From the NCBI RefSeq assembly GCF_018798885.1, contig NZ_CP076363.1:186001-250000 (forward strand): DNA of 64,000 bases, given 5' to 3'. Below the pieces are notes generated by a model. It was not told where the DNA came from. It worked only from the letters and a program-made list of their open reading frames with translations, and searched no databases. Shown here piece after piece: positions 1-64,000 of this stretch. The DNA is from Gemmobacter fulvus (GTDB taxonomy: Bacteria > Pseudomonadota > Alphaproteobacteria > Rhodobacterales > Rhodobacteraceae). The position numbers and the translations under genes are program-made. The stretch's first letter is position 1. Every line of letters starts with the position of its first letter.

Positions 1-710
1 TCGGGCGTGTTTTTGGCAGTGCCATGTGGTTTCCCCAAGGCGATGATTTCGCCTCGATCGGTCTGGTGATCACGACGCCGCGCACGCAGGCGCAAGGCGG
101 TGGGCGCTGGCTTATGGCGCAGGTTCTGGAACGCTGCGGCCAGCGCAATCTCGCGCTGAACGCAACCCATGCCGCCTATCCGCTGTATGTTTCGCTTGGT
201 TTTACCAGCGAGGCGGTTGTCTATATGCGGCAGGGCCAGACGCAGCACACCCTGCCGCCGCTGCCAGAGCTGGAGGGAGAGCTGACGGCGCTGACAGGCG
301 ACCAGCTGGCCGAGATCGCGGCGCTGGATGCACGTGCCTTCGGCGCCAATCGCGCGCAATTGCTGGCATCCTTGTCGGGCGTTTCGTCGACAGTCGTTTT
401 GTCGCGGGGCGGGAAAATCGCTGGCTATTCCATGTGTCGCGAATTCGGACGCGGCCATCAGATCGGCCCGACGATTGCCCTGAATGAACAGGACGCGGCG
501 CATCTGACCGCAGCCCACCTCAAAGCCCTGCCTGGACGTTTCGCCCGTGTCGATACCCGCGAAAGAGACGGCATGTTTGCCGAATTTCTTGAGAACAGCG
601 GCCTTGCCGTGGCCGAAACGGTGACGACAATGTCGAAGGGCCGCCGGTTTCTGAACCGCGAAGCCAACCAGCCCTGGGTCTATGGGCTGGCCGGTCACGC
701 TGTCGGCTGA
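1..710 (+). CDS. Two-domain GNAT N-acetyltransferase (5' end outside window)
   Basis: The reading frame is open from the first full codon at position 3, so the start lies upstream. The visible part covers the end of a GNAT fold: a beta strand with GDDFASIGLVIT, then an acetyl-CoA loop (TQAQGGGRWL) and the LYVSLGF motif. A second domain of about 130 residues follows, containing FGRGHQIGP and FARVDTRE. The same two-domain plan, with AFGRG/RFGRG and a later F-x-R-[IV]-D, occurs in the genes at 10808-11674 and 47028-47855, so this is one of three paralogues. Family knowledge supports acetyl-CoA-dependent N-acetylation; the substrate is unknown. Its neighbour converges from the minus strand 65 bp away. 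Confidence 0.8.
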   Translation, partial: GRVFGSAMWFPQGDDFASIGLVITTPRTQAQGGGRWLMAQVLERCGQRNLALNATHAAYPLYVSLGFTSEAVVYMRQGQTQHTLPPLPELEGELTALTGDQLAEIAALDARAFGANRAQLLASLSGVSSTVVLSRGGKIAGYSMCREFGRGHQIGPTIALNEQDAAHLTAAHLKALPGRFARVDTRERDGMFAEFLENSGLAVAETVTTMSKGRRFLNREANQPWVYGLAGHAVG

Positions 711-775
711 TTGCGGTTCTGCCGGAACCTGCGACGGATCCTTGCGGATCACGTCGCGAGCCGTCCAAGCGCCAG

Positions 776-2245
776 TCAGAAATAACCGAGCATGGATTTG
801 ACTTCCAGATATTCCAGCATCCCCTCAAGCCCGTACTCCCGGCCATTTCCGGATTGCTTGAAGCCGCCAAACGGCGCGTGCGGATTCCAGGCCGGATAGT
901 TGAGATGCACCTGACCCGCATGGATCCGCGATGCGGCATCCTTGACGGCCTGCATATTGCTGCCCTGCACATGCGCACCGAGGCCATAAACCGTGTCATT
1001 GGCAATGGTGATCGCCTCTTCCACCGTGTCATAGGGCAGGATGCACAGAACCGGGCCAAAAATCTCTTCCTGCGCAATCCGCATCTGCGTGTGCACGCCC
1101 GAGAAAATGGTGGGTTGCACATAAAGGCCCGCCGTCAGGCCGCTGGGTCGGCCCTGCCCGCCGACAAGCAGCTGCGCGCCTTCGGCGATGCCGACCCCGA
1201 TCATGGTCTGGATGCGGTCAAACTGCGCACGGTTGGCGATTGCGCCATGCGTCGTCTCTTCTGACAGCGGATCACCGACAACGATCTGGCGGGCAGACTG
1301 TCTGGCAATCTCCTCGATCTCCGCAAGGCGCACGCGCGGCACGATCATGCGGGTCGGGGCGCTGCACGACTGGCCAAGATTGCGAAAGGCGGCGGCGACA
1401 CCCAAAGACACCGCCCGCTCCATATCGGCATCGGGCAGGATCAGGTTCGGGGATTTGCCGCCCAGTTCCTGCGCAACCCGCTTCACCGTCGGTGCTGCGG
1501 CCTGCGCCACGGCAATCCCCGCGCGGGTCGAGCCGGTGATCGAGATCATGTCGACATCCGGGTGCGCGGCCAGCACCGCCCCCACACCCGCGCCATCGCC
1601 CTGCACCAGATTGAAAACCCCGGCAGGGAAACCGGCGTCCTCGATGGCCTCGGCGAACAGCAGCGCATCCAGCGGCGAAAGTTCGCTTGGTTTCAGCACG
1701 ACGGTACAACCCGCAGCCAGCGCCGGGGCAACCTTCGCGGTGATCTGATAGAGCGGCCAGTTCCACGGCACGATCAGCGCGCAGACGCCAATCGCCTCCC
1801 GCGAGACAGCGGTGTGGCCACGCTGTTCGATGAAGGGGAAGGCCGTCAGAACATCGCGAGCGGTCTTCACATGGGCAATCGCCAGCGGCACCTGCGCCGT
1901 GCGCGCATAGCCAATCGCCGCCCCCATCTCCAGCGTCAGGCACTGCGCAAACAGCTCGCAGCGCACCTCAAGCAGGGCCTGAAGCCGATCCAGCAGCGCA
2001 GCACGGTGGGCCGGTTTGCTGCGGCTCCAGCCGTCAAAGGCCTTGCGCGCGGCCTGAACCGCTGCCTCCACATCACGATTGTCGCCAAGCGGCACCTCGC
2101 AAACCGTCTGTTCCGTGGCCGGGTTCACGATGACAGCCTTGCCGGTTCCGTGCGGCGCGACCCATTGGCCATCAATGAAAAACTTGCCCAGACGGTCGTT
2201 TCGGGTCAGGTGTTCGAGCGGGGTCATGTGAAAACCTTCATACAT
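776..2245 (-). CDS. NAD(P)-dependent aldehyde dehydrogenase
   Basis: A 489-residue aldehyde dehydrogenase, normal length for the superfamily. Visible marks are PWNWP near 160, the FTGS-type cofactor strand (SITGSTRAG) near 235, the general-base Glu260 in QELGGKSPN, and the catalytic Cys294 in NLGQSCSAP; the C-terminus has FGGFKQSGNGREYG. The start at 2245 is chosen because AAGGA precedes it by about 6 nt and it begins 16 nt after the stop of the upstream gene; Met7 at 2227 is an alternative. It is the last gene of the minus-strand importer operon, so it probably oxidises an aldehyde released by the neighbouring PLP enzyme. The exact aldehyde cannot be read from sequence. Confidence 0.9.
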   Translation of the reverse strand: MYEGFHMTPLEHLTRNDRLGKFFIDGQWVAPHGTGKAVIVNPATEQTVCEVPLGDNRDVEAAVQAARKAFDGWSRSKPAHRAALLDRLQALLEVRCELFAQCLTLEMGAAIGYARTAQVPLAIAHVKTARDVLTAFPFIEQRGHTAVSREAIGVCALIVPWNWPLYQITAKVAPALAAGCTVVLKPSELSPLDALLFAEAIEDAGFPAGVFNLVQGDGAGVGAVLAAHPDVDMISITGSTRAGIAVAQAAAPTVKRVAQELGGKSPNLILPDADMERAVSLGVAAAFRNLGQSCSAPTRMIVPRVRLAEIEEIARQSARQIVVGDPLSEETTHGAIANRAQFDRIQTMIGVGIAEGAQLLVGGQGRPSGLTAGLYVQPTIFSGVHTQMRIAQEEIFGPVLCILPYDTVEEAITIANDTVYGLGAHVQGSNMQAVKDAASRIHAGQVHLNYPAWNPHAPFGGFKQSGNGREYGLEGMLEYLEVKSMLGYF

Positions 2246-2261
2246 CTTGGATCCTTGGGCC

Positions 2262-3455
2262 TTACCAACCGCGGATACGGTCCCACCGCGCGTCAATCTC
2301 GGGGCTGTCGCCGCTGACGACACTGTAGAACTCATGCTGGGATGCCATCGCGCAGGCGTGGTTGGGCAGGATGCGCACGCGGGTGCCCACCGGCAGATCG
2401 GGCATGGGTTTGCCGGACCCCGGGCGGACCGTCAGGATGCCGTGTTCTTGGCTGGCCTGCGACACGATCACATCCGCCAGCATATGCCCTTGCAGATCAC
2501 AGACCACGCCATAGCCCTGATCCACCGCCTGGCTGGCGGTGCCGCGATCCCGCGACAGCGCCATCCAGCCCGCATCAATCAGCACCCAGCCCTTTTCCGG
2601 TTTGGTGCCGATGACCGTCGCAAGAACAGAAATGGCGATATCGTCAACCGCGCATACCCCGACCCCATGCTGGACAAGGTCGAAGAACATATAGACCCCG
2701 GCCCGCAATTCGGTGACGCCGTCCAGATTTTCGGCAAAATGCGCCGTCGGGGTAGAGCCAAGGCTGACAATCGGGCAGGCATGGCCGTGGCGGCGCAACG
2801 TCTCTGCCGCACGCACGGTTGCCGCTCGTTCATTCTCGGCGGCCTGCACCAGTGCCTCGGGCGTGTTCAGCCCGTAGGATTCACCCGCATGGGCCAGAAC
2901 GCCGACAAGCCTGGCCCCGGCGGCGACAATCCTGTCTGCCACCTCAAGCAGTCTCGGATCCTCCGGCTTCAGCCCGCCACGATGGTCGTCGCAATCCAGC
3001 TCGATGAAGACCGAGGGGGTCACGCCGGTGGCGGCGCGCACCTCGGCCAGCGCATCGGCTTGTTCGACGGTATCCAGCAGCAGTTTCAGATCGGCCCCGG
3101 TCCGGTGGCAAATCTCCATCGCACGCAGGGCCGATGCAGGGGACAAGCCGACCGCATAGGTCATGTCGCGATAGCCGTGGCTGGCGAAATACGCGGCTTC
3201 GGCCAGAGTCGAAACCGTGATCGGGCCGGGCTCGCCGGGGAACACCTGCCGGGCGACATCAATGCTCTTGGCAGTTTTCATATGCGGGCGCAGTACCACG
3301 CCAAGCTTTGCGGCCCGCTCTGCAAGCCGCTGGATATTGCGCTCCAGACGGTTCCGGTCCAGCAGCAGCGACGGTGTGATCAGGGCATCAATCGTCTTGG
3401 CAGACACGGTTGCAGGCTGGCTGGTTGCCAAATTGGTCATCTTCTCGGTTCCCAT
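2262..3455 (-). CDS. DSD1-family PLP enzyme (D-threonine/3-hydroxy-D-aspartate aldolase or D-serine dehydratase-like)
   Basis: A 397-residue fold-type III PLP enzyme: an alanine-racemase-like TIM barrel followed by a C-terminal beta domain. The PLP lysine is Lys60 in RPHMKTAKS, typical of D-threonine aldolase and DSD1 D-serine dehydratase. Near the C-terminus PNHAC supplies the conserved His and Cys that bind the divalent metal in this family. The start at 3455 has GAGGAA about 10 nt upstream; an ATG 21 nt further out is possible. It lies between the permease gene and the aldehyde dehydrogenase in one operon. An aldolase (amino acid to glycine plus an aldehyde) would fit the adjacent dehydrogenase better than a dehydratase, but this is inference. 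Confidence 0.85.
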   Translation of the reverse strand: MGTEKMTNLATSQPATVSAKTIDALITPSLLLDRNRLERNIQRLAERAAKLGVVLRPHMKTAKSIDVARQVFPGEPGPITVSTLAEAAYFASHGYRDMTYAVGLSPASALRAMEICHRTGADLKLLLDTVEQADALAEVRAATGVTPSVFIELDCDDHRGGLKPEDPRLLEVADRIVAAGARLVGVLAHAGESYGLNTPEALVQAAENERAATVRAAETLRRHGHACPIVSLGSTPTAHFAENLDGVTELRAGVYMFFDLVQHGVGVCAVDDIAISVLATVIGTKPEKGWVLIDAGWMALSRDRGTASQAVDQGYGVVCDLQGHMLADVIVSQASQEHGILTVRPGSGKPMPDLPVGTRVRILPNHACAMASQHEFYSVVSGDSPEIDARWDRIRGW

Positions 3456-3507
3456 GTGATTCCGGTTCCTCGGCATCTAGCCGTTCCCGTGACGGAAGGA
3501 CGGCGCA

Positions 3508-4386
3508 TCAGACAGTGTCGTTGCGCACATCCAGCGCATCGCGCAGCCCGTCGCCGATGAAGTTGAAGCTCGACACGGCGATGGTGATGGCAGCCCCCGG
3601 AATGATCGCAAGCCAGGGCGCATTTGCCAGATATTGCTGTGCGCCGTTCAGCATGTTGCCCCAGCTTGGCAGCGGCGGCTGGATGCCAAAACCAAGGAAG
3701 CTGACATAGGCCTCCAGCAGGATGGCGCGGGCGACGGTCAGCGTTGCCGCGACGATGATCGGACCCATCGCATTGGGCAGGATCTCGCGGAACATGATAT
3801 GGGCGCGGCTGAGGCCCAACATGCGCCCGGCCAGAACGAATTCCCGTTCCTTGAGCGAGCGGACCTCGGCCTCGACGATGCGCGCAACCTCCATCCAGCC
3901 GGTCACAGCAATGATGACCGTGATCATCATCGGGCTGGGTTTCAGCGCCGCCGACAGGGCCAGCAGCAGGAAGATCGACGGATAGGACAGAAAGCCGTCC
4001 ACCGTGCGCATCAGCACCGCATTGATCCAGCCACCGCGATAACCCGCGATCACCCCGACCAGCGTGCCGACAAAGATCGACAGCAGCATTGCAGTGAACC
4101 CGACCAGCAGCGAGATGCGCCCGGCCATGAACAGCCGCGCCGCGATGTCCCGCCCCAGCGGATCGGTGCCCAGATAATGCTGGCCGGTCATCGGCGGCGC
4201 AAAGCGGGCGCGCAGGTCGATGTAGAGCGAGTCATAGGGCAAGAGATAGGGGCCGATGATACAGGCCAGCGACAGCAGGCTGATCATCACCAGCCCGAGC
4301 AGGGCGAGCCGGTGACTCAGGAACCGGCGCATCACACGCGTTTGCCACCAGCGCTGCGTGGTCGGGACTGCGGTAAGAACGGTCAT
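3508..4386 (-). CDS. ABC transporter permease, DppC/OppC type
   Basis: A 292-residue inner-membrane permease of the peptide/opine/nickel class. An N-terminal cytoplasmic stretch precedes the first membrane helix (LGLVMISLLSLACIIGPYLL), and HYLGTDPLGRDIAARLFMAGRISL near residue 75 is the signature of DppC-type subunits. The coupling-helix region LKEREFVLAGRMLGLSRAHIMFREILPN is present. It sits 32 nt downstream of the DppB-type gene and 52 nt upstream of the PLP-enzyme gene, all on the minus strand. It should pair with the 4419-5369 subunit and be powered by the fused ATPase at 7155-8819. The substrate is unassigned. Confidence 0.9.
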   Translation of the reverse strand: MTVLTAVPTTQRWWQTRVMRRFLSHRLALLGLVMISLLSLACIIGPYLLPYDSLYIDLRARFAPPMTGQHYLGTDPLGRDIAARLFMAGRISLLVGFTAMLLSIFVGTLVGVIAGYRGGWINAVLMRTVDGFLSYPSIFLLLALSAALKPSPMMITVIIAVTGWMEVARIVEAEVRSLKEREFVLAGRMLGLSRAHIMFREILPNAMGPIIVAATLTVARAILLEAYVSFLGFGIQPPLPSWGNMLNGAQQYLANAPWLAIIPGAAITIAVSSFNFIGDGLRDALDVRNDTV

Positions 4387-4418
4387 GTCGTTGCCTTCCT
4401 CTTTCTGTGGGCCAGGCG

Positions 4419-5369
4419 TCAGGCCAGACGAATGCGCGGATCGACCAGCGCAACGACGATATCGGCGATAAGATTTCCGGCGATGGTGAGCAGGGCCGAG
4501 AACATCAGCAGACCCATCACGACCGGATAGTCGCTGTAGCCCAGGCTATCGAGGAACAGCCGCCCCATGCCGGGCCAGGTGAACACGGTTTCCGTCACCA
4601 GCGCGCCGGTCAGGATCGACGGCAGCTGCACACCTGCCAGCGTGATCATCGGCAAAAGCGCGTTGCCGACCACATGCTTCATGATGACCCGCCGTTCGGT
4701 GACACCTTTGGCGCGGGCAGTTTTCACGAATTCCTGGCTGATCACATCCAGCGTCGCCCCCCGCATGAAGCGGCTCCAGATCGCGATATGCACCAGCGCC
4801 AGCACAGCCGAGGGCATGATAAGGTGATGCAGGTAGTTCAGCACCGACCCATCGCCGATGGTGTACATATTGCCCGCGGGCAACCAGTCGAGCCGCAGCG
4901 AAAAGACATAGATCCCGATCAGGCCGAACCAGAAGGTCGGGATCGACAGGGCGACCATGGCCCCGACGGTCGCCAGATAGTCGAAGGCCGAATAGCGGTG
5001 CGTCGCCCCCCGAATGCCGATCCATGTGCCGATGGCTATGGCGATGGCCGTCGACGATCCCATCAGCAGGAAGGTCGCAAAGATATGGCGGCCAATCACG
5101 CTCGTGACCGGATTGCCGTCCCGGAACGAGGTGCCCCAGTCGCCGTGCAGCAGCCGCCAGGCCCAGTCGAAATACTGAACCCAGATCGGTCGGTTCAGGC
5201 CAAGCTGTTCGGCAAGCCGGTTCATGTCATCCTGGGTCATGCCCGGATCGAGCGCATATTGCGCCATCGGCCCGCCGGGAATGAGGTTGAGCACGGTGAA
5301 GCCGATGATCGACACAATCACCAGAAGCACGATACTCTGGATGAAACGCTTAAGCAGGAATGCGGGCAT
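4419..5369 (-). CDS. ABC transporter permease, DppB/OppB type
   Basis: A 316-residue membrane protein with the DppB architecture: a first helix at the N-terminus (FIQSIVLLVIVSIIGFTVL), a long periplasmic segment with GDWGTSFRDGNPV, then five more helices. The EFVKTARAKGVTERRVIMKHVVGNALLP stretch is the ATPase-contacting loop of binding-protein-dependent permeases, and ETVFTWPGMGRL is the usual DppB C-terminal motif. It starts 81 nt downstream of the substrate-binding protein gene. With the DppC-type partner it forms the transmembrane channel for a peptide- or amino-acid-derived solute. Confidence 0.9.
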   Translation of the reverse strand: MPAFLLKRFIQSIVLLVIVSIIGFTVLNLIPGGPMAQYALDPGMTQDDMNRLAEQLGLNRPIWVQYFDWAWRLLHGDWGTSFRDGNPVTSVIGRHIFATFLLMGSSTAIAIAIGTWIGIRGATHRYSAFDYLATVGAMVALSIPTFWFGLIGIYVFSLRLDWLPAGNMYTIGDGSVLNYLHHLIMPSAVLALVHIAIWSRFMRGATLDVISQEFVKTARAKGVTERRVIMKHVVGNALLPMITLAGVQLPSILTGALVTETVFTWPGMGRLFLDSLGYSDYPVVMGLLMFSALLTIAGNLIADIVVALVDPRIRLA

Positions 5370-5450
5370 GATGTCCTCCGTTCGAGACAGGCTGAGGCGC
5401 GGCAGGGATGCCGCCCGCGACCTTGATGGTCACGGGCGGCGACTGTCGGA

Positions 5451-7118
5451 TCAGGCCCAGTACCAGCTTGCCGCCTGCCAGGATTCGGTGCGGGTATTGG
5501 CATTGGCGGTAAAGCCCTCGATGCCCGTCTTGATCCCGTAGACCGAGGTATTGGCGAACAGCGGCAGCAGCGGCAGATCCTGCCGGATGATCTCTTGCAC
5601 CTTGAGATAGATCTCGCGGCGTTTCTCGGTGTCGAAGGTGCGGCTGCCCTCTTCCAGCAGGGCGTCAACCTCGGGGTTGGAGTATTGCGCGTTGTTCGAC
5701 CCGCTGCCCCCCTTGGCCGCAATCGCGTTGGTGTGGAAGCGGTTGGTCACATCGGGGTCCGACCCGATCAGATAGGTGATGCCGACCATCGCCGAGTCGA
5801 ATTGCGACTGGGTCCAGAAATCGCCCCACATCACGGCAGAGGGCAGGTTCTCGATCTGCATTTCCACGCCGATCTCGGCGAAGGTCTGCTGGATGAACTG
5901 CTGGGCCTGTTCCCGCAGGTGGGCACCCGCCGTGGTGGAGTTCTTGAACGACAGGCGCACGCCATCCTTGGCCCGGATGCCATCGGCCCCCGGCACCCAG
6001 CCCGCGTCATCCAGAAGCTGCCGCGCGCGGTCGAGGTTGAATTCATGCTTCGGCAGATCCGGGTTGTAGAAGACGGATTGCGTCGGCATGAAGGTTTCGG
6101 TTTCGCGCGGAACACCGTAGTTCAGCGCATCAATGATCGCCCGGCGGTCAATCGCGGCATACAGCGCTTCGCGCACCGCCCGATCCTTGAACTGCGGCTT
6201 TTCCTGATTGAGGTAGATCGACTCGACCGAGCCTTTCGGCACCAGCGTCACAACGCGGTCGGCCAGCGTCTGCGCCTCGGCATAGTTGTCGGGCGTGATA
6301 TAGGCCTGCCCCACGATGTCGATGTCACCGCTGCGGAACTGGGTATACAGCACCGTCATGTCGGGGATGTATTTGAAGATCAGGTTCTCGATATAGGGGC
6401 CTTCACCGTAGTAATCGGCGTTGGCAACCAGTTCGAGACGGTCCCCGGCAATGCGCTCACCCCATTTGAAGGCCCCGGTGCCGATCGGTGCCTGATGGAA
6501 GGCGCCCGCGTTCGGGTCGGTTTCCTTTTCCAGAATGTGCTTGGGCACGATGAAAGTTTCGGTGAGGAACGAGATATAGGGCGCAAAGGCCTCTTCCATC
6601 CGCCAGGTGATCTCGGTCGGCGACACCACGGTGATATCGCGGACCAGCGAATGGCCGGTCGTGCGCCAGGCCCGGAAATCGGGGTTGGTGATCAGTTCCA
6701 GCGTGAATTTCACGTCTTCTGCGGTGAAGGCCTCGCCGTCGTGCCAGCGCACATCATCGCGCAGGCGGATGCGCCAGTTCAGCCCGTCCTCCGAGATCCC
6801 GCCGTTGGTTTGGTCGGGCACTTCGGCGGCCAGATTGGGCAGAACGACCCCATCGGGGCTGATGCGGAACAGGGCGTCAAACACCGAAAAGATCACGCCG
6901 TCATCGGTCTCGATATGCGCCATCAACGGGTGGAACACGGTCGGTTCCTGCGACAGGCCCACGATCATGCGCCCGGTCGGGGCGGAAGGCGGGGTGGCGG
7001 CAAAGGCGGGTTTGCCCAGAAGGTTGGTCCCGATCAGACCGACGGCGCCGCCGGCAAGCATCATGTGCAGCGCCGCACGGCGCGAGAGGTTCAACTTTCC
7101 TGTGGTGGTCTTGGTCAT
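5451..7118 (-). CDS. Family 5 ABC substrate-binding protein, Tat-exported
   Basis: A 555-residue periplasmic binding protein of the DppA/OppA/NikA family. The N-terminus has a twin-arginine signal (LSRRAALHMML, then AGGAVGLIG and an AFA cleavage region near residue 40), suggesting export in folded form by Tat. The mature part carries family landmarks: the early LSQEPTVFHPL strand, NWRIRLRDDVRWHDGEAFTAEDVKFTLE (family 5 signature), and QAPIGTGAFKW. It lies between the fused ATPase gene and the two permease genes. Its ligand would define the whole operon; the DSD1-type enzyme and aldehyde dehydrogenase downstream hint at a D- or beta-hydroxy amino acid or a conjugate, which is inference only. 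Confidence 0.9.
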   Translation of the reverse strand: MTKTTTGKLNLSRRAALHMMLAGGAVGLIGTNLLGKPAFAATPPSAPTGRMIVGLSQEPTVFHPLMAHIETDDGVIFSVFDALFRISPDGVVLPNLAAEVPDQTNGGISEDGLNWRIRLRDDVRWHDGEAFTAEDVKFTLELITNPDFRAWRTTGHSLVRDITVVSPTEITWRMEEAFAPYISFLTETFIVPKHILEKETDPNAGAFHQAPIGTGAFKWGERIAGDRLELVANADYYGEGPYIENLIFKYIPDMTVLYTQFRSGDIDIVGQAYITPDNYAEAQTLADRVVTLVPKGSVESIYLNQEKPQFKDRAVREALYAAIDRRAIIDALNYGVPRETETFMPTQSVFYNPDLPKHEFNLDRARQLLDDAGWVPGADGIRAKDGVRLSFKNSTTAGAHLREQAQQFIQQTFAEIGVEMQIENLPSAVMWGDFWTQSQFDSAMVGITYLIGSDPDVTNRFHTNAIAAKGGSGSNNAQYSNPEVDALLEEGSRTFDTEKRREIYLKVQEIIRQDLPLLPLFANTSVYGIKTGIEGFTANANTRTESWQAASWYWA

Positions 7119-7154
7119 AGTATAGCTCCCTGAGTAGACCTTTGGTCTTTGTGG

Positions 7155-8819
7155 TTAAAGTTCGGCCGCCATGGGCTGAAAGCCCTGGGGGCGTTCACCG
7201 GGAATGGCGGCAACCAGTTCCCGCGTGTAGGCGGATTGCGGATTGAGAAAGATCTGCGAGGGCGGGCCCTGCTCGACGATCCGGCCTTTCTGCATCACCG
7301 CAATCTGGTCGCAGATCTGGCTGGCCACGCGCAGATCGTGGGTGATGAAGATCATCGACACCCCGGTCTCGCGCTGGATCCGATCCAGAAGTTGCAGAAT
7401 CTGCGCCTGAATCGACACATCGAGCGCCGAAACAGCCTCGTCTGCGATCAGCAGTTTCGGTTTGAACATCAGCGCCCGCGCGATGCCGATCCGCTGGCGC
7501 TGACCGCCCGAAAACTCGTGCGGATACCGGTCAAAGGCCCCCGCATCCAGCCCGACGAGATTGAGAAGATCCCGCGCCTCGGTGCGCGCCGTGGCAAAGT
7601 CCGCGCCATGGGCGATGGGGCCAACGGTCAGGATGCGGCCAATGGTCATGCGCGGGTTCAGCGAGGCGAAAGGATCCTGAAAGATCAGCTGGATCTTCTG
7701 GCGCAGGGCGCGAAAGCCCGCTTCCTGCAAGGGCGCAATATCGGTGCCGTCAAACAGGATACGGCCGCTGTCGGCCTGCATCAGCTTGATCAGAAGCCGC
7801 CCCAGCGAGGATTTGCCCGACCCGCTTTCCCCCACCACACCCAGCGTGCGACCGGGTGCCACCTCAAACGAAACCCCGTTCACCGCAGGCACCACGCGCA
7901 GGGTGCGCAGCAAGGCACTGCCGCTGCGATAGGTTTTCGCCAGATTTTCGACCTTGATGACGGGTTTCGTATCGGTGGTCGCCATCGGCGTGCGGTCTAT
8001 GCCGGTCAGATGTGGAACGGCGGCAATCAGGCGGCGGGTATAGGGATGGTCGGGCGATTGCAGCACCTTCTTGGCGCTGCCCTGTTCGACCACCTTGCCT
8101 TTTTCCATCACCACCACGCTGTCGGCGATCTCGGCCACGACGCCGAAATCATGGGTGATGAACATCACGCTCATGCCCTTGCGGTGCTGGATCTCGCGGA
8201 TCAGCTTGAGGATCTGCGCCTGCGTGGTCACGTCCAGGGCCGTCGTCGGCTCGTCTGCGATCAGGATGGTCGGCTCCAGCGCCAGGGCCATCGCAATCAT
8301 CACCCGCTGGCGCTGGCCGCCCGACAGGCGGAACGGATATTGATGATACATCAGTTCGGGATCGGGCAGACCGACCTCGGTCATCAGCTCGATCGCGCGT
8401 TCGCGCCGCGAGGTCGGGTTGCCAATGCCATGCGCCTGCATCGCCTCGTCGATCTGCGCCCCCACCGTCATCAGGGGATTGAGCGCCGAAAGCGGATCCT
8501 GAAAGATCATCGACACAACACGCCCGCGCAGGCTGCGCAGCGTCTCGGGGCCCAGACCGATGATCTCGCGCCCCTCCACCTCGATCGAGCCGGCCGTCAC
8601 CTCGATGACCTTGGGCAGAAGCCCCATGATCGTATTGGCCGTCACCGACTTGCCCGAGCCCGATTCCCCGATCACACAAAGGATCTGGCCGCGCCGCAGT
8701 TCAAAGGAGATGTCCTCGACTGCATGCGTCCGCTCCATCCCTTTCGGCAGGCTGATGGTAAGCCCACGAACCGACAGTGCCACGTCGGGCTTGGCTACGG
8801 CGTGGATGCTTGCAATCAT
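7155..8819 (-). CDS. Fused dual ABC ATPase (DppD-DppF type)
   Basis: A 554-residue protein with two complete nucleotide-binding domains. Domain 1 has Walker A GESGSGKS, signature LSGGQRQRV and Walker [14 protein letters not shown]; domain 2 repeats [20 protein letters not shown] and [13 protein letters not shown] (Ala-Val replaces the usual Pro-Thr). Each domain ends with the oligopeptide-transporter tail (HPYTRRL; SAYTREL), so this is DppD and DppF in one chain. The start at 8819 is set by AAGGAAG about 8 nt upstream; the open frame continues further but has no family homology. It is the first gene of the importer operon, so the promoter should lie in 8820-9200. Confidence 0.9.
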
Positions 8820-8980
8820 CGGCTGTTCTTCCTTTCCACGTTGGCGCAGGGCTGCGCACTCGCTCTGGTTATCGGTCGGCTGCGCGCTCATGCCGGAAGC
8901 ACGGCGCGCCACACGTTGCCTTCTGGTCTGTATGGGCCATCGCGCTGGATCATTTCGGCTGTTTTCCTGCGTGGAAGCGC

Positions 8981-8991
8981 AGATTCTGCCG
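8981..8991 (+). promoter_or_regulatory. Recurrent motif AGRTTSTGCCG, copy 1
   Basis: AGATTCTGCCG, about 160 bases upstream of the importer ATPase start. The same 11-base pattern occurs at 45500, 46940 and 46955, always noncoding. It may be an operator for a shared regulator; which regulator is unknown. Confidence 0.4.
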
Positions 8992-9032
8992 CGTCCGATC
9001 CCTCTTGAACTGCTGTAAGTTTGCCTCTTCTG

Positions 9033-9049
9033 CGGCAGGAAGTCTGCCG
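9033..9049. promoter_or_regulatory. Inverted repeat upstream of importer operon
   Basis: CGGCAG-GAAGT-CTGCCG, a perfect 6-bp inverted repeat with a 5-base spacer, about 215 bases upstream of the importer operon. It shares the CTGCCG half with the recurrent AGRTTSTGCCG motif and may be an operator or a small hairpin. Confidence 0.35.
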
Positions 9050-9435
9050 TAAGCTGGCGGCTTCGCAGCATGAGAGACTGTAGTTGGCGCTGCGTGAGGC
9101 ACATAATTCTGCCTGGCCCGAGGGGGGTGGAGAGGCTCGGCAAGGCAGGTGTTCTGCGACAAAAAGCGCCCGCGCCAATCTGGTCCGGCCAGCACGGAAC
9201 AGCGCAGCGTTCCCGCCGCGCAGCGCAGGATCAACTGGTGAAAATCATGTGTTCTGAGGGGTGAAGGGGGTAAAGCCTGACACAGCCGCAGCACCCGCTG
9301 CCGAGGGCCGGAGGTCAACTTGCCGAAGGGTCAGAGCGTCTGGCAAAGGCTGTCCCGCCGGGACATTCAGCGCGCCACGCGGCGGGCAATCAGAGGGGGC
9401 GGCACCGCCTGTCAAACCGGCGATGCCATGTGCTT

Positions 9436-9456
9436 GCAGGCCCGATCCGGGCCTGC
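9436..9456 (-). terminator. Terminator-like hairpin after the FAD oxidoreductase
   Basis: GCAGGCCCG-ATC-CGGGCCTGC is a perfect 9-bp stem with a 3-base loop, 12 bases past the stop codon of the minus-strand gene at 9468. No T run follows on that strand, so it is a strong RNA hairpin rather than a textbook rho-independent terminator. Confidence 0.5.
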
Positions 9457-9467
9457 GCAGGGCCGAC

Positions 9468-10742
9468 TTATCGGACCAGATCCTTGATCCGGTAATAGGC
9501 CCCCAGAACCGGCAGAAACCACGGGCGCCCGAAATATCCCGGGATCGCGGGCCAGTTGAAGTCTTTCCACGGGTTCAGATCGGCCTTGCCATCCATGACA
9601 TCCGCCATGATATGCCCCATCAGCGTCGACATATGGGTGCCGTGGCCACTATAGCCCATGGAATAGTAGATGCCGTTGCGCTCGCCCGCGCGGGGCAGAC
9701 GGTCCTGCGTCATGTCGACCAGCCCGCCCCAGCAATAGTCGATGCGCGTTCCGGTAAGCTCCGGGTAGACATCGACCATCACCGCTTTCAGGATCTCGCC
9801 GCTTTTCTGATCGGATTGCGGGTTGGTGCCCGCAAACCGCGCCCTGCCCCCGAACAGCAACCGGTTGTCGGGGGTCAGCCGCCAGTAAACCACCAGATTG
9901 CGCGTATCGACCACCATGCGCCGCGTCGGCATCAGGCGGGCCAGCTGCTCCGGCGACAGCGGTTCGGTCACGATCAGGAAGGCCCCCACCGGCACGATGC
10001 GGCGGCGGATCCATCCAAGCGGCCCGACCTGCGAAATGCCGCTGGCCAGCATGACCTGACGGGCGTGGATGGTGCCTTTCGGCGTTTCGACCCGATGGCC
10101 GTCGGCGCTTTGGTGCAGCCCGGTCACCGGGGCATGTTCATGGATCTCGGCCCCGGTGCGGGCGGCGGCGGTCGCCAGCCCGCGCACAAAGCGACCGACA
10201 TGCATGCCCGCGCTTTTGGGGAACAGCAGGCCACCATGGTAACGGTCGGTGCCCACTTCGTCGCGCACCTTGCTGCGGGGCACCATTCGCGTCTCGGGGT
10301 CCGGCCCCGCCGCCAGCAGCTCCTGGCTGCGGGCCAGCATGTCATAATGTTCGGGCTTGACCGCCAGTTTCAGCTTGCCGACGCGGGCAAAGCTGCAATC
10401 AATCTGCTCTTCCCGCACCAGCCGCTCGACCAGATCAACGCCGGCATCGAAGGTCTTGTAGAGCCTGTCCGCAACGTCCTTGCCGTATTTGCCCGACATG
10501 ACGGCATAGTTCTGCGCAAAGCCATTGTTGCACATGCCGCCATTGCGACCGGATGCGGCATTGCCGATGGTATCGGCCTCCAGCAGCGCAACCCGCGCGC
10601 CCTTGCGGGCCAAGGCCAGCGCCGCCGAGGCCCCGGTCAGGCCACCGCCCACCACGGCCACGTCATAACGGCCCTCAAGCGGCCTGGTCGCGCCTTGGTC
10701 GAAGCGCGCCGAGGTATCCAGCCAATAGGATGTCAGTTTCAT
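9468..10742 (-). CDS. FAD-dependent amine/amino-acid oxidoreductase (DAO family, PuuB-like)
   Basis: A 424-residue flavoprotein of the D-amino-acid oxidase superfamily. The N-terminal Rossmann motif VAVVGGGLTGASAALALARKGA binds the ADP of FAD near residues 28-50, and ASGRNGGMCNNGF resembles the flavin-contacting loop of gamma-glutamylputrescine oxidase and related amine oxidases. The C-terminal GYSGHGTHMSTLMG closes the FAD site. The start at 10742 has GGTGGG upstream, and the N-terminal YWLDTS is usual for PuuB-like proteins. It follows the GNAT gene on the same strand by 65 bp, suggesting co-transcription. It probably oxidises an amine or N-substituted amino acid to an imine, giving an aldehyde or keto acid; the substrate is not certain. 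Confidence 0.85.
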   Translation of the reverse strand: MKLTSYWLDTSARFDQGATRPLEGRYDVAVVGGGLTGASAALALARKGARVALLEADTIGNAASGRNGGMCNNGFAQNYAVMSGKYGKDVADRLYKTFDAGVDLVERLVREEQIDCSFARVGKLKLAVKPEHYDMLARSQELLAAGPDPETRMVPRSKVRDEVGTDRYHGGLLFPKSAGMHVGRFVRGLATAAARTGAEIHEHAPVTGLHQSADGHRVETPKGTIHARQVMLASGISQVGPLGWIRRRIVPVGAFLIVTEPLSPEQLARLMPTRRMVVDTRNLVVYWRLTPDNRLLFGGRARFAGTNPQSDQKSGEILKAVMVDVYPELTGTRIDYCWGGLVDMTQDRLPRAGERNGIYYSMGYSGHGTHMSTLMGHIMADVMDGKADLNPWKDFNWPAIPGYFGRPWFLPVLGAYYRIKDLVR

Positions 10743-10807
10743 TGTTTTCCCACCAGAAGTTTGGCTTGCAGGGATGCCATGCAAGTCTGAAGTTCGTCAC
10801 CTTCGCC

Positions 10808-11674
10808 TTAGCCGAATGACTGATTGGCCAGCGCATAGATGCGCGCCGCCCCGACGGAAACGGGCCGCTGCCCCTTGACCATCGAGGTCACCTTGCCCAC
10901 GCAGGCCAGACCAAAGCCTTCCAGAAACGCGCCCAGCCCATGCGCCTCCTGCACGTCGATGCGCACGAATTGCCCTTGCAGCGCCGCAAGTTGCGCGAGG
11001 GTCAGGCGGCGGGCGTCCGCGTCGCTTTCGGCGGCGACGGGGCCGATCACATGCCCGCGCCCGAACCTGCGGGCGATAGCATAGCCCGCAACCTCGCCCC
11101 CGCGATCAATCACATACACGCTGCCGACTTCGGCAAGCGCCGCAATCATCGGCCCGCGCGGAAGGCCCATGGCGCGGTGGTCAAAGGCCTGGATCGCCGC
11201 CAGATCCGCCACACCGGCGCGGCGGATGTCGGGCGGCATGTCCGGCACTGCGGCCATGGCAAGCTGCCCCTGATGCTGGCACACGGTGCCATAGGCGGAA
11301 AAGCCATTGCGCCGGTAAAGCGCCAGCCCCTCTTCGGTCGAGTTCAGCAGAACATTGCGGCCATGGGTCCGGTCAAGCAGGGCACCGAACAGCCGCGCAC
11401 CATGACCCGCGCCCTGCTCTGCCCCGGTCACGATGATCATGCCGACCGAAGCGAAATCCGCCCCATAGGCCCAATACATCGCAGTGCCGATCACTTCGCC
11501 TGCACGCTCCAGCGCAAAGCCCGCGCCAACCTCTGCGGCAAATGCCCAGTCTTCAAGACGGTAGGGCCAGCGCATCTCTTGCGACAGGTTCAACGCACCC
11601 GGCAGATGACGGCTGTCGAAGGGCGTCAGTACGGCGGGGGCGCTTTTCGTCTCTGTCCTGTTGCCGAGGGTCAT
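10808..11674 (-). CDS. Two-domain GNAT N-acetyltransferase (paralogue 2)
   Basis: A 288-residue protein: an N-terminal GNAT domain with GAEQGAGHGARLFGALLD as acetyl-CoA loop and LYRRNGF as the terminal motif, then a second GNAT-like domain with RRFGRGHVIGPV and FVRIDVQEA. It matches the partial gene at 1-710 closely (GADFASVGMIIVT against GDDFASIGLVITT). The start at 11674 follows GAAGAG by 8 nt; the open frame runs on upstream but without homology. It is directly upstream of a FAD amine oxidase, and the region 11675-11930 separates it from a divergent cyclodeaminase gene, so a shared control region is likely. Its substrate is unknown. Confidence 0.8.
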   Translation of the reverse strand: MTLGNRTETKSAPAVLTPFDSRHLPGALNLSQEMRWPYRLEDWAFAAEVGAGFALERAGEVIGTAMYWAYGADFASVGMIIVTGAEQGAGHGARLFGALLDRTHGRNVLLNSTEEGLALYRRNGFSAYGTVCQHQGQLAMAAVPDMPPDIRRAGVADLAAIQAFDHRAMGLPRGPMIAALAEVGSVYVIDRGGEVAGYAIARRFGRGHVIGPVAAESDADARRLTLAQLAALQGQFVRIDVQEAHGLGAFLEGFGLACVGKVTSMVKGQRPVSVGAARIYALANQSFG

Positions 11675-11930
11675 GGCCAAACTCTTCCCGCTGATGTGAC
11701 ACCGAACACACGTCTTGCCCAAGGGTGCCGCCAGAACGGCAGTTTTCGCTGCTGTTTCGTCGCATATCTTCGGCTGGATCATTCGTCTTGGCCTGTGACG
11801 CAGCACATAAGTTGGCACGCAAAGGGTAAAGAATGAGCCACGTCGTGCCGCACGGCAGCACCCATACCGGATCGGGCGGGCGTCGTTGCCACGGGCGACG
11901 ATCCTGCCCGCAACAGAAGAAGGGCTTTCC

Positions 11931-12869
11931 ATGATCTATATCAGCGAAGAGCAATCCGCCGCGCTCGTCACACATGAGCTTGCCTATGACGCGGTGTGCC
12001 GGGCGCTGGTCGCGGCGGGCTCGCAGCACAGCCGGATCTTTCCCGCGGTTCTGGGCCGCGCCCATCAGGCCGACAATACCTTTTCGGTCAAATCCGGCTC
12101 GATGGAGGGGCTGGTCGGCGTCAAGGTCGGCTCGTTCTGGTCGGGCAATCCGGCGCGGGGCCTGCCGCGCCACAATTCGTCCATCATGCTGCTGGATCAG
12201 GACACCGGCCGCCTTGCTGCCGTGATCGAGGCGGGCCGGGTCAATGCCTACCGCACCGCCGCCTGCGACGCGGTGGCGGCAGATCATCTGGCGCGCGCGC
12301 AATCACGAGTGCTGGCCATTTTCGGGGCGGGCAATCAGGCCACGTTCGAGGTGCAGGCGCTGGCCCGCATCCGGCCGATCGACACCGTGCTGGTGGTCGC
12401 CCGGCCCTCGCCGCGCCGCGATGCGTTTATCGCCAATCTGCGCGCCACCGGGCTTGAGGCACGCGCGGCCCTGCCCGAAGAGGCCGTGCGCGCCGCCGAT
12501 ATCGTCGTCACCGCCACGCCGTCGCGCGCGCCGCTGTTCGAGGCTGGCTGGGTACGCCCCGGCACGCATGTGGCCAGCATGGGGTCGGATGCCCCGGGCA
12601 AGCAGGAATTGCCGACAGAGCTGTTCGCCCATGCCCGGCTGTTCTGCGATCTGGTGGCGCAATCGGTGCAGATCGGGGATTTCCAGCATATCCGGCCGCA
12701 GATCGACTCCGGTGCGCTGATGGTCACGCCGATTGGCGCTGTGATCGAAAAGCAGGCCCCCGCGCGGCGCTCGGACGGCGAGATCACCGTTTTCGACAGT
12801 TCCGGCATTTCGTTGCAGGATCTCTGCATGGCCGACGCGCTGATCCGGGCGCAGGCGGCGCAGCACTGA
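11931..12869 (+). CDS. Ornithine cyclodeaminase / mu-crystallin family protein
   Basis: A 312-residue NAD(P)-binding protein. Landmarks are GVKVGSFWSGNPARGLPRHN near 65-85 (substrate and Lys site of the family), RTAACDAVAADHLAR near 105-120, and the dinucleotide motif IFGAGNQATFEVQAL near 130. The start is set by AGAAGAAGGG about 9 nt upstream. Members convert ornithine to proline plus ammonia, or reduce cyclic imines such as delta-1-piperideine-2-carboxylate, or dehydrogenate alanine. Its setting among FAD amine oxidases, which release imines, favours an imine reductase or amino-acid cyclodeaminase role. It is divergent from the GNAT gene and convergent with the next FAD oxidase. Confidence 0.85.
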   Translation: MIYISEEQSAALVTHELAYDAVCRALVAAGSQHSRIFPAVLGRAHQADNTFSVKSGSMEGLVGVKVGSFWSGNPARGLPRHNSSIMLLDQDTGRLAAVIEAGRVNAYRTAACDAVAADHLARAQSRVLAIFGAGNQATFEVQALARIRPIDTVLVVARPSPRRDAFIANLRATGLEARAALPEEAVRAADIVVTATPSRAPLFEAGWVRPGTHVASMGSDAPGKQELPTELFAHARLFCDLVAQSVQIGDFQHIRPQIDSGALMVTPIGAVIEKQAPARRSDGEITVFDSSGISLQDLCMADALIRAQAAQH

Positions 12870-13076
12870 CCCCCTTCCCGGCACAGGCCATTGTGGCCCG
12901 TGCTTGGGCATGGCTCAGACGGCTTCCTGTCGGTGCTGGCACAGGATGCGTTCCAAATGGTCGGGATCATCGGGCCGACAGCCGCCCGCAGAAGTGCGGC
13001 GCGGCGAAACCCGTCCTTAGAACCGCTGGCCTGATCGGCGCACCTGTCAGTGAGACAAGCCGCCCTGCGCACGCCT

Positions 13077-14387
13077 TCAGCGGCGGGTGCGCCACCAGGC
13101 AATCTGATCCTGCACCGCATAGCCCTTGATGATTGCGGGCATGAACCAGGGATTGCCACGATAGAGCGGAACCGCCGCAGGGGGGCGGAAGTCAAAGGCG
13201 CTGCGCGCCTGTTCGGCCCGCCCCATCAGCTTGTAGGCCGCGCGCATCCCGACCCAGGGCGCCCAGACCACGCCCGAGCCGCAGAAACCGCTCGCATAAA
13301 CCAGGCCATCCTTTTCAAAGATGCGCGGGATCATGTCGCGGTTCATCGCCACATTGCCATACCAGCTGTGCGCAAGGCGGACAGCCTCCAGCTCGGGGAA
13401 AATCTCGGCCAGACCCGCGCGCAGGCGCAGCGTCGGCGCTGCCGGATCGCCCTGGCGCGAACTGTCGCGCCCGCCCAGCAGGATCCGGGTGCCATCCGGC
13501 GATGGGCGGTAATAAAAGCCCAGATGCCGACTCTCGCCCATCATCATCAGCTTCGGCATCAGCCGCGCCATCAGCTCGGGCGCAAGCACCTCGGTCGCGA
13601 TGATCCGGGCGCGGACCGGCACAAGGCGGCGGCGCAGATAGGGGACAGCGCCATCCGTATAACCATTGGTGCAGACCAGCACCTGCCGCGCCTGAACCAC
13701 GCCCGCCGGTGTCGTGACGCGAAAGCCATCACCCTCGCGCGTGATCGCCGTCACCGGCGTATTCGCGTGGACTGTGAGGCCGGAGGCCAGCGCCACCCGC
13801 AACAGCTCGGCGTGAAGCTTGGCCGGGTGCAGGCCGCCGATGTCCATCCGCACGGTGCCGCCACGGTAGAAATCGGTTCCGATATAGTCACGCTGAGAGG
13901 CATGCGGAACGGCATAGGAGTCGACCGCCAGTAGTTTCGCCAGCCGGTCGGCGCTGCGGGCCATCTTGTCATATTGATTGTAGCCGAGCGCGCCCTTGAA
14001 ATGCCCCACCAGCTTGAAATCGCAATCCAGCCCTTCCGTCCGGATGAATTCATACAGGAATTCACGGGCGGCCTTGCCCTCATACTCGACCGCCAGCGCG
14101 CGTTCTTCGCCAAAATGCTTGCTCATCGTGGCGAAGTCGGGCCGGATCGTGCCGCTGGTGACACCGCCATTACGGGACGAGGCCCCCTCGCCGGGATGCA
14201 TCGCATCAAACGCCGCCACAGACCGCCCTTCACGCGCCAGAACCATGCCCGCCGCCAGACCGGCAAAGCCTGCGCCCAAGATCACGACATCCAGTTTCTT
14301 GGCCAGCGGCTGCCGGGGCAGCGGCTTGACTGGGGCAGCTTCCCACCAATACGGGGTGCTTTTATCGGCGACGGTTGATGTATTCAC
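13077..14387 (-). CDS. FAD-dependent oxidoreductase (DAO family, amine oxidase-like)
   Basis: A 436-residue flavoprotein with VVILGAGFAGLAAGMVLAREGRSV near residues 30-50 as FAD Rossmann motif, SSRNGGVTSGTIRP as the loop typical of amine/sarcosine-type oxidases, and SGFCGSGVVWAPWVG near the C-terminus. A GTG start at 14387 is preferred: AAAGGAAAG lies about 10 nt upstream and homology begins after YWWEAAP. It is distinct from the enzyme at 9468-10742 but of the same family. The HAD hydrolase gene lies upstream on the same strand, separated by a strong hairpin. Substrate unknown; a secondary amine or polyamine derivative is likely. Confidence 0.85.
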   Translation of the reverse strand: MNTSTVADKSTPYWWEAAPVKPLPRQPLAKKLDVVILGAGFAGLAAGMVLAREGRSVAAFDAMHPGEGASSRNGGVTSGTIRPDFATMSKHFGEERALAVEYEGKAAREFLYEFIRTEGLDCDFKLVGHFKGALGYNQYDKMARSADRLAKLLAVDSYAVPHASQRDYIGTDFYRGGTVRMDIGGLHPAKLHAELLRVALASGLTVHANTPVTAITREGDGFRVTTPAGVVQARQVLVCTNGYTDGAVPYLRRRLVPVRARIIATEVLAPELMARLMPKLMMMGESRHLGFYYRPSPDGTRILLGGRDSSRQGDPAAPTLRLRAGLAEIFPELEAVRLAHSWYGNVAMNRDMIPRIFEKDGLVYASGFCGSGVVWAPWVGMRAAYKLMGRAEQARSAFDFRPPAAVPLYRGNPWFMPAIIKGYAVQDQIAWWRTRR

Positions 14388-14590
14388 GGGACTGGCTTTC
14401 CTTTGCGGCCTTTGGATCGGCAGTGGGGCGGGATGCGCGCGCGATTCTGTCAACAGTCTCGCCGCTCTCTTGCTCGCAGAACTGTTGAAGCTTGGCCTCC
14501 GTGCGGCAGGATCCTCTGTAGTCTTCGTCCAGTTTGGCATTTCGCTCTGTCAGGGCGCGGACCTCGGGCCGTCTGACCTTTCGCGCGGCG

Positions 14591-14622
14591 GCCATCCCGC
14601 CCGGCGTGACGGGCGGGATGGC
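14591..14622 (-). terminator. Long perfect hairpin after the HAD hydrolase gene
   Basis: GCCATCCCGCCCG and CGGGCGGGATGGC form a perfect 13-bp stem around a 6-base loop, starting 12 bases past the minus-strand stop at 14634. No T run follows, but the stability suggests transcription termination or mRNA 3'-end protection. Confidence 0.6.
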
Positions 14623-14633
14623 GCGGCAGGGCC

Positions 14634-15299
14634 TTACAGCCCCAGCGCTGCGGCAAGGCCCGAGATGTCGGGGATCTCGGTATAACCATAGTAGGGATTG
14701 GCGGGCTCATGGCCGCGGTTGACCCAGATCTTGTTGGTGATGCCCAGATCATGCGCCGTCATCAGGTCATAGCGGAAGCTGGACGAGACGTGCATGATGT
14801 CCTCCGGGCCGCAGCCCAGCGTGTCGAACATATATTCGAAGGCGCGCATGTGCGGCTTGTAGGCCCCCGCGCTTTCGGCGGTCAGCACGTGGGTGATGGG
14901 CGCACCCAGCCGCGCGATGTTGTGCGGGATCTGCGCGTTCATCGAATTGGTCAGCGCGACAAGCGGGATGTCCTTGGCAACCTTTGCCAGACCAGCGGGC
15001 ACATCGGCATGCGGCCCCCAGCCCGGAACTCGGTTGTAGATCTCGGCGGCGACCGCCGGATCAAAAGCGATACCATGGCGCTTGCAGGTCCGCTCCACCG
15101 CGTTGTGAACAACCTCGGCATAGGGTTTCCAGGCGCCCAGCACCTCGTCCAGCCGATAGCCGGAGAAGTCACGGATGAAAGCCTCCATCTGTTCGGGCGA
15201 CAATTGGGCGCTGTAATGGTCGCGGGCAGCCCCGGCCATATTGAAGAAGATCATGGTGCCGTGGCAGTCGAAGGTGACGAATTTCGGGCGGAAGGTCAT
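14634..15299 (-). CDS. HAD-superfamily hydrolase, L-2-haloacid dehalogenase-like (type II)
   Basis: A 221-residue HAD subfamily IA protein. Motif I is FDCHGTM with the nucleophile Asp10, motif II is LTNSMNAQ, the conserved lysine is in GAYKPH, and SSSFRYDLMTAHDLG matches the SSN-x-x-D element of haloacid dehalogenases. Start by AGGAG 9 nt upstream at 15299. The family splits C-halogen or C-phosphate bonds; the dehalogenase-like signature does not prove dehalogenation, and in amine-catabolic clusters such proteins are common with unproven function. It is divergent from the cupin gene at 15504. Confidence 0.85.
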   Translation of the reverse strand: MTFRPKFVTFDCHGTMIFFNMAGAARDHYSAQLSPEQMEAFIRDFSGYRLDEVLGAWKPYAEVVHNAVERTCKRHGIAFDPAVAAEIYNRVPGWGPHADVPAGLAKVAKDIPLVALTNSMNAQIPHNIARLGAPITHVLTAESAGAYKPHMRAFEYMFDTLGCGPEDIMHVSSSFRYDLMTAHDLGITNKIWVNRGHEPANPYYGYTEIPDISGLAAALGL

Positions 15300-15503
15300 G
15301 GCAGTCTCCTGTGGAAAACGATGACTCACCATCGCCCGTTTCCCGACACAGTCCTTGCTGCCTTTGCCAAGGCAAGCGCAGCAAATTGTGTATCGACAGG
15401 CCGTCGCGGCACAGCCTGCCGTCACGCGACTGCATTCGGTGCAGCCCTCCGCAACAGGCGGGGCAATCTGTCCGGGCAAGATCGTCACAAGGAATCGCCA
15501 ACA

Positions 15504-15875
15504 ATGACCACCATCGTCCCGATCAATCACAACCCCGATTTCACCCCGCGCCCGGGCGTTCCGGCCCCCGAGCGGCTGATCGAAGGCAGCCCGGTGTTCA
15601 GCACCTGGGAACATGACGCTACGCCCGCAGGCGACGTGAAATGGGACAAGATCCTGACCGGCGTCTGGGAAGCCACACCAGGCCTGACCCATTCGATGAA
15701 GGGCACCACGCTGGAATTCTGCCACATCATCCATGGCAGCGCCGAGATCACCTCGGTGACGGGCGAAAGCTGGACCTTCGGCGCTGGCGACAGCTTCGTG
15801 ATGAAACCCGGCTTCGTCGGCACCTGGCGCACGATCGAGACGGTCCGCAAGATCTATGTCGTCGCCCAGGAGTGA
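15504..15875 (+). CDS. Small cupin-domain protein (Cupin_3/DUF861-like)
   Basis: A 123-residue single cupin. The double-stranded beta-helix is visible from TTLEFCHIIHGSAEIT to GAGDSFVMKPGFVGTWRTIETVRKIYVV. The start codon has AAGGA 9 nt upstream. Proteins of this size and type often lie beside FAD amine oxidases and aldehyde dehydrogenases, as here, but their role is unproved. The only obvious metal-type ligands are His in CHIIHG and Glu in LEFC, fewer than in enzymatic cupins, so a binding or chaperone role is possible. A good rho-independent terminator follows. Confidence 0.75.
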   Translation: MTTIVPINHNPDFTPRPGVPAPERLIEGSPVFSTWEHDATPAGDVKWDKILTGVWEATPGLTHSMKGTTLEFCHIIHGSAEITSVTGESWTFGAGDSFVMKPGFVGTWRTIETVRKIYVVAQE

Positions 15876-15911
15876 TTGCCGGGCCGACGCCTGAGCTTTG
15901 AGATCGAAGAT

Positions 15912-15944
15912 GGGGGCGACAGGGAAACCTGCTCGCCCCCTTTT
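15912..15944 (+). terminator. Rho-independent terminator after the cupin gene
   Basis: GGGGGCGA, CAGG, GAAA, CCTG, C, TCGCCCCC then TTTT: an 8-bp GC-rich outer stem, a 4-bp inner stem closed by a GAAA tetraloop, and a T run. It lies 37 bases past the stop of the cupin gene. Confidence 0.85.
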
Positions 15945-16039
15945 CCGTTTGGCATGGTCATATCGGACAGACAAGGACAGCGCATGCCCCACAGCGCCGC
16001 ATATTCTGCTGCACTCGCGGCATCCCGCCGCGCGGACGC

Positions 16040-16534
16040 TCAGTCCCGATCGGCGAACAGGCGGGTCAGCGGAATGTGTTGCTTGACGAAGGGGGTCTTC
16101 AGCACGACGAAGCTGAAATACTTGTCGATCCCGGCATTGCGGTCGATCAGGCCTTCGACCATCGACTGATAGTCGGTGATGCTGGAGGTCACGAACTTGG
16201 CCAGATAGTCGTAGCCCCCCGAAATCAGGTGGCATTCCACACAGCTGTCGATTTTCTCCAACGCTTCCTGAAAGCGGGCAAAATCAATCTGCCGGTGGTT
16301 CTTGAGCGTGAATTCGGTGAAAACCGTCAGCGTCTCGCCCAGCTGGGCCAGATTGATCTGCGCGGAATAGCCGGTGATATAGCCCGCCTGCTGCAACTTC
16401 TTCACCCGCATCAGGCAGGGTGACGGCGAGAGGTTCACCTCATCGGCCAGTTCGACATTGGTAATCCGGCCATTGCGCTGAAGGACCGCCAAAATCCTGA
16501 TGTCGATCCTGTCAAGTTTGTAGTGACCGGTCAT
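16040..16534 (-). CDS. Lrp/AsnC-family transcriptional regulator
   Basis: A 164-residue regulator. An N-terminal winged helix (LDRIDIRILAVLQRNGRITNVELADEVNLSPSPCLMRVKKLQQAGYI) is followed by the RAM/AsnC ligand domain, with GGYDYLAKFV as the effector-pocket motif. The start at 16534 is set by AGGAT 7 nt upstream. It is divergent from the FAD oxidoreductase at 16712, so it most likely controls that gene and the succinate-semialdehyde dehydrogenase behind it in response to an amino acid. Inverted repeats in the shared intergenic region are candidate binding sites. Confidence 0.9.
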   Translation of the reverse strand: MTGHYKLDRIDIRILAVLQRNGRITNVELADEVNLSPSPCLMRVKKLQQAGYITGYSAQINLAQLGETLTVFTEFTLKNHRQIDFARFQEALEKIDSCVECHLISGGYDYLAKFVTSSITDYQSMVEGLIDRNAGIDKYFSFVVLKTPFVKQHIPLTRLFADRD

Positions 16535-16548
16535 GGTTACATCCTGCA

Positions 16549-16594
16549 AGAGCGCACAGCCCCAATCCTCTACAGTGAATAGCGCGTGCGCTCT
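16549..16594. promoter_or_regulatory. Inverted repeat in the Lrp / FAD-oxidase divergent promoter
   Basis: AGAGCGCAC (16549-16557) and GTGCGCTCT (16586-16594) are a perfect 9-bp inverted repeat separated by 28 bases. The rest of the intergenic region also holds the symmetrical GCATT-N8-AATGC (around 16620-16637). Lrp-type proteins bind such spaced AT-rich symmetric sites, so an autoregulatory operator is plausible. Confidence 0.4.
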
Positions 16595-16711
16595 ACTCAG
16601 ATCATTCGAATTCCCTCGGGCATTCAACATAAAATGCTGCGGGCTCCTGATATTTCGAAACATCGCGCAGCGGCGGCCCTATAGGCTTGCGCCAAGACAA
16701 AGGAGCCTGTC

Positions 16712-18037
16712 ATGCCCGCCCCGTTGATTGCCATCGAAACATCGAACACGATCCCCGCCGCCGCAGATTGCGTGGTGATCGGCGGCGGTATCGTGGGCGT
16801 GTCAGCCGCCTATTGGCTGGCGCGGGCCGGGCAGAAGGTTGTCCTGCTGGAAAAGGGGTCGGTCGGCGCAGAACAATCCAGCCGCAACTGGGGCTGGTGC
16901 CGCCAGCAGAACCGCGATGCGCGCGAACTGCCGCTGTCGACCCGCACCCTTGGCCTGTGGGAAGAGATGGCGGCAGATATTGGCGACAGTCTTGGCTTCT
17001 CGCGCTGCGGGCTTCTGTATCTGTCCAACTCGGCGCAAGAGATCGAAACCTGGGCCAAATGGGGCCGTTTCGCGCGTGGCGAGGGTGTCGATACCCGGAT
17101 GCTGACCAGTGCCGAGGCTGCCGAGCGGGGGGCCGCGACCGGGCAAAAGTGGGTCGGTGGGGTCTGGTCGCCTTCCGATGGCACCGCAGACCCTGCGCGC
17201 GCCGCGCCGATGATCGCACGCGGCATCGAGAAACATGGCGGCCATGTCGTGCAGAACTGCGCCGCCCGCGGGGTCGAACTTGCGGCAGGCCGAGTTGCAG
17301 GGGTGATCACCGAGCGCGGCGTGATCCGAACGCCTGCCGTCGTGGTGGCCGGCGGGGCCTGGGCGGGTAGTTTCCTGAATCAACTGGGCATCCGCTTTCC
17401 ACAGGCGGCGGTGCGCAGCTCGATCCTGTCGGTGGCACCGGGGGCCACGGGTCTGCCTGCCGCCCTGTATACCTCGGGCGTTGCCATCACCCGGCGCGGC
17501 GATGGCGGGCACACGCTGGCCATTTCGGGGCGGGCCTGTCTGGACCCGACACAGAGCGCGCTGGCCGGGCTGCGGCATTTTCTGCCGATGTTCGCCCGGC
17601 GCTGGCGGTCACTGCGACCCGGCGGCACGCAGGCCTGGCGCGCCGGGTTTGAAACGCGCGCCCGCTGGGCGCTGGACCAGCCCACCCCGATGGAGCGCGC
17701 GCGCATTCTCGACCCGCGCCCTTCGGCCCGGATCATCGCAGAAACGCTGGCCCGGGCGCGGCGGCTGTTGCCACGCCTGCAAGACCTGCCGGTGCAAGCC
17801 GCCTGGGCAGGCTATATCGACAGCACGCCCGATGGGGTTCCGGTGATTGATGCCGATATCGGCATTCCCGGCCTTGTGCTGGCGGCAGGGCTGTCAGGCC
17901 ACGGGTTTGGCATCGGTCCGGGCGTCGGCCATCTGGTGGCCGATCTGATTCTGGGCCGCCCCCCGATTGCCGAGACGAAGGAATATCGGCTGGCCCGCTT
18001 TGGCCAGAGCCAATGGGGCAAGGTGGCCGAGTTCTGA
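16712..18037 (+). CDS. FAD-dependent oxidoreductase (DAO family)
   Basis: A 441-residue flavoprotein with CVVIGGGIVGVSAAYWLARAGQKVVLLEK near residues 20-48 (FAD Rossmann fold), the SSRNWGWCRQQNR loop near 62-75, and a C-terminal GLSGHGFGIGPGVGHLVADLI. The RNWGWCRQ variant is typical of D-amino-acid or secondary-amine dehydrogenases of this family in alphaproteobacteria. The start has a strong AAAGGAG 9 nt upstream. It is probably co-transcribed with the gabD-like gene 78 nt downstream and controlled by the divergent Lrp regulator. It is the third DAO-type oxidase within 9 kb. Confidence 0.85.
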   Translation: MPAPLIAIETSNTIPAAADCVVIGGGIVGVSAAYWLARAGQKVVLLEKGSVGAEQSSRNWGWCRQQNRDARELPLSTRTLGLWEEMAADIGDSLGFSRCGLLYLSNSAQEIETWAKWGRFARGEGVDTRMLTSAEAAERGAATGQKWVGGVWSPSDGTADPARAAPMIARGIEKHGGHVVQNCAARGVELAAGRVAGVITERGVIRTPAVVVAGGAWAGSFLNQLGIRFPQAAVRSSILSVAPGATGLPAALYTSGVAITRRGDGGHTLAISGRACLDPTQSALAGLRHFLPMFARRWRSLRPGGTQAWRAGFETRARWALDQPTPMERARILDPRPSARIIAETLARARRLLPRLQDLPVQAAWAGYIDSTPDGVPVIDADIGIPGLVLAAGLSGHGFGIGPGVGHLVADLILGRPPIAETKEYRLARFGQSQWGKVAEF

Positions 18038-18115
18038 GTGCGCCCACACGCAGACCGGCAGCCAACCGATCAAAAAGAGGACTGCGGCGTTTCTGGCCGC
18101 TCTGGAGGACACCCA

Positions 18116-19552
18116 ATGAACCTGCAAGATCCCGCCCTGTTCCGCAACGCCGCCCTGATTGACGGCGACTGGATCGGGCGCCCTGACATGGCCGTGACCA
18201 ACCCTGCCACCGGCGAGGTTCTGGGGCAGTTGCCCGACTGCTCTGCCGATGAAACCCGCTTGGCCATTACCGCCGCCGAGCGAGCGATGGTCGAGTGGCG
18301 CAGCCGCACCCATGCGCAGCGGGCCGACATCCTGATGCGCTGGTATCAGCTGATGATCGACAATACCGAGGATCTGGCGCAGATCCTGACCGCCGAACAG
18401 GGCAAACCCCTGTCGGAATCGCGCACCGAAGTGGCCTATGGGGCCAGTTTCGTGCGCTGGTTCGCCGAAGAGGCGCGGCGGATCAACGGCAAGATCATCC
18501 CCTCGCCGGTGGCCGGGAAAAAGATCTTCGCAATGAAAGAGCCGGTCGGCGTCTGCGCCATCATCACGCCCTGGAACTTCCCCATCGCGATGATCACCCG
18601 CAAGGTGGCCCCGGGGCTGGCGGCGGGCTGCACGATGGTGGTGAAGCCCTCGGATTTCACCCCCTATTCGGCGCTCGCCCTTGGGGTATTGGCCGAACGC
18701 GCCGGGATCCCGGCTGGCGTGCTGAACATCCTGACCGGCAAACCCGAGGCGATTGGCGCGGCGCTGACCGCAAGCCCGGTGGTCCGCAAGCTCAGCTTCA
18801 CCGGCTCCACCCGCATCGGGGCGCTGCTGGCCGAACAATGCGCGCCCACGCTGAAACGGCTGAGCCTTGAGCTGGGCGGCAACGCCCCCTTCGTTGTCTT
18901 TGACGATGCCGATCTGGAGGCGGCGGTCGAAGGGGCGATGGTGTCAAAGTTCCGCAACGGCGGGCAAACCTGTGTCTGTGCCAACCGGATCATGGTGCAA
19001 TCGGGCATCCATGATGCCTTTGTCGCCGCGCTGGCCGCGAAGGTGGATGCGCTGACAGTCGGCCCGGGCACCGAACCCGATGTCGCCATCGGCCCGATGA
19101 TCAACACCGCCGCCATCGACAAGATCAACGCCCATGTGGCCGACGCGCTGGACAAGGGCGCCACCCGCGCCACCCGCGCCCGCAGCCTGCCCGTGCAATA
19201 TGCCGATCCGGTGGTTCTGGCCGGTGCCCGGCCCGATATGCGGCTGGCGGGCGAGGAGACCTTTGGCCCGGTCGCCCCGATCTTCCGGTTCGAGACCGAA
19301 GCAGAGGCGCTGGAACTGGCCAATGGCACGCCCTTCGGGCTGGCAGCCTATTTCTACACGCGCGACATGGCCCGCGCCTTCCGCTTTGGCGAGGCGCTGG
19401 AATTCGGCATGGTCGGACTGAATACCGGCGCGCTCAGCCATGAGGTGTCGCCCTTTGGCGGCATGAAAACCTCGGGCCTCGGGCGCGAGGGGGCGCAAGA
19501 GGGGATCGAGGAATATCTGGAAACCAAGGCCTTCCATTTCGGCGGTCTGTAA
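18116..19552 (+). CDS. gabD: NAD(P)-dependent succinate-semialdehyde dehydrogenase
   Basis: A 478-residue aldehyde dehydrogenase of the GabD type. General base Glu252 is in LELGGNAPF and catalytic Cys286 in NGGQTCVCANR; the CVC variant and PWNFPIAMITRKVAPGLAAGC are typical of succinate-semialdehyde dehydrogenases, as are KPSDFTPYSALAL and SHEVSPFGGMKTSGLGREG. The start has GGAGG about 8 nt upstream. Its partner FAD oxidase may supply the aldehyde. If the route is polyamine or GABA breakdown, succinate enters the TCA cycle. A related semialdehyde such as glutarate semialdehyde is an alternative substrate. Confidence 0.88.
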   Translation: MNLQDPALFRNAALIDGDWIGRPDMAVTNPATGEVLGQLPDCSADETRLAITAAERAMVEWRSRTHAQRADILMRWYQLMIDNTEDLAQILTAEQGKPLSESRTEVAYGASFVRWFAEEARRINGKIIPSPVAGKKIFAMKEPVGVCAIITPWNFPIAMITRKVAPGLAAGCTMVVKPSDFTPYSALALGVLAERAGIPAGVLNILTGKPEAIGAALTASPVVRKLSFTGSTRIGALLAEQCAPTLKRLSLELGGNAPFVVFDDADLEAAVEGAMVSKFRNGGQTCVCANRIMVQSGIHDAFVAALAAKVDALTVGPGTEPDVAIGPMINTAAIDKINAHVADALDKGATRATRARSLPVQYADPVVLAGARPDMRLAGEETFGPVAPIFRFETEAEALELANGTPFGLAAYFYTRDMARAFRFGEALEFGMVGLNTGALSHEVSPFGGMKTSGLGREGAQEGIEEYLETKAFHFGGL

Positions 19553-19571
19553 GATCGCCTTGAGCCTCAGG

Positions 19572-19598
19572 TCATGCCCTGCCACGCGCGGGGCATGA
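19572..19598. terminator. Bidirectional hairpin between gabD and the LysR gene
   Basis: TCATGCCC and GGGCATGA form a perfect 8-bp stem separated by 11 bases, located between convergent genes ending at 19552 and 19603. It could serve both strands; T runs are absent. Confidence 0.5.
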
Positions 19599-19602
19599 TC
19601 CG

Positions 19603-20493
19603 TCAGATCTCGGCAGGGATGCTGCCATCCGCCTCGGCTTGCAGCATCAGCCAGTCGCGCAGCGCCAGAACGCCCGCCGGTTCCGGGCCGGTGACGGGCG
19701 CAATCAGGCCGTAATCCGTGCCGTCCGGGTCAAACCCCCATGGCGCGGACAGCCGTTTGCGCACCACATCTTCGCGCACCAGCACCAGCGGGCCCAAGGC
19801 CACCCCCAGCCCCCCCAGCGCCGCTTCGATCATCAGGAAATGATGGTCCAGCATGCGGATGCTGCGCGGTTTGGGCGCTTGCGGGTGATCGCGCAGCCAG
19901 TTGGGCCAGGCCTCGGGCCGCGTATGGCTGCCAAGCGCTACATAGTCGCCGTCGCGCATGCCCACCGCGCCGCCGGGCAGATGCACCGGCCCGACCCGCT
20001 CAGGCATCAATCTCTGCACCTGCCAGTCGGGATGCAGCGGAAAATCCAGCCGTCGAATCGCCAGAGCCACCCGGCTGCGGCCAAAATCCACCGCGCCGCC
20101 GCCCGTGGACAAATGCACCTCGATCTCGGGAAAGCGGTCCTGAAACCCTGACAGACGCGGAATCAGCCAGCGCATCGCCAGTGACCGCTCGCATGACAGC
20201 AGGATCGGTGCCGGGGCGCTGCGCTGCCGGATGTCACGCAATGCGCTGGAAATCAGATCCAGCGCCTGCGTGGTCGCCCCTGCCAGATGCGCGCCGTCTG
20301 CGGTCAGGCGCAGGCCGCGCCCCTCCGGCTCCAGCAGTTCCAGCCGCAGCGCAGCGGCCAGATTGGCCGCCCGGCGGCTGACGGCGCCATGGGTCAGCGC
20401 CAGCTCTTCCGCCGCCGCCCGGACCGAGCCGGTCCGCGCAATGGTCTCGAAGGCCCTGAGGTCATCGAGCGAAGGAATTTCGGCCCGTTTCAT
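19603..20493 (-). CDS. LysR-family regulator (GcvA-like)
   Basis: A 296-residue LysR regulator: an N-terminal winged helix (SLDDLRAFETIARTGSVRAAAEELALTHGAVSRRAANL) then a substrate-binding domain. The HGAVSRR recognition helix and the later DHHFLMIEAALGGLGVALGPLVL resemble GcvA/AmpR-type members. It is divergent from the sugar-acid kinase gene; inverted repeats between them begin at its start codon, consistent with autoregulation. It probably senses a C4 sugar acid or derivative. Confidence 0.9.
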   Translation of the reverse strand: MKRAEIPSLDDLRAFETIARTGSVRAAAEELALTHGAVSRRAANLAAALRLELLEPEGRGLRLTADGAHLAGATTQALDLISSALRDIRQRSAPAPILLSCERSLAMRWLIPRLSGFQDRFPEIEVHLSTGGGAVDFGRSRVALAIRRLDFPLHPDWQVQRLMPERVGPVHLPGGAVGMRDGDYVALGSHTRPEAWPNWLRDHPQAPKPRSIRMLDHHFLMIEAALGGLGVALGPLVLVREDVVRKRLSAPWGFDPDGTDYGLIAPVTGPEPAGVLALRDWLMLQAEADGSIPAEI

Positions 20494-20567
20494 TGGTGAT
20501 ATTTCATCACGATTAAAGGTCAGGAACTATGCATATTATAAAGTCATGATTGCGTCCATATCACCAA
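20493..20567. promoter_or_regulatory. Operator pair in the LysR / kinase divergent promoter
   Basis: TTGGTGATAT (20493-20502) and ATATCACCAA (20558-20567) are a perfect 10-bp inverted repeat flanking the divergent promoters. Inside the left arm, GTGAT-ATTTC-ATCAC (20496-20510) is itself a perfect 5-5-5 dyad with the T-N11-A form of LysR sites. One arm touches each start codon, so binding could loop and silence both genes. Confidence 0.5.
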
Positions 20568-20568
20568 T

Positions 20569-21702
20569 ATGACCCAAGCAGACACATATATGACCGGCAT
20601 CGTCGCAGATGATCTGACCAGCGCCACCGATGCGGCGATGGCGTTTCTGTCGCGCGGCGACCAGCCGCTGATCCAGTGCGGCAGCCACAACATGCCCGAA
20701 GGCCGCGTTGTTGCCGTGGATACCGACAGCCGCGCCGCCAGCGAAAGTGCCGCCGCAGAGCGGACGGGCCGCGCCATCCGCGCCTTGGCGCAGCGCCCGA
20801 TCCTGATGAAAACCGTGGATTCCACCCTGCGCGGCCATGCGCGGGCCGAGATTGCTGCGGCCTTCCATGCCAGCGGTCGCAAGCGCCTTGTCCTCGCCCC
20901 GGCCTTCCCGGCTGCGGGGCGGGTGACACGTGACGGGGTGCAACTGGTGCACGGTGTTCCGGTGGATCGCAGCCCCTATGCCAGTGACCCCGTGCATCCC
21001 GCCCGCACCGCCCATCTTGCCGATCTGATCGACCCAGCGCTGGGGCAACCGCTGATCCTGCGGCCCGACACGCCTGACACCGGCGAGGCGCGCGTGTTGA
21101 TCCTGGACGCTGCCACCCAGTCCGACCTGAATCATCAGGTTGCCCGGCTGGCAGATCCTTCCGCGACGCTGTGGGTCGGATCGCCCGGGCTGGCGCTGGC
21201 GCTGGCGGCGCTGACCCCGCAGGCCACCCATGGTGCAGGCCCGCCCGCCCCCGCCCGGCGCCTGCTGATCGTGGCGGGCAGCGCCAATCCCATGACCCAT
21301 GCGCAATGCGACCAGCTTGTCGCAGCGGGCATCCAAATGGGGGCCGATCTGGCCGAGATGCGCGCCGGAACCGGGGCCATCTGCCTTGCGATGCCGCGCG
21401 GCTGGATGCCCGAAGCGCCGCTTGCGCAGCTGACAGATCAGGCCGCCGTGGCCTTGGCGCAGGGCACGTTTGACGGGGTGATCGCCACCGGAGGCGAGAC
21501 GATGGCCGCCATTCTGCAACGGCTTGGCGTCACGGAATTTCATCTGACGCAGGAGCTTGAGCCCGGCTTCCCGGCGGGGCTTGCGCAGATTGCAGGCCGC
21601 CCGCTCGTGCTTGCCATGAAGGCGGGCGGCTTTGGCACAGAACAGACGCTCCTGCGGGCCACAGAGGCCCTGACAGGCGGAAAGGAGACTGACCATGACT
21701 GA
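20569..21702 (+). CDS. Four-carbon acid sugar kinase (DUF1537 family, D-threonate kinase-like)
   Basis: A 377-residue kinase; the conserved start motif GIVADDLTSATDAA is near residues 10-23, KTVDSTLRGH near 85-94 is the substrate-binding signature, and the C-terminal domain carries GSANPMTHAQ, DGVIATGGETMAAIL and ELEPGFPAGL for ATP binding. Met8 at 20590 is an equally good start, as neither ATG has a clear ribosome-binding site. DUF1537 kinases phosphorylate D-threonate, L-threonate or D-erythronate. The partner PdxA-type dehydrogenase points to D-threonate or a near relative. The stop overlaps the next start by 8 nt, showing translational coupling. Confidence 0.88.
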   Translation: MTQADTYMTGIVADDLTSATDAAMAFLSRGDQPLIQCGSHNMPEGRVVAVDTDSRAASESAAAERTGRAIRALAQRPILMKTVDSTLRGHARAEIAAAFHASGRKRLVLAPAFPAAGRVTRDGVQLVHGVPVDRSPYASDPVHPARTAHLADLIDPALGQPLILRPDTPDTGEARVLILDAATQSDLNHQVARLADPSATLWVGSPGLALALAALTPQATHGAGPPAPARRLLIVAGSANPMTHAQCDQLVAAGIQMGADLAEMRAGTGAICLAMPRGWMPEAPLAQLTDQAAVALAQGTFDGVIATGGETMAAILQRLGVTEFHLTQELEPGFPAGLAQIAGRPLVLAMKAGGFGTEQTLLRATEALTGGKETDHD

Positions 21703-22696
21703 TCCTGCGCTTCCCCTTGCTGTCACCATGGGCGACCCGGCGGGGATCGGGCCCGAGCTTGTCGTCAAGATGCACCTGCGGCAGCCGGACAGGCCGCGCT
21801 GGCTGGTGCTGGGTGATCTGGGCAGTTTGCAGCGCGCGGCCCGGCTGTTGGACCCGGCTTTGATCCTGCACCCGGTCGCAACGCCGGAACAGGCACAGCC
21901 CGGACGCCTGAATGTGCTGGAAACCTCGCATCTGGCAGAGCCGCCGCAGTATGGGCAGGTTTCGGCACAGGCCGGCAAAGCCGCCTATGACGCCATTGCC
22001 GCTGCAATCACGCTTGCCCGGGCCGGGCGGGTGTCGGGTATCGTCACCGCGCCGATTCACAAGGAAGCCCTGTCTGCGGCCGGTCTGGCCTATCCCGGCC
22101 ATACCGAGATCCTCGCCGATCTGGGCGGTGCGGCGCGCGTGGCCATGATGCTGGTCAATGACCAGATCCGCACGGTGTTGGTGACCATTCACTGCTCGCT
22201 GTCCGAGGCGATCCGCAGGGCCGATTTTCCGGCGCAGATGGCGGCGATCCGGCTGGCTTGCCAAGGCGCGCAGGCGCTCGGCATCGCCAAGCCGCGCATT
22301 GCGGTGGCCGGGCTGAACCCCCATGCGGGCGAAGGCGGGCTGTTCGGCGACGAAGAGATCACCATCATCCGCCCCGCCATTGCCGCCGCCCGCGCCGAAG
22401 GCATGGATGTCAGCGGCCCCTGGCCCGGCGATACCATTTTCATGCAGGCGCGACAGGGCCGCTTTGATGTGGTGGTGGCGCAATATCACGATCAGGGGCT
22501 GATCCCGGTCAAATATCTGGGCCTCGAAAAGGGTGTGAACATCACGCTGGGCCTGCCCTTCATCCGCACCAGCCCTGACCATGGCACCGCCTTCGATATC
22601 GCCGGAACCGGCAAGGCCGATCCGGACAGCATGGAAGCAGCCTTTGACCATGCGCTGCAACTGCAATCCTGCCAGGGAGCGACCCAACATGACTGA
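21695..22696 (+). CDS. PdxA-family dehydrogenase (4-phospho-D-threonate dehydrogenase-like, PdxA2)
   Basis: A 333-residue member of the PdxA family: TMGDPAGIGPELVVK at the N-terminus, IVTAPIHKEAL and YPGHTEILADL in the substrate/metal region, and QYHDQGLIPVKYLG with the C-terminal TSPDHGTAFDIAGTGKA motif. The metal-binding His residues of the family are present. True PdxA makes pyridoxal phosphate; the PdxA2 type beside DUF1537 kinases oxidises and decarboxylates 4-phospho-D-threonate to dihydroxyacetone phosphate. The 8-nt overlaps with both neighbours and the kinase context favour the catabolic role. Confidence 0.88.
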   Translation: MTDPALPLAVTMGDPAGIGPELVVKMHLRQPDRPRWLVLGDLGSLQRAARLLDPALILHPVATPEQAQPGRLNVLETSHLAEPPQYGQVSAQAGKAAYDAIAAAITLARAGRVSGIVTAPIHKEALSAAGLAYPGHTEILADLGGAARVAMMLVNDQIRTVLVTIHCSLSEAIRRADFPAQMAAIRLACQGAQALGIAKPRIAVAGLNPHAGEGGLFGDEEITIIRPAIAAARAEGMDVSGPWPGDTIFMQARQGRFDVVVAQYHDQGLIPVKYLGLEKGVNITLGLPFIRTSPDHGTAFDIAGTGKADPDSMEAAFDHALQLQSCQGATQHD

Positions 22697-23369
22697 ACCG
22701 CTATCGCGTCCGAATTTCATCTTCATGCTGACCCGGAATGACCGCACCGTGCCCGATGCCGCCACGCATCTGGAAACTGCGCTGGCGGCGGGTGTCCGGC
22801 ATATCGGCTTCAAGGATGTGGGCTTGCCATTTGACGCGCTGGCACGGCTGACGCAGCGGATCCATGCGGGCGGGGCCACGTCCTATCTGGAAGTGGTCTC
22901 ACTGGACCGCGACAGCGAAATCGCCTCGGTCAAGGCGGGGGTCGCGCTTGGCGTCAATCATATTCTGGGCGGCATCAACGTGGAGGAGGTGCTGCCGCTG
23001 CTGGTCGGCACCGGGATCGGCTATTACCCTTTCCCGGGCCGGGTGCATGGCCATCCCAGCACGCTGCACGGCACCATCGAAGAGATCGCTGCCAGCGCGG
23101 CGCGGCTGACGCGGCATTCCGGCGTGTCGGGGCTGGATCTGCTGGCCTGGCGCAACACGGGCGATGTGCCCGCGCTGATAGATGCAGTCTGCAAGGCCTC
23201 GGCCAAGCCGGTGATCATCGCAGGCTCGATCGACCGCCCCGAACAGATCGCCACGCTGCGGGCTGCCGGGGCGGCAGGGTTCACGGTTGGCACCGCCGTA
23301 CTGGATGGTCAGTTCCAATCCGGCGGCACGGCGGTTGCCGAGCAGTTGGACACGATCCTGCGGCTGTAA
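22689..23369 (+). CDS. HisA/HisF-like TIM-barrel protein in the sugar-acid operon
   Basis: A 226-residue (beta/alpha)8 protein. SGLDLLAWRNTGD and VIIAGSIDRPEQIATLRAAGAAGFTVGTAVLD form the two C-terminal phosphate-binding half motifs of HisA/TrpF-like barrels, so a phosphorylated ligand is expected. Usual HisA catalytic residues are not obvious. The start at 22689 overlaps the pdxA-type stop by 8 nt. It may act on the kinase/dehydrogenase product, for example as an isomerase, epimerase or aldolase, or extend the operon's substrate range. Function is not known to me; the operon placement is firm. Confidence 0.65.
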   Translation: MTEPLSRPNFIFMLTRNDRTVPDAATHLETALAAGVRHIGFKDVGLPFDALARLTQRIHAGGATSYLEVVSLDRDSEIASVKAGVALGVNHILGGINVEEVLPLLVGTGIGYYPFPGRVHGHPSTLHGTIEEIAASAARLTRHSGVSGLDLLAWRNTGDVPALIDAVCKASAKPVIIAGSIDRPEQIATLRAAGAAGFTVGTAVLDGQFQSGGTAVAEQLDTILRL

Positions 23370-23453
23370 CCGATCAGACCCCTGACCATCACATCCCGGA
23401 TTGCATGGTCGGGGTATCCGCCCCCCGGCGGGCCAGTCACATATGACCCGCGA

Positions 23454-24338
23454 TCAGCCCATGCGCTCGCTTGCATAGCTTCCGGGCGACGCGGGAAAGA
23501 CCACCGTCTTGTTGCCGTTCAGGAAAACCCGCCGGTGGATATGCGCATGAATTGCCCGCGCGAGAACCTGGCTTTCAACATCGCGGCCTAGTGAAACATA
23601 GTCTTCGGCGCTTTGGCCATGGGTCACACGAATGATGTCCTGTTCGATGATCGGGCCTTCATCAAGGTCGGCAGTCACATAATGCGAGGTCGCGCCGATC
23701 AGCTTCACCCCCCGCTCAAATGCCTGCTTGTAGGGATTGGCGCCTTTGAAGCTGGGCAGGAACGAGTGGTGAATGTTGATGATCCGGCCCGACATCGCCT
23801 GACACATCTCGTCGGACAGCACCTGCATATAGCGGGCCAGCACAATCAGCTCGGCCCCCGTCTCACGCACGACGCGCATCTGTTCCGCTTCGGCAGCCGC
23901 CTTGTTTTCCTTGGTCACCTTGATGCAATGGAACGGGATGTCGTGGTTCACCACAGTCTTCTGATAGTCCATGTGGTTCGAAATCACGGCGACGATATCG
24001 ACAGGCAGCGCCCCGATCTTCCAGCGATAGAGCAGGTCATTCAGGCAATGGCCAAAACGCGAGACCATGATGATGACCTTCATCCGCGTCGCTTCGTCAT
24101 GGAATTTTGCAACCATGTCAAAGCTCTGGACTGTCGCGGCAAAGTTCCGTTCCAGCGTATCAAGGATGACGCCCTCTTCCGAGGTGAAGCTCACCCGCAT
24201 GAAAAATTGGCCGGTGATCAGATCGTCGAATTGCGCGCTGTCGGTGATGTTGCAACCGTTCTCGGCCAGATACCCCGCGATGGCGGCCACAATGCCACGG
24301 GTGCTCGGGCAGGTTACAGTCAGGCAGTATTTGGTCAT
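23454..24338 (-). CDS. purU: Formyltetrahydrofolate deformylase
   Basis: A 294-residue PurU: an N-terminal ACT domain (residues 1-80, LTVTCPSTRGIVAAIAGYLAENGCNI) and a C-terminal formyltransferase-fold hydrolase. Catalytic residues are visible in NIHHSFLPSFKG (Asn, His) and DLDEGPIIEQD (Asp). It hydrolyses 10-formyl-THF to formate and THF. Beside a GcvT-like protein and a TMADH-like demethylase it likely drains one-carbon units released from methylated amines and regenerates free THF, instead of serving purine synthesis. It is on the same strand as those genes, 254 bp downstream of the GcvT-like gene. Confidence 0.95.
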   Translation of the reverse strand: MTKYCLTVTCPSTRGIVAAIAGYLAENGCNITDSAQFDDLITGQFFMRVSFTSEEGVILDTLERNFAATVQSFDMVAKFHDEATRMKVIIMVSRFGHCLNDLLYRWKIGALPVDIVAVISNHMDYQKTVVNHDIPFHCIKVTKENKAAAEAEQMRVVRETGAELIVLARYMQVLSDEMCQAMSGRIINIHHSFLPSFKGANPYKQAFERGVKLIGATSHYVTADLDEGPIIEQDIIRVTHGQSAEDYVSLGRDVESQVLARAIHAHIHRRVFLNGNKTVVFPASPGSYASERMG

Positions 24339-24592
24339 GTCAGACTCCGTCAGAGTGAATTGGCTGGTCCGGCGAAGGCCATGCAGACCTTGTCAGGCAA
24401 AGGGATTGGCGAGACCGGCAGAGGATCAGGCAGGGGCCATAAGGCAGACTGCATCATTTCGCCGCAGGCTTTCCCGTCGAGAAGTGCTGCAACCTGCCAG
24501 CCCTGTCAATCATTTCGGGCTGGCCCTTGCACAGGCCAGCCCTCGGAGTGATCGGGGCGTTGGCGGAAGTGCCCGACGCCGTGCTGCACGGC

Positions 24593-25699
24593 CTATCCGC
24601 GCGTGCGGCGGCGCTCCGGGTCGTGGACGGGCATGCCAACCACCGTGCCCGCCACCCCGGCGGCGCTGACAGTGGTGCCAGTGGCGGCAAAATCCGGCGT
24701 GATCCGGGCCAGCGCCAGCATCTGTCCCTGCAAGGCAGGCGATGGAACGGCCATGCTGATCTGCCCGACAGCGCGCCCGGCCACGGTCAGCTCTGCGCCA
24801 TCCAGCCCTTCGCTGCCTTCGGGAAAGGCAAGCGAGACGACTGTGCGGGCCGGTTTGGCCTTTGAGGCGATCAACGCCGCCTTGCCCTGAAAGTCTGGCT
24901 TGCTCAGATCAACCGCCCAGCCCATGCGACATTCCCATGGGGTCGACTGTTCATCATATTCCAGCCCGCCCATGATGAGCCCGGCTTCGATCCGGGCGGT
25001 CATCAGACCCGCCGCCCCGACAGGGCGCAGACCCAGCGGCTGCCCCGCTTCCCTGAGCGCAGACCACAGCCGGGGCGTTGCCGCGGCAGGCAAGAGCAGC
25101 TCGTAGCCCAGCTCGCCGGTAAACCCCAACCGGCTGATCTGCATCGGGATGCCCGCAATCGGCGCGTTGGTGAAGAAGGCGTAATAGGGCAAAGCCTGAT
25201 TGGACAGATCCACCTCGGTCAGCGCTTGCAGCAAGGCGCGGGATTTCGGCCCTTGAACCGAAACCTGCGCACAATCGGCGCGACATTCCCGCACCGTGGC
25301 TGTGGGGCCTGCCGCTGCGGTAAGATCCTCACCCAGCCGCGGATTGGCCCCCATCACCATGACCCGCTCCGGCCCGTGGTAAAAAACGGTGCAATCGTCG
25401 ATCATGTGCCCTTCGGCACTGACCACCACCCCATAGGCCACACGCGCCAGCTTCATCGCCGTGACATCGCGCGAAAACACCCGGTTCACGCAATCGGCGG
25501 CCCCCGGCCCGGTGACGTCATATTTCAGCAGCATCGAGAATTCGATCACCGCCACATCCTCGCGGATGGCGCGATATTCCGCTGCCGGATCGCCCCAAGT
25601 GACCGGGATGGCAAAGCCAAAGACATCCATCCATTCCACCACGCCCTCGCCATAAAGCGGCGCGAGCGGGGTCGGCTTCAGATTTTCTGGAAGGTTCAT
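24593..25699 (-). CDS. GcvT/DmdA-family tetrahydrofolate-dependent aminomethyl- or methyltransferase
   Basis: A 368-residue aminomethyltransferase-family protein. Landmarks are the N-terminal VAVIEFSMLLKYDVTGPGAADCVNRV region, QGPKSRALLQ near 150, and SRLGFTGELGYELLLP near 190, which forms the folate site in GcvT, DmdA and sarcosine oxidase. GcvH, GcvP or GcvR are not nearby, so this is not the glycine cleavage system. The start at 25699 has GAGGG 8 nt upstream; an ATG two codons earlier overlaps the preceding stop as ATGA. Overlap with the TMADH-like gene suggests it accepts the methyl or methylene group released there and passes it to THF. Confidence 0.88.
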   Translation of the reverse strand: MNLPENLKPTPLAPLYGEGVVEWMDVFGFAIPVTWGDPAAEYRAIREDVAVIEFSMLLKYDVTGPGAADCVNRVFSRDVTAMKLARVAYGVVVSAEGHMIDDCTVFYHGPERVMVMGANPRLGEDLTAAAGPTATVRECRADCAQVSVQGPKSRALLQALTEVDLSNQALPYYAFFTNAPIAGIPMQISRLGFTGELGYELLLPAAATPRLWSALREAGQPLGLRPVGAAGLMTARIEAGLIMGGLEYDEQSTPWECRMGWAVDLSKPDFQGKAALIASKAKPARTVVSLAFPEGSEGLDGAELTVAGRAVGQISMAVPSPALQGQMLALARITPDFAATGTTVSAAGVAGTVVGMPVHDPERRRTRG

Positions 25700-25701
25700 G
25701 T

Positions 25702-27861
25702 TCATTTCCCTCTGGCCATCGCCATCGACAGGGTTCTTGCCCCAAGTTGGTAATCGTCTTCCGTTGCCCCGACGAGACGACGCTCGCGGATGAACGGTTG
25801 GTGGGTGTCCGGGTCTTCGGTGTCGAATTCCCGCGCCAGTCGCGCCCCCGAGAAGGTGGCCTGCGCGATCATGCCCGGGGTATGGGCGTCACCGATCAGA
25901 TGGATCGAGGTTATGCCCGCCTCTTTCAGCCGTTCCGGCTGCGCCTGAAGCTGGTCATAGAGGGCGCATTCCGATTTGCGATAGGTCACCATCAGAACGG
26001 AATCATAAGGGATTTCAGTTTCTTCGGCGGTCCATTTGTTCACGGATGTCACCTTGCCGCCTTCGACGGAAACGGCGAATTGCAGCGGCAGCAGTTCGAC
26101 GCCCAGCTCCATCAGCTTCATGTGCACGCGCTGCTCTTCCAGAGTGTAGCGCAGATAGGGGCCGACGCTTTCGTTATGCGTGAGATAAACCACCTCATGG
26201 CCCTTCTGGGCGAGGTCGATGGCCACGGCGGAGCCCATGTAATAGGCGTCATGGTCAATCACCACGACCCGCTTGCCTACGGGTTTGCCATCGCGGGCAT
26301 ATTGGTCCGGTGTCACGATTTCCGGTTTCGAGGCATCCGCCCCCCGGATGTAATCATGGATCGGCCCGCTCATCCCCGTGGTGTCCCAGCTGGAGCCGGT
26401 CGCAAAGATCACATGCTGCGCGCCGTAGTTCAGAATATCGTCGATGCCGAGTCTGGTATTCAGTTCAATGCCGACATGCGTGTGCAGCGACAGCTGGGTC
26501 TTGCGCCAGTCGGTCACCCGTTTCCAGGTGCCGAAGCCCGGCAGTTGTGTCACCCAGTTGAGATGCCCGCCGACAGCCGGTTGCGCATCGACCAGTTGCA
26601 CCGTCTCGTAGCCGCGCTTGCCCAGAACCATCGCACATTCCAGCCCGGCGGGGCCAGCGCCGATCACCATTACGGCAGGCTCTGCGTTGCGGGTCGGCAC
26701 GAAGATCTCGGGGTGCCAGCCGCGCCGGTATTCTTCGCCCGCCGTCGTGTTCTGCGTGCACCAGATCGGCGGGCCGCCCTTTTCCCAGCGGCTGACGCAG
26801 ACATTGCAGCCGATACATTCGCGGATATCCTCGTAGCGGCCTTCCTTGATCTTGTTCGGCAGGAACGGATCAGCAATCGAGGGGCGCGCCATGCCGATGA
26901 TGTCGCATTGGCCCGAGGTGATCGCCTTGACCATCACATCCGGGTCGGTGAACCGACCGACGTTGATGATCGGTTTCTTGGAAACCTGTTTGGCGTGACG
27001 GGTATAGGGGGCTTCGTGGTTGGCCTCGAAAAAGCGCGACGATCCGGCATCCTCGCCCCAGTTCAGCGTGCCGATGTTGATGTCCCAATAATCCACCAGA
27101 TCATCGAGCAGGGCCACGAACTTCATGCCCTCCTCCTCGGCCCGGATGCCCAGATCGCCATAGCCGAAGGGGGCATCCAGCGTGTCGATCGGGAAGCGGA
27201 TGCCGATGGCGCAATCCGTGATCTCTTCCCTCAGCATCTGCATCAGTTCAACCGTGAAGCGCGCCCGGTTTTCAAAGTTGCCGCCATATTCGTCGGTGCG
27301 TTTGTTGTTCCACGGGTACAGGAAGTAATTCGGCACGGTGGCAAGGCCGCAGAACACCGTGAGCAGATCGAAACCCGCCTCGCGCGCCCGAAGCGCCGCA
27401 TCCACGTGATCGCGCTGCATCTTGCGGATGTCGCTATGCGACATGGCGCGGGCGCTGGACATGCCCTCCATCTCGTTCGGAATCTGCGAGGGGGCGCGGT
27501 TCGGCATCCGGGTTTCGGCATTGAAGCAGAAGCTCGATCCGTGGGTCAGCTCCACCCCGGCCAGACAGCCATGCCGATGCGCTTCGTCTGTCATCAGGCG
27601 CAGGTTCTGGATATCGCCCTGATCAATCAGCTTTGATCCGACCCAGGGCATCGAGTCACTGTCCGGCGCCACCATGCAGACCTCGGTAAAGACGGCGGCG
27701 AAACCGCCTTGCGCCTTCATTCCCCGGTGCATGGCCTGAAAACCGGGCCGGTCCGACCCCGCGCCATTGCAATGCGGCACCTGCCAGAAGCGGTTGCGCA
27801 ATGTCTTTGGTCCGATCTGGATCGGTTCAAAAAGGATGTCATGTCTGGGATCACGAGTCAT
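25702..27861 (-). CDS. Trimethylamine-dehydrogenase-like iron-sulphur flavoprotein
   Basis: A 719-residue three-part enzyme: an OYE-type FMN TIM barrel (about 1-345), a [4Fe-4S] site, and an FAD/NAD(P)-like ADP-binding region (VIGAGPAGLECAMVLGKRG near 400). It resembles Methylophilus trimethylamine dehydrogenase strongly from FEPIQIGPKTLRNRF onward. Cys31 aligns with the residue that forms 6-S-cysteinyl-FMN, and Cys349, Cys352, Cys355 and Cys368 bind the cluster. By alignment to the remembered TMADH, aromatic-bowl Trp264 and Trp355 are kept (Trp268, Trp359) but Tyr60 is Val61, Tyr169 is Phe170, His172 is Leu173 and Tyr174 is Thr175. So it is probably a demethylase for a different tertiary amine or N-methyl compound. 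Confidence 0.88.
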   Translation of the reverse strand: MTRDPRHDILFEPIQIGPKTLRNRFWQVPHCNGAGSDRPGFQAMHRGMKAQGGFAAVFTEVCMVAPDSDSMPWVGSKLIDQGDIQNLRLMTDEAHRHGCLAGVELTHGSSFCFNAETRMPNRAPSQIPNEMEGMSSARAMSHSDIRKMQRDHVDAALRAREAGFDLLTVFCGLATVPNYFLYPWNNKRTDEYGGNFENRARFTVELMQMLREEITDCAIGIRFPIDTLDAPFGYGDLGIRAEEEGMKFVALLDDLVDYWDINIGTLNWGEDAGSSRFFEANHEAPYTRHAKQVSKKPIINVGRFTDPDVMVKAITSGQCDIIGMARPSIADPFLPNKIKEGRYEDIRECIGCNVCVSRWEKGGPPIWCTQNTTAGEEYRRGWHPEIFVPTRNAEPAVMVIGAGPAGLECAMVLGKRGYETVQLVDAQPAVGGHLNWVTQLPGFGTWKRVTDWRKTQLSLHTHVGIELNTRLGIDDILNYGAQHVIFATGSSWDTTGMSGPIHDYIRGADASKPEIVTPDQYARDGKPVGKRVVVIDHDAYYMGSAVAIDLAQKGHEVVYLTHNESVGPYLRYTLEEQRVHMKLMELGVELLPLQFAVSVEGGKVTSVNKWTAEETEIPYDSVLMVTYRKSECALYDQLQAQPERLKEAGITSIHLIGDAHTPGMIAQATFSGARLAREFDTEDPDTHQPFIRERRLVGATEDDYQLGARTLSMAMARGK

Positions 27862-27941
27862 GTGATTGCCTTTCGATCAGGAATTTTGAGGTTTGGGGGG
27901 GTGCGGGGGGCGTTAGCTGCGCCGCCCCGTCAAACAGTGGG

Positions 27942-29384
27942 TCACGCGCGGTTGGCACCCATATTGGCGAACCGCTGCGGATCGGATTTTTCCAGCTTGC
28001 CAGCGATGACATAACCTGCCACCCCGAACAGCGGCACAAGGCCCGGCAGGATATACGAGAGCGGCGCAACGGTTCCGGTCGCCGGTCCAAAGCCGATCAG
28101 GGTATAGGTCGCCATCGCCGCCAGGATCAGCCCCGACACCAGCGGCGCAAGGAACACGCGCCATGCCGGTTCGGCATCGGGTGCCTTGCGGAAATAGGCC
28201 AGGACCGCAAAGGAGGTGATTGCCATCATGGTCAGCACGCCCAGCACGCTAACCTGCGCGATCCAGGTGAAGAGGTTCAGAACAGGATCAAGCCCCATCG
28301 CCGCAAAGAAGATCACCACGATGACCGCCAGCACAGTCTGCACGATCGAGCCGACATGCGGGCTTTGATACGTCGCATGGGTGATCCCCATGAAGCCGGG
28401 CAACAGGCCTTCCCGCCCCGTGACATAGAAGTAGCGGGCAATGAAATTGTGCATCGCCTGCGCCGACGCAAAGACCGAGCTGACCAGAAGCAGGCCCAAC
28501 ACCATCGCCACGGTGCCACCTGCATACCGCTCCGCCAGGCTGAACAGATAGAATGTCGGATCCGGCAGTGCTGCGATTGCAGGCACCAGCGCATCGACAC
28601 CCGTGCCGACCACCATGGTCCAGGTCGTGAAAGAGTAGAAAAGCCCGATCAGGAAAATCGCAACAAAGGTGGCCTTGGGCACCGTGCGATCCGCGTCCCG
28701 AACCTCTTCCGCATAGATCGCGGTTGCTTCGATGCCGATGAACGACCCGAAGGTGAACAGGATTGCGGCTACGGTTCCACCGCCGACAAAGATCAGGCCG
28801 GGGTCCAGAATATTGTAGGTCAGATCCCCCGCCCCGCCCTTGAACAGGATTGCAAAGGCCACGACGAGGCCGATCAGCACCTAAAGCGCCACCAGAACCA
28901 TCAGGACTTTCGCCGATAGCTCCGCCTCCTTGTAACCCAGAATACCGATCAGGACGGTGGCGATCAGACTCCAGACCCACCAGGGCAGGTTCACACCGAA
29001 CTGGCCAAACACCCCGGCGGCGGCCCCACCCAGCAGGCCCAGCAGGCCAACCATCATCGCATTGTAGGCCAGCACGGCAATCAGCGCGATGGCGCCCCCG
29101 AAACGCCCGCCAAGGGCGCGCGCGCTATAGGCATAGAACGCCCCGGCATTGCGGATCCGCCGCGCCAGCGCGACAAAGCCCAGGGCCCAGATCGCCAGAA
29201 TGACCGACATGAGGATGAACGTGCCCGGAATGCCCGCACCATTGCCCAGCAGCATGGCAATCGGGATCGCCCCGGCGATTCCGGTCAGCGGCGCGGCCGC
29301 CGAAATCACCAGAAATACGAGCAATCCAAGGCCTATCGCGTTTTTCTTGAGGCTATGCGCCTGCGGTGAGTTGGAGTGATCCAT
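27942..29384 (-). pseudogene. APC-superfamily amino-acid/amine permease interrupted by an in-frame amber codon
   Basis: Two halves of one APC permease lie in the same frame, separated only by TAG at 28881-28883, which is codon 168 of about 480. The first half (MDHSNSPQ start, AIGLGLLVFLVISAAAPLTG) has the first helices; after the stop the frame goes on with VLIGLVVAFAIL, GSFIGIEATAIYAEEVRDADRTVPKA (a family motif) and the remaining helices. A single base change from GAG or CAG would explain it. The start has an AGGGAA-like site. It lies 80 bp upstream of the TMADH-like gene on the same strand and would be its substrate importer. The second half has no good ribosome-binding site, so the gene is probably non-functional unless the stop is read through or is a sequencing error. 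Confidence 0.85.
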
Positions 29385-29764
29385 GTGCGTTTTCCCTGTT
29401 CGCATTTTGTCTTTCTTGACGTCTTTCCCTGTCCCAACTCGTTTGCCGGACCGACATGCCAACAGCGGACGAACCAAGGTTCGCCGGGACATCATCGGAT
29501 ATCTCGGAGGATGGGTATTGAGGGGACTTGGACGCAGGGGCAGCCCCCCGATGACGCCCATCATGTCGCGCGGCCCAAATAAGTCAAGTATTACTTGCGT
29601 TTTGGAGGTCCCATCCTATCCTTTGGAAAAGGCTCGCAGACTGCGCACCAGATTGGACGTTTTATTGTCAATATATTCAGATGGTTGCACAGAAGAAGCA
29701 CCTGCGTTTTCCGGTTTCGCATGGGCAAGAAAGGCGCTAGGGTGCCGTAACAAAGGACGCACAG
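29385..29764. other. Noncoding divergent control region, APC permease and TetR regulator
   Basis: 380 bases without a credible gene. They separate the minus-strand permease/demethylase unit from the plus-strand TetR gene. The only clear symmetric site is the CAAGTATTACTTG dyad at 29585-29597; GC content is lower than in the neighbouring genes around 29575-29700, as usual for promoters. Confidence 0.5.
29585..29597. promoter_or_regulatory. Candidate TetR operator
   Basis: CAAGTATTACTTG is a perfect dyad of two 6-base arms around one central base, located 168 bases upstream of the TetR-family gene and about 200 bases upstream of the permease start. Its position and symmetry fit autoregulation and control of the divergent methylated-amine genes. 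Confidence 0.45.
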
Positions 29765-30388
29765 ATGAAACCGGAAGATGTCTTGCTGGTCCGCCCGCAA
29801 CAGGAACGCGCGCTGGTCAAGTTTCGCAAAATGGTCGAGGCCGGCACCGAGACTCTGGTCGAACTGGGCATTGCAGGTCTGACAACGGATGCCATCGTTG
29901 CGCGGGCCGGGGTCAATATCTCGACGTTTTACAAATACTTCCCGAACCGTGAGGCATTTATCTGCTACCTCGGCATCAAATTCATCGAGCAACAGACCGA
30001 ATCGATCCGCAAGGTGATCGCGTCCATGCCACCGGATGCGCCGCTTGAGCGTGTCATCCCGGCGATGATCGAAAGCTCTGTCGAGGATTGGAGCACCAAT
30101 CGCGGCGCACGCGCGCTGCAAGGCATCTTCGTGCTGAACCCGGTTCTCTATGCCGAATACAGCCAAAGCAGTCAGGACGTTGCCGAGGCGCTTCGCCCCT
30201 TCATGGCCGTCTGGAACATCAAGGGGTCATTCGCCGACTGGCAGCGGATGCATTCGGTTTTCGGCGATTGCGCCATCGTGCTGTTCGACCGGGCCGTCAA
30301 GGCAGAACCTGCCGAACAGGCCCGTCTGATTGCGGAACTGAAGGCGCTGGCGGTTGCCTATTTCAAGACAGCCGTTGCGCCATCCTGA
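29765..30388 (+). CDS. TetR/AcrR-family transcriptional regulator
   Basis: A 207-residue regulator with the N-terminal helix-turn-helix at about 20-65 (ETLVELGIAGLTTDAIVARAGVNISTFYKYFPNREAF) and a ligand-binding C-terminal helical domain. The start has AAAGGACG 9 nt upstream. It is divergent from the APC permease and the TMADH-like operon and is the best candidate for their regulator. Many TetR proteins of this size sense the substrate of the neighbouring operon. Confidence 0.9.
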   Translation: MKPEDVLLVRPQQERALVKFRKMVEAGTETLVELGIAGLTTDAIVARAGVNISTFYKYFPNREAFICYLGIKFIEQQTESIRKVIASMPPDAPLERVIPAMIESSVEDWSTNRGARALQGIFVLNPVLYAEYSQSSQDVAEALRPFMAVWNIKGSFADWQRMHSVFGDCAIVLFDRAVKAEPAEQARLIAELKALAVAYFKTAVAPS

Positions 30389-30436
30389 CCTTTTGTCCCA
30401 CAGCCGCCGCGCAGGTGATGATCTGGCGGTCGCGGA

Positions 30437-30853
30437 TTATCCGGCCCGGCGCGCCATTCCCAGCGACCGCGGCGCCGTTTCCTGAAAGCCGAATTGCTTG
30501 TAAAGTTCCTGCGCCGGAACATCTGCGATCAAGCTGACATAGGCCGAGGGCGGCAGCTTATCCGCCATGAACGCCGTCAAGGCAGCCATGATCGCCTTGC
30601 CGAGGCCCCTGCCCTGATGCGCGGGATCGACGGCAATATCAACAACCTGAAAGAAACAGCCGCCATCCCCGACCAGCCGCCCCATGCCGATGGCGGTGCC
30701 ATCCTGTTCGACAACCACGGCGAAGATCGTTCCCGCCAGCCCTTTCGTCGCGGCCGCCTCTGAAAAGGCACTGAGCCCGGCACGCGACCGCAGGTGAAGA
30801 TATTCGCTGACGGTCGGGGTGCGGGCGATGGTCTGATAGGCGTCTTTGGTCAT
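30437..30853 (-). CDS. Single-domain GNAT N-acetyltransferase
   Basis: A 138-residue GNAT. The acetyl-CoA site is VVDIAVDPAHQGRGLGKAIMAAL near 70-95, followed by YVSLIADVPAQELYKQFGF, the usual C-terminal strand. It is much shorter than the three two-domain GNATs in this window and not closely related to them. It ends 48 bp from the convergent TetR gene. Small-molecule or antibiotic acetylation is possible; no substrate can be assigned. Confidence 0.85.
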   Translation of the reverse strand: MTKDAYQTIARTPTVSEYLHLRSRAGLSAFSEAAATKGLAGTIFAVVVEQDGTAIGMGRLVGDGGCFFQVVDIAVDPAHQGRGLGKAIMAALTAFMADKLPPSAYVSLIADVPAQELYKQFGFQETAPRSLGMARRAG

Positions 30854-30961
30854 GCTGGCATCTCTTTGCGTGATCTGCCGGGCACCCCGGCCAGATCAGG
30901 CTATCTTGCCGGGCCTTGGACTTCCAGAGCGCCCCGCTCAATGTCTGGCAGACCACAGGGG

Positions 30962-32266
30962 TCACTCCACTCGGATGCCATAGCGGTGGATCTTGTCATT
31001 CAGGGTCCGACGCGCCATGCCCAGCACCTGCGCCGCACGTTCGGTATTGCCGCGACAGCGTTCCAACGTGCTGCGGATCTCGCGCGCCTCGAAGGCGGCC
31101 ACGCGCTCGGCCAGTGTTTCCTGCGAAATCGGCGGGGCGGCGGCCAGGTCGGGCTGTTCGATGTCCAGCACGAAGCGCTCGGCAACCGCGCGCAATTCAC
31201 GCATATTGCCAGGCCAGGGACGGCGCATCAGCCGCTGGCGCAGCGCATAGTCAATGGTTGGAACCGGCCTTGCGGCACGTCGCGCGGCCTCGGCCACGAA
31301 ATGCGTGAAGATCAACGGGATGTCCTGACCCGTTTCGCGCAGCGGCGGCATCTGGATGCCGCTGCCCGTGATGCGGAAATAGAGCTCGGGGCGGAAGGTT
31401 CCGTCCAGCGTCAGGCTGCGCAGATCGGCGCGCGTCAGCGCGATCAGCCGCAAGTCCAAGGGGCGCAGATGATTTTCACCCAGACGCACCACCCCACGCT
31501 CTTCCAGCGCGCGCAGGAACTTGCCCTGAACGGCATGGGGCATCGCCTCGATCTCATCCAGAACCAGCGTGCCACCCGTGGCCGCCTCCAGCTTGCCCGG
31601 CTTGTCGGCCGCGCCGGGGAAGGCCCCGGCAACATGGCCGAACATCTCGATCTCGAACAGGGCTTCGGGCAGGGCGGCGCAATTGATCACGACGAAGGGC
31701 CCGCCGTGCCGCGAGCTGCTGTCATGGATCGCGCGGGCCACAAGCTCTTTGCCGGTGCCGGTTTCACCGGACACCACAATGTCGATGGCCAGCGGCGCAA
31801 GGGCGGCAATCCGCGCCCGCAGCGCCTGTATCGCGGCGGACTGGCCCAGCAATGTCGCCTCGGAGCGGCGGGTCAGCTCGTGGCGCAGCCGCGCCACTTC
31901 GGCCCGCGTCGCCGCATTGCGCAGCGCCCGTTCGACGACGGCGATCAGATGGGCGCCGTCATAGGGTTTCTCCAGAAAATCCTCGGCCCCCAGCCGCATC
32001 GCCCGCACCGCTTGTGGCACATCGCCATGTCCGGTCAGCAGAACCACCGCGAGATCGGGATGACGCGCGCGCAGATGGCCCAGCAGATCCAGCCCGTCCC
32101 ACCCCGGCATCCGCAGATCCGACAGCACAAGATCCGGCGTCGCAGCACAGGCATAGGCGGATTCGGCCGAGGCAAAGCCCGCCACGGCATAGCCCCGCGC
32201 CTGCAACAGATCACACAGCGCAGCCAGATGATCGGCATCATCATCAACGACATGGATCAGGGCCAT
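30962..32266 (-). CDS. DctD-like response regulator with an altered sigma-54 contact loop
   Basis: A 434-residue NtrC-class regulator: a receiver domain (residues 1-120, VVDDDADHLAALCD, phosphoacceptor Asp in LVLSDLRMPGWDG), an AAA+ ATPase domain with Walker A GETGTGKE and Walker B GGTLVLDE, and a Fis-type helix-turn-helix at the end (NTERAAQVLGMARRTLNDKIHRYGI). The GAFTGA loop that contacts sigma-54 reads GAFPGA (in FGHVAGAFPGAAD). Start by GGAGGAG 7 nt upstream. It follows the sensor kinase stop by 2 nt and ends the TAXI-TRAP operon, so it likely controls that importer. Whether it still works through sigma-54 is uncertain. Confidence 0.9.
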   Translation of the reverse strand: MALIHVVDDDADHLAALCDLLQARGYAVAGFASAESAYACAATPDLVLSDLRMPGWDGLDLLGHLRARHPDLAVVLLTGHGDVPQAVRAMRLGAEDFLEKPYDGAHLIAVVERALRNAATRAEVARLRHELTRRSEATLLGQSAAIQALRARIAALAPLAIDIVVSGETGTGKELVARAIHDSSSRHGGPFVVINCAALPEALFEIEMFGHVAGAFPGAADKPGKLEAATGGTLVLDEIEAMPHAVQGKFLRALEERGVVRLGENHLRPLDLRLIALTRADLRSLTLDGTFRPELYFRITGSGIQMPPLRETGQDIPLIFTHFVAEAARRAARPVPTIDYALRQRLMRRPWPGNMRELRAVAERFVLDIEQPDLAAAPPISQETLAERVAAFEAREIRSTLERCRGNTERAAQVLGMARRTLNDKIHRYGIRVE

Positions 32267-32268
32267 GC

Positions 32269-34017
32269 TCAGCGCTCCTCCGGTTTCGGGCGCGGCAGGC
32301 GCACGATGGCACAAAGCCCGCCGCCCTCATGCGGATCAAGGTCGATCTGCCCGCCGAATGACGCAATGATTTCCGTGGAAATCGCCAGACCAAGGCCCAG
32401 CCCTTCGCTTTTCGACTTGGTGGTGAAGAACGGCTCTGCCACCCGCTCTCGCACCTCCGGGGCAATGCCGGGGCCGTTGTCGGCCACGATGATGCGGGCC
32501 TCATCCGGCGACAGCTCAAGGCTGACCTCCACCTGCGCGCCCACCCGTCCTTCCACCGCATCCAACGCATTCACCAGCAGGTTCACCAGAACCTGTTCCA
32601 GCCGCACCCGCCCGGCCTGAACCTTGCACGATACCGGGACCGGCAGCAGTTTCGGCATGATCCCTGCCGCCTTTGCCCTTGGGTGAACGACCTCCATCGC
32701 CTCTTCGATGACCGACAGCAGATCGACAGGTTCGGTGGCGGTGGCCTCTTTCTGGGCAAAGGATTTCAGTCGTTTGGTGGTGCGCTGCATCCGCCGCACC
32801 AGCCCGCGCGCGGTTTCAATCCGGGCTGTCGCCTCGGGCGCAGGGGCCTCGGCCAGCATGACGGCAGTCAGCAAGGTGGCCTCCATCGCGGCAAGCGGCT
32901 GGCTGATCTCATGCACGATGGCGGTGGACATGCGGCCCAGGGCGGCCATTTTCTCGCTCTGGATCAGGCTTTCCTGCGCTGCCCGCAATTCGGCCTCGGT
33001 CTTGCGCCGCGCCTCGACCTCATGGTTCAGCGCTGCGGTGCGCTCTGCCACCCGGCGCTCCAGCATCGCGGACTGGTGGCGCTCCAGTTCCAGCAGCGCC
33101 CGGCGCTGACGCCGGATCTTGGCAAGGCCCAGCCCCATCGCGGCAACCAGCCCACCCAAGGCCGCGCCCAGCCCCGCGATTCCCGCCGCAGGCACAACCG
33201 GCGTGGCCGCCAGCACCTGCCAGCCCTGCCCGAAGACCGCAAGACGGCTGGCCGACATGCGGTTGTTCTTGCCCCGGATCAGGCCCAGGGCCCCCTGCAT
33301 CAGCGGCACCGCCGCGCCGATATCTGCCCCCGAATAGGTTTGCTGCCGGTCCAGCCGCGCCAGCACCTCGCCCGACAAGGATGTGAGCGGGCGGTAAAGC
33401 CAGTCTGGATCCGAGGCCAGAAAGATCACGCCATCGGCATCGGTCACGACGGTATCCTGTTCGGCCCGGCTCCAGGTCTCCTGCAGCGGGCTGAGGTCGA
33501 TCTTGACCACGACAACCCCCTGCGTGCCATCCGACAAGATCACCCGCGCCGACAGAAAGTAGCCGGGCAGTTTGGTCGTGACGCCAATGGCATAAAAGGC
33601 CCCGCTGCCCTGCGCCAAGGCATCCTTGAAATAGGGGCGAAAGCTGTAATCCTCGCCGATAAAACTTTCCGGCAGGTTCCAGTTCGAGGCCGCGATGGTG
33701 ACACCCTCGCGGTTCAGCAGGTAAAGATGCGTCGCCCCCGAGGTCTGCACCAGCGTTTCCAGATAGCTGTTTGCGGCGGTGATCGCGCCCCGGTCCTCCG
33801 GTATCTGCAAGGCGGCACGGATGCGCGCATCCTCGCCCGCGACGGCAGGCAGATAGCGGAACCTTTCGATTTCGAGGGTCAGCGCGTGGCGCGACAGGAT
33901 CAGGCTTTGATCCAGCCGGGTCATCAGCCCGCCAAACGCCATATGCCAGGCCAGCAGGCCGGAAACCAGTGCCGCCAGCACGATGACGGGCCAAACGATC
34001 CTTGAACGGCCCGGCAT
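32269..34017 (-). CDS. DctB-like sensor histidine kinase
   Basis: A 582-residue membrane sensor. The first helix (IVWPVIVLAALVSGLLAWHMAF) is followed by a periplasmic double-Cache domain (SNWNLPESFIGEDYSFRPYFKDAL), a second helix (AGIAGLGAALGGLVAAMGLGLA), a coiled coil, and the kinase: H-box IVHEISQPLAA, N-box VLVNLLVNALDAV, G-boxes VADNGPGI and GLGLGLAIS. Start at 34017 by AAAGGAG. DctB kinases sense C4-dicarboxylates directly; the TAXI-TRAP context suggests a related carboxylate. It is transcribed after the transporter and before its regulator. Confidence 0.9.
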   Translation of the reverse strand: MPGRSRIVWPVIVLAALVSGLLAWHMAFGGLMTRLDQSLILSRHALTLEIERFRYLPAVAGEDARIRAALQIPEDRGAITAANSYLETLVQTSGATHLYLLNREGVTIAASNWNLPESFIGEDYSFRPYFKDALAQGSGAFYAIGVTTKLPGYFLSARVILSDGTQGVVVVKIDLSPLQETWSRAEQDTVVTDADGVIFLASDPDWLYRPLTSLSGEVLARLDRQQTYSGADIGAAVPLMQGALGLIRGKNNRMSASRLAVFGQGWQVLAATPVVPAAGIAGLGAALGGLVAAMGLGLAKIRRQRRALLELERHQSAMLERRVAERTAALNHEVEARRKTEAELRAAQESLIQSEKMAALGRMSTAIVHEISQPLAAMEATLLTAVMLAEAPAPEATARIETARGLVRRMQRTTKRLKSFAQKEATATEPVDLLSVIEEAMEVVHPRAKAAGIMPKLLPVPVSCKVQAGRVRLEQVLVNLLVNALDAVEGRVGAQVEVSLELSPDEARIIVADNGPGIAPEVRERVAEPFFTTKSKSEGLGLGLAISTEIIASFGGQIDLDPHEGGGLCAIVRLPRPKPEER

Positions 34018-34037
34018 CCGGTCTGGCTCCTTTCCGA

Positions 34038-34409
34038 TCACGGCTCGCAGGGGCGCAGGATCACCGCGCCCCCGGCTGTTTCTCCAATCACCTGGCAGGT
34101 TTCGCCTGCACACAGCGTCCACCCTGAGGCTGTCATGCCCGAGGCGGCTATGGCAAGGCTGGAAACCGTCGCCGCCTGCGGGGTCCAGATCAGCCAGCCG
34201 TCGATCAGCCGCGCGTCGGGGCCGGGTTCCATCCCGGCCCCCGAGCCTTTGACCGCCGCGCGTTCGAGCCGCAAGCCGCCCTGCACCCGCCGCCAATCCT
34301 CGCGCCATTCGGTCTTTTCGACCGAATGGGTCCAGTGCAGGCGGAAGGTGCCATCCGGCGGCAGCGCCAGCGTCAGCGCCCCCGCCATCAGGCAGGAGGC
34401 GAGGCTCAT
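34038..34409 (-). CDS. DUF1850-domain protein
   Basis: A 123-residue protein that starts inside the stop codon of the TRAP permease gene (ATGA overlap) and so is translationally coupled to it. It has a hydrophobic N-terminus (SLASCLMAGALTLALP), consistent with a signal or membrane anchor, and a beta-rich body with LHWTHSVEKTEWREDWR, the DUF1850 signature. The domain is known almost only beside TAXI-type TRAP permeases. A periplasmic accessory role is inferred; no activity is known to me. Confidence 0.8.
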   Translation of the reverse strand: MSLASCLMAGALTLALPPDGTFRLHWTHSVEKTEWREDWRRVQGGLRLERAAVKGSGAGMEPGPDARLIDGWLIWTPQAATVSSLAIAASGMTASGWTLCAGETCQVIGETAGGAVILRPCEP

Positions 34410-36487
34410 GCCGGAACCTTGCGCGCCTGCAACCACACCATGCCGCCGAACACCACGAACAGGCCGAGGCCGATCTCGTCAGTCAGCGGCAATGCGGCGA
34501 CAAGGCTGAACGCCGCAACCATCGCCAGGCCGCGTTGCCACAGGGCCAGCCGCAGCCCCAACCAGCCGATCACCGCCACACCCCACAGACCCAGCGCGAT
34601 GATGGCCTTGATCGTGATATAGGCCACGGCGGGCCAATATCCGACCGCCGCCGCCATCGACCCGCCGTCTTGCAGCATCAGCGCGGGTGAATAGACCGCC
34701 ATGAAGGGCACGACAAAACCCGCCGCCGCGATCTTGACCGCCTCAAGGCTGATCCTCAGGCCGCTTTCCTTGGCGATGGGGGCCGCGGCAAAACAGGCCA
34801 GCGCAACCGGCGGCGTCAGATCCGCCAGAATGCCGAAGTAAAACACGAACATATGGCTGACAATCAGCGGCACCCCCAGCGCGAGCAGGGCCGGCCCTGC
34901 GATGGAAGAGGTGATGATGTAATTCGGGATCGTGGGGATGCCCATGCCAAGGATCAGGCAGGTGATCATGGTCAGCACCAGCGACAGGAACAACGAGCTT
35001 TCGCCCACACCCACGATGAACTGGCCAAAGGTGTTTGCCGCGCCCGTCAGGGTCATCACCCCGATGATGACCCCGACCAGCGCACAGGCGATGCCCACCG
35101 GCAGCGCGGTGCGTGCGCCATCCGCCAGACTGTCGCGGCAGATGCCGAGCGTCTCGCGCCCGCCCTTGCTGGCAAGCGCCACCGCCCCGAGGGCCAGCAG
35201 TGCCGCGAGGATCACCCAGATCCCCAGCTTGAAGAACGCCGCCGAAATCAGGCCCAGCCCGATCCAGAAGATGATCCGCAGCACCCCCTCGGGCAGGCCC
35301 AGCACCGCCGACCCGCCAAGAATCAACAGCACGGTCAGCGCCAGCCCCACGGTGCCCGCATAAAGCGGCGTGAAGCCCGAAAACAGCAGCCAGACCAGAA
35401 CGCCCAGCGGCAGCAGCAGATACCAGCCCTCGCGCAGCGCCTTGCGGGCCGAGGGCAAGGCCTCGCGCGACAGGCCGCGCAACCCGCGTTTTCCGGCCTC
35501 CAGATGCACCATCCAGAACACGCCCAGAAAATACAGGATGGCCGGGATCAGCGCCGCCTTGACGATCTCGATATATTGCACGCCCAGCGTTTCGGCCATG
35601 ATGAAGGCCACGGCCCCCATCACCGGCGGCATGATCTGCCCGCCCATGCTCGCCGTCGCCTCCACCCCGCCAGCAAAGGCCGGACGATAGCCGAAGCGCT
35701 TCATCAGCGGGATGGTAAACTGCCCCGTCGTCACCACATTGGCCACGCCCGACCCCGAGATCGTGCCCATCAACCCCGAGGACAGCACCGCCACCTTGGC
35801 AGGCCCGCCGGTCATATGCCCCACAGCCGCCAGCGATACATCGGTGAACAGCCGGATCATCCCGGCCTTTTCCAGAAAGGCGCCAAACAGGATGAACAGG
35901 AAGATATAGGTCGAGGACACATAGATCGGGATGCCGTAGATGCCTTCCGTGCCATAGGCCAGATGTTCGACCACCTGCGAAAAGTCATAGCCGCGATGGT
36001 TCAGTGGCGACGGCAGGTATTGCCCGAACAGCGCATAGGCCAGAAACAGGCCGGTGATGATCGGCAGGACCGCCCCCATCAGAAGCCAGGCCGCCGCGAA
36101 CACCGCAACCAGCGCCACCACGCCAAACCAGATGTCGCGCGGCAGCGGATCGCCTGCGCGCAGCAGCAGGTCGGTATAGTCGAAGGTCTGATAAAGCGCG
36201 ACCGCCACCCCCGCCAATGCCAGCGCAAAGACCGCAGCCCGTGCCATCGGGTTTTGGGTCTTCACCATCGCCAGCAGCGGAAAGCCGAGCGCCATCAGAA
36301 AGCCCACATGCAGCGCCCGGGCAATCTGGCTGGGCATGTCGATCAGATGCGCCGCTGTCGCGATCTGGAACAGTGAAAAGACGACGGCCAGCCAGAACAG
36401 CGCCCGGCCCATCAGTCCGGACGGAAAACCCTCGCCCAGCGGGTCATGCACGGCATCTGCGGCCGGTGCCATGGTCGTATCGGTCAT
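34406..36487 (-). CDS. TAXI-TRAP transporter fused permease (4TM/12TM)
   Basis: A 693-residue integral membrane protein that joins the small (Q-like) and large (M-like) TRAP subunits. Many hydrophobic segments are visible, with TRAP large-subunit motifs such as GGQIMPPVMGAVAFIMAE and MGIPTIPNYIITSSIAGPALLALG. It imports its solute with the sodium or proton gradient. The start at 36487 has GGGGAG upstream. It lies 80 bp after the TAXI binding-protein gene, and its stop overlaps the DUF1850 start. Confidence 0.92.
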   Translation of the reverse strand: MTDTTMAPAADAVHDPLGEGFPSGLMGRALFWLAVVFSLFQIATAAHLIDMPSQIARALHVGFLMALGFPLLAMVKTQNPMARAAVFALALAGVAVALYQTFDYTDLLLRAGDPLPRDIWFGVVALVAVFAAAWLLMGAVLPIITGLFLAYALFGQYLPSPLNHRGYDFSQVVEHLAYGTEGIYGIPIYVSSTYIFLFILFGAFLEKAGMIRLFTDVSLAAVGHMTGGPAKVAVLSSGLMGTISGSGVANVVTTGQFTIPLMKRFGYRPAFAGGVEATASMGGQIMPPVMGAVAFIMAETLGVQYIEIVKAALIPAILYFLGVFWMVHLEAGKRGLRGLSREALPSARKALREGWYLLLPLGVLVWLLFSGFTPLYAGTVGLALTVLLILGGSAVLGLPEGVLRIIFWIGLGLISAAFFKLGIWVILAALLALGAVALASKGGRETLGICRDSLADGARTALPVGIACALVGVIIGVMTLTGAANTFGQFIVGVGESSLFLSLVLTMITCLILGMGIPTIPNYIITSSIAGPALLALGVPLIVSHMFVFYFGILADLTPPVALACFAAAPIAKESGLRISLEAVKIAAAGFVVPFMAVYSPALMLQDGGSMAAAVGYWPAVAYITIKAIIALGLWGVAVIGWLGLRLALWQRGLAMVAAFSLVAALPLTDEIGLGLFVVFGGMVWLQARKVPA

Positions 36488-36567
36488 ATCGGATTTTCTC
36501 CCCGGTGGATCAAAAGGAGCGGCCACCAAGAGGCCGCCCGCTTTCGCCGCTGTCAATCGGCGCTGGA

Positions 36568-37515
36568 TCAGAGCTTGCCCTGTTCACGATAGAAGCGCTC
36601 CGCCCCCGGATGCAGCGGCACCGGCGGGTTCTTGGCCGCCTTATCCAGCGAAATGTCTGCCCCGGCGCTATGCGCGGCCTTCAGCACGTCCAGATTTTCG
36701 AAGATCAGCCTGGTCATCTGATAGACGACCTCTTCGGGCACATCCTCGCTGGTCACCAGATAATTGCCCACAGCCACCGTGGCCACATCGCCATCCTGCC
36801 CCTGATAGGTGCCTGCCGGGATCGTCGCGGGCATATAGGGCATGCCCATGGCCGTGGCGACCTCAGCCGGGATCGACACGATGCTGATCGCCTGACTGGA
36901 GGCCAGATCCTTGATCGCGGCATTGCCAAGCCCCGAGGATTGCAGCGTGGCCTCCAGCTGGCGGTTCTTCATCAACTCGACCGATTCCGCGAAGGGCAGG
37001 TATTCGACCTTGGCAAGATCGTCATAGCTGAGCCCCGCCGCCCCCAGAATGGCCCGCGCATTCAGCTCGGTGCCCGATTTGGCCGCACCCACCGACAGGG
37101 TCTTGCCCTTCATGTCGGCGATGGTGGTCACGCCCGCTTCCTGCAGGGCGGCAATCTGCACATAATTGGGATAGATCGCCGCGACGATGCGCAGCTTTTT
37201 CAGCGGGGTCTTGAAGCCCGCCTCTACGTTGCCTTCCCACGCCAGCGCCAGCGCATCGCCCAGCGTGAAGGCAATCTCGCCCTTGCCCTGTTCGATCAGG
37301 TTCAGGTTCTCGACCGAGGCCTTGGTCGCCTGCACCTGCGTGCGCGCCCCTTCGATGCCTTTGCCGTAAATGTCAGACAGCGCCACCCCCAGCGGGTAAT
37401 ACACCCCCGAAGTGCCGCCCGTCAGCACGTTGATGAACTGCTCCGCCTCGGCTTTGGGTGCGCTGATGGCGATTGCACAGGCGAATGCGGTCGCAAGCGT
37501 GATGCGAAATGTCAT
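36568..37515 (-). CDS. TAXI-family TRAP solute-binding protein
   Basis: A 315-residue periplasmic protein with a signal peptide (TLATAFACAIAISAPKAEA, cleavage near 25) and the TAXI hallmark INVLTGGTSGVYYPLGVALSDIYGK at the mature N-terminus. Further marks are KGKTLSVGAAKSGTELNARAILGAAGL and the C-terminal PVPLHPGAERFYREQGKL. The start has GGGAGG at good distance. TAXI binding proteins often take glutamate- or carboxylate-type ligands; the exact ligand is unknown. It is the first gene of a five-gene operon with permease, DUF1850 protein, kinase and regulator. Confidence 0.92.
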   Translation of the reverse strand: MTFRITLATAFACAIAISAPKAEAEQFINVLTGGTSGVYYPLGVALSDIYGKGIEGARTQVQATKASVENLNLIEQGKGEIAFTLGDALALAWEGNVEAGFKTPLKKLRIVAAIYPNYVQIAALQEAGVTTIADMKGKTLSVGAAKSGTELNARAILGAAGLSYDDLAKVEYLPFAESVELMKNRQLEATLQSSGLGNAAIKDLASSQAISIVSIPAEVATAMGMPYMPATIPAGTYQGQDGDVATVAVGNYLVTSEDVPEEVVYQMTRLIFENLDVLKAAHSAGADISLDKAAKNPPVPLHPGAERFYREQGKL

Positions 37516-37601
37516 GTGTCCTCCCGAACGTGATCTGTCCCACCTCCTCGTGGGCGCCTTTGATCGATGGGCAAAAGGCGGAAATGCGTCAATCTTGCTT
37601 G

Positions 37602-37629
37602 GCCTGCCGTCCCAAGTTTCACGGCAGGC
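37602..37629. promoter_or_regulatory. Inverted repeat upstream of the TAXI-TRAP operon
   Basis: GCCTGCCGT-N10-ACGGCAGGC is a perfect 9-bp dyad about 87 bases upstream of the TAXI start, where an upstream activator site for an NtrC/DctD-type regulator would be expected. I found no -24/-12 sigma-54 promoter (TGGCAC-N5-TTGCA) between it and the gene. Confidence 0.45.
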
Positions 37630-37795
37630 TTTCGCCAGACGCGAAGCGAAGTTCCGCCAGACCTCCTTCAGGGCATTGAAAAATATGGCTGTTTTGATCC
37701 GGCCCCTGCGGCAGGGGTGGCAAGGCTCAGGCCCGACGCTTGCGCATCCTCCGTCACATCCCGACCAATCGGATCGCACGACAGAGCGTGGCAAA

Positions 37796-39337
37796 TCATC
37801 CCCCCCGATCCCCCCCGAGGTGTCCCCCGTTCATCAGCCGATCAAAGACCGGATCCGCCTCGGCCACCTCGACCAACCGGCCCTTTTCGACTGACCAGAT
37901 GCGCGTGGCCACCGCCCGGACAAAGGCGCGGTCATGGCTGATCAACAGGCAGGCAGCCCCCGGCCGGGTCAGTTCGGCTTGCAACATCTCTTGCCCCTCG
38001 ATGTCGAGATGGTTGGTCGGCTCGTCCAGAATGTAGAAGTTCGGGCGCGCCAGCCGCAACAGCAGCATCGCCAGCCGCGCCCGCTGCCCGCCCGACAGCC
38101 GCAGAAGCGGCGCCGTCTGCGCATCAATAGCTATCCCGGCCCCGGCCAGCGCGCTGCGCGCCAGCTGGTCAGTCAGGTCACTGCTCTGCTTCACCGCATC
38201 CCACGGCGTTGCAAAACATGCCAGTTGCGACAGCGCCTGATCGGAATATCCAAGGATCAGGCTGGCCGCGCCCCGGATTGCAGGGTCGCCGCCATCCAAG
38301 GCCGCGCGCAGCCGTTGGGCCAGCACAGTCTTGCCGGTGCCATTCGCGCCAAGCACTGCGATCCGGTCGCCCTTTTCGATCCAGAACTTGCCTGTGCGGA
38401 ACAGCGCCCGCCCCGTCGGCGTGGCAAGCGTGGTGTCGCCAATCGTCATCAGCGCCTTGGCGTGACTGTCGCTGTTGCCGAGGCGGATCACCCCCGCAGA
38501 GGCCTCGTGATGCGCGGGGCGGGCCTCGTCTTCCAGCCGGTCGGCCCGGTCGATCAGCTGTTTCGTTTTGACCAGCAGCAGATCGGAGCCGGAATTGACG
38601 CCGATATTCTTCAGCTTGACCGCCTGCTGCCGCAGCGCCTTGACCCTGCGCATGTCATTGTCGAACTGCCGGTCGCGGGCAGCGTCAGCCTCGTCCAACG
38701 CCAGCCGTGCACGCGCATAGGGCAGGGCAAAATCCGCGCTGTCTTTCGGGCGCAGAAACAACGAGCGCCGACAGGCAGCATCCAGAAAGGCGCGGTCGTG
38801 GCTGGCCACCAGAACCGCGCAATCCCGCGGCAAGGCGGCAAGGAACCGCTCCAGCACCGCGATCCGCCCAAGATCGAGGTGGTTTGTCGGCTCATCCAGC
38901 AGCAAGACATCCGGTTCCACAATCCCGGCGCGGGCCAGCAGCATGACACGCTGCCAACCGCCAGAAAGGTCTGCAACCCGCCTGCCCCGCATCGCGGGAT
39001 CGACCTCCAGATCATCAAGGATGATATCGACCCGCCAGCTTTCGGTCTCGGCTGTCTCCGGGTCCAGCGCGTCCAGAACGGCCGCATGAAGGGTGAGCGA
39101 CAGCAGATGGTCCGGCACCTCTTGCGGGGCAAGGCTGGCAACAAGGCCGCGCGCACGGGTGACGGTGCCCGCCGTCGCCGCCTCCACCCCTGTCAGGATG
39201 CGCAGCAGCGAGGATTTGCCGCGCCCATTGGCCGCGATCAAACCGATGCGGTCGCCTTTGGCGATGGTCAGGGTCAGGCCCGCAAACAGCGATGCGCCAC
39301 GGGTCAGCGACAGGTCTTTGACGGCAATCAGGGTCAT
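37796..39337 (-). CDS. ABC-F family ribosome-associated ATPase
   Basis: A 513-residue soluble protein with two ABC domains and no membrane part. Domain 1 has Walker A AANGRGKSS, signature LSGGWQRV and Walker B LLLDEPTNHLDL; domain 2 has GANGTGKT, LSGGQRARL and ILDEPTNHLDI. Between them is a charged linker of about 70 residues (RARLALDEADAARDRQFDNDMRR), the P-site tRNA interaction motif region. ABC-F proteins act on the ribosome; some protect against antibiotics. The start at 39337 has only GATGAGAC upstream, and that sequence lies in a stem, consistent with translational control by the leader at 39413-39484. Confidence 0.9.
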   Translation of the reverse strand: MTLIAVKDLSLTRGASLFAGLTLTIAKGDRIGLIAANGRGKSSLLRILTGVEAATAGTVTRARGLVASLAPQEVPDHLLSLTLHAAVLDALDPETAETESWRVDIILDDLEVDPAMRGRRVADLSGGWQRVMLLARAGIVEPDVLLLDEPTNHLDLGRIAVLERFLAALPRDCAVLVASHDRAFLDAACRRSLFLRPKDSADFALPYARARLALDEADAARDRQFDNDMRRVKALRQQAVKLKNIGVNSGSDLLLVKTKQLIDRADRLEDEARPAHHEASAGVIRLGNSDSHAKALMTIGDTTLATPTGRALFRTGKFWIEKGDRIAVLGANGTGKTVLAQRLRAALDGGDPAIRGAASLILGYSDQALSQLACFATPWDAVKQSSDLTDQLARSALAGAGIAIDAQTAPLLRLSGGQRARLAMLLLRLARPNFYILDEPTNHLDIEGQEMLQAELTRPGAACLLISHDRAFVRAVATRIWSVEKGRLVEVAEADPVFDRLMNGGHLGGDRGG

Positions 39338-39341
39338 GGAA

Positions 39342-39398
39342 GTCTCATCAGATCAGGCAGGCGTGCAAGAACACGCCGGAGAAGGCTGACGATGAGAC
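39342..39398 (-). promoter_or_regulatory. Attenuator hairpins covering the ABC-F ribosome-binding site
   Basis: On the minus strand GTCTCATC (39391-39398) pairs with GATGAGAC (39342-39349), the sequence right before the ABC-F start codon. Inside is a second hairpin, GGCGTG-N6-CACGCC (39360-39377). With the stem formed, the only ribosome-binding sequence of the ABC-F gene is hidden. This fits leader-peptide-controlled translation but is inferred from sequence. Confidence 0.55.
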
Positions 39399-39412
39399 GA
39401 ATTTGGTCCCGG

Positions 39413-39484
39413 TCAGCCCCGCGAGGTCAGGCGCGGGGCAAAGACAGGACCACAGTTGCGGTTGTGGAAGCACTGATGCAGCAT
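39413..39484 (-). CDS. 23-residue leader peptide upstream of the ABC-F gene
   Basis: An ATG at 39484 preceded by a very strong purine-rich ribosome-binding site (GGAGGGAGGAAG at 39488-39499) opens a 23-codon frame that begins MLHQCFHNRNCGPVF and stops 75 bases upstream of the ABC-F start. It has two Cys, two His and two Asn and no other recognisable function. Its last codons overlap a hairpin CCCCGCG-N8-CGCGGGG (39417-39438). The arrangement of strong leader translation, hairpins and a weak, sequestered downstream site is that of inducible resistance genes, where a drug-stalled ribosome on the leader opens the downstream gene. Confidence 0.65.
   Translation of the reverse strand: MLHQCFHNRNCGPVFAPRLTSRG
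39417..39438 (-). promoter_or_regulatory. Hairpin overlapping the end of the leader peptide
   Basis: CCCCGCG (39417-39423) and CGCGGGG (39432-39438) form a perfect 7-bp stem with an 8-base loop across the last leader codons. A ribosome stalled in the leader would melt it, changing the pairing options of the downstream attenuator. Confidence 0.45.
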
Positions 39485-39518
39485 CGGCTTCCTCCCTCCG
39501 GTTAGATCCGATTGGCCA

Positions 39519-39547
39519 AGGTTACGGGGCAAGACGCGATTTGGCAA
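39519..39547 (-). promoter_or_regulatory. Candidate sigma-70-type promoter of the leader/ABC-F unit
   Basis: On the minus strand TTGCCA (39542-39547) is followed after exactly 17 bases by TAACCT (39519-39524). It would start transcription about 30 bases upstream of the leader ATG. Both hexamers differ from consensus, so this is tentative. Confidence 0.35.
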
Positions 39548-39673
39548 TGGCGGCCTGCGGCGGCCCTCGCATTTTGGCATAGCGTGGCCGCAGGTTCCCG
39601 GCACCAGCCGCACCTGTCCCCGCCGATCACGACGATCCTGTCTTGCAGTCAGAAATCTCTGTCGCTAAATGAG

Positions 39674-39688
39674 CGTTATTTTATAACG
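39674..39688. promoter_or_regulatory. Zur-like palindrome before the ABC importer operon
   Basis: CGTTATTTTATAACG is a perfect 6-3-6 dyad ending 14 bases before the ATG of the binding-protein gene. Its core GTTATTTTATAAC differs at one position from the remembered Zur core GTTATANTATAAC. It also contains TATAAC, a possible -10 element, so a bound repressor would block transcription. A Zur site would mean the operon is zinc-regulated. Confidence 0.5.
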
Positions 39689-39702
39689 TAACGGATATCT
39701 TC

Positions 39703-41226
39703 ATGCGTCGTTCCATCGCCACCCTGCTGCTGACGGGCGCCCTGATCCCGCAGGCCGCGCTTGCAGATACCGCCGCTTTGGATGTTGCCGCGCCGTTTGA
39801 AATCAAGGGCGCGGACCCCGTATTGTCGGGCGACATTTTCCTGAAGATGGATGTGATGGAAACGCTGGTGAATGCCGATACCAGCGGTGCCCTGCTGCCG
39901 GGTCTGGCCGATGGCTGGACCGTATCGGCGGACAAGCTGGTCTGGAAGTTCCATATCCGGCAGGGGATGCAGTTCCATGACGGCAGCGCGCTGACCGCCG
40001 AGGCGGCCGCCTTTGCGCTGAATCGCTCCAAGGCCAAGGAAGGCATTCTCGCCAAGGCACCGATCAACGCCATCACCGCCGAAGGCACGGATGTGGTCAT
40101 CACCCTGTCGGAACCCTTTGCCGCCCTGCCCGCCTTTCTGGCCGAATACCGCACCGGCATTCTTGCCCCCTCGGCCTATGCTGCCGATGGTTCCGTCACT
40201 GCGGTGATCGGCACCGGCGCATTCCGGGTGACCAAGCTGGAGCCACCGATGACGCTGGAGGCGCAACGGTTTGACGCCTATTGGGGCGGAGCGGCCAAAG
40301 TGCCCGCCGTGCATTACACCAGCGCCACCCGCGCCGAGACCCGGGCGCTGATGGCCGAGGCCGGGGATGCCGAACTGGTGGTGAACCTTGATCCTGCCTC
40401 GGTCACGCGGCTGCAATCAGTGGCGGGTGTCGCGGTGCACTCTGTGGCGATGCCGCGTGTCCTGCTGCTGAAGCTGAACACCGCCCTGCCGTTTTTCGAC
40501 ACGGTGGAAGAACGGCAGGCGCTGTCGCTGGCCATCGACCGGGCCGGGCTGGCGCAGGCCGTGCTGCGCTATCCGGCGGCGGCCAGCCAGTTGCTGCCGC
40601 CCGCCGTGGGCGGCTGGCACAATGCCGACCTGCCACCGCTGGACCATGACCCCGAGGCCGCCAAAGCGGCCTTTGCCGCCGCAGGCTGGCTGCCCGGTGC
40701 CGATGGTATTCTGGAAAAGGACGGCCAGCGTTTTACGGTGGAACTGCTCACCTATCCCGACCGGGCCGAACTGCCGCTGACCGCCGCCGTGCTGGAGCAA
40801 CTGTTCCGCGAGGTGGGCATTGCCGTCACGATCAACGCGACCAATTCGTCCGAGATTCCGGCCAAACACGCGGCGGGCACGCTGCAAATGGCGCTGTTTG
40901 CCCGCAATTTCGGGCTGGTGCCCGATCCCGTCGGCACCTTCATGCAGGATTATGCGCCGGGGGGCGACTGGGGCGCGATGGGCTGGGAGAATGACGCTTT
41001 CACCGCCGCCGTGCGCAAAATGGCCGCCGAGGGCGGATCTGACGCAGAAAAATCCGCGCTTGCCGCCACGTTGCAGGCCGAACTGCCGGTGCTGCCGATT
41101 GCGTGGTATCAGCAGACCGCCGCCGTCTCGCACAGCGTCAAGGGCATCGTCATCGACCCCTATGAGCGCACCTATGGCCTGAAATCGGCGGAGTTTGCCG
41201 AATTAAACCGGCTCTGCACGCCATAG
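39703..41226 (+). CDS. Family 5 ABC substrate-binding protein (NikA/CntA/DppA-like)
   Basis: A 507-residue periplasmic binding protein with a Sec signal peptide (RRSIATLLLTGALIPQAALA, cut after ALA near 22). Family 5 marks are DGWTVSADKLVWKFHIRQGMQFHDGSALTAEAAAFALNRS and GTGAFRV. The mature protein starts with a short strand and lacks the long N-terminal region of peptide-binding DppA. The Zur-like palindrome just upstream and a compact three-gene tail fit the nickel/zinc-metallophore branch (NikA, CntA), though di- or oligopeptides remain possible. It has four downstream-oriented genes in one unit. Confidence 0.85.
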   Translation: MRRSIATLLLTGALIPQAALADTAALDVAAPFEIKGADPVLSGDIFLKMDVMETLVNADTSGALLPGLADGWTVSADKLVWKFHIRQGMQFHDGSALTAEAAAFALNRSKAKEGILAKAPINAITAEGTDVVITLSEPFAALPAFLAEYRTGILAPSAYAADGSVTAVIGTGAFRVTKLEPPMTLEAQRFDAYWGGAAKVPAVHYTSATRAETRALMAEAGDAELVVNLDPASVTRLQSVAGVAVHSVAMPRVLLLKLNTALPFFDTVEERQALSLAIDRAGLAQAVLRYPAAASQLLPPAVGGWHNADLPPLDHDPEAAKAAFAAAGWLPGADGILEKDGQRFTVELLTYPDRAELPLTAAVLEQLFREVGIAVTINATNSSEIPAKHAAGTLQMALFARNFGLVPDPVGTFMQDYAPGGDWGAMGWENDAFTAAVRKMAAEGGSDAEKSALAATLQAELPVLPIAWYQQTAAVSHSVKGIVIDPYERTYGLKSAEFAELNRLCTP

Positions 41227-41237
41227 CCTTCCGCCTG

Positions 41238-42146
41238 ATGCAGGCGGCGGGCGTGGCGCTTGTCGTCGGCGTGATGTCATTTCTGATGATGCAGGCGATG
41301 CCGGGTGACATGGCGTATCGGATCGCAGCGGCGCGCTATGGCTATGATCTGGTCAGCGCCGATCTTGCCGATGCCGTGCGCCGCGAACTGGGGCTGGAGG
41401 CGGGGCCTGTGGTGCAATTCCTGCACTGGATGGCCGATCTGGCGCGGTTCGATCTGGGCCGTTCGCTCGTTTCTGGCCAGCCGGTCTGGGACGAGATCGC
41501 GCATCAGATGGGGGCGAGCCTGCAACTGGCGGCGGTGGCACTTGGCCTGTCGCTGCTGATCGGGCCGCCTCTGGGGATCTATGCCGGCTTGCACGCGGGC
41601 GGCCTCTTTGACCGGATGCTGCTGGTGGTGGCGGCGGGGTTTCGGGCGGTGCCGCAATTTCTGCTGGGGCTGGTGCTGATCGTGGTGCTGGCGGTGCAAC
41701 TGCGGCTGCTGCCTTCGGCGGGCCATGGCAGCCCGGCGCATCTGATCCTGCCCGCCCTGACCCTTGCCCTCGGCCTTGCTGCCGCCTCGGCCCGGATCAC
41801 ACGCGATGCGATGGCGGGCGTGGCCACCAGCCCGTTCTATGCCTTTGCCCGCGCCAAGGGCCTGAGCGATGGCCAGATCCTGCGGCGTCACGGCTTGCGC
41901 AACATCGGCGCGCCGGTCGTCACCTATCTGGGGCTGCAATTCGTGCTGCTGGCCGAAGGCGTGGTGGTGGTTGAAACGATTTTCGGCTGGCCGGGCATCG
42001 GCCATGCGCTGATCCATGCGGTGTTTCACCGCGATGTGCCGATGGTGCAGGGCACGGCCCTGGTGATGGGCCTCGGGTTTGTGGTGCTGAACGCGCTGGT
42101 CGATCTGATCGCCCGCCGCATCGACCCGCGCGAGGTGCAGGCATGA
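41238..42146 (+). CDS. ABC transporter permease, DppB/NikB type
   Basis: A 302-residue DppB-type permease: first helix GVALVVGVMSFLMMQAMPG, then the periplasmic segment with WMADLARFDLGRSLVSGQPVWDEI, and the conserved coupling loop YAFARAKGLSDGQILRRHGLRN; the C-terminal VVVVETIFGWPGIGHAL is the family motif. No ribosome-binding site is visible before the ATG at 41238; the frame is open upstream through ATT, so the true start may overlap the binding-protein stop. The stop overlaps the next start (ATGA). Confidence 0.88.
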   Translation: MQAAGVALVVGVMSFLMMQAMPGDMAYRIAAARYGYDLVSADLADAVRRELGLEAGPVVQFLHWMADLARFDLGRSLVSGQPVWDEIAHQMGASLQLAAVALGLSLLIGPPLGIYAGLHAGGLFDRMLLVVAAGFRAVPQFLLGLVLIVVLAVQLRLLPSAGHGSPAHLILPALTLALGLAAASARITRDAMAGVATSPFYAFARAKGLSDGQILRRHGLRNIGAPVVTYLGLQFVLLAEGVVVVETIFGWPGIGHALIHAVFHRDVPMVQGTALVMGLGFVVLNALVDLIARRIDPREVQA

Positions 42147-42916
42147 CGCTTTCCCGTTTTGGCTGGGCCATGCTGGCGCTTTTGCTGGCCTTTGCCCTGC
42201 TGGCCCCGCTGGTAGATCCGGTCGGGCCATTCAAACAATCGCTGTTGAAGGCGCTTTCGGGGGCCGATGCGGCGGCGCCCTTTGGCTATGACCATCTGGG
42301 CCGGTCGATCTTTGCGCGTCTGGCCCATGCGTTGCGGCTGTCGCTGATGCTGGCCTTTGCCGCCACCGCCACGGCGGCGCTGATCGGCATCGCGCTCGGC
42401 GCGCTGGCAAGCTGGCGCGGCGGCTGGATCGACCGCGCGCTGTGCTTGCTGGCCGATAGCGTGCTGGCGCTGCCTGCACTGCTGATGATCCTGATGATGG
42501 GCGTGATCCTGCCCGCCACAGCGCTGGCCTTCTGGGCCGGTCTGGCGGCGGTGCAATGGATCGAGTTCTTCCGCCTGACCCGCGCCGCCGCGCGCAGCCA
42601 TCTGGCCAGCCCGGCGGTCGAAGCGGCAACCCTGCAAGGATTTGGCCCGCTCTGGATCTTTCGCCGCATCCTCTGGCCCGAGATCGGGCCGATGCTGCGC
42701 ACCGCCATGGCCTTTGGCGTGGCAAATGCCATTGCCGCCATCGCGGCGCTTGGATTTGTCAGCGTCGGCATGCGCGCGCCCACACCCGAACTGGGGCTGA
42801 TGATGGTTGAACTGCTGCCCAGCTGGCGCGAGGCGCCCTTTGCCCTGCTGCAACCCGTGCTGGCCTGCTTCCTGCTGCTCTTGTCCCTGAACCTGATTGC
42901 CGGAGCCCGCAAATGA
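42143..42916 (+). CDS. ABC transporter permease, DppC/NikC type
   Basis: A 257-residue DppC-type permease, shorter than usual (about 280-300). It has the AAPFGYDHLGRSIFARLAHALRLSL signature near residues 33-57, helices at LIGIALGALASWRG, LPALLMILMMGVILPATAL, and the coupling stretch HLASPAVEAATLQGFGPLWIFRRILWPEIGP. It overlaps both neighbours by ATGA, so the three genes are translated as one coupled unit. Confidence 0.88.
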   Translation: MTLSRFGWAMLALLLAFALLAPLVDPVGPFKQSLLKALSGADAAAPFGYDHLGRSIFARLAHALRLSLMLAFAATATAALIGIALGALASWRGGWIDRALCLLADSVLALPALLMILMMGVILPATALAFWAGLAAVQWIEFFRLTRAAARSHLASPAVEAATLQGFGPLWIFRRILWPEIGPMLRTAMAFGVANAIAAIAALGFVSVGMRAPTPELGLMMVELLPSWREAPFALLQPVLACFLLLLSLNLIAGARK

Positions 42917-44310
42917 CCCTGCTGAGCGCGACAGACATCACCGTGCGGGCCGGGGCAGAGTGTCTGGTGGATCCAGTCTCCATTTCTTTGCCCAAGGGCG
43001 AGGCCGTCACCATTCTGGGCGAAAGCGGATCGGGCAAAAGCCTGTTGGCTCAGGCCATCCTCGGCACCCTGCCCAAGGGGCTGGTGGCCTCCGGGCGGTT
43101 GCAGGTGGGCGAGGATCGCTTCGATCCGGCAAAGCCGCAGGGCAGCCGCCCGCTCTGGGGCCGCCGCATCGCGGTTTTGCCGCAAGAGCCGTGGCTGGCG
43201 CTGGACCCGCTGATGCGCGGCATGGCGCAGGTGGCCGAAAGCCATGAGCTGGTCGCGGGGGCCGCCAATCCAAGCGAGCGCGCGGCAAGAGACCTTGACC
43301 GGTTGGGGTTGGGCACGGCACAAGACCGCTTTCCCTGGCAATTGTCGGGGGGCATGGCGCAACGCCTCGCCTTCGCCGCCGCCCGCGCGGGCGGGGGCCG
43401 GATCACCGTGGCGGATGAACCGACCAAAGGGCTGGACGCCGATCGGCGCGATGATGTGCTGGCGCTGTTGCGGCAGAGTCTGGCCGAGGGCGGCCTGCTG
43501 ACCATCACCCACGATCTGACGCTGGCCGCCGGTCTGGGCGGTGAAATTCTGGTGATGCAGGGCGGCAGTGTGGTGGAGCGTGGCCCGGCGGCCCGGGTGT
43601 TTGCCGCACCCGAACATCCCTATACCCGTGCCTTGCTCGCCGCTGACCCCGCGCATTGGCCCGCCCGCAAACCGGCGGCCCCTACTACCGATCTGCTGCG
43701 CGCGGCGCGTCTGACCGTGGCGCGCAATGGCCGCCGCCTGTTTCAGCCGATGGATTTTACCCTGTCGCGCGGGCAGATTCTGGGCATTTCCGGCCCCTCC
43801 GGCTGTGGCAAATCAAGCCTTGGCAATGCGCTTCTGGGGCTTTTGCCGCATCAGGGCGACCTCTGGCGTGACCCGGCAATCCCGCGCCTGCGCTTTCAGA
43901 AGCTCTGGCAAGACCCACCCGCCGCCTTCCCGGCCCGCATCACGCTGGCACAGGGGCTGGAGGATCTGATCTTGCGCCATGGGATCGCGCCTGCCCGCAT
44001 TGCCCTGCTGCTGAACCGCCTCAATCTGTCGGCAGACATCCTGGACCGGCTGCCCTCGGCGGTGTCGGGCGGTGAATTGCAGCGCATCGCGTTGCTGCGC
44101 GCCCTGCTGCTTGATCCCGTGATGCTGTTCGCGGACGAGCCGACCTCGCGCCTTGATCCGGTGACGCAGGCCGAAACCATCCGCCTGATGACCGAGATCG
44201 CCGAGGAGCGGCACATGGCGATTGTTCTGGTCAGCCACGATCAATCGCTGCTGCGCGCCACCTGCGACCGGGTCATCACCTTGGACCACGATCAGGCCAC
44301 AGCGGCCTGA
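42913..44310 (+). CDS. Fused dual ABC ATPase (NikDE/CntDF/DppDF type), compact
   Basis: A 465-residue protein with two nucleotide-binding domains: Walker [12 protein letters not shown], signature LSGGMAQRL and ADEPTKGLDADRRDDV in domain 1; GPSGCGKSSLG, VSGGELQRI and FADEPTSRLDPV in domain 2. At 465 residues it is about 90 shorter than the dual ATPase at 7155-8819 because domain 2 lacks some helical insertions. The HPYTRALLAADP tail of domain 1 is typical for oligopeptide/nickel transporters. Its start overlaps the upstream permease stop by ATGA. A hairpin terminator follows. Confidence 0.9.
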   Translation: MTLLSATDITVRAGAECLVDPVSISLPKGEAVTILGESGSGKSLLAQAILGTLPKGLVASGRLQVGEDRFDPAKPQGSRPLWGRRIAVLPQEPWLALDPLMRGMAQVAESHELVAGAANPSERAARDLDRLGLGTAQDRFPWQLSGGMAQRLAFAAARAGGGRITVADEPTKGLDADRRDDVLALLRQSLAEGGLLTITHDLTLAAGLGGEILVMQGGSVVERGPAARVFAAPEHPYTRALLAADPAHWPARKPAAPTTDLLRAARLTVARNGRRLFQPMDFTLSRGQILGISGPSGCGKSSLGNALLGLLPHQGDLWRDPAIPRLRFQKLWQDPPAAFPARITLAQGLEDLILRHGIAPARIALLLNRLNLSADILDRLPSAVSGGELQRIALLRALLLDPVMLFADEPTSRLDPVTQAETIRLMTEIAEERHMAIVLVSHDQSLLRATCDRVITLDHDQATAA

Positions 44311-44322
44311 GGATGGCGGTGG

Positions 44323-44343
44323 GCGGCGGGGTCAGCCCGCCGC
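44323..44343. terminator. Bidirectional hairpin between the ATPase and M20 peptidase genes
   Basis: GCGGCGGG-GTCAG-CCCGCCGC is a perfect 8-bp GC stem with a 5-base loop. It overlaps the stop codon of the convergent minus-strand gene and lies 12 bases beyond the ATPase stop. Confidence 0.45.
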
Positions 44344-45453
44344 TGTCTGCCCCAGCCTGCGCAGCAGGGCGCAACATTCCGTCAGCTCTGCCACCGTCAC
44401 ATATTCATCCGGCCGATGTGCCCGGCTGATCGAGCCCGGGCCGCAGATGATCGACGGCACGCCCGCCGCGTGAAACAGCCCCGCCTCGGTGCCATAACTT
44501 ACCGATTGCAGCGCCGGTTTGCCGGTCAACCGTTCCATCAGATCGGCCAGCGCCCGATCCTCGGGCGGCGGCAGCGCGGGGTAACTGCTCAGCTCGCGAT
44601 GCGACACGCGCACCCCCTCAAGCTGCGCAAGCCGCGCCAGAACCTGCGCCGTAATGTCCTGCGGTGCCTGCCCCGGCACCGAGCGCACCTCCATCTGGAT
44701 GGCACAGCGGTCCGGGATGATGTTCACCGCAGCCCCGCCCTGCACCACGCCCGCCACCACGGTGGAACAGGGCGGCGAGAACCGCGCGTCAAACGGGCCT
44801 TCGGCGGCCAGCCGCGCCGCCAGATCGCGGATGAACAGCAGCAGTTCCGCCGCCGGATAGATCGCGTTCACCCCCAGATCGGGCTGCGAGCTATGCGCGG
44901 CCTGCCCTTCGATCCGCAGTTCCACCGCCTGCTTGCCCTTGTGCGACAGCACCGGGACCATGTCCGATGGTTCACCCACGATACAGCCCAGCGGCGGCGC
45001 ACAAAGATCGGGCAGACGCGCGATCATATGCCCCACGCCACGACAGCCGATTTCCTCATCATAGGAAAACGCCAGATGGATCGGACGGCGAAGGCCCATC
45101 GCCTGAAACTCCGGCACCATGGCAAGCATACAGGCCAGATAGCCCTTCATGTCAGTGGCCCCACGCCCGTAAAGCCGCCCGCCCTCGGCCCGCAGCCGGA
45201 ACGGATCGCTGCTCCAGATCTGCCCCTCGGTCGGCACCACATCCATATGGCCAGACAGCACATAACCAGGCACATCGCGCGGACCGAGGGTGGCGAACAG
45301 GTTCACCCGGTCGCCCTCTGGCCCCGGCAGCACCGCACATTCGACCCCCAGCCGCGCCAGATGATCCCGGATGCAGGCGGCCATCCGCGCGTTGGAGGCA
45401 CCGGGCAGATCGGCAATGGCAACGAGATCTGAAAGGATGGCTTCGGGCGTCAT
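44332..45453 (-). CDS. M20 metallopeptidase, acetylornithine deacetylase-like
   Basis: A 373-residue M20 family amidohydrolase close to ArgE. Zinc ligands are in VLSGHMDVVP (His, Asp), GRGATDMKGYLA (Asp), SYDEEIGCRG (the catalytic Glu-Glu) and the C-terminal GPGSISRAHRPDEYV (His). The dimerisation domain is in the middle (HKGKQAVELRIEGQAAHSSQPDLGVNAI). Start by AGGAG 9 nt upstream. It removes acyl groups from N-acyl amino acids, as in arginine synthesis or in the breakdown of N-acyl amines; three acetyltransferases elsewhere in the window make the second reading attractive. It is divergent from the tartrate dehydrogenase gene. Confidence 0.88.
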   Translation of the reverse strand: MTPEAILSDLVAIADLPGASNARMAACIRDHLARLGVECAVLPGPEGDRVNLFATLGPRDVPGYVLSGHMDVVPTEGQIWSSDPFRLRAEGGRLYGRGATDMKGYLACMLAMVPEFQAMGLRRPIHLAFSYDEEIGCRGVGHMIARLPDLCAPPLGCIVGEPSDMVPVLSHKGKQAVELRIEGQAAHSSQPDLGVNAIYPAAELLLFIRDLAARLAAEGPFDARFSPPCSTVVAGVVQGGAAVNIIPDRCAIQMEVRSVPGQAPQDITAQVLARLAQLEGVRVSHRELSSYPALPPPEDRALADLMERLTGKPALQSVSYGTEAGLFHAAGVPSIICGPGSISRAHRPDEYVTVAELTECCALLRRLGQTAAG

Positions 45454-45499
45454 GGCAGGCTCCTGTGGGCTTTGGCCCATCATCCCGATCTGGTCAGGC

Positions 45500-45510
45500 A
45501 GATTGTGCCG
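45500..45510 (+). promoter_or_regulatory. Recurrent motif AGRTTSTGCCG, copy 2
   Basis: AGATTGTGCCG, 47 bases upstream of the minus-strand M20 gene start and within the divergent control region. Its last ten bases are identical to those of copy 3 at 46940. Confidence 0.4.
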
Positions 45511-45526
45511 AACCGCGCGCCCGGCC

Positions 45527-45615
45527 CACAATTCCCTGCCGCGATGCGGCGCCGCTCAGACAAAAGGCTCGAAGGCGGGGCGGCCCGACCACCTTACCCG
45601 CCACAGGGAATTGTG
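45527..45615. promoter_or_regulatory. Spaced 12-bp inverted repeat between the M20 gene and the tartrate dehydrogenase gene
   Basis: CACAATTCCCTG (45527-45538) and CAGGGAATTGTG (45604-45615) are perfect inverted copies separated by 65 bases, roughly six helical turns. Both carry ATTGTG in the orientation seen in the nearby AGATTGTGCCG. This looks like a paired operator for divergent genes, maybe with DNA looping. Confidence 0.5.
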
Positions 45616-45730
45616 CAGCGGCCCGAACAATCAGAATAATCCACTGCGCGGCCCCGGCCCCCGATGCAATCTGCGGAGGCCCTGCCGCTATGCTGACCGC
45701 AAAATATGCTGATCCATCTGTGAGGTAGAC

Positions 45731-46762
45731 ATGACCTATCGTATCGCCCTGATCCCCGGAGATGGCATTGGCCTTCCCGTCACCGAAGCCGCCCTTCAGG
45801 TGGCACAGAAGGCCGCGCCCGGCCTGCTCGACTGTGTCACCTTTCCGTGGTCCTGCGAACATTATCTGCAAACCGGGCGCATGATGCCCGAAGACGGCAT
45901 CGACACCCTGCGCGGGTTTGATGCGATTTTTCTGGGCGCAGTGGGCTGGCCCGCCAAAGTGCCGGATTCGGTGTCGCTGCACGGGCTTTTGCTGCCGATC
46001 CGCAAGGCGTTTGTCCAATATGCCAATATCCGCCCGCACCGGCTTTTGCCCGGCGTGGAAGGCCCGCTGCGCAAGCAGGGTTTTGACATCCTGTGCATCC
46101 GCGAAAATACCGAAGGCGAATATTCCGGTGCCGGGGGCCGCGTGCATGTGGGCACGCCGGATGAGGTGGCGGTGGAAACCTCGATCTTCACCCGAGTGGG
46201 CGTGGAGCGCATCCTGCGCTTTGGCTTTGAACAGGCGCGCAAGCGGCGGGGCAAGCTGGCGTCGGTGACAAAATCGAATGCGCAGAAATATTCGATGGTG
46301 TTCTGGGATGAACTGACCCATCAGATCGCCGCCGACTACCCGGATGTCGAGGTCAGCCATTACCATGTCGACGCAATCTGCGCCCGGATGGTGATGGCCC
46401 CGGAAACACTGGATGTTGTGGTAGCCTCCAACCTGTTCGGCGATATCCTGACCGATCTGGGCGCGGCCATTCAGGGCGGGCTGGGCTTTGCCGCCTCGGC
46501 CAATATCAACCCCACCCGCAGCGCGCCGTCGATGTTTGAACCCGTGCATGGATCGGCCCCCGATATCGCACATCTGGGCGTGGCAAACCCGATTGCCGCG
46601 ATCTGGTCTGCCGCGATGATGCTGGATCATCTGGGCGCGGCGGATGCGGCGGCGCGGATCATGGCGGCGGTCGAGGCAACCACCGCGCAGGGCATCGGCA
46701 CCGTGCCGGGGCAGGATCGGACAGAGGTGATCACAGCCGCCGTTCTGGCCGCGCTGGACTGA
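45731..46762 (+). CDS. Tartrate dehydrogenase / D-malate dehydrogenase family
   Basis: A 343-residue beta-decarboxylating dehydrogenase. IALIPGDGIGLPVTEAAL opens the fold; the catalytic Lys is in VTKSNAQKYSMVFWDE and the metal-binding Asp residues in HVDAICARMV and NLFGDILTDLGAA. The loop VGWPAKVPDSVSLHGLLLPIRKAF near 75-95 is that of tartrate/D-malate dehydrogenases, not isopropylmalate dehydrogenase. It oxidises tartrate or D-malate with NAD. The start has GAGGT 6 nt upstream, and a strong terminator follows. Confidence 0.88.
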   Translation: MTYRIALIPGDGIGLPVTEAALQVAQKAAPGLLDCVTFPWSCEHYLQTGRMMPEDGIDTLRGFDAIFLGAVGWPAKVPDSVSLHGLLLPIRKAFVQYANIRPHRLLPGVEGPLRKQGFDILCIRENTEGEYSGAGGRVHVGTPDEVAVETSIFTRVGVERILRFGFEQARKRRGKLASVTKSNAQKYSMVFWDELTHQIAADYPDVEVSHYHVDAICARMVMAPETLDVVVASNLFGDILTDLGAAIQGGLGFAASANINPTRSAPSMFEPVHGSAPDIAHLGVANPIAAIWSAAMMLDHLGAADAAARIMAAVEATTAQGIGTVPGQDRTEVITAAVLAALD

Positions 46763-46788
46763 ACGCACCGCCAGCCCGCCCGACACAC

Positions 46789-46834
46789 GCCCCGCTGCCC
46801 GGCACATCCTGCCGGGCAGCGGGGCAAAGTTTTT
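46789..46834 (+). terminator. Strong rho-independent terminator after the tartrate dehydrogenase gene
   Basis: A perfect 16-bp stem (46789-46804 with 46810-46825, core CCCGCTGCCCGGCA) around the 5-base loop CATCC, then CAAAG and TTTTT at 46830-46834. It sits 26 bases past the stop. Confidence 0.85.
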
Positions 46835-46939
46835 GATGACCCTCCGCAATTCCGGTGCCGCGATTCTGGCGGGGCGGCTGGGGAGCAGTGCCGGACGCGC
46901 GTGGCACATCCTGCGGTCAGCCGGGGGCGGAACGGCGGA

Positions 46940-46965
46940 AGATTGTGCCGCAGCAGGTTCTGCCG
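46940..46965 (+). promoter_or_regulatory. Recurrent motif AGRTTSTGCCG, tandem copies 3 and 4
   Basis: AGATTGTGCCG (46940-46950) and AGGTTCTGCCG (46955-46965) lie head to tail, 15 bases apart, 63-88 bases before the start of the two-domain GNAT gene at 47028. The spacing is about one and a half helical turns. GGCACATCCTGC at 46903 is a weaker relative. Confidence 0.45.
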
Positions 46966-47027
46966 AAGCACTTGCGTCGCAACAGCGCCTAATCTGGCAG
47001 CATGTTTGAAAGTTCCGCAGGACCGAG

Positions 47028-47855
47028 ATGACCGACACCCTCACCTTCGCCCCGTTTTCCGCCACCCATCTGGACGGTGCGCTGCGCCTGTCGCGCGAGG
47101 CTGTCTGGCCCCATCGGAGAGAGGACTGGCGGCTGCTGCACCAGATCAGCCATGGTGTTGTGGCCTTGGCCGGGGATCTGGTGGTGGGCACGGCGCTGGC
47201 CACGCCCTTTGGCGCGGTGGGCATGGCCAATATGATCATCGTCGATGCCAGGATCCGCGGACGCGGCCTTGGGCGCAGCCTGATGGAGCGGATGATGGCC
47301 GGGATTGATGTGCCCGAATGGCGGCTCGTGGCGACCGAAGATGGCTTGCCGCTGTATGAAAAGCTGGGGTTCCGGGAAACGGGGCGGGTGTTGCAGCATC
47401 AGGGCACGGTCGGGCCCCATGCAATGCCCGATGGCGTGGATTGGGCGGATGCCGCCGATCTGCCCGCCATCGTGGCACTGGACCGGCAGGCGAACGGGGC
47501 GGACCGCAGCAGCCTGCTCACCTTGCTGATGGCCGAAGGCCGGATTGCGGTGCTTCGCGCGGGATCCGCGCTGACGGGCTATGCCGCGCTGCGCGCCTTT
47601 GGCCGAGGAGAGGTGGTGGGGCCGGTCATCACCCGCGATGCCGCGCAGGCACAACGGCTGCTGTCCTTCTTCTTTGCCCAACGCAGCGGCAGCTTTCTGC
47701 GCGTTGATACAACGGCGGCGACGGGGCTTTCGCCCTGGCTGACCGCGCAGGGGCTGGCCCATGTCGGCGGTGGCGTTGCCATGCGGCGCGGCGATGCGGC
47801 GGCCCCCTCCCCCTCTGCCACCGTCTTTGCGCTGGCCGCACAGGCGCTCGGCTGA
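47028..47855 (+). CDS. Two-domain GNAT N-acetyltransferase (paralogue 3)
   Basis: A 275-residue two-domain GNAT. Domain 1 has MIIVDARIRGRGLGRSLMERMM as acetyl-CoA loop and LYEKLGF; domain 2 has RAFGRGEVVGPV and FLRVDTTAATGLS. The plan and the FGRG signature match the proteins at 1-710 and 10808-11674. The start has AGGACCGAG just upstream. It is first in a set with a class III aminotransferase and a 2-hydroxyacid dehydrogenase, 25 bp upstream of the former. It may modify an amine before or after transamination; substrate unknown. Confidence 0.8.
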   Translation: MTDTLTFAPFSATHLDGALRLSREAVWPHRREDWRLLHQISHGVVALAGDLVVGTALATPFGAVGMANMIIVDARIRGRGLGRSLMERMMAGIDVPEWRLVATEDGLPLYEKLGFRETGRVLQHQGTVGPHAMPDGVDWADAADLPAIVALDRQANGADRSSLLTLLMAEGRIAVLRAGSALTGYAALRAFGRGEVVGPVITRDAAQAQRLLSFFFAQRSGSFLRVDTTAATGLSPWLTAQGLAHVGGGVAMRRGDAAAPSPSATVFALAAQALG

Positions 47856-47880
47856 CCCCTTTTCCCCCGGAGACTGACAC

Positions 47881-49257
47881 ATGCTTGCCAATTCCCTGAT
47901 CGAACTTGACCGCGCCCATCTGGTTCACCCTGTCGCCTCATGGCGCGGGCATGAAAAGGCCGGGGTGCGGATGCTGACCTCGGCCAAAGGCGCCACGGTC
48001 ACCGATGCCGCTGGCCAGACGCTGATCGACGGCTTTGCCGGGCTGTGGTGCGTGAATGCCGGCTACGGGCAAGACAGCGTGATCGAGGCTGCCACCCGGC
48101 AGCTGCGCGATCTGCCCTATGCCACCGGCTATTTCGGGTTGGGGTCGGAACCGCCGATCCGGCTGGCGGCGCGGCTGGCCGACCATGCGCCGGGCGATCT
48201 GGACCATGTCTATTTCACCCTTGGCGGATCGGATGCCGTCGACAGCACCGTGCGCTTTGCCCGGTATTACTGGAACGCGCGGGGACTGCCGCAGAAGGAT
48301 CAGTTCCTCTCGCTGGAGCAGGGCTATCACGGGTCGTCCACCGTGGGGGCGGGGCTGACGGCGCTGCCGGTGTTCCACGCAGGCTTCGGCCTGCCGATGG
48401 ACTGGCAGCACAAGATCCCGTCGCATTACACCTATCGCAACCCGGCGGGCAGTAATCCCGCGGCGGTCACCGCGGCGTCGGTGGCGCAGCTGCGCGCCAA
48501 GGTGGCCGAGGTCGGCGGGCCGGACCGGGTCGCGGCCTTCTATGCAGAGCCGATCCAGGGGTCGGGCGGCGTGCTGGTGCCGCCTGCGGGCTGGATGAAG
48601 GCGATGCGCGATGTCTGCACCGAGCTGGACATCCTGTTCATCGCGGATGAGGTCATCACCGGCTTTGGCCGCACCGGGCCGATGTTTGCCTGCACCGAAG
48701 ACGGCATCGTGCCGGACATGCTGACCTGCGCCAAGGGGCTGACCTCGGGCTATGTGCCGATGGGGGCGGTGATCCTGTCGGACCGGATGTATCAGGTGAT
48801 TGCGGATCATGCGGGGGCGGCGGCCATCGGCCATGGCTTCACCTATTCGGCGCATCCGGTCAGCGCGGCGGTGGGGCTGGCGGTGCTGGACCTGTATGAA
48901 GGCGGACTGCTGGACAACGGGCGCCGGATGGGCGCGCGGCTGCAAGCAGGGCTGGCAGGGCTGGCCGATCATCCGCTGGTCGGCGATGTGCGCGGGCGCG
49001 GCATGCTGGCGGCGGTGGAACTTGTCACCGACAAGGCGCTGAAGACGCCGCTGCCCGCCGCCGCCCTGCCCGCACAGCGCATCTTTGATCGCGCCTGGAA
49101 CAACGGGCTGGTAATCCGCGCCTTTGGCAATGGCGTGCTGGGCTATGCGCCGCCGCTGTGCTGCACCGAGGCAGAGATCGACGCGATTGTGGAGCGCACA
49201 CGGATGACACTGGACCAGACGCTGGAAGATGCCGATGTGCGGGCGGCGCTGCGCTGA
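47881..49257 (+). CDS. Class III aminotransferase (omega-amino acid : pyruvate type)
   Basis: A 458-residue PLP enzyme of the omega-transaminase group. The PLP lysine is Lys285 in TCAKGLTSGYVPMGA; the cofactor-pairing Asp256 is in IADEVITGFGRTG; the early GLWCVNAGYG and TLGGSDAVDSTVRFARYY are typical of beta-alanine, GABA, putrescine or taurine:pyruvate aminotransferases. It moves an amino group from an omega-amino acid or amine to pyruvate. Its stop overlaps the next start by one base (TGATG). Confidence 0.9.
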   Translation: MLANSLIELDRAHLVHPVASWRGHEKAGVRMLTSAKGATVTDAAGQTLIDGFAGLWCVNAGYGQDSVIEAATRQLRDLPYATGYFGLGSEPPIRLAARLADHAPGDLDHVYFTLGGSDAVDSTVRFARYYWNARGLPQKDQFLSLEQGYHGSSTVGAGLTALPVFHAGFGLPMDWQHKIPSHYTYRNPAGSNPAAVTAASVAQLRAKVAEVGGPDRVAAFYAEPIQGSGGVLVPPAGWMKAMRDVCTELDILFIADEVITGFGRTGPMFACTEDGIVPDMLTCAKGLTSGYVPMGAVILSDRMYQVIADHAGAAAIGHGFTYSAHPVSAAVGLAVLDLYEGGLLDNGRRMGARLQAGLAGLADHPLVGDVRGRGMLAAVELVTDKALKTPLPAAALPAQRIFDRAWNNGLVIRAFGNGVLGYAPPLCCTEAEIDAIVERTRMTLDQTLEDADVRAALR

Positions 49258-50171
49258 TGGCCGTTCTGTATCTCTCCGATTCCCTGCGCGGTGCGGTGTT
49301 TCAGACGGCCTTTGCTGCCGCCCTGCCCGACATGCCCTTCCATATCGGGCAGGCGCCCGATCCGCTGGCGGTGCGCTATCTGGTGACATGGACAGTGCCC
49401 GAGGATCTGGCGGCGCGCTTTCCCAATCTGCGGCTGATCATCTCGGTCGGGGCCGGTGTGGATCAGTTCGATCTGGCGGCCCTGCCGCCCGAGGTGGGGG
49501 TGGTGCGGATGCTGGAGCCGGGCATTCCGCAGCAGATGCAGGAGTATATCACCCTCGCCACACTGGCGCTGCACCGCGATCTGCCTGCCTATCTGGGCCA
49601 GCAGCGCGCGGGGCTGTGGCAGGCCGGAAAGAACCTGCCCGCCGCCGAGCGGCGCGTGGGGGTGATGGGTCTGGGGCAGCTGGGTCAGGCCGCGCTGACG
49701 GCGCTTCAACCTTTCGGCTTTCCGCTGGCCGGGTGGAGCCGCAGCGCGCGACAGATCGACGGGGTGGAGTGTTTCACCGATCTGGCGGCGTTTCTGGCCC
49801 GCACCGATCTGCTGATCTGCCTGTTGCCGCTGACGGCGGAAACCGAGGGCATGTTGAACGCCGATCTGTTTGCCAAATTGCCGCGCGGCGCGCGGCTGGT
49901 CCATGCCGGGCGCGGCAAACACCTGGATCATGTGGCGCTGCTGGAGGCGCTGGACTCGGGCCAGATTTCTGCCGCCGTGCTGGATGTGACCGCGCCAGAG
50001 CCATTACCTGCCGATCATCCGCTCTGGGCGCATCCGCGCGTGATCCTGACGCCGCATATCGCTTGCCAGACGCGGGCGGTCGATGGTGCGCGGCATGTCA
50101 TCGCCGCCATCAGCGCCGATCTGGCAGGGCAGCCGGTGCCGGGGCAGATTGACCGCAGCCGCGGTTACTGA
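49257..50171 (+). CDS. D-isomer-specific 2-hydroxyacid dehydrogenase (glyoxylate/hydroxypyruvate reductase-like)
   Basis: A 304-residue NAD(P)-dependent dehydrogenase. The Rossmann motif is VGVMGLGQLGQAALTALQPFG near 137, the Arg site is in INAGAG-like ISVGAGVDQFDL, the Glu in TAPEPLPADHPLW and His in ILTPHIACQT. These are the marks of glyoxylate/hydroxypyruvate reductase A. It likely reduces the keto acid or aldehyde formed by the aminotransferase, or oxidises a 2-hydroxyacid. The start overlaps the aminotransferase stop. Confidence 0.88.
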   Translation: MAVLYLSDSLRGAVFQTAFAAALPDMPFHIGQAPDPLAVRYLVTWTVPEDLAARFPNLRLIISVGAGVDQFDLAALPPEVGVVRMLEPGIPQQMQEYITLATLALHRDLPAYLGQQRAGLWQAGKNLPAAERRVGVMGLGQLGQAALTALQPFGFPLAGWSRSARQIDGVECFTDLAAFLARTDLLICLLPLTAETEGMLNADLFAKLPRGARLVHAGRGKHLDHVALLEALDSGQISAAVLDVTAPEPLPADHPLWAHPRVILTPHIACQTRAVDGARHVIAAISADLAGQPVPGQIDRSRGY

Positions 50172-50256
50172 GGCCATTCCGCAGCAAAGCAATCTGCCCG
50201 TCACCCGGCCATCATGCTCGAGCACGGTGCCGGTGGCAGCCACGCCTGCCCTGATG

Positions 50257-51837
50257 TTACCAGCCGTCATCCAGCCGCAGCTGTGCAGGCGGCGACCAGC
50301 CCGCCTGCCCCGCCAGAAACTGCGCCGAAGCGTGGATGATGGCCTGCCTCTGGTCTGCGGGCATCTTCGCCAGGGTCCGATAAGGCAAGGCCATGCGTGG
50401 GTTGCGAGCCAAGGTGGCCTCGTTCTCGATCAGGAAATTCCAGTAGAGATAATTGAAGGGGCAGGCGCGTGCGCCGAGCTTTTGCTTTGGATCAAAGGCG
50501 CAGCCGGGGCAGTAATCCGACATGCGGTTTATATAAGCGCCCGAGGCCGCATAGGGCTTTGACCCCAGCCGCCCGCCATCCGCGTGCATCACCATGCCAT
50601 GCACATTCGGCAATTCCACCCATTCAAAGGCATCGGCATAGACGGCCAGATACCAGTCCTCGATCTGCGCAGGGGCAACCCCGGCCAGCAGCGCAAAATT
50701 GCCGGTGATCATCAGCCGCTGGATGTGATGGGCATAGGCGGTGCGGCGGGTGGTGCCAATACACTCCGCCATGCAGCGCATCGGCGTGTCACCCGTCCAA
50801 TAGAAGCCGGGCAAATCACGCTGGGCATTCAGGTGGTTGCTCTGCGCATAGGCGGGCATTTCGGTCCAGTAGATGCCACGCACGAATTCGCGCCAGCCCA
50901 GGATCTGACGGATGAACCCCTCGGCAGCATTGATCGGCACAGCGCCCGCCTGAAACGCGGCTTCGGCACGGGCGCAGACCTCGCGTGCGGTCAGCAGCCC
51001 GCAGTTCAGATAGGGCGAGATCAGGCTGTGGAACAGGAAGTCCTCGCCCGCCTTCATCGCATCCTGATAGTCTCCAAAACGCGGCAGGCAGGTGGCGATG
51101 AAGTGATCCAGCGCCTGAAGCGCCGCATCGCGGGTCACGGCCCAGCCAAATGGCTCCAGATCGCCAAAATGGTGCCCGAACCGCGCTGCCACCAGATCCA
51201 GCACGCTGCGGGTGAGGGCGTCCGGGGCAAACCGCAGCCGCGCAGGCGGACGCAGGCCGCGCGGCAAGGGTTTGCGATTGTCGGCATCAAAGTTCCATTG
51301 CCCGCCCTGCGGCACCTGCCCCTGCATCAGGATCCCGGTGCGGCGGCGTATCTGGCGGTAGAAGAACTCCATCCGTCCGGTCTTGCGGGCCTTGGTCAGG
51401 GCGGCAAAGTCGCCCCGCGTACAAAAGAATCTGTCATCGGCTCGGATCTCCACCGGCAGCGACAGGGCGTCGGCCCAGCCCTGCATCATCTGCCACACCC
51501 GCCATTCGCCGGGTTCGGTGAGCACGATGCCCGAGGGCGCATGGCGGGCAACGGCGCGGGCCAGTTCGCCGCCAAAGCTGTGGCTGTTCGCAGGATCGTC
51601 CAAGAGGACGTAATCGACCGTGATCCCCTCGGCGCGCAGCGTTTCGGCAAAATGGCGCATCGCCGACAGAAGGAAGGCAATCTTCTGCTTGTGATGCGGC
51701 ACATACTGCGCCTCTGCAGCCACCTCGACCATCAGCACCACATCCTGCGCCGGATCGAGGTCGGTCAATGAGGCAAGGCCCCGTGTCAGCTGATCGCCCA
51801 GAACAAGGCGCAAGTGCCGCGTCTTTGGCATGTTCAT
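50257..51837 (-). CDS. Prokaryotic [4Fe-4S] photolyase/cryptochrome (CryB/PhrB type, (6-4) photolyase-like)
   Basis: A 526-residue flavoprotein of the FeS-BCP group. The N-terminal alpha/beta domain (LVLGDQLTRGLASL) is followed by the helical FAD domain (EGFIRQILGWREFVRGIYW). Four cysteines fit the cluster: Cys355, Cys443, Cys446 and Cys459, with spacings 88, 3 and 13 equal to those remembered for PhrB. Members repair (6-4) photoproducts and in Rhodobacter CryB also affects photosynthesis-gene expression. Start at 51837 by AAGGA; it lies 73 bp downstream of the AmpR-like regulator on the same strand. Confidence 0.92.
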   Translation of the reverse strand: MNMPKTRHLRLVLGDQLTRGLASLTDLDPAQDVVLMVEVAAEAQYVPHHKQKIAFLLSAMRHFAETLRAEGITVDYVLLDDPANSHSFGGELARAVARHAPSGIVLTEPGEWRVWQMMQGWADALSLPVEIRADDRFFCTRGDFAALTKARKTGRMEFFYRQIRRRTGILMQGQVPQGGQWNFDADNRKPLPRGLRPPARLRFAPDALTRSVLDLVAARFGHHFGDLEPFGWAVTRDAALQALDHFIATCLPRFGDYQDAMKAGEDFLFHSLISPYLNCGLLTAREVCARAEAAFQAGAVPINAAEGFIRQILGWREFVRGIYWTEMPAYAQSNHLNAQRDLPGFYWTGDTPMRCMAECIGTTRRTAYAHHIQRLMITGNFALLAGVAPAQIEDWYLAVYADAFEWVELPNVHGMVMHADGGRLGSKPYAASGAYINRMSDYCPGCAFDPKQKLGARACPFNYLYWNFLIENEATLARNPRMALPYRTLAKMPADQRQAIIHASAQFLAGQAGWSPPAQLRLDDGW

Positions 51838-51910
51838 TCCCCCGTCCTTGCCGGTTGTCCCGTCAGAGCGGCAATCTGGCCCGAGCCTGCGGCACATCAA
51901 GGGCAGCGGG

Positions 51911-52783
51911 CTATCCGCCCTCGGCGCGCAACCAGTCGCGGAACATGCGCATACCGACGCTGGGCGGCTTTGCGCGCGGCCAGGTCAGCCAATAGCGGCC
52001 CGCCTGCACTTCGGTGGCAAAGGGGCGGCACAGCTGCCCCGCAGCCATCTGCCGGGCAAACATCGGCACCGGCAACAGCGCAACGCCCAAGCCCGCCGCC
52101 GCAAGATCCGCCATCGCGATGGAGGAATCGAGGATCGGCCCCTGCACATCCGGGCACGCCGCCCCCGCTGCCGCAAACCAGCGCGGCCATTCATCGGCGC
52201 GGTAAGACCGCAACAGCGGCAGCCGCGCCAGATCTTCGGGCCGGTGCAGATTCTGCGCCAGCGCGGGGCTGCACAGCGGGCTCATCGGTGCGGCAATGCC
52301 CGGCATGGCCTCCAGCCCCGGCCAATTGCCCTCGCCAAAGCGGATGGCCATGTGCAGCCCCTCTTTGGCGATGTCGATGCGGTTGTTGTTGGTGAACACC
52401 CGCAGACTGATGCCCGGATGGCTGGCCTGAAACCCCGGCAGCCGTTCGATCAGCCAGCCGACGGCGAAGGTGGTCACAACGCCCAGATGCAGCGTTTCCT
52501 GATAGCGCCCGTCGCGCATCCGGTCCAGCAAGGCGCCGATTTCATCAAGGTTGCGGGTCAGCACCGGATGCAGCGCCGCCCCCTCATCCGTCAGCATCAA
52601 CCCGGTCGAGGCGCGGGTGAACAGGGTCAGACCCAGCAGATCCTCAAGCCGCTGGATCTGCTGGCTGACAGCGGCCTGGGTCACGCGCAACTCGATGGCA
52701 GCGCGGGTAAAGCTGCCCTGACGGGCCGCCACTTCAAAGGCGCGCAGGCCGTTCAACGGAAGGTCGGGGCGATCCATGATCAT
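51911..52783 (-). CDS. LysR-family regulator, AmpR-like
   Basis: A 290-residue LysR protein: HTH in LRAFEVAARQGSFTRAAIELRVTQAAVSQQIQRLEDLLGLTLF, then a ligand-binding domain with PLCSPALAQ and LPVPMFARQM. The T-x-AAVSQQ-I recognition helix and the divergent class A beta-lactamase gene 187 bp away point to an AmpR-like activator. It has no recognisable ribosome-binding site in a good position, and Met3 at 52777 is an alternative start. AmpR proteins sense peptidoglycan fragments and switch between repressor and activator. Confidence 0.85.
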   Translation of the reverse strand: MIMDRPDLPLNGLRAFEVAARQGSFTRAAIELRVTQAAVSQQIQRLEDLLGLTLFTRASTGLMLTDEGAALHPVLTRNLDEIGALLDRMRDGRYQETLHLGVVTTFAVGWLIERLPGFQASHPGISLRVFTNNNRIDIAKEGLHMAIRFGEGNWPGLEAMPGIAAPMSPLCSPALAQNLHRPEDLARLPLLRSYRADEWPRWFAAAGAACPDVQGPILDSSIAMADLAAAGLGVALLPVPMFARQMAAGQLCRPFATEVQAGRYWLTWPRAKPPSVGMRMFRDWLRAEGG

Positions 52784-52969
52784 AACTTCATATTATAGGA
52801 TGGGTAAATATTTGTCGTTTGCGGGCCTGTTTTACAAGCTGTAAATGGTCGAGGCGGGCAAAGACGCCCAAGATCAAACCACAATCATAAGATTTTCTGC
52901 CGCCCTGCCTTGCAGGGCCGGACGGCCCGCGCATGTCCGGGCGGCAGGAAACGGAGACAAGAGGCCAAG

Positions 52970-53827
52970 ATGCAGATCCTTCTTTCCCTTCCGTTTATGG
53001 CAGCGCTGGCACTGGCGCTGCCGCTACAGGCAGAAACCGTGACCGAGGCCGCCATGGCCGTTGAAGCCGACCTGGGCGGCCGCGTCGGCACGCTGCTGCG
53101 CGCGCCGGGGGCAGCACCGCTTGCCGCATGGCAGGCGGATGACCGTTTTCCGCTGTCCAGCACCTTCAAGGCCCCGCTCTGCGGCGCGGTGCTGGCGCGT
53201 GTGGATGCGGGCAGCGAACAGATGGACCGCGTGATCCCCTACACCGCGCAGGATCTGGTCAGCCATTCGCCCGTCACCGAAACGCGCGCGGGCAAGGGGA
53301 TGCGCGTGGCCGATCTCTGTGCCGCGACCATCACGCTCAGCGACAATACCGCCGCCAACCTGCTGCTGGACACGGTGGGCGGTCCCGAAGGGTTCACCGG
53401 ATTCCTGCGTTCCATCGGTGATATGACCACCCGGCTGGATCGCCAGGAAACCGCGCCGAACGAAGCTCTGCCCAAGGACCAGCGCGACACGACCACGCCG
53501 CGCGCGATGACCGACACGCTGGAGGCGCTGCTGTTCTCGGGCATCCTCAGCACCGAGTCCCGCACGCAACTGGAAAGCTGGATGCAGCAGGATCAGGTCG
53601 CAGGCGCGCTGATCCGCGCCAGCCTGCCCGAAGGCTGGACCATCGCCGACAAGACCGGCGCGGGCGGGCACGGCGCGCGCTCCATCGTGGCCGTGATCCG
53701 CACGCCGGACGGCACGCCCTGGCTCGCGGCCATCTATCTGGCCGACAACAGTGCAGACATGGACAGCCGCAACCGCGCCATCGCCCGGATCGGGGCGGCA
53801 ATGGTGGAGGAGATCCGCGCGAACTGA
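52970..53827 (+). CDS. Class A beta-lactamase
   Basis: A 285-residue serine beta-lactamase with signal peptide (LLSLPFMAALALALPLQA, cleavage near 21). Catalytic motifs are all present: Ser64-Thr-Phe-Lys67, Ser124-Asp-Asn126, Glu160 in QETAPNEAL, and Lys228-Thr-Gly230. The tail GARSIVAVIRTPDGTPWLAAIYLADN resembles the carbenicillinase/LCR and Rhodobacter capsulatus enzymes. The start follows AGAGG. It is divergent from the AmpR-like regulator and therefore likely inducible by beta-lactams. Confidence 0.95.
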   Translation: MQILLSLPFMAALALALPLQAETVTEAAMAVEADLGGRVGTLLRAPGAAPLAAWQADDRFPLSSTFKAPLCGAVLARVDAGSEQMDRVIPYTAQDLVSHSPVTETRAGKGMRVADLCAATITLSDNTAANLLLDTVGGPEGFTGFLRSIGDMTTRLDRQETAPNEALPKDQRDTTTPRAMTDTLEALLFSGILSTESRTQLESWMQQDQVAGALIRASLPEGWTIADKTGAGGHGARSIVAVIRTPDGTPWLAAIYLADNSADMDSRNRAIARIGAAMVEEIRAN

Positions 53828-53865
53828 CCCGCGCCGGATGCGCGGCAGACCCAGCCCGACCGGCA

Positions 53866-54795
53866 TCAGCCGGGCAACAGCAACCTGCCGCGCATCTGAT
53901 TGCGTTCCACCACCGTCTGCACCAAGCCGCGAAAGACATCTTTCACGGCGCGGGCAGACAGCGAAAGCTCTGAAAATTCGTGCCAGACGAAAGACAGCGT
54001 GCGTTCGATGCCTGGGTTGACGATGCGCGAGGCAACCAGAAGCCCGGCCTCGATTTCCATGGCGAAGGCCGAATAGGGCACAACCGTATAGGCGGCTCCG
54101 CTCAGCGCGATGCTGCGGAACACCGACAGCGAGTCCTGCTCCACCACCACATTGAGCCGATGGCCGATGCGGGCGGCAGTATGTTCCAGTTCAATGCGCA
54201 GCTGGTTCTTGCGGCCCCCCATCACCAAGGGCACGCTCTGAAGCGCGGCAAAGTCGATCACCTCGCCCGCGCCCTCTGGCCGGTTGCGCCCGACAAGATA
54301 CAGATCCTGCGCCAGCACGGGTTCCGAGGCGGCACCGACAAGGGTCGAGACATTGGGCAGCAAGCCGAAATCCACCTGCCGCGAGGTAACGAGCGTATCG
54401 CTTTCGACGCGCAGCAGATCAAGGATCACAAGCTTGATCTGCGGATGCGCCTGCCGCACCGCCCAATAAAGCTGCCCCGCCAGCAGGGGCGCCGCCGAGG
54501 CGGCCAGCACCACGCGCACCTCGCCCGTCAGGCTGGAGGAGGCATTCACCGTTTCTTCGCGCACCTGATCGACATGCCGGAACAGCGACAGCGCGCCCTC
54601 ATAAAGCCGCGCGCCCGCCTCGGTCAGGGTAACACCCTTGGTGCTGCGCTCCAGCAAGGGCAGACCCAGTTCCTGCTCCAGCATACGGATATGCGCCGAG
54701 AAGGCGGGCTGCGCCAGACGGACATTGCGGGCGGCGGCCGAGATGCTGCCACTGCGCGCGGCCTCGATGAAGTATCTCAGATGGTCCAGCCGCAT
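53866..54795 (-). CDS. LysR-family regulator of the URO-D/TTT cluster
   Basis: A 309-residue LysR protein with HTH LDHLRYFIEAARSGSISAAARNVRLAQPAFSAHIRMLEQELGL and a CysB/Nac-like effector domain (SSLTGEVRVVLAASAAPLLAGQLYWAV). It is divergent from the URO-D-like gene at 54914, with repeated and inverted TATCG sites between them. It probably activates the import/catabolic operon in response to the imported compound. Confidence 0.88.
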   Translation of the reverse strand: MRLDHLRYFIEAARSGSISAAARNVRLAQPAFSAHIRMLEQELGLPLLERSTKGVTLTEAGARLYEGALSLFRHVDQVREETVNASSSLTGEVRVVLAASAAPLLAGQLYWAVRQAHPQIKLVILDLLRVESDTLVTSRQVDFGLLPNVSTLVGAASEPVLAQDLYLVGRNRPEGAGEVIDFAALQSVPLVMGGRKNQLRIELEHTAARIGHRLNVVVEQDSLSVFRSIALSGAAYTVVPYSAFAMEIEAGLLVASRIVNPGIERTLSFVWHEFSELSLSARAVKDVFRGLVQTVVERNQMRGRLLLPG

Positions 54796-54804
54796 GGCGA
54801 TGCC

Positions 54805-54852
54805 TATCGTGGTTTCGTATGGATACTATCGTGAAGTAATATTTTCGCGATA
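54805..54852. promoter_or_regulatory. TATCGTG repeats in the LysR / URO-D divergent promoter
   Basis: TATCGTG occurs at 54805-54811 and 54827-54833, 22 bases (two turns) apart, and is matched by CGCGATA in inverted form at 54846-54852. The TATCG-N16-CGATA pair at 54827-54852 is the likely LysR recall and activation site; the other copy may be an upstream site. Confidence 0.5.
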
Positions 54853-54879
54853 CCTTTTTGTAAACTATTCTTGATGCAA

Positions 54880-54892
54880 GGCAGACTCTGCC
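54880..54892. promoter_or_regulatory. Perfect palindrome just before the URO-D-like gene
   Basis: GGCAGA-C-TCTGCC is a 6-1-6 dyad ending 21 bases before the start codon at 54914. It shares the CTGCC half with the AGRTTSTGCCG motif and could bind a second regulator or form a small mRNA hairpin. Confidence 0.4.
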
Positions 54893-54913
54893 ACAGCAGC
54901 AAGGCGAACACAG

Positions 54914-55933
54914 ATGCAATACAGCGCAGCGATCCGCAGCATTTTTGGCACCAAACCCGGCGCGGCCCCGCTGTTTTCGTTCTGGAGCCATTTTCCCGAC
55001 GCCGATCTTGACGCCGAGGCGCTGGCCGAAGCGACGGTGGCCTTCCAGCGCCGGTTTGATCTGGATTTTGTCAAGACCGCGCCCAACGGCATGTATGCCG
55101 TCGAAGATCTGGGCGTGCGGGTCGATTTTTCCGAGGTGCCGCGCGGCGGCGTCGCCACGGTGGTGGAAACCCCCTATGACGCGCCGGAGGCCTGGGCCCG
55201 GCTGCCGGAACCCGATCTGACGCGCGGCGCGCTGGCCCGCGAATTGCACGCGCTGCGGCTGATGCGGGCGGCCATGCCCGGCGTGCCGATTGTCTTTACC
55301 GTGTTCAGCCCGATGACCATCGCGGCCAAGCTGAGCCGTGGCAGGATCCACGCGCAAATCGCAGCGCGCGTGTCGATCGACGCGGTGCATATCGCGCTGG
55401 ACCGGATCGCGCGCAGTGTCAGCGCGCTGTCACAGGCGGCCCTTGCTGCCGGGGCGGATGGGGTGTTTTTCGCACATCAGGATACCGGGCGGCATCTGCT
55501 GTCTTACGATGATTTCTGCGAATTCGTGGCCCCCTATGACATCGAGGCGCTGATCGGCGCGCAGCAGGGCCGCTTCAACATCCTGCATGTGCATGGCGAA
55601 CAGATCCGCTTTCGCGCGATTCAGGATTATCCGGTGCACGCCCTCAACTGGCACAATTGGGAAACCCGGCCCAGCACCGCCGCAGGGATGCTGACATCGG
55701 GCAAATGTATCGTGGGCGGGGTGGATCGCTGGTCCATCACGCAAAACGATGTGCCCGCCGTGCAGCGGCAAATTCTGGAAACCATTCGCGCGGTGCGCGG
55801 GCATGGCGATCTCATCATTGCGCCAAGCTGCGCCATCCGCGCCGGATTTTCCGAGCAGACCATGCATGCCGTGCGCGATTTCGTCCGGGGACTGGGCGAA
55901 ACCGGCACCGCGCAAAACGAAGCGGCCGCGTGA
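54914..55933 (+). CDS. Uroporphyrinogen-decarboxylase-fold protein (corrinoid methyltransferase-like)
   Basis: A 339-residue TIM-barrel protein of the URO-D superfamily (FGTKPGAAPLFSFWSHFPDAD start; DGVFFAHQDTG and ILHVHGE strands). MtaA/CmuA-type methyltransferases bind zinc with His-x-Cys and a later Cys; here the site reads His225-Val-His227 with Cys306 in APSCAI, so a His in place of the first Cys is possible. Heme-pathway UroD is unlikely given this setting. It is first in the cluster with TctCBA, RidA, a PLP lyase and an opine-dehydrogenase-family protein. It may demethylate or decarboxylate the imported compound; this is inference. Confidence 0.75.
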   Translation: MQYSAAIRSIFGTKPGAAPLFSFWSHFPDADLDAEALAEATVAFQRRFDLDFVKTAPNGMYAVEDLGVRVDFSEVPRGGVATVVETPYDAPEAWARLPEPDLTRGALARELHALRLMRAAMPGVPIVFTVFSPMTIAAKLSRGRIHAQIAARVSIDAVHIALDRIARSVSALSQAALAAGADGVFFAHQDTGRHLLSYDDFCEFVAPYDIEALIGAQQGRFNILHVHGEQIRFRAIQDYPVHALNWHNWETRPSTAAGMLTSGKCIVGGVDRWSITQNDVPAVQRQILETIRAVRGHGDLIIAPSCAIRAGFSEQTMHAVRDFVRGLGETGTAQNEAAA

Positions 55934-56054
55934 CCGGCCCTGATGCCGGTGCCGTGACCAACTCCACAGACCCTGATACCGTGGCGCCCAATGATCACGG
56001 AAGGCCGGGCTGCCTGCCGCCAAGAAAGATCAAACCCGACAGCAAGAGGATCAG

Positions 56055-57014
56055 ATGAAAACCACAAACCTGCTTCTTGGTTTTGCCCTTGCGGCAACCA
56101 TCGGCCAGCCCGCACTGGCAGACTATCCCGAAAAGCCCATCGAGATGATCGTGGCCTTCGCCCCCGGCGGCGGCACCGATGTGGCCGCGCGCTCCATCGC
56201 CATGTTCATGGAAAAGCATCTGGGCAATGGTGCCTCGATTGCCGTCATCAACAAGCCGGGGGCGGGTGGCGAAATCGGCTGGACCGCCCTGTCGACCGCC
56301 GAACCCGATGGGTATACCATCGGCATGATCAACCCGCCTTCGTTCGTGGCGCTGGCGGTCGAGGGCAAGGCGAAATACACGATGGATGATTTTCAAACCA
56401 TCGGGAACATCGTGCTGGATCCCGGAATTCTGGTTGTCGGCAAGGACAGCCCCTATGAGACGCTGCCCGCGCTGGTCGAGGCCTCGAAAGCAGCACCTGG
56501 GGCCATCGTGGTCGGCACTTCGGGGGCGGCGGGGTCTTCCGAACATATCGGCATCCTGAACCTGAACCGCTCGGCGGGCACCAGCTTCACCCCGGCCTTC
56601 TTCGGTTCCACAGCGCCGGTGCGGCAGGCCCTGCTGGGCGGCCATATCCCGGCAGCGACGATGAACCTGTCGGAAGCGCTGCCGCTGGTGCGCAGCGGCG
56701 ACATCCGCCTGCTGGGCGTCATGTCGCCCGAACGGTCGGCCTATCTGCCGGATGCGCCAACCTTCAAGGAACAGGGGTTCGACCTGATCGTGACCGCCTC
56801 GCGCGGGCTGGCTGCCCCGGCAGGCACCCCGCCCGAAATGGTCGAAAAGCTGCAAATGGCGCTGAAGGCCGCGATGGAAGACCCCGAATATCTGAAAACC
56901 GCGCAAGAGGCGGAAATCCCGCTGGCCTATCTGGATGCGCCCTCCTACCGCGCGCTGATTGACCGCATCACCGACGAGCTGGCCGAAACCTGGAAGGTGA
57001 CCCCGTGGCGCTGA
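56055..57014 (+). CDS. tctC: Tripartite tricarboxylate transporter binding protein
   Basis: A 319-residue TctC/Bug-type periplasmic protein. The signal peptide (LLLGFALAATIGQPALA) precedes YPEKPIEMIVAFAPGGGTDVAAR, the invariant N-terminal motif of the family, and NKPGAGGEIGWTAL. Bug proteins bind carboxylates or amides through backbone contacts. The start has AGAGGATC upstream. Its stop overlaps the tctB start by 10 nt. It supplies the specificity of the importer; ligand unknown. Confidence 0.93.
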   Translation: MKTTNLLLGFALAATIGQPALADYPEKPIEMIVAFAPGGGTDVAARSIAMFMEKHLGNGASIAVINKPGAGGEIGWTALSTAEPDGYTIGMINPPSFVALAVEGKAKYTMDDFQTIGNIVLDPGILVVGKDSPYETLPALVEASKAAPGAIVVGTSGAAGSSEHIGILNLNRSAGTSFTPAFFGSTAPVRQALLGGHIPAATMNLSEALPLVRSGDIRLLGVMSPERSAYLPDAPTFKEQGFDLIVTASRGLAAPAGTPPEMVEKLQMALKAAMEDPEYLKTAQEAEIPLAYLDAPSYRALIDRITDELAETWKVTPWR

Positions 57015-57478
57015 GTTCCTCCCCCTCCCGGCGCCAGGGAGAGCTGGGCTTTGCGACGGTGCTTCTTGCCGTCGCGGGCCTGTGCTTCATCAAGGCCGCC
57101 GCCTATCCGGGTGCCAGCGGCACCTATCCGAAAGTGCTGTCGATCCTGCTGGGCATAGGGGCCTTGCTGGCAATTCTGCGGGCGCTGCGCCAGACGGATG
57201 CCGAAAGTCACGTGCCGCTTGTCACCAATCCGGGGCGCTGTCTGCTCGGCTTTGCGGCACTGGCGATCTATGTCGGGGCCATTGACCTGTTGGGTTATAT
57301 CCTGCCGAGCTTTGCGCTGGTGCTGCTGCTGCCCCTGCTGCTTGGCTACCGCGATCTGCGCATGACACTGCTGTCAGCGGCGGGCGGGCTGAGCTTCATC
57401 CTGCTGGTTTTTGCCGTTATCCTTGAACGCCCGCTGCCTGCGGATCTGTTCGACCCGGTGCTGGAGATGCTGCGATGA
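57005..57478 (+). CDS. tctB: Tripartite tricarboxylate transporter small subunit
   Basis: A 157-residue membrane protein with four hydrophobic segments (GFATVLLAVAGLCFIKAAAY, VLSILLGIGALLAIL, LLGFAALAIYVGAIDLLGYI, MTLLSAAGGLSFILLVFAVIL), the TctB pattern. It has a GTG start inside the end of tctC and its stop overlaps tctA by ATGA, so all three are coupled. It forms the membrane complex with TctA. Confidence 0.88.
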   Translation: MALSSSPSRRQGELGFATVLLAVAGLCFIKAAAYPGASGTYPKVLSILLGIGALLAILRALRQTDAESHVPLVTNPGRCLLGFAALAIYVGAIDLLGYILPSFALVLLLPLLLGYRDLRMTLLSAAGGLSFILLVFAVILERPLPADLFDPVLEMLR

Positions 57479-58971
57479 TCGACGCCCTTCTGAGCGCATT
57501 GCCCCATGTGATGGATCCCGCCAACCTGTTTGCCGTTCTGCTGGGCACGGTTGCCGGTCTTCTGGTGGGCGCACTGCCGGGATTGACGGTGACCACGGGC
57601 CTTGCCGTGCTGATCCCGCTGACCTTCGGCATGGATCCGCTGTTTGCCCTTGGCATGATGGCGGGCATGTATAACGGCGGCAGTTATGGTGGCGCGATCC
57701 CGGCCATTCTGCTGCGGGTGCCCGGCACGCCCGCCTCGGTCGCCACGCTGCTGGATGGTTACGAGATGACCAAACAGGGCAAGGCCGCCTATGCGCTTCA
57801 GGTCGCGGTGGTGTCGGGTGTCATCGGATCGGCCCTGTCGGCGGTGTCGCTGATCGTGTTTGCGCCCTGGCTGGTGAAGGTCAGCCTGATGTTCGGACCT
57901 GCCGAATATTTCTGGGTGGCCCTTCTCGGCCTTGCCACAGTTGCCTCGCTGCTGGGCGACGACTTCCTGAAAGGCCTGATGGCGGCCATTCTCGGCCTGC
58001 TGATCGGCACCATGGGCACCGATCTGGCGACCGGCACCGAACGCTACACCTTTGGCCGGCTGGAGTTTGCCGACGGTCTGGATATCGTGGTGCTGCTGAC
58101 CGCGCTGTTCGCCATCCCGCCGGTGATCCAGATGATCGAGACGGCAAGCCATCAGGGCATGCCCAAGGAATTGCTGAACCTGCGTAAGCAAGGGTCGGTT
58201 CTGCGCGAGTGGCGGCGTTATCTGCCGGTCTGGTCGCGGTCGTCGGTCATCGGCATCATCATCGGCATCCTGCCGGGCGCGGGTGGTTCGATGTCCTGTT
58301 ATCTGGCCTATAACGATGCCAAGCGCCGCTCGTCCGAGCCGGAGACCTTTGGCAAGGGCAATCCCGAAGGCGTCGCCGCCTCGGAATGTGGCAATGGTGC
58401 CGATAACGCGGCCTCGCTGATCCCGGCCCTGTCGCTGGGCATCCCCGGATCCGGTGTGGCGGCGGTCATTCTTGGCGGGTTGCTGGTGCATGGCCTGCGC
58501 CCCGGGCCGCAGCTGTTCACCGAACATCCCGATGTGGTCTATGGCTTCATGCTCCAGATGCTGCTGTCGGCCTTCCTGCTGGTGCTGGTGGGTGGATTGG
58601 CGGCGACGCGGATCTTTGGTCAGGCCCTGCGCCTGCCGCATGTGGTGCTTGCCCCCCTGATCCTGCTGTTCGTCGCCATCGGCGTCTATGCTGTGAACAA
58701 TGCGATGTTCGACCTCTATCTGCTGCTGGGCATCGGCGTCTTCGCCTATGTGATGGAACGGCTGGATTACCCCAGCGCCCCGATCATTCTGGGTGTCATC
58801 CTTGGCCCGATTGCCGAAAGCCAGTTGTCCCTTGCCCTGACGATTTCGGGCGGCCATCCGCTCGCGCTGGTCTCCTCGCCCATGTCGATCATCGTCGTGG
58901 CATTGACAGTGTTCATCCTGAGTGTGCCCCTGTGGGGCATGTGGAAGGCGCGCCGCGTGACGGCAGGCTGA
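57475..58971 (+). CDS. tctA: Tripartite tricarboxylate transporter large subunit
   Basis: A 498-residue, about 12-helix permease. TctA marks are AVLLGTVAGLLVGALPGLTVTTGLAVLIPLTF, GGSYGGAIPAILLRVPGTPASVATLLDG and GNPEGVAASECGNGADNAASLIPALSLGIPGSG. It carries the substrate with cations. Start is inside the tctB stop. Confidence 0.95.
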   Translation: MIDALLSALPHVMDPANLFAVLLGTVAGLLVGALPGLTVTTGLAVLIPLTFGMDPLFALGMMAGMYNGGSYGGAIPAILLRVPGTPASVATLLDGYEMTKQGKAAYALQVAVVSGVIGSALSAVSLIVFAPWLVKVSLMFGPAEYFWVALLGLATVASLLGDDFLKGLMAAILGLLIGTMGTDLATGTERYTFGRLEFADGLDIVVLLTALFAIPPVIQMIETASHQGMPKELLNLRKQGSVLREWRRYLPVWSRSSVIGIIIGILPGAGGSMSCYLAYNDAKRRSSEPETFGKGNPEGVAASECGNGADNAASLIPALSLGIPGSGVAAVILGGLLVHGLRPGPQLFTEHPDVVYGFMLQMLLSAFLLVLVGGLAATRIFGQALRLPHVVLAPLILLFVAIGVYAVNNAMFDLYLLLGIGVFAYVMERLDYPSAPIILGVILGPIAESQLSLALTISGGHPLALVSSPMSIIVVALTVFILSVPLWGMWKARRVTAG

Positions 58972-59029
58972 CCAAGGGCGGGGGCGGCGATGCCCCCGCG
59001 CATCCACCCCTTATCGAAAGACCCAAAGC

Positions 59030-59413
59030 ATGACCCCGATCTCTACCAACGCCGCCCCGGCTGCCATTGGCCCCTATTCGCAGGCCATCGCCATCAACGG
59101 CCTGCTTTTCGTGTCGGGGCAATTGCCGATCGACCCGGCGACCGGCGCCTTTCCCTCGGACGATCCGGTCGATCAGATGCGCCAATGCCTGAAAAACATC
59201 GCCGCGATTGCCACGGCGGCGGGCACGGATCTGCACCGCACCGTCAAGACCACGGTGCTTGTGCGCGACCTGTCGCGCTTTGCCGAGATCAACGCCGCCT
59301 ATGCCGAGGCGTTTGTGGCCCCCTACCCCGCCCGCGCGACCTTTGAAGTCTCTGCCTTGCCCAAAGGCGCGCAGATCGAGGTTGATGCCGTCATTGCCCT
59401 GCCCGGAGCCTGA
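59030..59413 (+). CDS. RidA-family enamine/imine deaminase
   Basis: A 127-residue Rid protein. [32 protein letters not shown] and the C-terminal [25 protein letters not shown] carry the conserved Arg and Glu of the catalytic RidA subgroup. RidA hydrolyses 2-aminoacrylate and other enamines/imines made by PLP enzymes, producing keto acids and ammonia. It is followed by a single base and then the PLP-lyase-like gene, a pairing that makes sense if that enzyme releases 2-aminoacrylate or an imine. Confidence 0.92.
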
Positions 59414-59414
59414 C

Positions 59415-60527
59415 ATGATGCCGGATCACTGTTTCACCGAATGTCTGCCCTCTGGCGCAAACCCGATCCGCGACTGGGGCCGCCACGCGATCGAGCTGTT
59501 GTTGGGTGATGCCCGCCGCTCGGCCGATACCCACATGATCAAGCCCGTGTTCAAGGGCCTGCCGGGGATCTCCATCTATTTCAAGGATGAAAGCACACAT
59601 CCCACCGGCAGCCTGAAACACCGGCTGGCGCGCTCGTTGTTCCTCTATGGCATCTGCAATGGCCGCATCGGACCCGAGACGACGCTGGTCGAGGCTTCGT
59701 CCGGCTCCACCGCCGTGTCCGAGGCCTATTTCGCACATCTGCTGGGGCTGAAATTCATTGCCGTCATGCCCCGGTCCACCAGCCATCAGAAGGTCGCGGC
59801 AATCCAGCAATTCGGCGGGCAATGCCATTTCGTCGATCACGCGGGCGAGGTGTATGCCGTGGCCGAACATCTGGCGCGCGCGGCGGGCGGGCATTATCTG
59901 GACCAGTTCACCAATGCCGAACGCGCAACCGACTGGCGCGGCAACAACAACATCGCGCAAAGCATGTTCGACCAGATGCAGGCCGAAGCCGAACCCGTGC
60001 CGGATTGGGTGGTGATGAGCGCGGGCACCGGCGGCACCTCTGCCACCATCGGGCGGTATATCCGCTATCGCAATCTGGAAACCCGGCTTTGCGTCGTGGA
60101 TGTGGAAGGCTCGGCCTTCTATGACGCCTGGCGCAGCGGCGACATGGGTGCAACCGCGCCGGGCAGCCGGATTGAGGGCATCGGGCGGCCCCGGGTGGAG
60201 CCGTCCTTTATCCCCGGTGTGATTGATCACATGATCCGCGTACCGGATGCGGCCTCCATCGCGGCGGCGCGTGTCTTGTCGGAACGGCTGTTCCGCCGGG
60301 TGGGCGGATCTTCGGGGACCAATTTCTATGGTGTTCTGTCGATCGCCGCACAGATGCGGCGCGAAGGGCGGGCGGGCGCGCTTGTCACGCTGATCTGCGA
60401 CAGCGGCGACCGGTATGGCGCCACCTATTTCAACGATGACTGGCTGGCGCAGCAAAAGATCGACATTGCCCCCTGGCGCGCCCAGATCGAGGATTTCCTG
60501 GATCACGGCCGCACCTTGCCGGTCTGA
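59415..60527 (+). CDS. PLP-dependent beta-family lyase (Cds1/cysteine-synthase-like)
   Basis: A 370-residue fold-type II PLP enzyme. Lys68 in [15 protein letters not shown] is the cofactor lysine, SSGSTAVSE near 96 holds the phosphate loop of the substrate site, and [10 protein letters not shown] is the PLP phosphate-binding glycine loop. The PTGSLKHR pattern is shared with the L-cysteine desulphhydrase Cds1 group more than with biosynthetic cysteine synthases. Start by GGAG. It probably performs a beta-elimination or replacement on a small amino acid; RidA just upstream would clear 2-aminoacrylate. Confidence 0.82.
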
Positions 60528-60537
60528 CGGAGGCAAC

Positions 60538-61584
60538 ATGCGTGTTCTGATCCTCGGCGCGGGCGGTGTGGCCTGCGCCATGGCCACGCTGTTGCATCAG
60601 GCCGGTCATCAGCCGGTGCTCTGGTCGCCTTCGGGCCGGGGCACTGCCGATCTTTTGCAGCAGGATTTGCTGGCGCGCGGCGCGCTTGAAACCCGGTTCC
60701 GGGTGCAGGTGGCCTCTGATCTGGCCGCAGCCTTGCGTGAAGCGCAGGCCGTGGTGCTGGCCTTGCCCGCGAACGGGCATCGCCGGGTGATGGATCTGGC
60801 GCTGCCGCATCTGGAGGCCGGGCATACGATCATCGTCAGCGCGCAATTGTCGCTGGGGGCGGCCTATCTGCATCAGGCACTGGTGCGGCGCGGGGTCGAG
60901 GCCACGGTGATCGGCTGGGGCACGACGGTGGTGATGGGCCGCCGCACCGGCCCGGCCGAGGTGCAGATCGGCGGCATCCGCCCGGCTGTGCCGATGGCGG
61001 TGCTGCCAGAGGTGCAGGGCGCGCAAGGCCTTGCCCTGTGCCGCAGCCTGTTTGGCGCCCGCTTTCAACTGGCAGCAGGCCTGCTGGACATCGCGCTTGG
61101 CAACCTCAACCCGCCGGTACATCTGGCCAATGCGCTGTGCAATCTGACGCGGATCGAACGCGGCGAGGTCTGGGCGAATTACGATGGCCTGACCCCCGCC
61201 GTCGCGCGGCTGATCGAGGCGCTGGACCTTGAACGGATCGCGGTGGCCCGCGCCTTTGGCTGTGCGGCGCGCACGGTGCAGGACCATTTCCGCATGACCT
61301 TTGATCTGCCACACGGGCTGTCCTTGGCCGAGATGGCGGCGCAGGTTCACCAGCGGCGCAAGGGGCCGCCCGGCCCGACATCGCTGACCACCCGCTTCAT
61401 CACCGAAGACGTGCCCTTTGGCATCGTGGAAATTATCGCGCTGGCAAACCATGCCGCCGTGGCAGTGCCGCTGCATGAGGCGGGCCTGCGCATGATCAAT
61501 GCGCTGTGCGGCCAGACCTTCGAGCAGATGAACGATCTGCTGTCGGAGGGGTTGATCACGGCTTTGGTGGCGGCGCGGCGTTAA
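60538..61584 (+). CDS. Octopine/nopaline dehydrogenase-family protein
   Basis: A 348-residue NAD(P)-dependent dehydrogenase. RVLILGAGGVACAMATLLHQAG is the Rossmann motif; LPANGHRRVMD near 77, GWGTTVVMGRRTGPAEVQIGG and NPPVHLANALCNLTRIERG follow the octopine dehydrogenase/6-phosphogluconate-dehydrogenase-like C-terminal domain. The start has GGAGG. Enzymes of this type condense or split opines (keto acid plus amino acid). At the end of an importer cluster it could oxidatively cleave an imported opine into an amino acid and a keto acid. Its last 4 bases overlap the convergent hipA. Confidence 0.82.
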   Translation: MRVLILGAGGVACAMATLLHQAGHQPVLWSPSGRGTADLLQQDLLARGALETRFRVQVASDLAAALREAQAVVLALPANGHRRVMDLALPHLEAGHTIIVSAQLSLGAAYLHQALVRRGVEATVIGWGTTVVMGRRTGPAEVQIGGIRPAVPMAVLPEVQGAQGLALCRSLFGARFQLAAGLLDIALGNLNPPVHLANALCNLTRIERGEVWANYDGLTPAVARLIEALDLERIAVARAFGCAARTVQDHFRMTFDLPHGLSLAEMAAQVHQRRKGPPGPTSLTTRFITEDVPFGIVEIIALANHAAVAVPLHEAGLRMINALCGQTFEQMNDLLSEGLITALVAARR

Positions 61585-62837
61585 CCCGCGCCACACTCGG
61601 CCAGGATTGGCAGCATCAGCGTGATATGCCTGTCAATCCGCGCCAGCACCGCCGCAGGAATGGCGGCGCGTTCCGGCAGATGCCACCATTCCGCATTCAC
61701 CCGCGCCGCCGTTGCGGCGACGGCGGCCAGCACGGCAGGCTCCGGCAGTCTGGCGCGATTGGCAAAGGCCTTCCAGCGCGAGGGTGTCAGTGCCTTGAAC
61801 GACCGCTCACCGCCCAAAGTCAGCGCCATGCCATCCGCCGGAAGATAGGGCACGGTCGACAGCATGTCATAGATCGGTGACAGCGCGGGCGGCCCGTCGC
61901 CCTCGGGATAGATCAGCGACCAGTTCTTCAGGTGCATGTCGCCATTGCCCGTCACGGCGCAGAGCGCGAGCCTGCGCACGAAATCCAGCGCCGCCGCAGG
62001 CGATACCGCCATGGTCAGCGCGGCGGCAATGTCGTGATAGGCCGCGCCGTCATATTTGCGCGAGGGATACAGGCCGAACACCTGCGCAAAATCCTCGATA
62101 TGCCGCCGCCGCCCGCCCTGCCCCCGGTCGAAGCGTTTCACCAGCAAGACCTTGCCATCTGACAGGGTATCGAATTCTTCGGGGATGCCTTCGAAATCGG
62201 CCTTGTCGACCAGTTCCCGCGCAGGCACATCCATGCCAAGCGCCGCCGCCAGTGCCAGATTGGCATATTCATTTTCCGCCACGCCGGGGAAGGTGAGCGA
62301 GGGGAATTTGGCGATATACTGGCCCTGCCCATCCTCCAGCGGCAGGGTCAGCCCACCGCCCTTTCCGGTATTTTTCATCACCGAAAGCTTCATCTGCACC
62401 CCCGCAAGCGAGAAGCGCAGCCTGGGGGGCTGTGGGGCCTGTGCAGACGCCACGGCCCGCGCACCCTCAGTTGGCACAACCCGCACCGCCCCCGGAAGAT
62501 CGGCCCCCAGCGCCGCCAGCAGATCGAAATCATTGCCAGGGCGCACCGAGGCCGCGTGGTGTTTTTCCATCGCCTCGCGGAGTTTCTCCTCGGGCAGCAG
62601 GTTGGCGAAAAACGCGGGCAATGCGCCTGCCAGCGGCCTTGGATCCCTGCGCAATCCACCTGTTGCGGCCCGCAAGGACAGGCTCAGAACCGGCGTGCCC
62701 CCCGTTGCGCGATAGGCCGGATCAAGGCTGAATGCGTTGAAATCGCCCGGCGTTCTGACGATCGTGCCAATCTTGCAGGCGTTCAGATAGACATCCAGCG
62801 ACTGAACCCTGTCAGCGGCGTGAGAAACCGGGGCCAT
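61581..62837 (-). CDS. hipA: HipA-like type II toxin kinase
   Basis: A 418-residue HipA protein. An N-terminal domain with FSLDPAYRATGGTPVLSLSL leads to the kinase fold; the activation-loop segment SLAGVQMKLSV near 143-153 is that of the autophosphorylated Ser region, Asp300 and Asn305 in GNGDMHLKN are catalytic, and Asp324 in IYDMLST binds metal. HipA phosphorylates glutamyl-tRNA synthetase and halts growth. Start at 62837 has GGAGGAGG. It overlaps hipB by 26 nt and is translated with it. Confidence 0.93.
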   Translation of the reverse strand: MAPVSHAADRVQSLDVYLNACKIGTIVRTPGDFNAFSLDPAYRATGGTPVLSLSLRAATGGLRRDPRPLAGALPAFFANLLPEEKLREAMEKHHAASVRPGNDFDLLAALGADLPGAVRVVPTEGARAVASAQAPQPPRLRFSLAGVQMKLSVMKNTGKGGGLTLPLEDGQGQYIAKFPSLTFPGVAENEYANLALAAALGMDVPARELVDKADFEGIPEEFDTLSDGKVLLVKRFDRGQGGRRRHIEDFAQVFGLYPSRKYDGAAYHDIAAALTMAVSPAAALDFVRRLALCAVTGNGDMHLKNWSLIYPEGDGPPALSPIYDMLSTVPYLPADGMALTLGGERSFKALTPSRWKAFANRARLPEPAVLAAVAATAARVNAEWWHLPERAAIPAAVLARIDRHITLMLPILAECGAG

Positions 62838-63138
62838 GATCCTCCTCCTCGGGCTGAGGGGCGAAGGCGGGCAGATCATTCGCATCCTGCGGCTGCAACA
62901 GCGACTGAACCGCAGGCATCAGGGCCTGAGGGATCAGCATCAGTTCCAGCCCCAGCGCCCGCGCGATATTCAGCAGCGTGGTCATGCGCGCGGCGGCGGC
63001 CCCGGTTTCAATGTCCCGATACCTTGGCCGCGACAGCCCTGCCAAATCCGCCACCTGCTCTTGCGTCAGGCCGACAGAGAGCCGCGCCTGCCGCAGCAGC
63101 GCGCCGATGTGTTGCAAGGCTTCGGGTCTGGCGGTCAC
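62812..63138 (-). CDS. hipB: HipB-like XRE antitoxin
   Basis: A 108-residue XRE-family DNA-binding protein with a GTG start. The helix-turn-helix is IGALLRQARLSVGLTQEQVADLAGLSRPRYRDIETG (about 11-46), and the acidic tail PQPEEEDHG is a possible neutralising segment. It neutralises HipA and represses the operon. The promoter region upstream holds matching palindromes. Confidence 0.92.
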   Translation of the reverse strand: MTARPEALQHIGALLRQARLSVGLTQEQVADLAGLSRPRYRDIETGAAAARMTTLLNIARALGLELMLIPQALMPAVQSLLQPQDANDLPAFAPQPEEEDHGPGFSRR

Positions 63139-63141
63139 AAA

Positions 63142-63188
63142 GATACCTTTACGATTTATGCGGCCAATAAATGATACGTTAAGGTATC
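63142..63188. promoter_or_regulatory. HipB-type operator region
   Basis: GATACGTTAAGGTATC (63173-63188) is a GATAC-N6-GTATC dyad. GATACCTT at 63142-63149 pairs with AAGGTATC at 63181-63188, and ATTTAT/ATAAAT (63154-63172) is symmetric between them. The nested symmetry 4-50 bases upstream of hipB fits autorepression. Confidence 0.6.
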
Positions 63189-63411
63189 AATTTTCAGGAA
63201 AAAGTCAATCAATGATCTGCTTACAGATCTTTTTGAAGATAATGATGCGTAAACGGATCATATCAGGCCCCAAGGCCCTGCTCCTTCCGATCAACAATGC
63301 AGAGCAAAACCTGACAGAGCATGTGGCGTGCCAACGGCGGGAAGGCTGTGACAAACCGCCACAGCTGATCCTATCATGCCGCGCAGCCCCATGCGTGAAA
63401 GGAACAGGCGG

Positions 63412-63702
63412 ATGTGCCGTATCCTCGCCAGTGAAGACCCGTCACATCACGAAAGCCATACCCGATCCGTGCGGCTGAACGGGCAAAGCACCTCGATCCG
63501 GCTGGAACGCGCATTCTGGCAGATCCTCGACCGGATCGCCGAGGATGAGGGCGCATCGACGCCGCAAGTGCTGTCACAATTGCACAGCGAGGTGCTGGAG
63601 CTGCGCGGCGAGGTGCGCAATTTCACCTCGCTGCTCCGCTGCGCGTGTTTGCGCTGGCAAGGGGCCGAGCGCAGCGGAAGAACCGGCATGGTAGTAGCGT
63701 GA
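63412..63702 (+). CDS. Ribbon-helix-helix domain protein
   Basis: A 96-residue protein. MCRILASEDP at the start, SVRLNGQSTSIRLERAFWQILDRIAEDEG and QVLSQLHSEVLE match the RHH_4-type small DNA-binding family common in Rhodobacteraceae. The start has AAAGGA upstream. RHH proteins form dimers and bind DNA by a beta-ribbon; target genes are unknown. It is divergent from hipBA but not obviously linked to it. Confidence 0.78.
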   Translation: MCRILASEDPSHHESHTRSVRLNGQSTSIRLERAFWQILDRIAEDEGASTPQVLSQLHSEVLELRGEVRNFTSLLRCACLRWQGAERSGRTGMVVA

Positions 63703-63931
63703 TACCACCCCGGCGGCAGGTTCGGCGGCTAGTCTGCGCCGTGGAATCACTGGCTGGCGCCCACCGGGCCAGTATCAACGCGCCAAAAGAAAACTCCATG
63801 ACAGACAGGATGGAATACATGTAAACTTGACGACAAGGCGACAGCACAAAGACAAAAAACGACCGGGCGGCGGGATCGGGGAGGATCGCAAGGCCACGGG
63901 AGACGACATCAGGACATCGGGGAGGATGACC

Positions 63932-64000
63932 ATGGTCGACATCATTTCGAAACGCGACGGCCCGCGCCGCGAAGACGCCGCCGCCCGCCGCATGATCGAA
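63932..64000 (+). CDS. Start of an unidentified gene (3' end outside window)
   Basis: ATG at 63932 follows GGGGAGG by a good distance and opens the frame MVDIISKRDGPRREDAAARR, which continues past the window end. A second in-frame ATG is six bases upstream. Only 23 codons are visible; the N-terminus is very basic and matches no domain I can name. Confidence 0.6.
   Translation, partial: MVDIISKRDGPRREDAAARRMIE

Follow-up and report, generated by a model that had tools for sequence, protein, structure and literature searches.

Eight genes of Gemmobacter fulvus, at positions 53866-61584 of the 64,000-nucleotide stretch of NZ_CP076363.1 analysed here (the window), probably act together, under LysR control, to take up a carboxylated cysteine conjugate and degrade it to sulfide, pyruvate and ammonia, a reading to which we give a probability of roughly 0.55. 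The gene list of the initial annotation was confirmed, all eight genes being open frames whose products match the families it had named above the Pfam cut-offs. The divergent gene for a LysR-family regulator (53866-54795, minus strand; HTH_1 and LysR_substrate domains, 78.5 bits vs a cut-off of 26.6 and 74.1 vs 28) is separated by an intergenic region (54796-54913) from seven plus-strand genes. These encode, in order, a URO-D-fold protein (54914-55933; URO-D, 98.3 vs 23.9), the periplasmic binding protein TctC (56055-57014; TctC, 164.4 vs 27), the small membrane subunit TctB (57005-57478; TctB, 46.6 vs 29.1), the large membrane subunit TctA (57475-58971; TctA, 484.1 vs 28.9), the enamine/imine deaminase RidA (59030-59413; Ribonuc_L-PSP, 123.8 vs 27.3), a PLP enzyme related to Cds1-type cysteine desulfhydrases (Cds1-like, 59415-60527; PALP, 173.8 vs 35) and an octopine/nopaline dehydrogenase-family protein (OpDH, 60538-61584; Octopine_DH, PF02317, 106 vs 30). 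Successive spacings from LysR to OpDH are 118, 121, -10, -4, 58, 1 and 10 bases.

In the proposed route, TctCBA would import the carboxylated cysteine conjugate and OpDH and/or the URO-D-fold protein would free cysteine, from which the Cds1-like enzyme would strip sulfide to leave 2-aminoacrylate, converted in turn by RidA to pyruvate and ammonia. Import, desulfhydration and the RidA step are predicted by homology, and cysteine is proposed as the released amino acid because of the neighbourhoods of relatives only. OpDH would most likely carry out an NAD(P)-dependent oxidation of the secondary amine between two carboxylated carbons, the substrate being an N-carboxyalkyl-cysteine or the corresponding cyclic thiazolidine, and the URO-D protein would most likely perform a metal-aided cleavage or transfer at sulfur; the chemistry and order of these two steps are speculative. 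A more specific proposal, in which a cysteine-derived opine or thiazolidine would be degraded by a new pathway combining a corrinoid-independent UroD-superfamily protein, with a His-His-Cys metal site and a new reaction at the cysteine sulfur (cleavage), with an OpDH releasing cysteine for desulfhydration, is tentative and, taken whole, rather unlikely. The initial annotation had proposed the import and cleavage of an opine: a single import-plus-catabolism unit with an octopine-family dehydrogenase (by Pfam, and with 1bg6 as nearest relative) stands, but opine as the substrate found no support, and the 'demethylation or decarboxylation' that it ascribed to the URO-D protein is a guess on which the residues do not decide.

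The families, order and conservation of the genes, as well as the His-x-His...Cys residues described below, can be read directly from the sequences. All eight genes recur in the same order in Rhodobacter ruber CCP-1 (L036) and Cypionkella aquatica (L037), two of the 16 OpDH loci found by a pattern-based scan of GTDB, and the grouping is therefore more than chance. Conservation in other genomes, on which the initial annotation had staked its claim, was thus borne out, with the full set in two other genera and partial sets beyond. The unit is nevertheless rare and not genus-wide. A third locus of the scan, from a Gemmobacter MAG (L035), holds the Cds1-like and OpDH genes and its contig stops there, and the remaining 13/16, some of them short, gave no URO-D, RidA or Cds1-like match. 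Within the genus, OpDH is present in 2/11 genomes, namely G. fulvus itself and one whose contig corresponds to that of L035, judged by length and place. Relatives of the URO-D protein, own genome included each time, were found in 2/385 genomes of the class at E<=1e-30 and, at E<=1e-25, in 2/295 of the family and 2/398 of the phylum. Extending the search by profile to the order (281 genomes) brought just one more match, G1119, of the same genus as G046, and in the family of the alphaproteobacterium G533 the sole match was in G533 (1/23 genomes).

Partial versions were seen when eight URO-D neighbourhoods were read (the window, L036, L037, L054, L055, L057, L061 and L063). In some of the loci compared in this analysis, gene labels combine record annotation with our own reading, and several of these labels were confirmed by Pfam/NCBIfam. 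A Microvirga plasmid (L054) keeps LysR-URO-D-TctCBA together with broken RidA and Cds1-like genes, while its OpDH, apparently cut at its end, lies apart from the unit with hydantoinase-type genes. On a Polaromonas plasmid the URO-D gene, a piece of TctC, RidA and the Cds1-like gene stand together and no OpDH was seen in this version of the unit; G533 has URO-D and OpDH together in an otherwise different operon. The neighbourhoods of the Aerococcus and G046 URO-D relatives contain none of the unit's partners, and another URO-D match occurs in Thermomicrobium. This separability of the parts across Polaromonas, Microvirga, Aerococcus and G046 counts against the cysteine-conjugate reading, as does the score of the Cds1-like protein below the Cds1 cut-off.

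TctA, TctB and TctC occur together and each exceeds the cut-off of its Pfam model, which identifies a tripartite tricarboxylate transporter (TTT). The cargo of TTT importers is usually a carboxylate. Identities in R. ruber, C. aquatica and Microvirga are 92, 88 and 82% for TctC, 75, 57 and 59% for TctB and 94, 88 and 86% for TctA. LysR, in the same position in all three, is 90, 76 and 69% identical, and the four-genus alignment of the LysR/URO-D intergenic region revealed a conserved TATC followed by a TA-TATTTT block, a putative LysR site.

The URO-D protein carries H225-x-H227 and C306, invariant in 8/8 aligned rows, aligned with the H-x-C...C of 4ay7 and probable metal ligands. Its profile has as best match among solved chains the coenzyme M methyltransferase 4ay7 (E 8.9e-12), ahead of heme UroDs; its predicted model, built from 5 sequences with a pLDDT of 78.4, gave the highest TM-score with 4ay8 (0.80, among 50 matches listed), heme UroDs being equally near on fold alone. 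We take 4ay7/4ay8 to be MtaA. A HemE or HemE paralogue was rejected because the genome has a separate HemE-like gene, its URO-D on C1 reaching 389 bits vs 97.7 for the protein of the unit. The NCBIfam model mtaA_cmuA gave 52.5 bits, far below its cut-off of 235.4, and the His-Cys-Cys zinc site of MtaA/MtbA/MtsA-type S-methyltransferases, reported for S-methyltransferases (PMC10418091), is replaced by His-x-His...Cys. Pfam found no corrinoid gene or activator among the genes of the unit; a RACo protein and B12-binding domains are encoded elsewhere in 3/3 full-unit genomes, and the G533 genome, rated 100 complete in 460 contigs, gave no RACo match. The ligand residues and the G533 genome make a canonical corrinoid methyltransferase less likely but, in view of the RACo found in each of the three full-unit genomes, no more than that.

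Neighbouring genes suggest a link of the URO-D protein with sulfur: a cysteine dioxygenase-family gene adjoins the Microvirga unit, genes annotated as MetQ/methionine-type importer adjoin the Aerococcus relative, and a BisC-type S/N-oxide reductase is found in G533, with pieces of one in Polaromonas. An alternative is S-dealkylation, in which the substrate would be an S-substituted cysteine or sulfoxide, the URO-D protein a thiol-active S-methyl/S-alkyl transferase and cysteine the leaving thiol, with OpDH acting on a side product or being an add-on. Such a scheme draws on the profile and TM-score ranking of 4ay7/4ay8, on the retention of two of the three metal-ligand residues of 4ay7, on the importer next to the Aerococcus relative, on the S/N-oxide reductases in L061, L055 (pieces), L088 and L102, and on the RACo and B12-binding domains of the three full-unit genomes. 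We consider it unlikely given the His-His-Cys residues, as opposed to the reported His-Cys-Cys (PMC10418091), a unit devoid of a methyl acceptor or corrinoid gene, and the lack of a RACo match in G533.

As for the release of cysteine from an N-linked conjugate, the candidate enzyme, OpDH, belongs to the octopine/nopaline dehydrogenase family by its PF02317 score and by its conserved H195 and D291, invariant in 17/17 rows. Among solved structures, 1bg6, N-(1-D-carboxyethyl)-L-norvaline dehydrogenase, is closest in sequence (E=1.2e-27, aligned nearly full-length); H195 and D291 align with its H and D and are presumably catalytic. A family-wide search matched 16/295 genomes, own included, and the 15 other loci, some near contig ends, have no URO-D, RidA or Cds1-like gene; 11/15 share an ABC importer, OpDH, an AhpD-like protein and an FAD oxidoreductase (L029 being unresolved by the gene caller). 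The AhpD-like protein has a partner whose assignment as 'CMD-like' is weak (58.8 bits vs a cut-off of 100.75); in L020 and L066 Pfam gave no match for it. The occurrence of OpDH mostly without Cds1-like and URO-D genes (15/15 other family loci, 13/16 GTDB loci) is a further point against the cysteine-conjugate reading, and some relatives lie near threonine dehydrogenase and glycine C-acetyltransferase genes, which provide no cysteine link. In favour of the reading, OpDH is paired with TTT genes in loci that lack the rest of the unit, TctC being directly upstream of OpDH in 11/12 Variovorax loci (the 12th begins 172 bases before OpDH) and TctA and TctC adjoining OpDH in L026. The pairing of URO-D with OpDH in G533 also speaks for it, as does the OpDH tree, in which the five URO-D-linked OpDHs share one side of a branch with the AhpD-type rows opposite (support 81/75; 90% of 200 bootstrap trees).

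OpDH may be an optional front end of the unit, since it was unseen in Polaromonas and stands apart with hydantoinase-type genes in Microvirga. Taken further, the working unit would be URO-D-TctCBA-RidA-Cds1-like and OpDH a passenger joined at the 3' end in one lineage. This would agree with OpDH having the lowest conservation among the unit's enzymes (70 and 62% identity in R. ruber and C. aquatica vs 91 and 81% for the Cds1-like protein) and with its apparent truncation in Microvirga. We find this improbable in view of its presence in all 3 complete copies, its start 10 bases after the Cds1-like gene in G. fulvus, and the pairing of URO-D with OpDH in another operon in G533.

The last steps of the cysteine-conjugate route would be those of the Cds1-like enzyme and RidA (TIGR00004, 150.5 bits vs a cut-off of 106.25). 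The former matches the Cds1 model NF052478 over positions 1-352 of 354 with 562.4 bits, short of the equivalog cut-off of 600, and is 60% identical to the products of Salmonella plasmid genes annotated cdsH; according to the paper on Cds1 (PMC8389258), that enzyme yields H2S, pyruvate and ammonia from cysteine. Of the 40 rows listed for plasmid Cds1-like loci (352 records matched), 13 were chosen by hand, a 14th locus, Polaromonas, coming from its URO-D match. In one set of 15 loci the gene caller missed the Cds1-like gene in five (L089, L094, L097, L100, L101), which were judged by tblastn; for L087, L092, L097 and L101, either the locus is short or the gene lies near one end. Among relatives at least 70% identical outside the unit, RidA lies within 6 kb in 5/12 loci, and RidA, ATC (2-aminothiazoline-4-carboxylate) hydrolase, an AhpD-like protein or an S/N-oxide reductase is near in 9/12, L067, L070 and L087 having none of the four. 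The same partners were found in 0/13 loci of 54-61% identical relatives by tblastn at >60 bits, a rule that overlooked two genes, a RidA in L055 that is diverged or broken and, in L106 (55%, kept outside the 13), one annotated as L-PSP, and could overlook other diverged RidAs in that group; both identity groups were drawn post hoc, with identities already known. Between them fall L068 and L091 (66%) and L055 (63%), with RidA in L068 and L055 and none in L091. ATC hydrolase adjoins three close or fairly close relatives (L064, L065 and L068; with M20, confirmed by Pfam in L065), which implies cysteine release. It also favours the cysteine-conjugate reading that Rhizobium L102 and Microvirga L054 encode alpha/beta-hydrolases with 81-82% identity to each other, a protein thus common to Cds1-like and OpDH operons. 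SbnA acts in an amino-acid conjugate route. A sulfur-free pathway, with an ordinary opine or diaminopropionate-type compound imported and the PLP enzyme eliminating from a serine- or diaminopropionate-like substrate, would suit a true Octopine_DH-family protein and the SbnA match (147.1 bits) of the PLP enzyme, but is the least probable alternative in the face of the far higher Cds1 score (next family, 153.1 bits) and of the ATC hydrolase genes beside L064, L065 and L068.

If true, the cysteine-conjugate reading would tie three families of unclear role (a UroD branch in which the probable metal site is altered, an OpDH branch and a TTT importer) to an end product, sulfide and pyruvate from cysteine; it would explain how a cysteine conjugate serves some alphaproteobacteria as a source of sulfur, nitrogen and carbon, and would assign a role to a branch of the UroD superfamily for which a corrinoid partner may be dispensable. 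No description of this gene set was found in the open-licence literature, judged on titles and abstract beginnings, subscription papers being mostly outside this scope.

Among known systems, the URO-D protein resembles the soluble coenzyme M methyltransferases (4ay7/4ay8 of M. mazei; MtbA, MtsA) in fold, in profile and in the His and last Cys of the metal site, and differs in its second ligand position, His instead of Cys, and in a unit without corrinoid protein or activator. OpDH is of the same family as the 1bg6 enzyme, presumably from Arthrobacter 1C, with a near full-length alignment, but is distant from it. Arthrobacter 1C can reportedly use a carboxyethyl-phenylalanine as its only carbon source (PMC4575208). 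In Type 1 mlp gene clusters, too, context links UroD-superfamily proteins with sulfur metabolism; the cluster described in a preprint (Kountz and Balskus, PMC10418091) encodes three UroD-type proteins along with an activase and a corrinoid protein. With a single URO-D protein and no corrinoid gene, the present unit falls outside this cluster type. The Cds1-like enzyme matches the Cds1 (Rv3684)/CdsH L-cysteine desulfhydrases nearly full-length and, unlike them, is encoded next to RidA in a unit that includes a transporter, its function being predicted. Pseudomonads convert ATC to cysteine, and thus obtain cysteine from a cyclic derivative. The unit would resemble this pathway in freeing cysteine from a cyclic compound, and Cds1-like relatives adjoin ATC hydrolase; it has neither ATC hydrolase nor M20 enzyme, and the URO-D protein and OpDH occupy their place.

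The unit extends from 53866 to 61584 and comprises one divergent LysR gene and seven genes on the plus strand, coding for a URO-D protein, the TctC, TctB and TctA components of a TTT importer, RidA, a relative of the PLP-dependent cysteine desulfhydrase Cds1 and an octopine/nopaline dehydrogenase-family protein (OpDH), with intergenic gaps of -10 to 121 bases. All of them score above the Pfam cut-off of their own family, which bears out the gene list of the initial annotation. By its closest matches, the genome looks Gemmobacter/Rhodobacter-like. The unit ends at a HipA-family gene (Pfam) on the other strand, whose tail overlaps the OpDH stop by 4 bases; beyond this gene, a small helix-turn-helix-like frame was recognized by eye, and the arrangement (61581–63138) resembles a HipBA pair. 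The stretch directly upstream of the unit (51911–53827) holds a beta-lactamase-family gene (Pfam Beta-lactamase2, 149.1 bits) together with a divergent LysR gene. No description of the eight-gene set was found in the open-licence literature, as judged from listings, a scope outside which most subscription papers fall.

A scan of GTDB for OpDH with six short peptide patterns, which is not exhaustive, returned 16 loci. The initial annotation had proposed to look for co-occurrence of these genes in other genomes, and the whole set was indeed found, in the same order, in two of the 16, from Rhodobacter ruber CCP-1 and Cypionkella aquatica. A third, from a Gemmobacter MAG (L035), has the Cds1-like and OpDH genes at the point where the contig stops, and the remaining 13 gave no match for URO-D, RidA or the Cds1-like enzyme. 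Identities to the window in R. ruber and C. aquatica, respectively, are highest for TctA (94% and 88%), TctC (92% and 88%), RidA (91% and 79%) and the Cds1-like enzyme (91% and 81%), lower for URO-D (84% and 68%) and lowest for OpDH (70% and 62%) and TctB (75% and 57%).

Partial and rearranged versions were also encountered. A Microvirga plasmid (L054) carries LysR-URO-D-TctC-TctB-TctA in the order of the window (69, 62, 82, 59 and 86% identity, respectively); the URO-D and importer frames are open, and the RidA and Cds1-like sequence (16083–17300) is broken by frame shifts and stops and followed by Lrp, by a gene of the cysteine dioxygenase family and by an annotated sulfate exporter gene. 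Its OpDH (55%), matched over residues 1–304 only and apparently cut at the end, lies upstream, directly after two hydantoinase/oxoprolinase genes, and a transposase gene separates it from LysR. On a plasmid of the betaproteobacterium Polaromonas, where several frames are broken as deposited, two groups of genes face each other: URO-D (31%), a TctC piece and a gene resembling 3-hydroxyisobutyrate dehydrogenase on one side, and RidA, the Cds1-like gene (63%) and S/N-oxide reductase pieces on the other. An informative case is the alphaproteobacterium hit in the class search (G533, locus L061, 4319–16065): some 4 kb separate its URO-D (42%) from its OpDH (50%), and the gene run that holds both also encodes an alpha/beta-hydrolase, a BisC-type S/N-oxide reductase, an M24 peptidase-like protein and a peptide-type ABC importer. 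Among the eight URO-D neighbourhoods read, OpDH, TTT genes and RidA with the Cds1-like gene each occur in five, the last count including the broken Microvirga and Polaromonas copies. URO-D relatives are rare: with the window's own genome counted each time, they occur in 2/295 family, 2/385 class and 2/398 phylum genomes; a profile search found them in 3/281 genomes of the order, and 4 of 72,556 plasmid records hold one.

Our general reading, to which we give slightly better than even odds (about 0.55), is that a carboxylated cysteine conjugate would enter through TctCBA and be split by OpDH, the URO-D protein or both, the Cds1-like enzyme would desulfhydrate the cysteine and RidA would clear 2-aminoacrylate. 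An S-dealkylation variant is a rival that overlaps with this reading.

The main reason to take cysteine as the likely product of the unit's front end is the setting of the Cds1-like branch in other operons. With 562.4 bits, the PLP protein aligns to nearly the full length of the Cds1 model, under the 600-bit cut-off, the next family reaching only 153.1. In a non-random sample of relatives, hand-picked from the plasmid list, supplemented by a family draw and grouped by identity afterwards, those at least 70% identical and outside the unit have RidA within 6 kb in 5/12 loci, and 9/12 have at least one of RidA, ATC hydrolase, AhpD-like protein and S/N-oxide reductase; none of these four was found in the 13 loci of the 54–61% group. 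Examples of such neighbours are an ATC hydrolase and an M20 hydrolase in Shinella and Agrobacterium; a TRAP importer, an AhpD-like protein and RidA in Palleronia; and a peptide-type ABC importer, a BisC-type S/N-oxide reductase, an AhpD-like protein, RidA and an alpha/beta-hydrolase in Rhizobium (L102, 67–8064). At 66% identity, the Azospirillum relative has Lrp, RidA, an ATC hydrolase and an importer. This branch therefore looks like a tail shared by several catabolic operons with varied importers and front ends. Locus L088 (7374–15213) also combines a peptide-type ABC importer and a BisC-type S/N-oxide reductase with AhpD-like and Cds1-like proteins; the importer and reductase sets of L102, L088 and L061 look like a further modular route, whose substrates may be S-oxide derivatives of amino acids. 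On a Paenarthrobacter plasmid (L106, 3947–9044), a more distant Cds1-like gene is followed in a row by an annotated L-PSP gene and by genes for a sulfide-quinone-reductase-like protein, an MBL-rhodanese protein and a membrane protein; this row may be a route from cysteine to sulfide oxidation.

OpDH is a true member of the octopine family; among solved structures, N-(1-D-carboxyethyl)-L-norvaline dehydrogenase is the nearest to it in sequence (E 1.2e-27), and its His195 and Asp291 are invariant in 17/17 aligned rows. OpDH was found in 2/11 genus genomes, including the window's own. Its relatives within the bacterial family mostly occur in other settings, 11/15 loci combining an ABC importer with an AhpD-like protein and a flavin oxidoreductase; the recurrent operon (L019–L022, L024, L025, L027, L028, L030, L031 and L033) encodes a polyamine-type ABC importer, OpDH, an AhpD-like protein, a weakly CMD-like protein and an FAD/NAD(P) oxidoreductase. 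Some family loci lie near threonine dehydrogenase and glycine C-acetyltransferase genes; L020 has both, with a SufS-like class V aminotransferase. OpDH also occurs with TTT parts only, TctC being directly upstream in 11/12 Variovorax loci and TctA and TctC being present in L026. The settings of the family relatives fit, short of proof, an enzyme whose released amino acid varies from one unit to the next. A tree of 27 OpDHs has a branch with moderate support (81/75, 90% of 200 bootstrap trees) that splits five URO-D-linked rows from 15 AhpD-type rows; the unlabelled L035 and L056 fall among these rows. That OpDH is a passenger in the unit is a further rival overlapping with the cysteine-conjugate reading; an opine pathway without sulfur is another alternative to it.

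Identification of the URO-D protein as HemE was ruled out, another gene of the same genome scoring as HemE. Among solved chains, its profile best matches coenzyme M methyltransferase 4ay7 (E 8.9e-12). The predicted model (pLDDT 78.4) gives, among the 50 matches listed, its top TM-score with 4ay8 (0.80), heme UroDs being close behind and one of them ranking first by E-value. No corrinoid gene is present within the unit; RACo, the activator expected with corrinoid methyltransferases, and B12-binding domains are encoded elsewhere in all three full-unit genomes, and a corrinoid partner in trans is therefore possible for these. RACo gave no match in G533 (rated 100 complete, 460 contigs). His225, His227 and Cys306 are invariant in 8/8 rows, the most distant of them 27% identical. 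In the alignment with 4ay7 these residues fall on its His, first Cys and last Cys, and they would bind a metal. In PMC10418091, S-methyltransferases of the UroD superfamily are reported with His-Cys-Cys and O-methyltransferases with carboxylates or non-ligands at the Cys places; the His-His-Cys of the unit's protein thus fits neither pattern.
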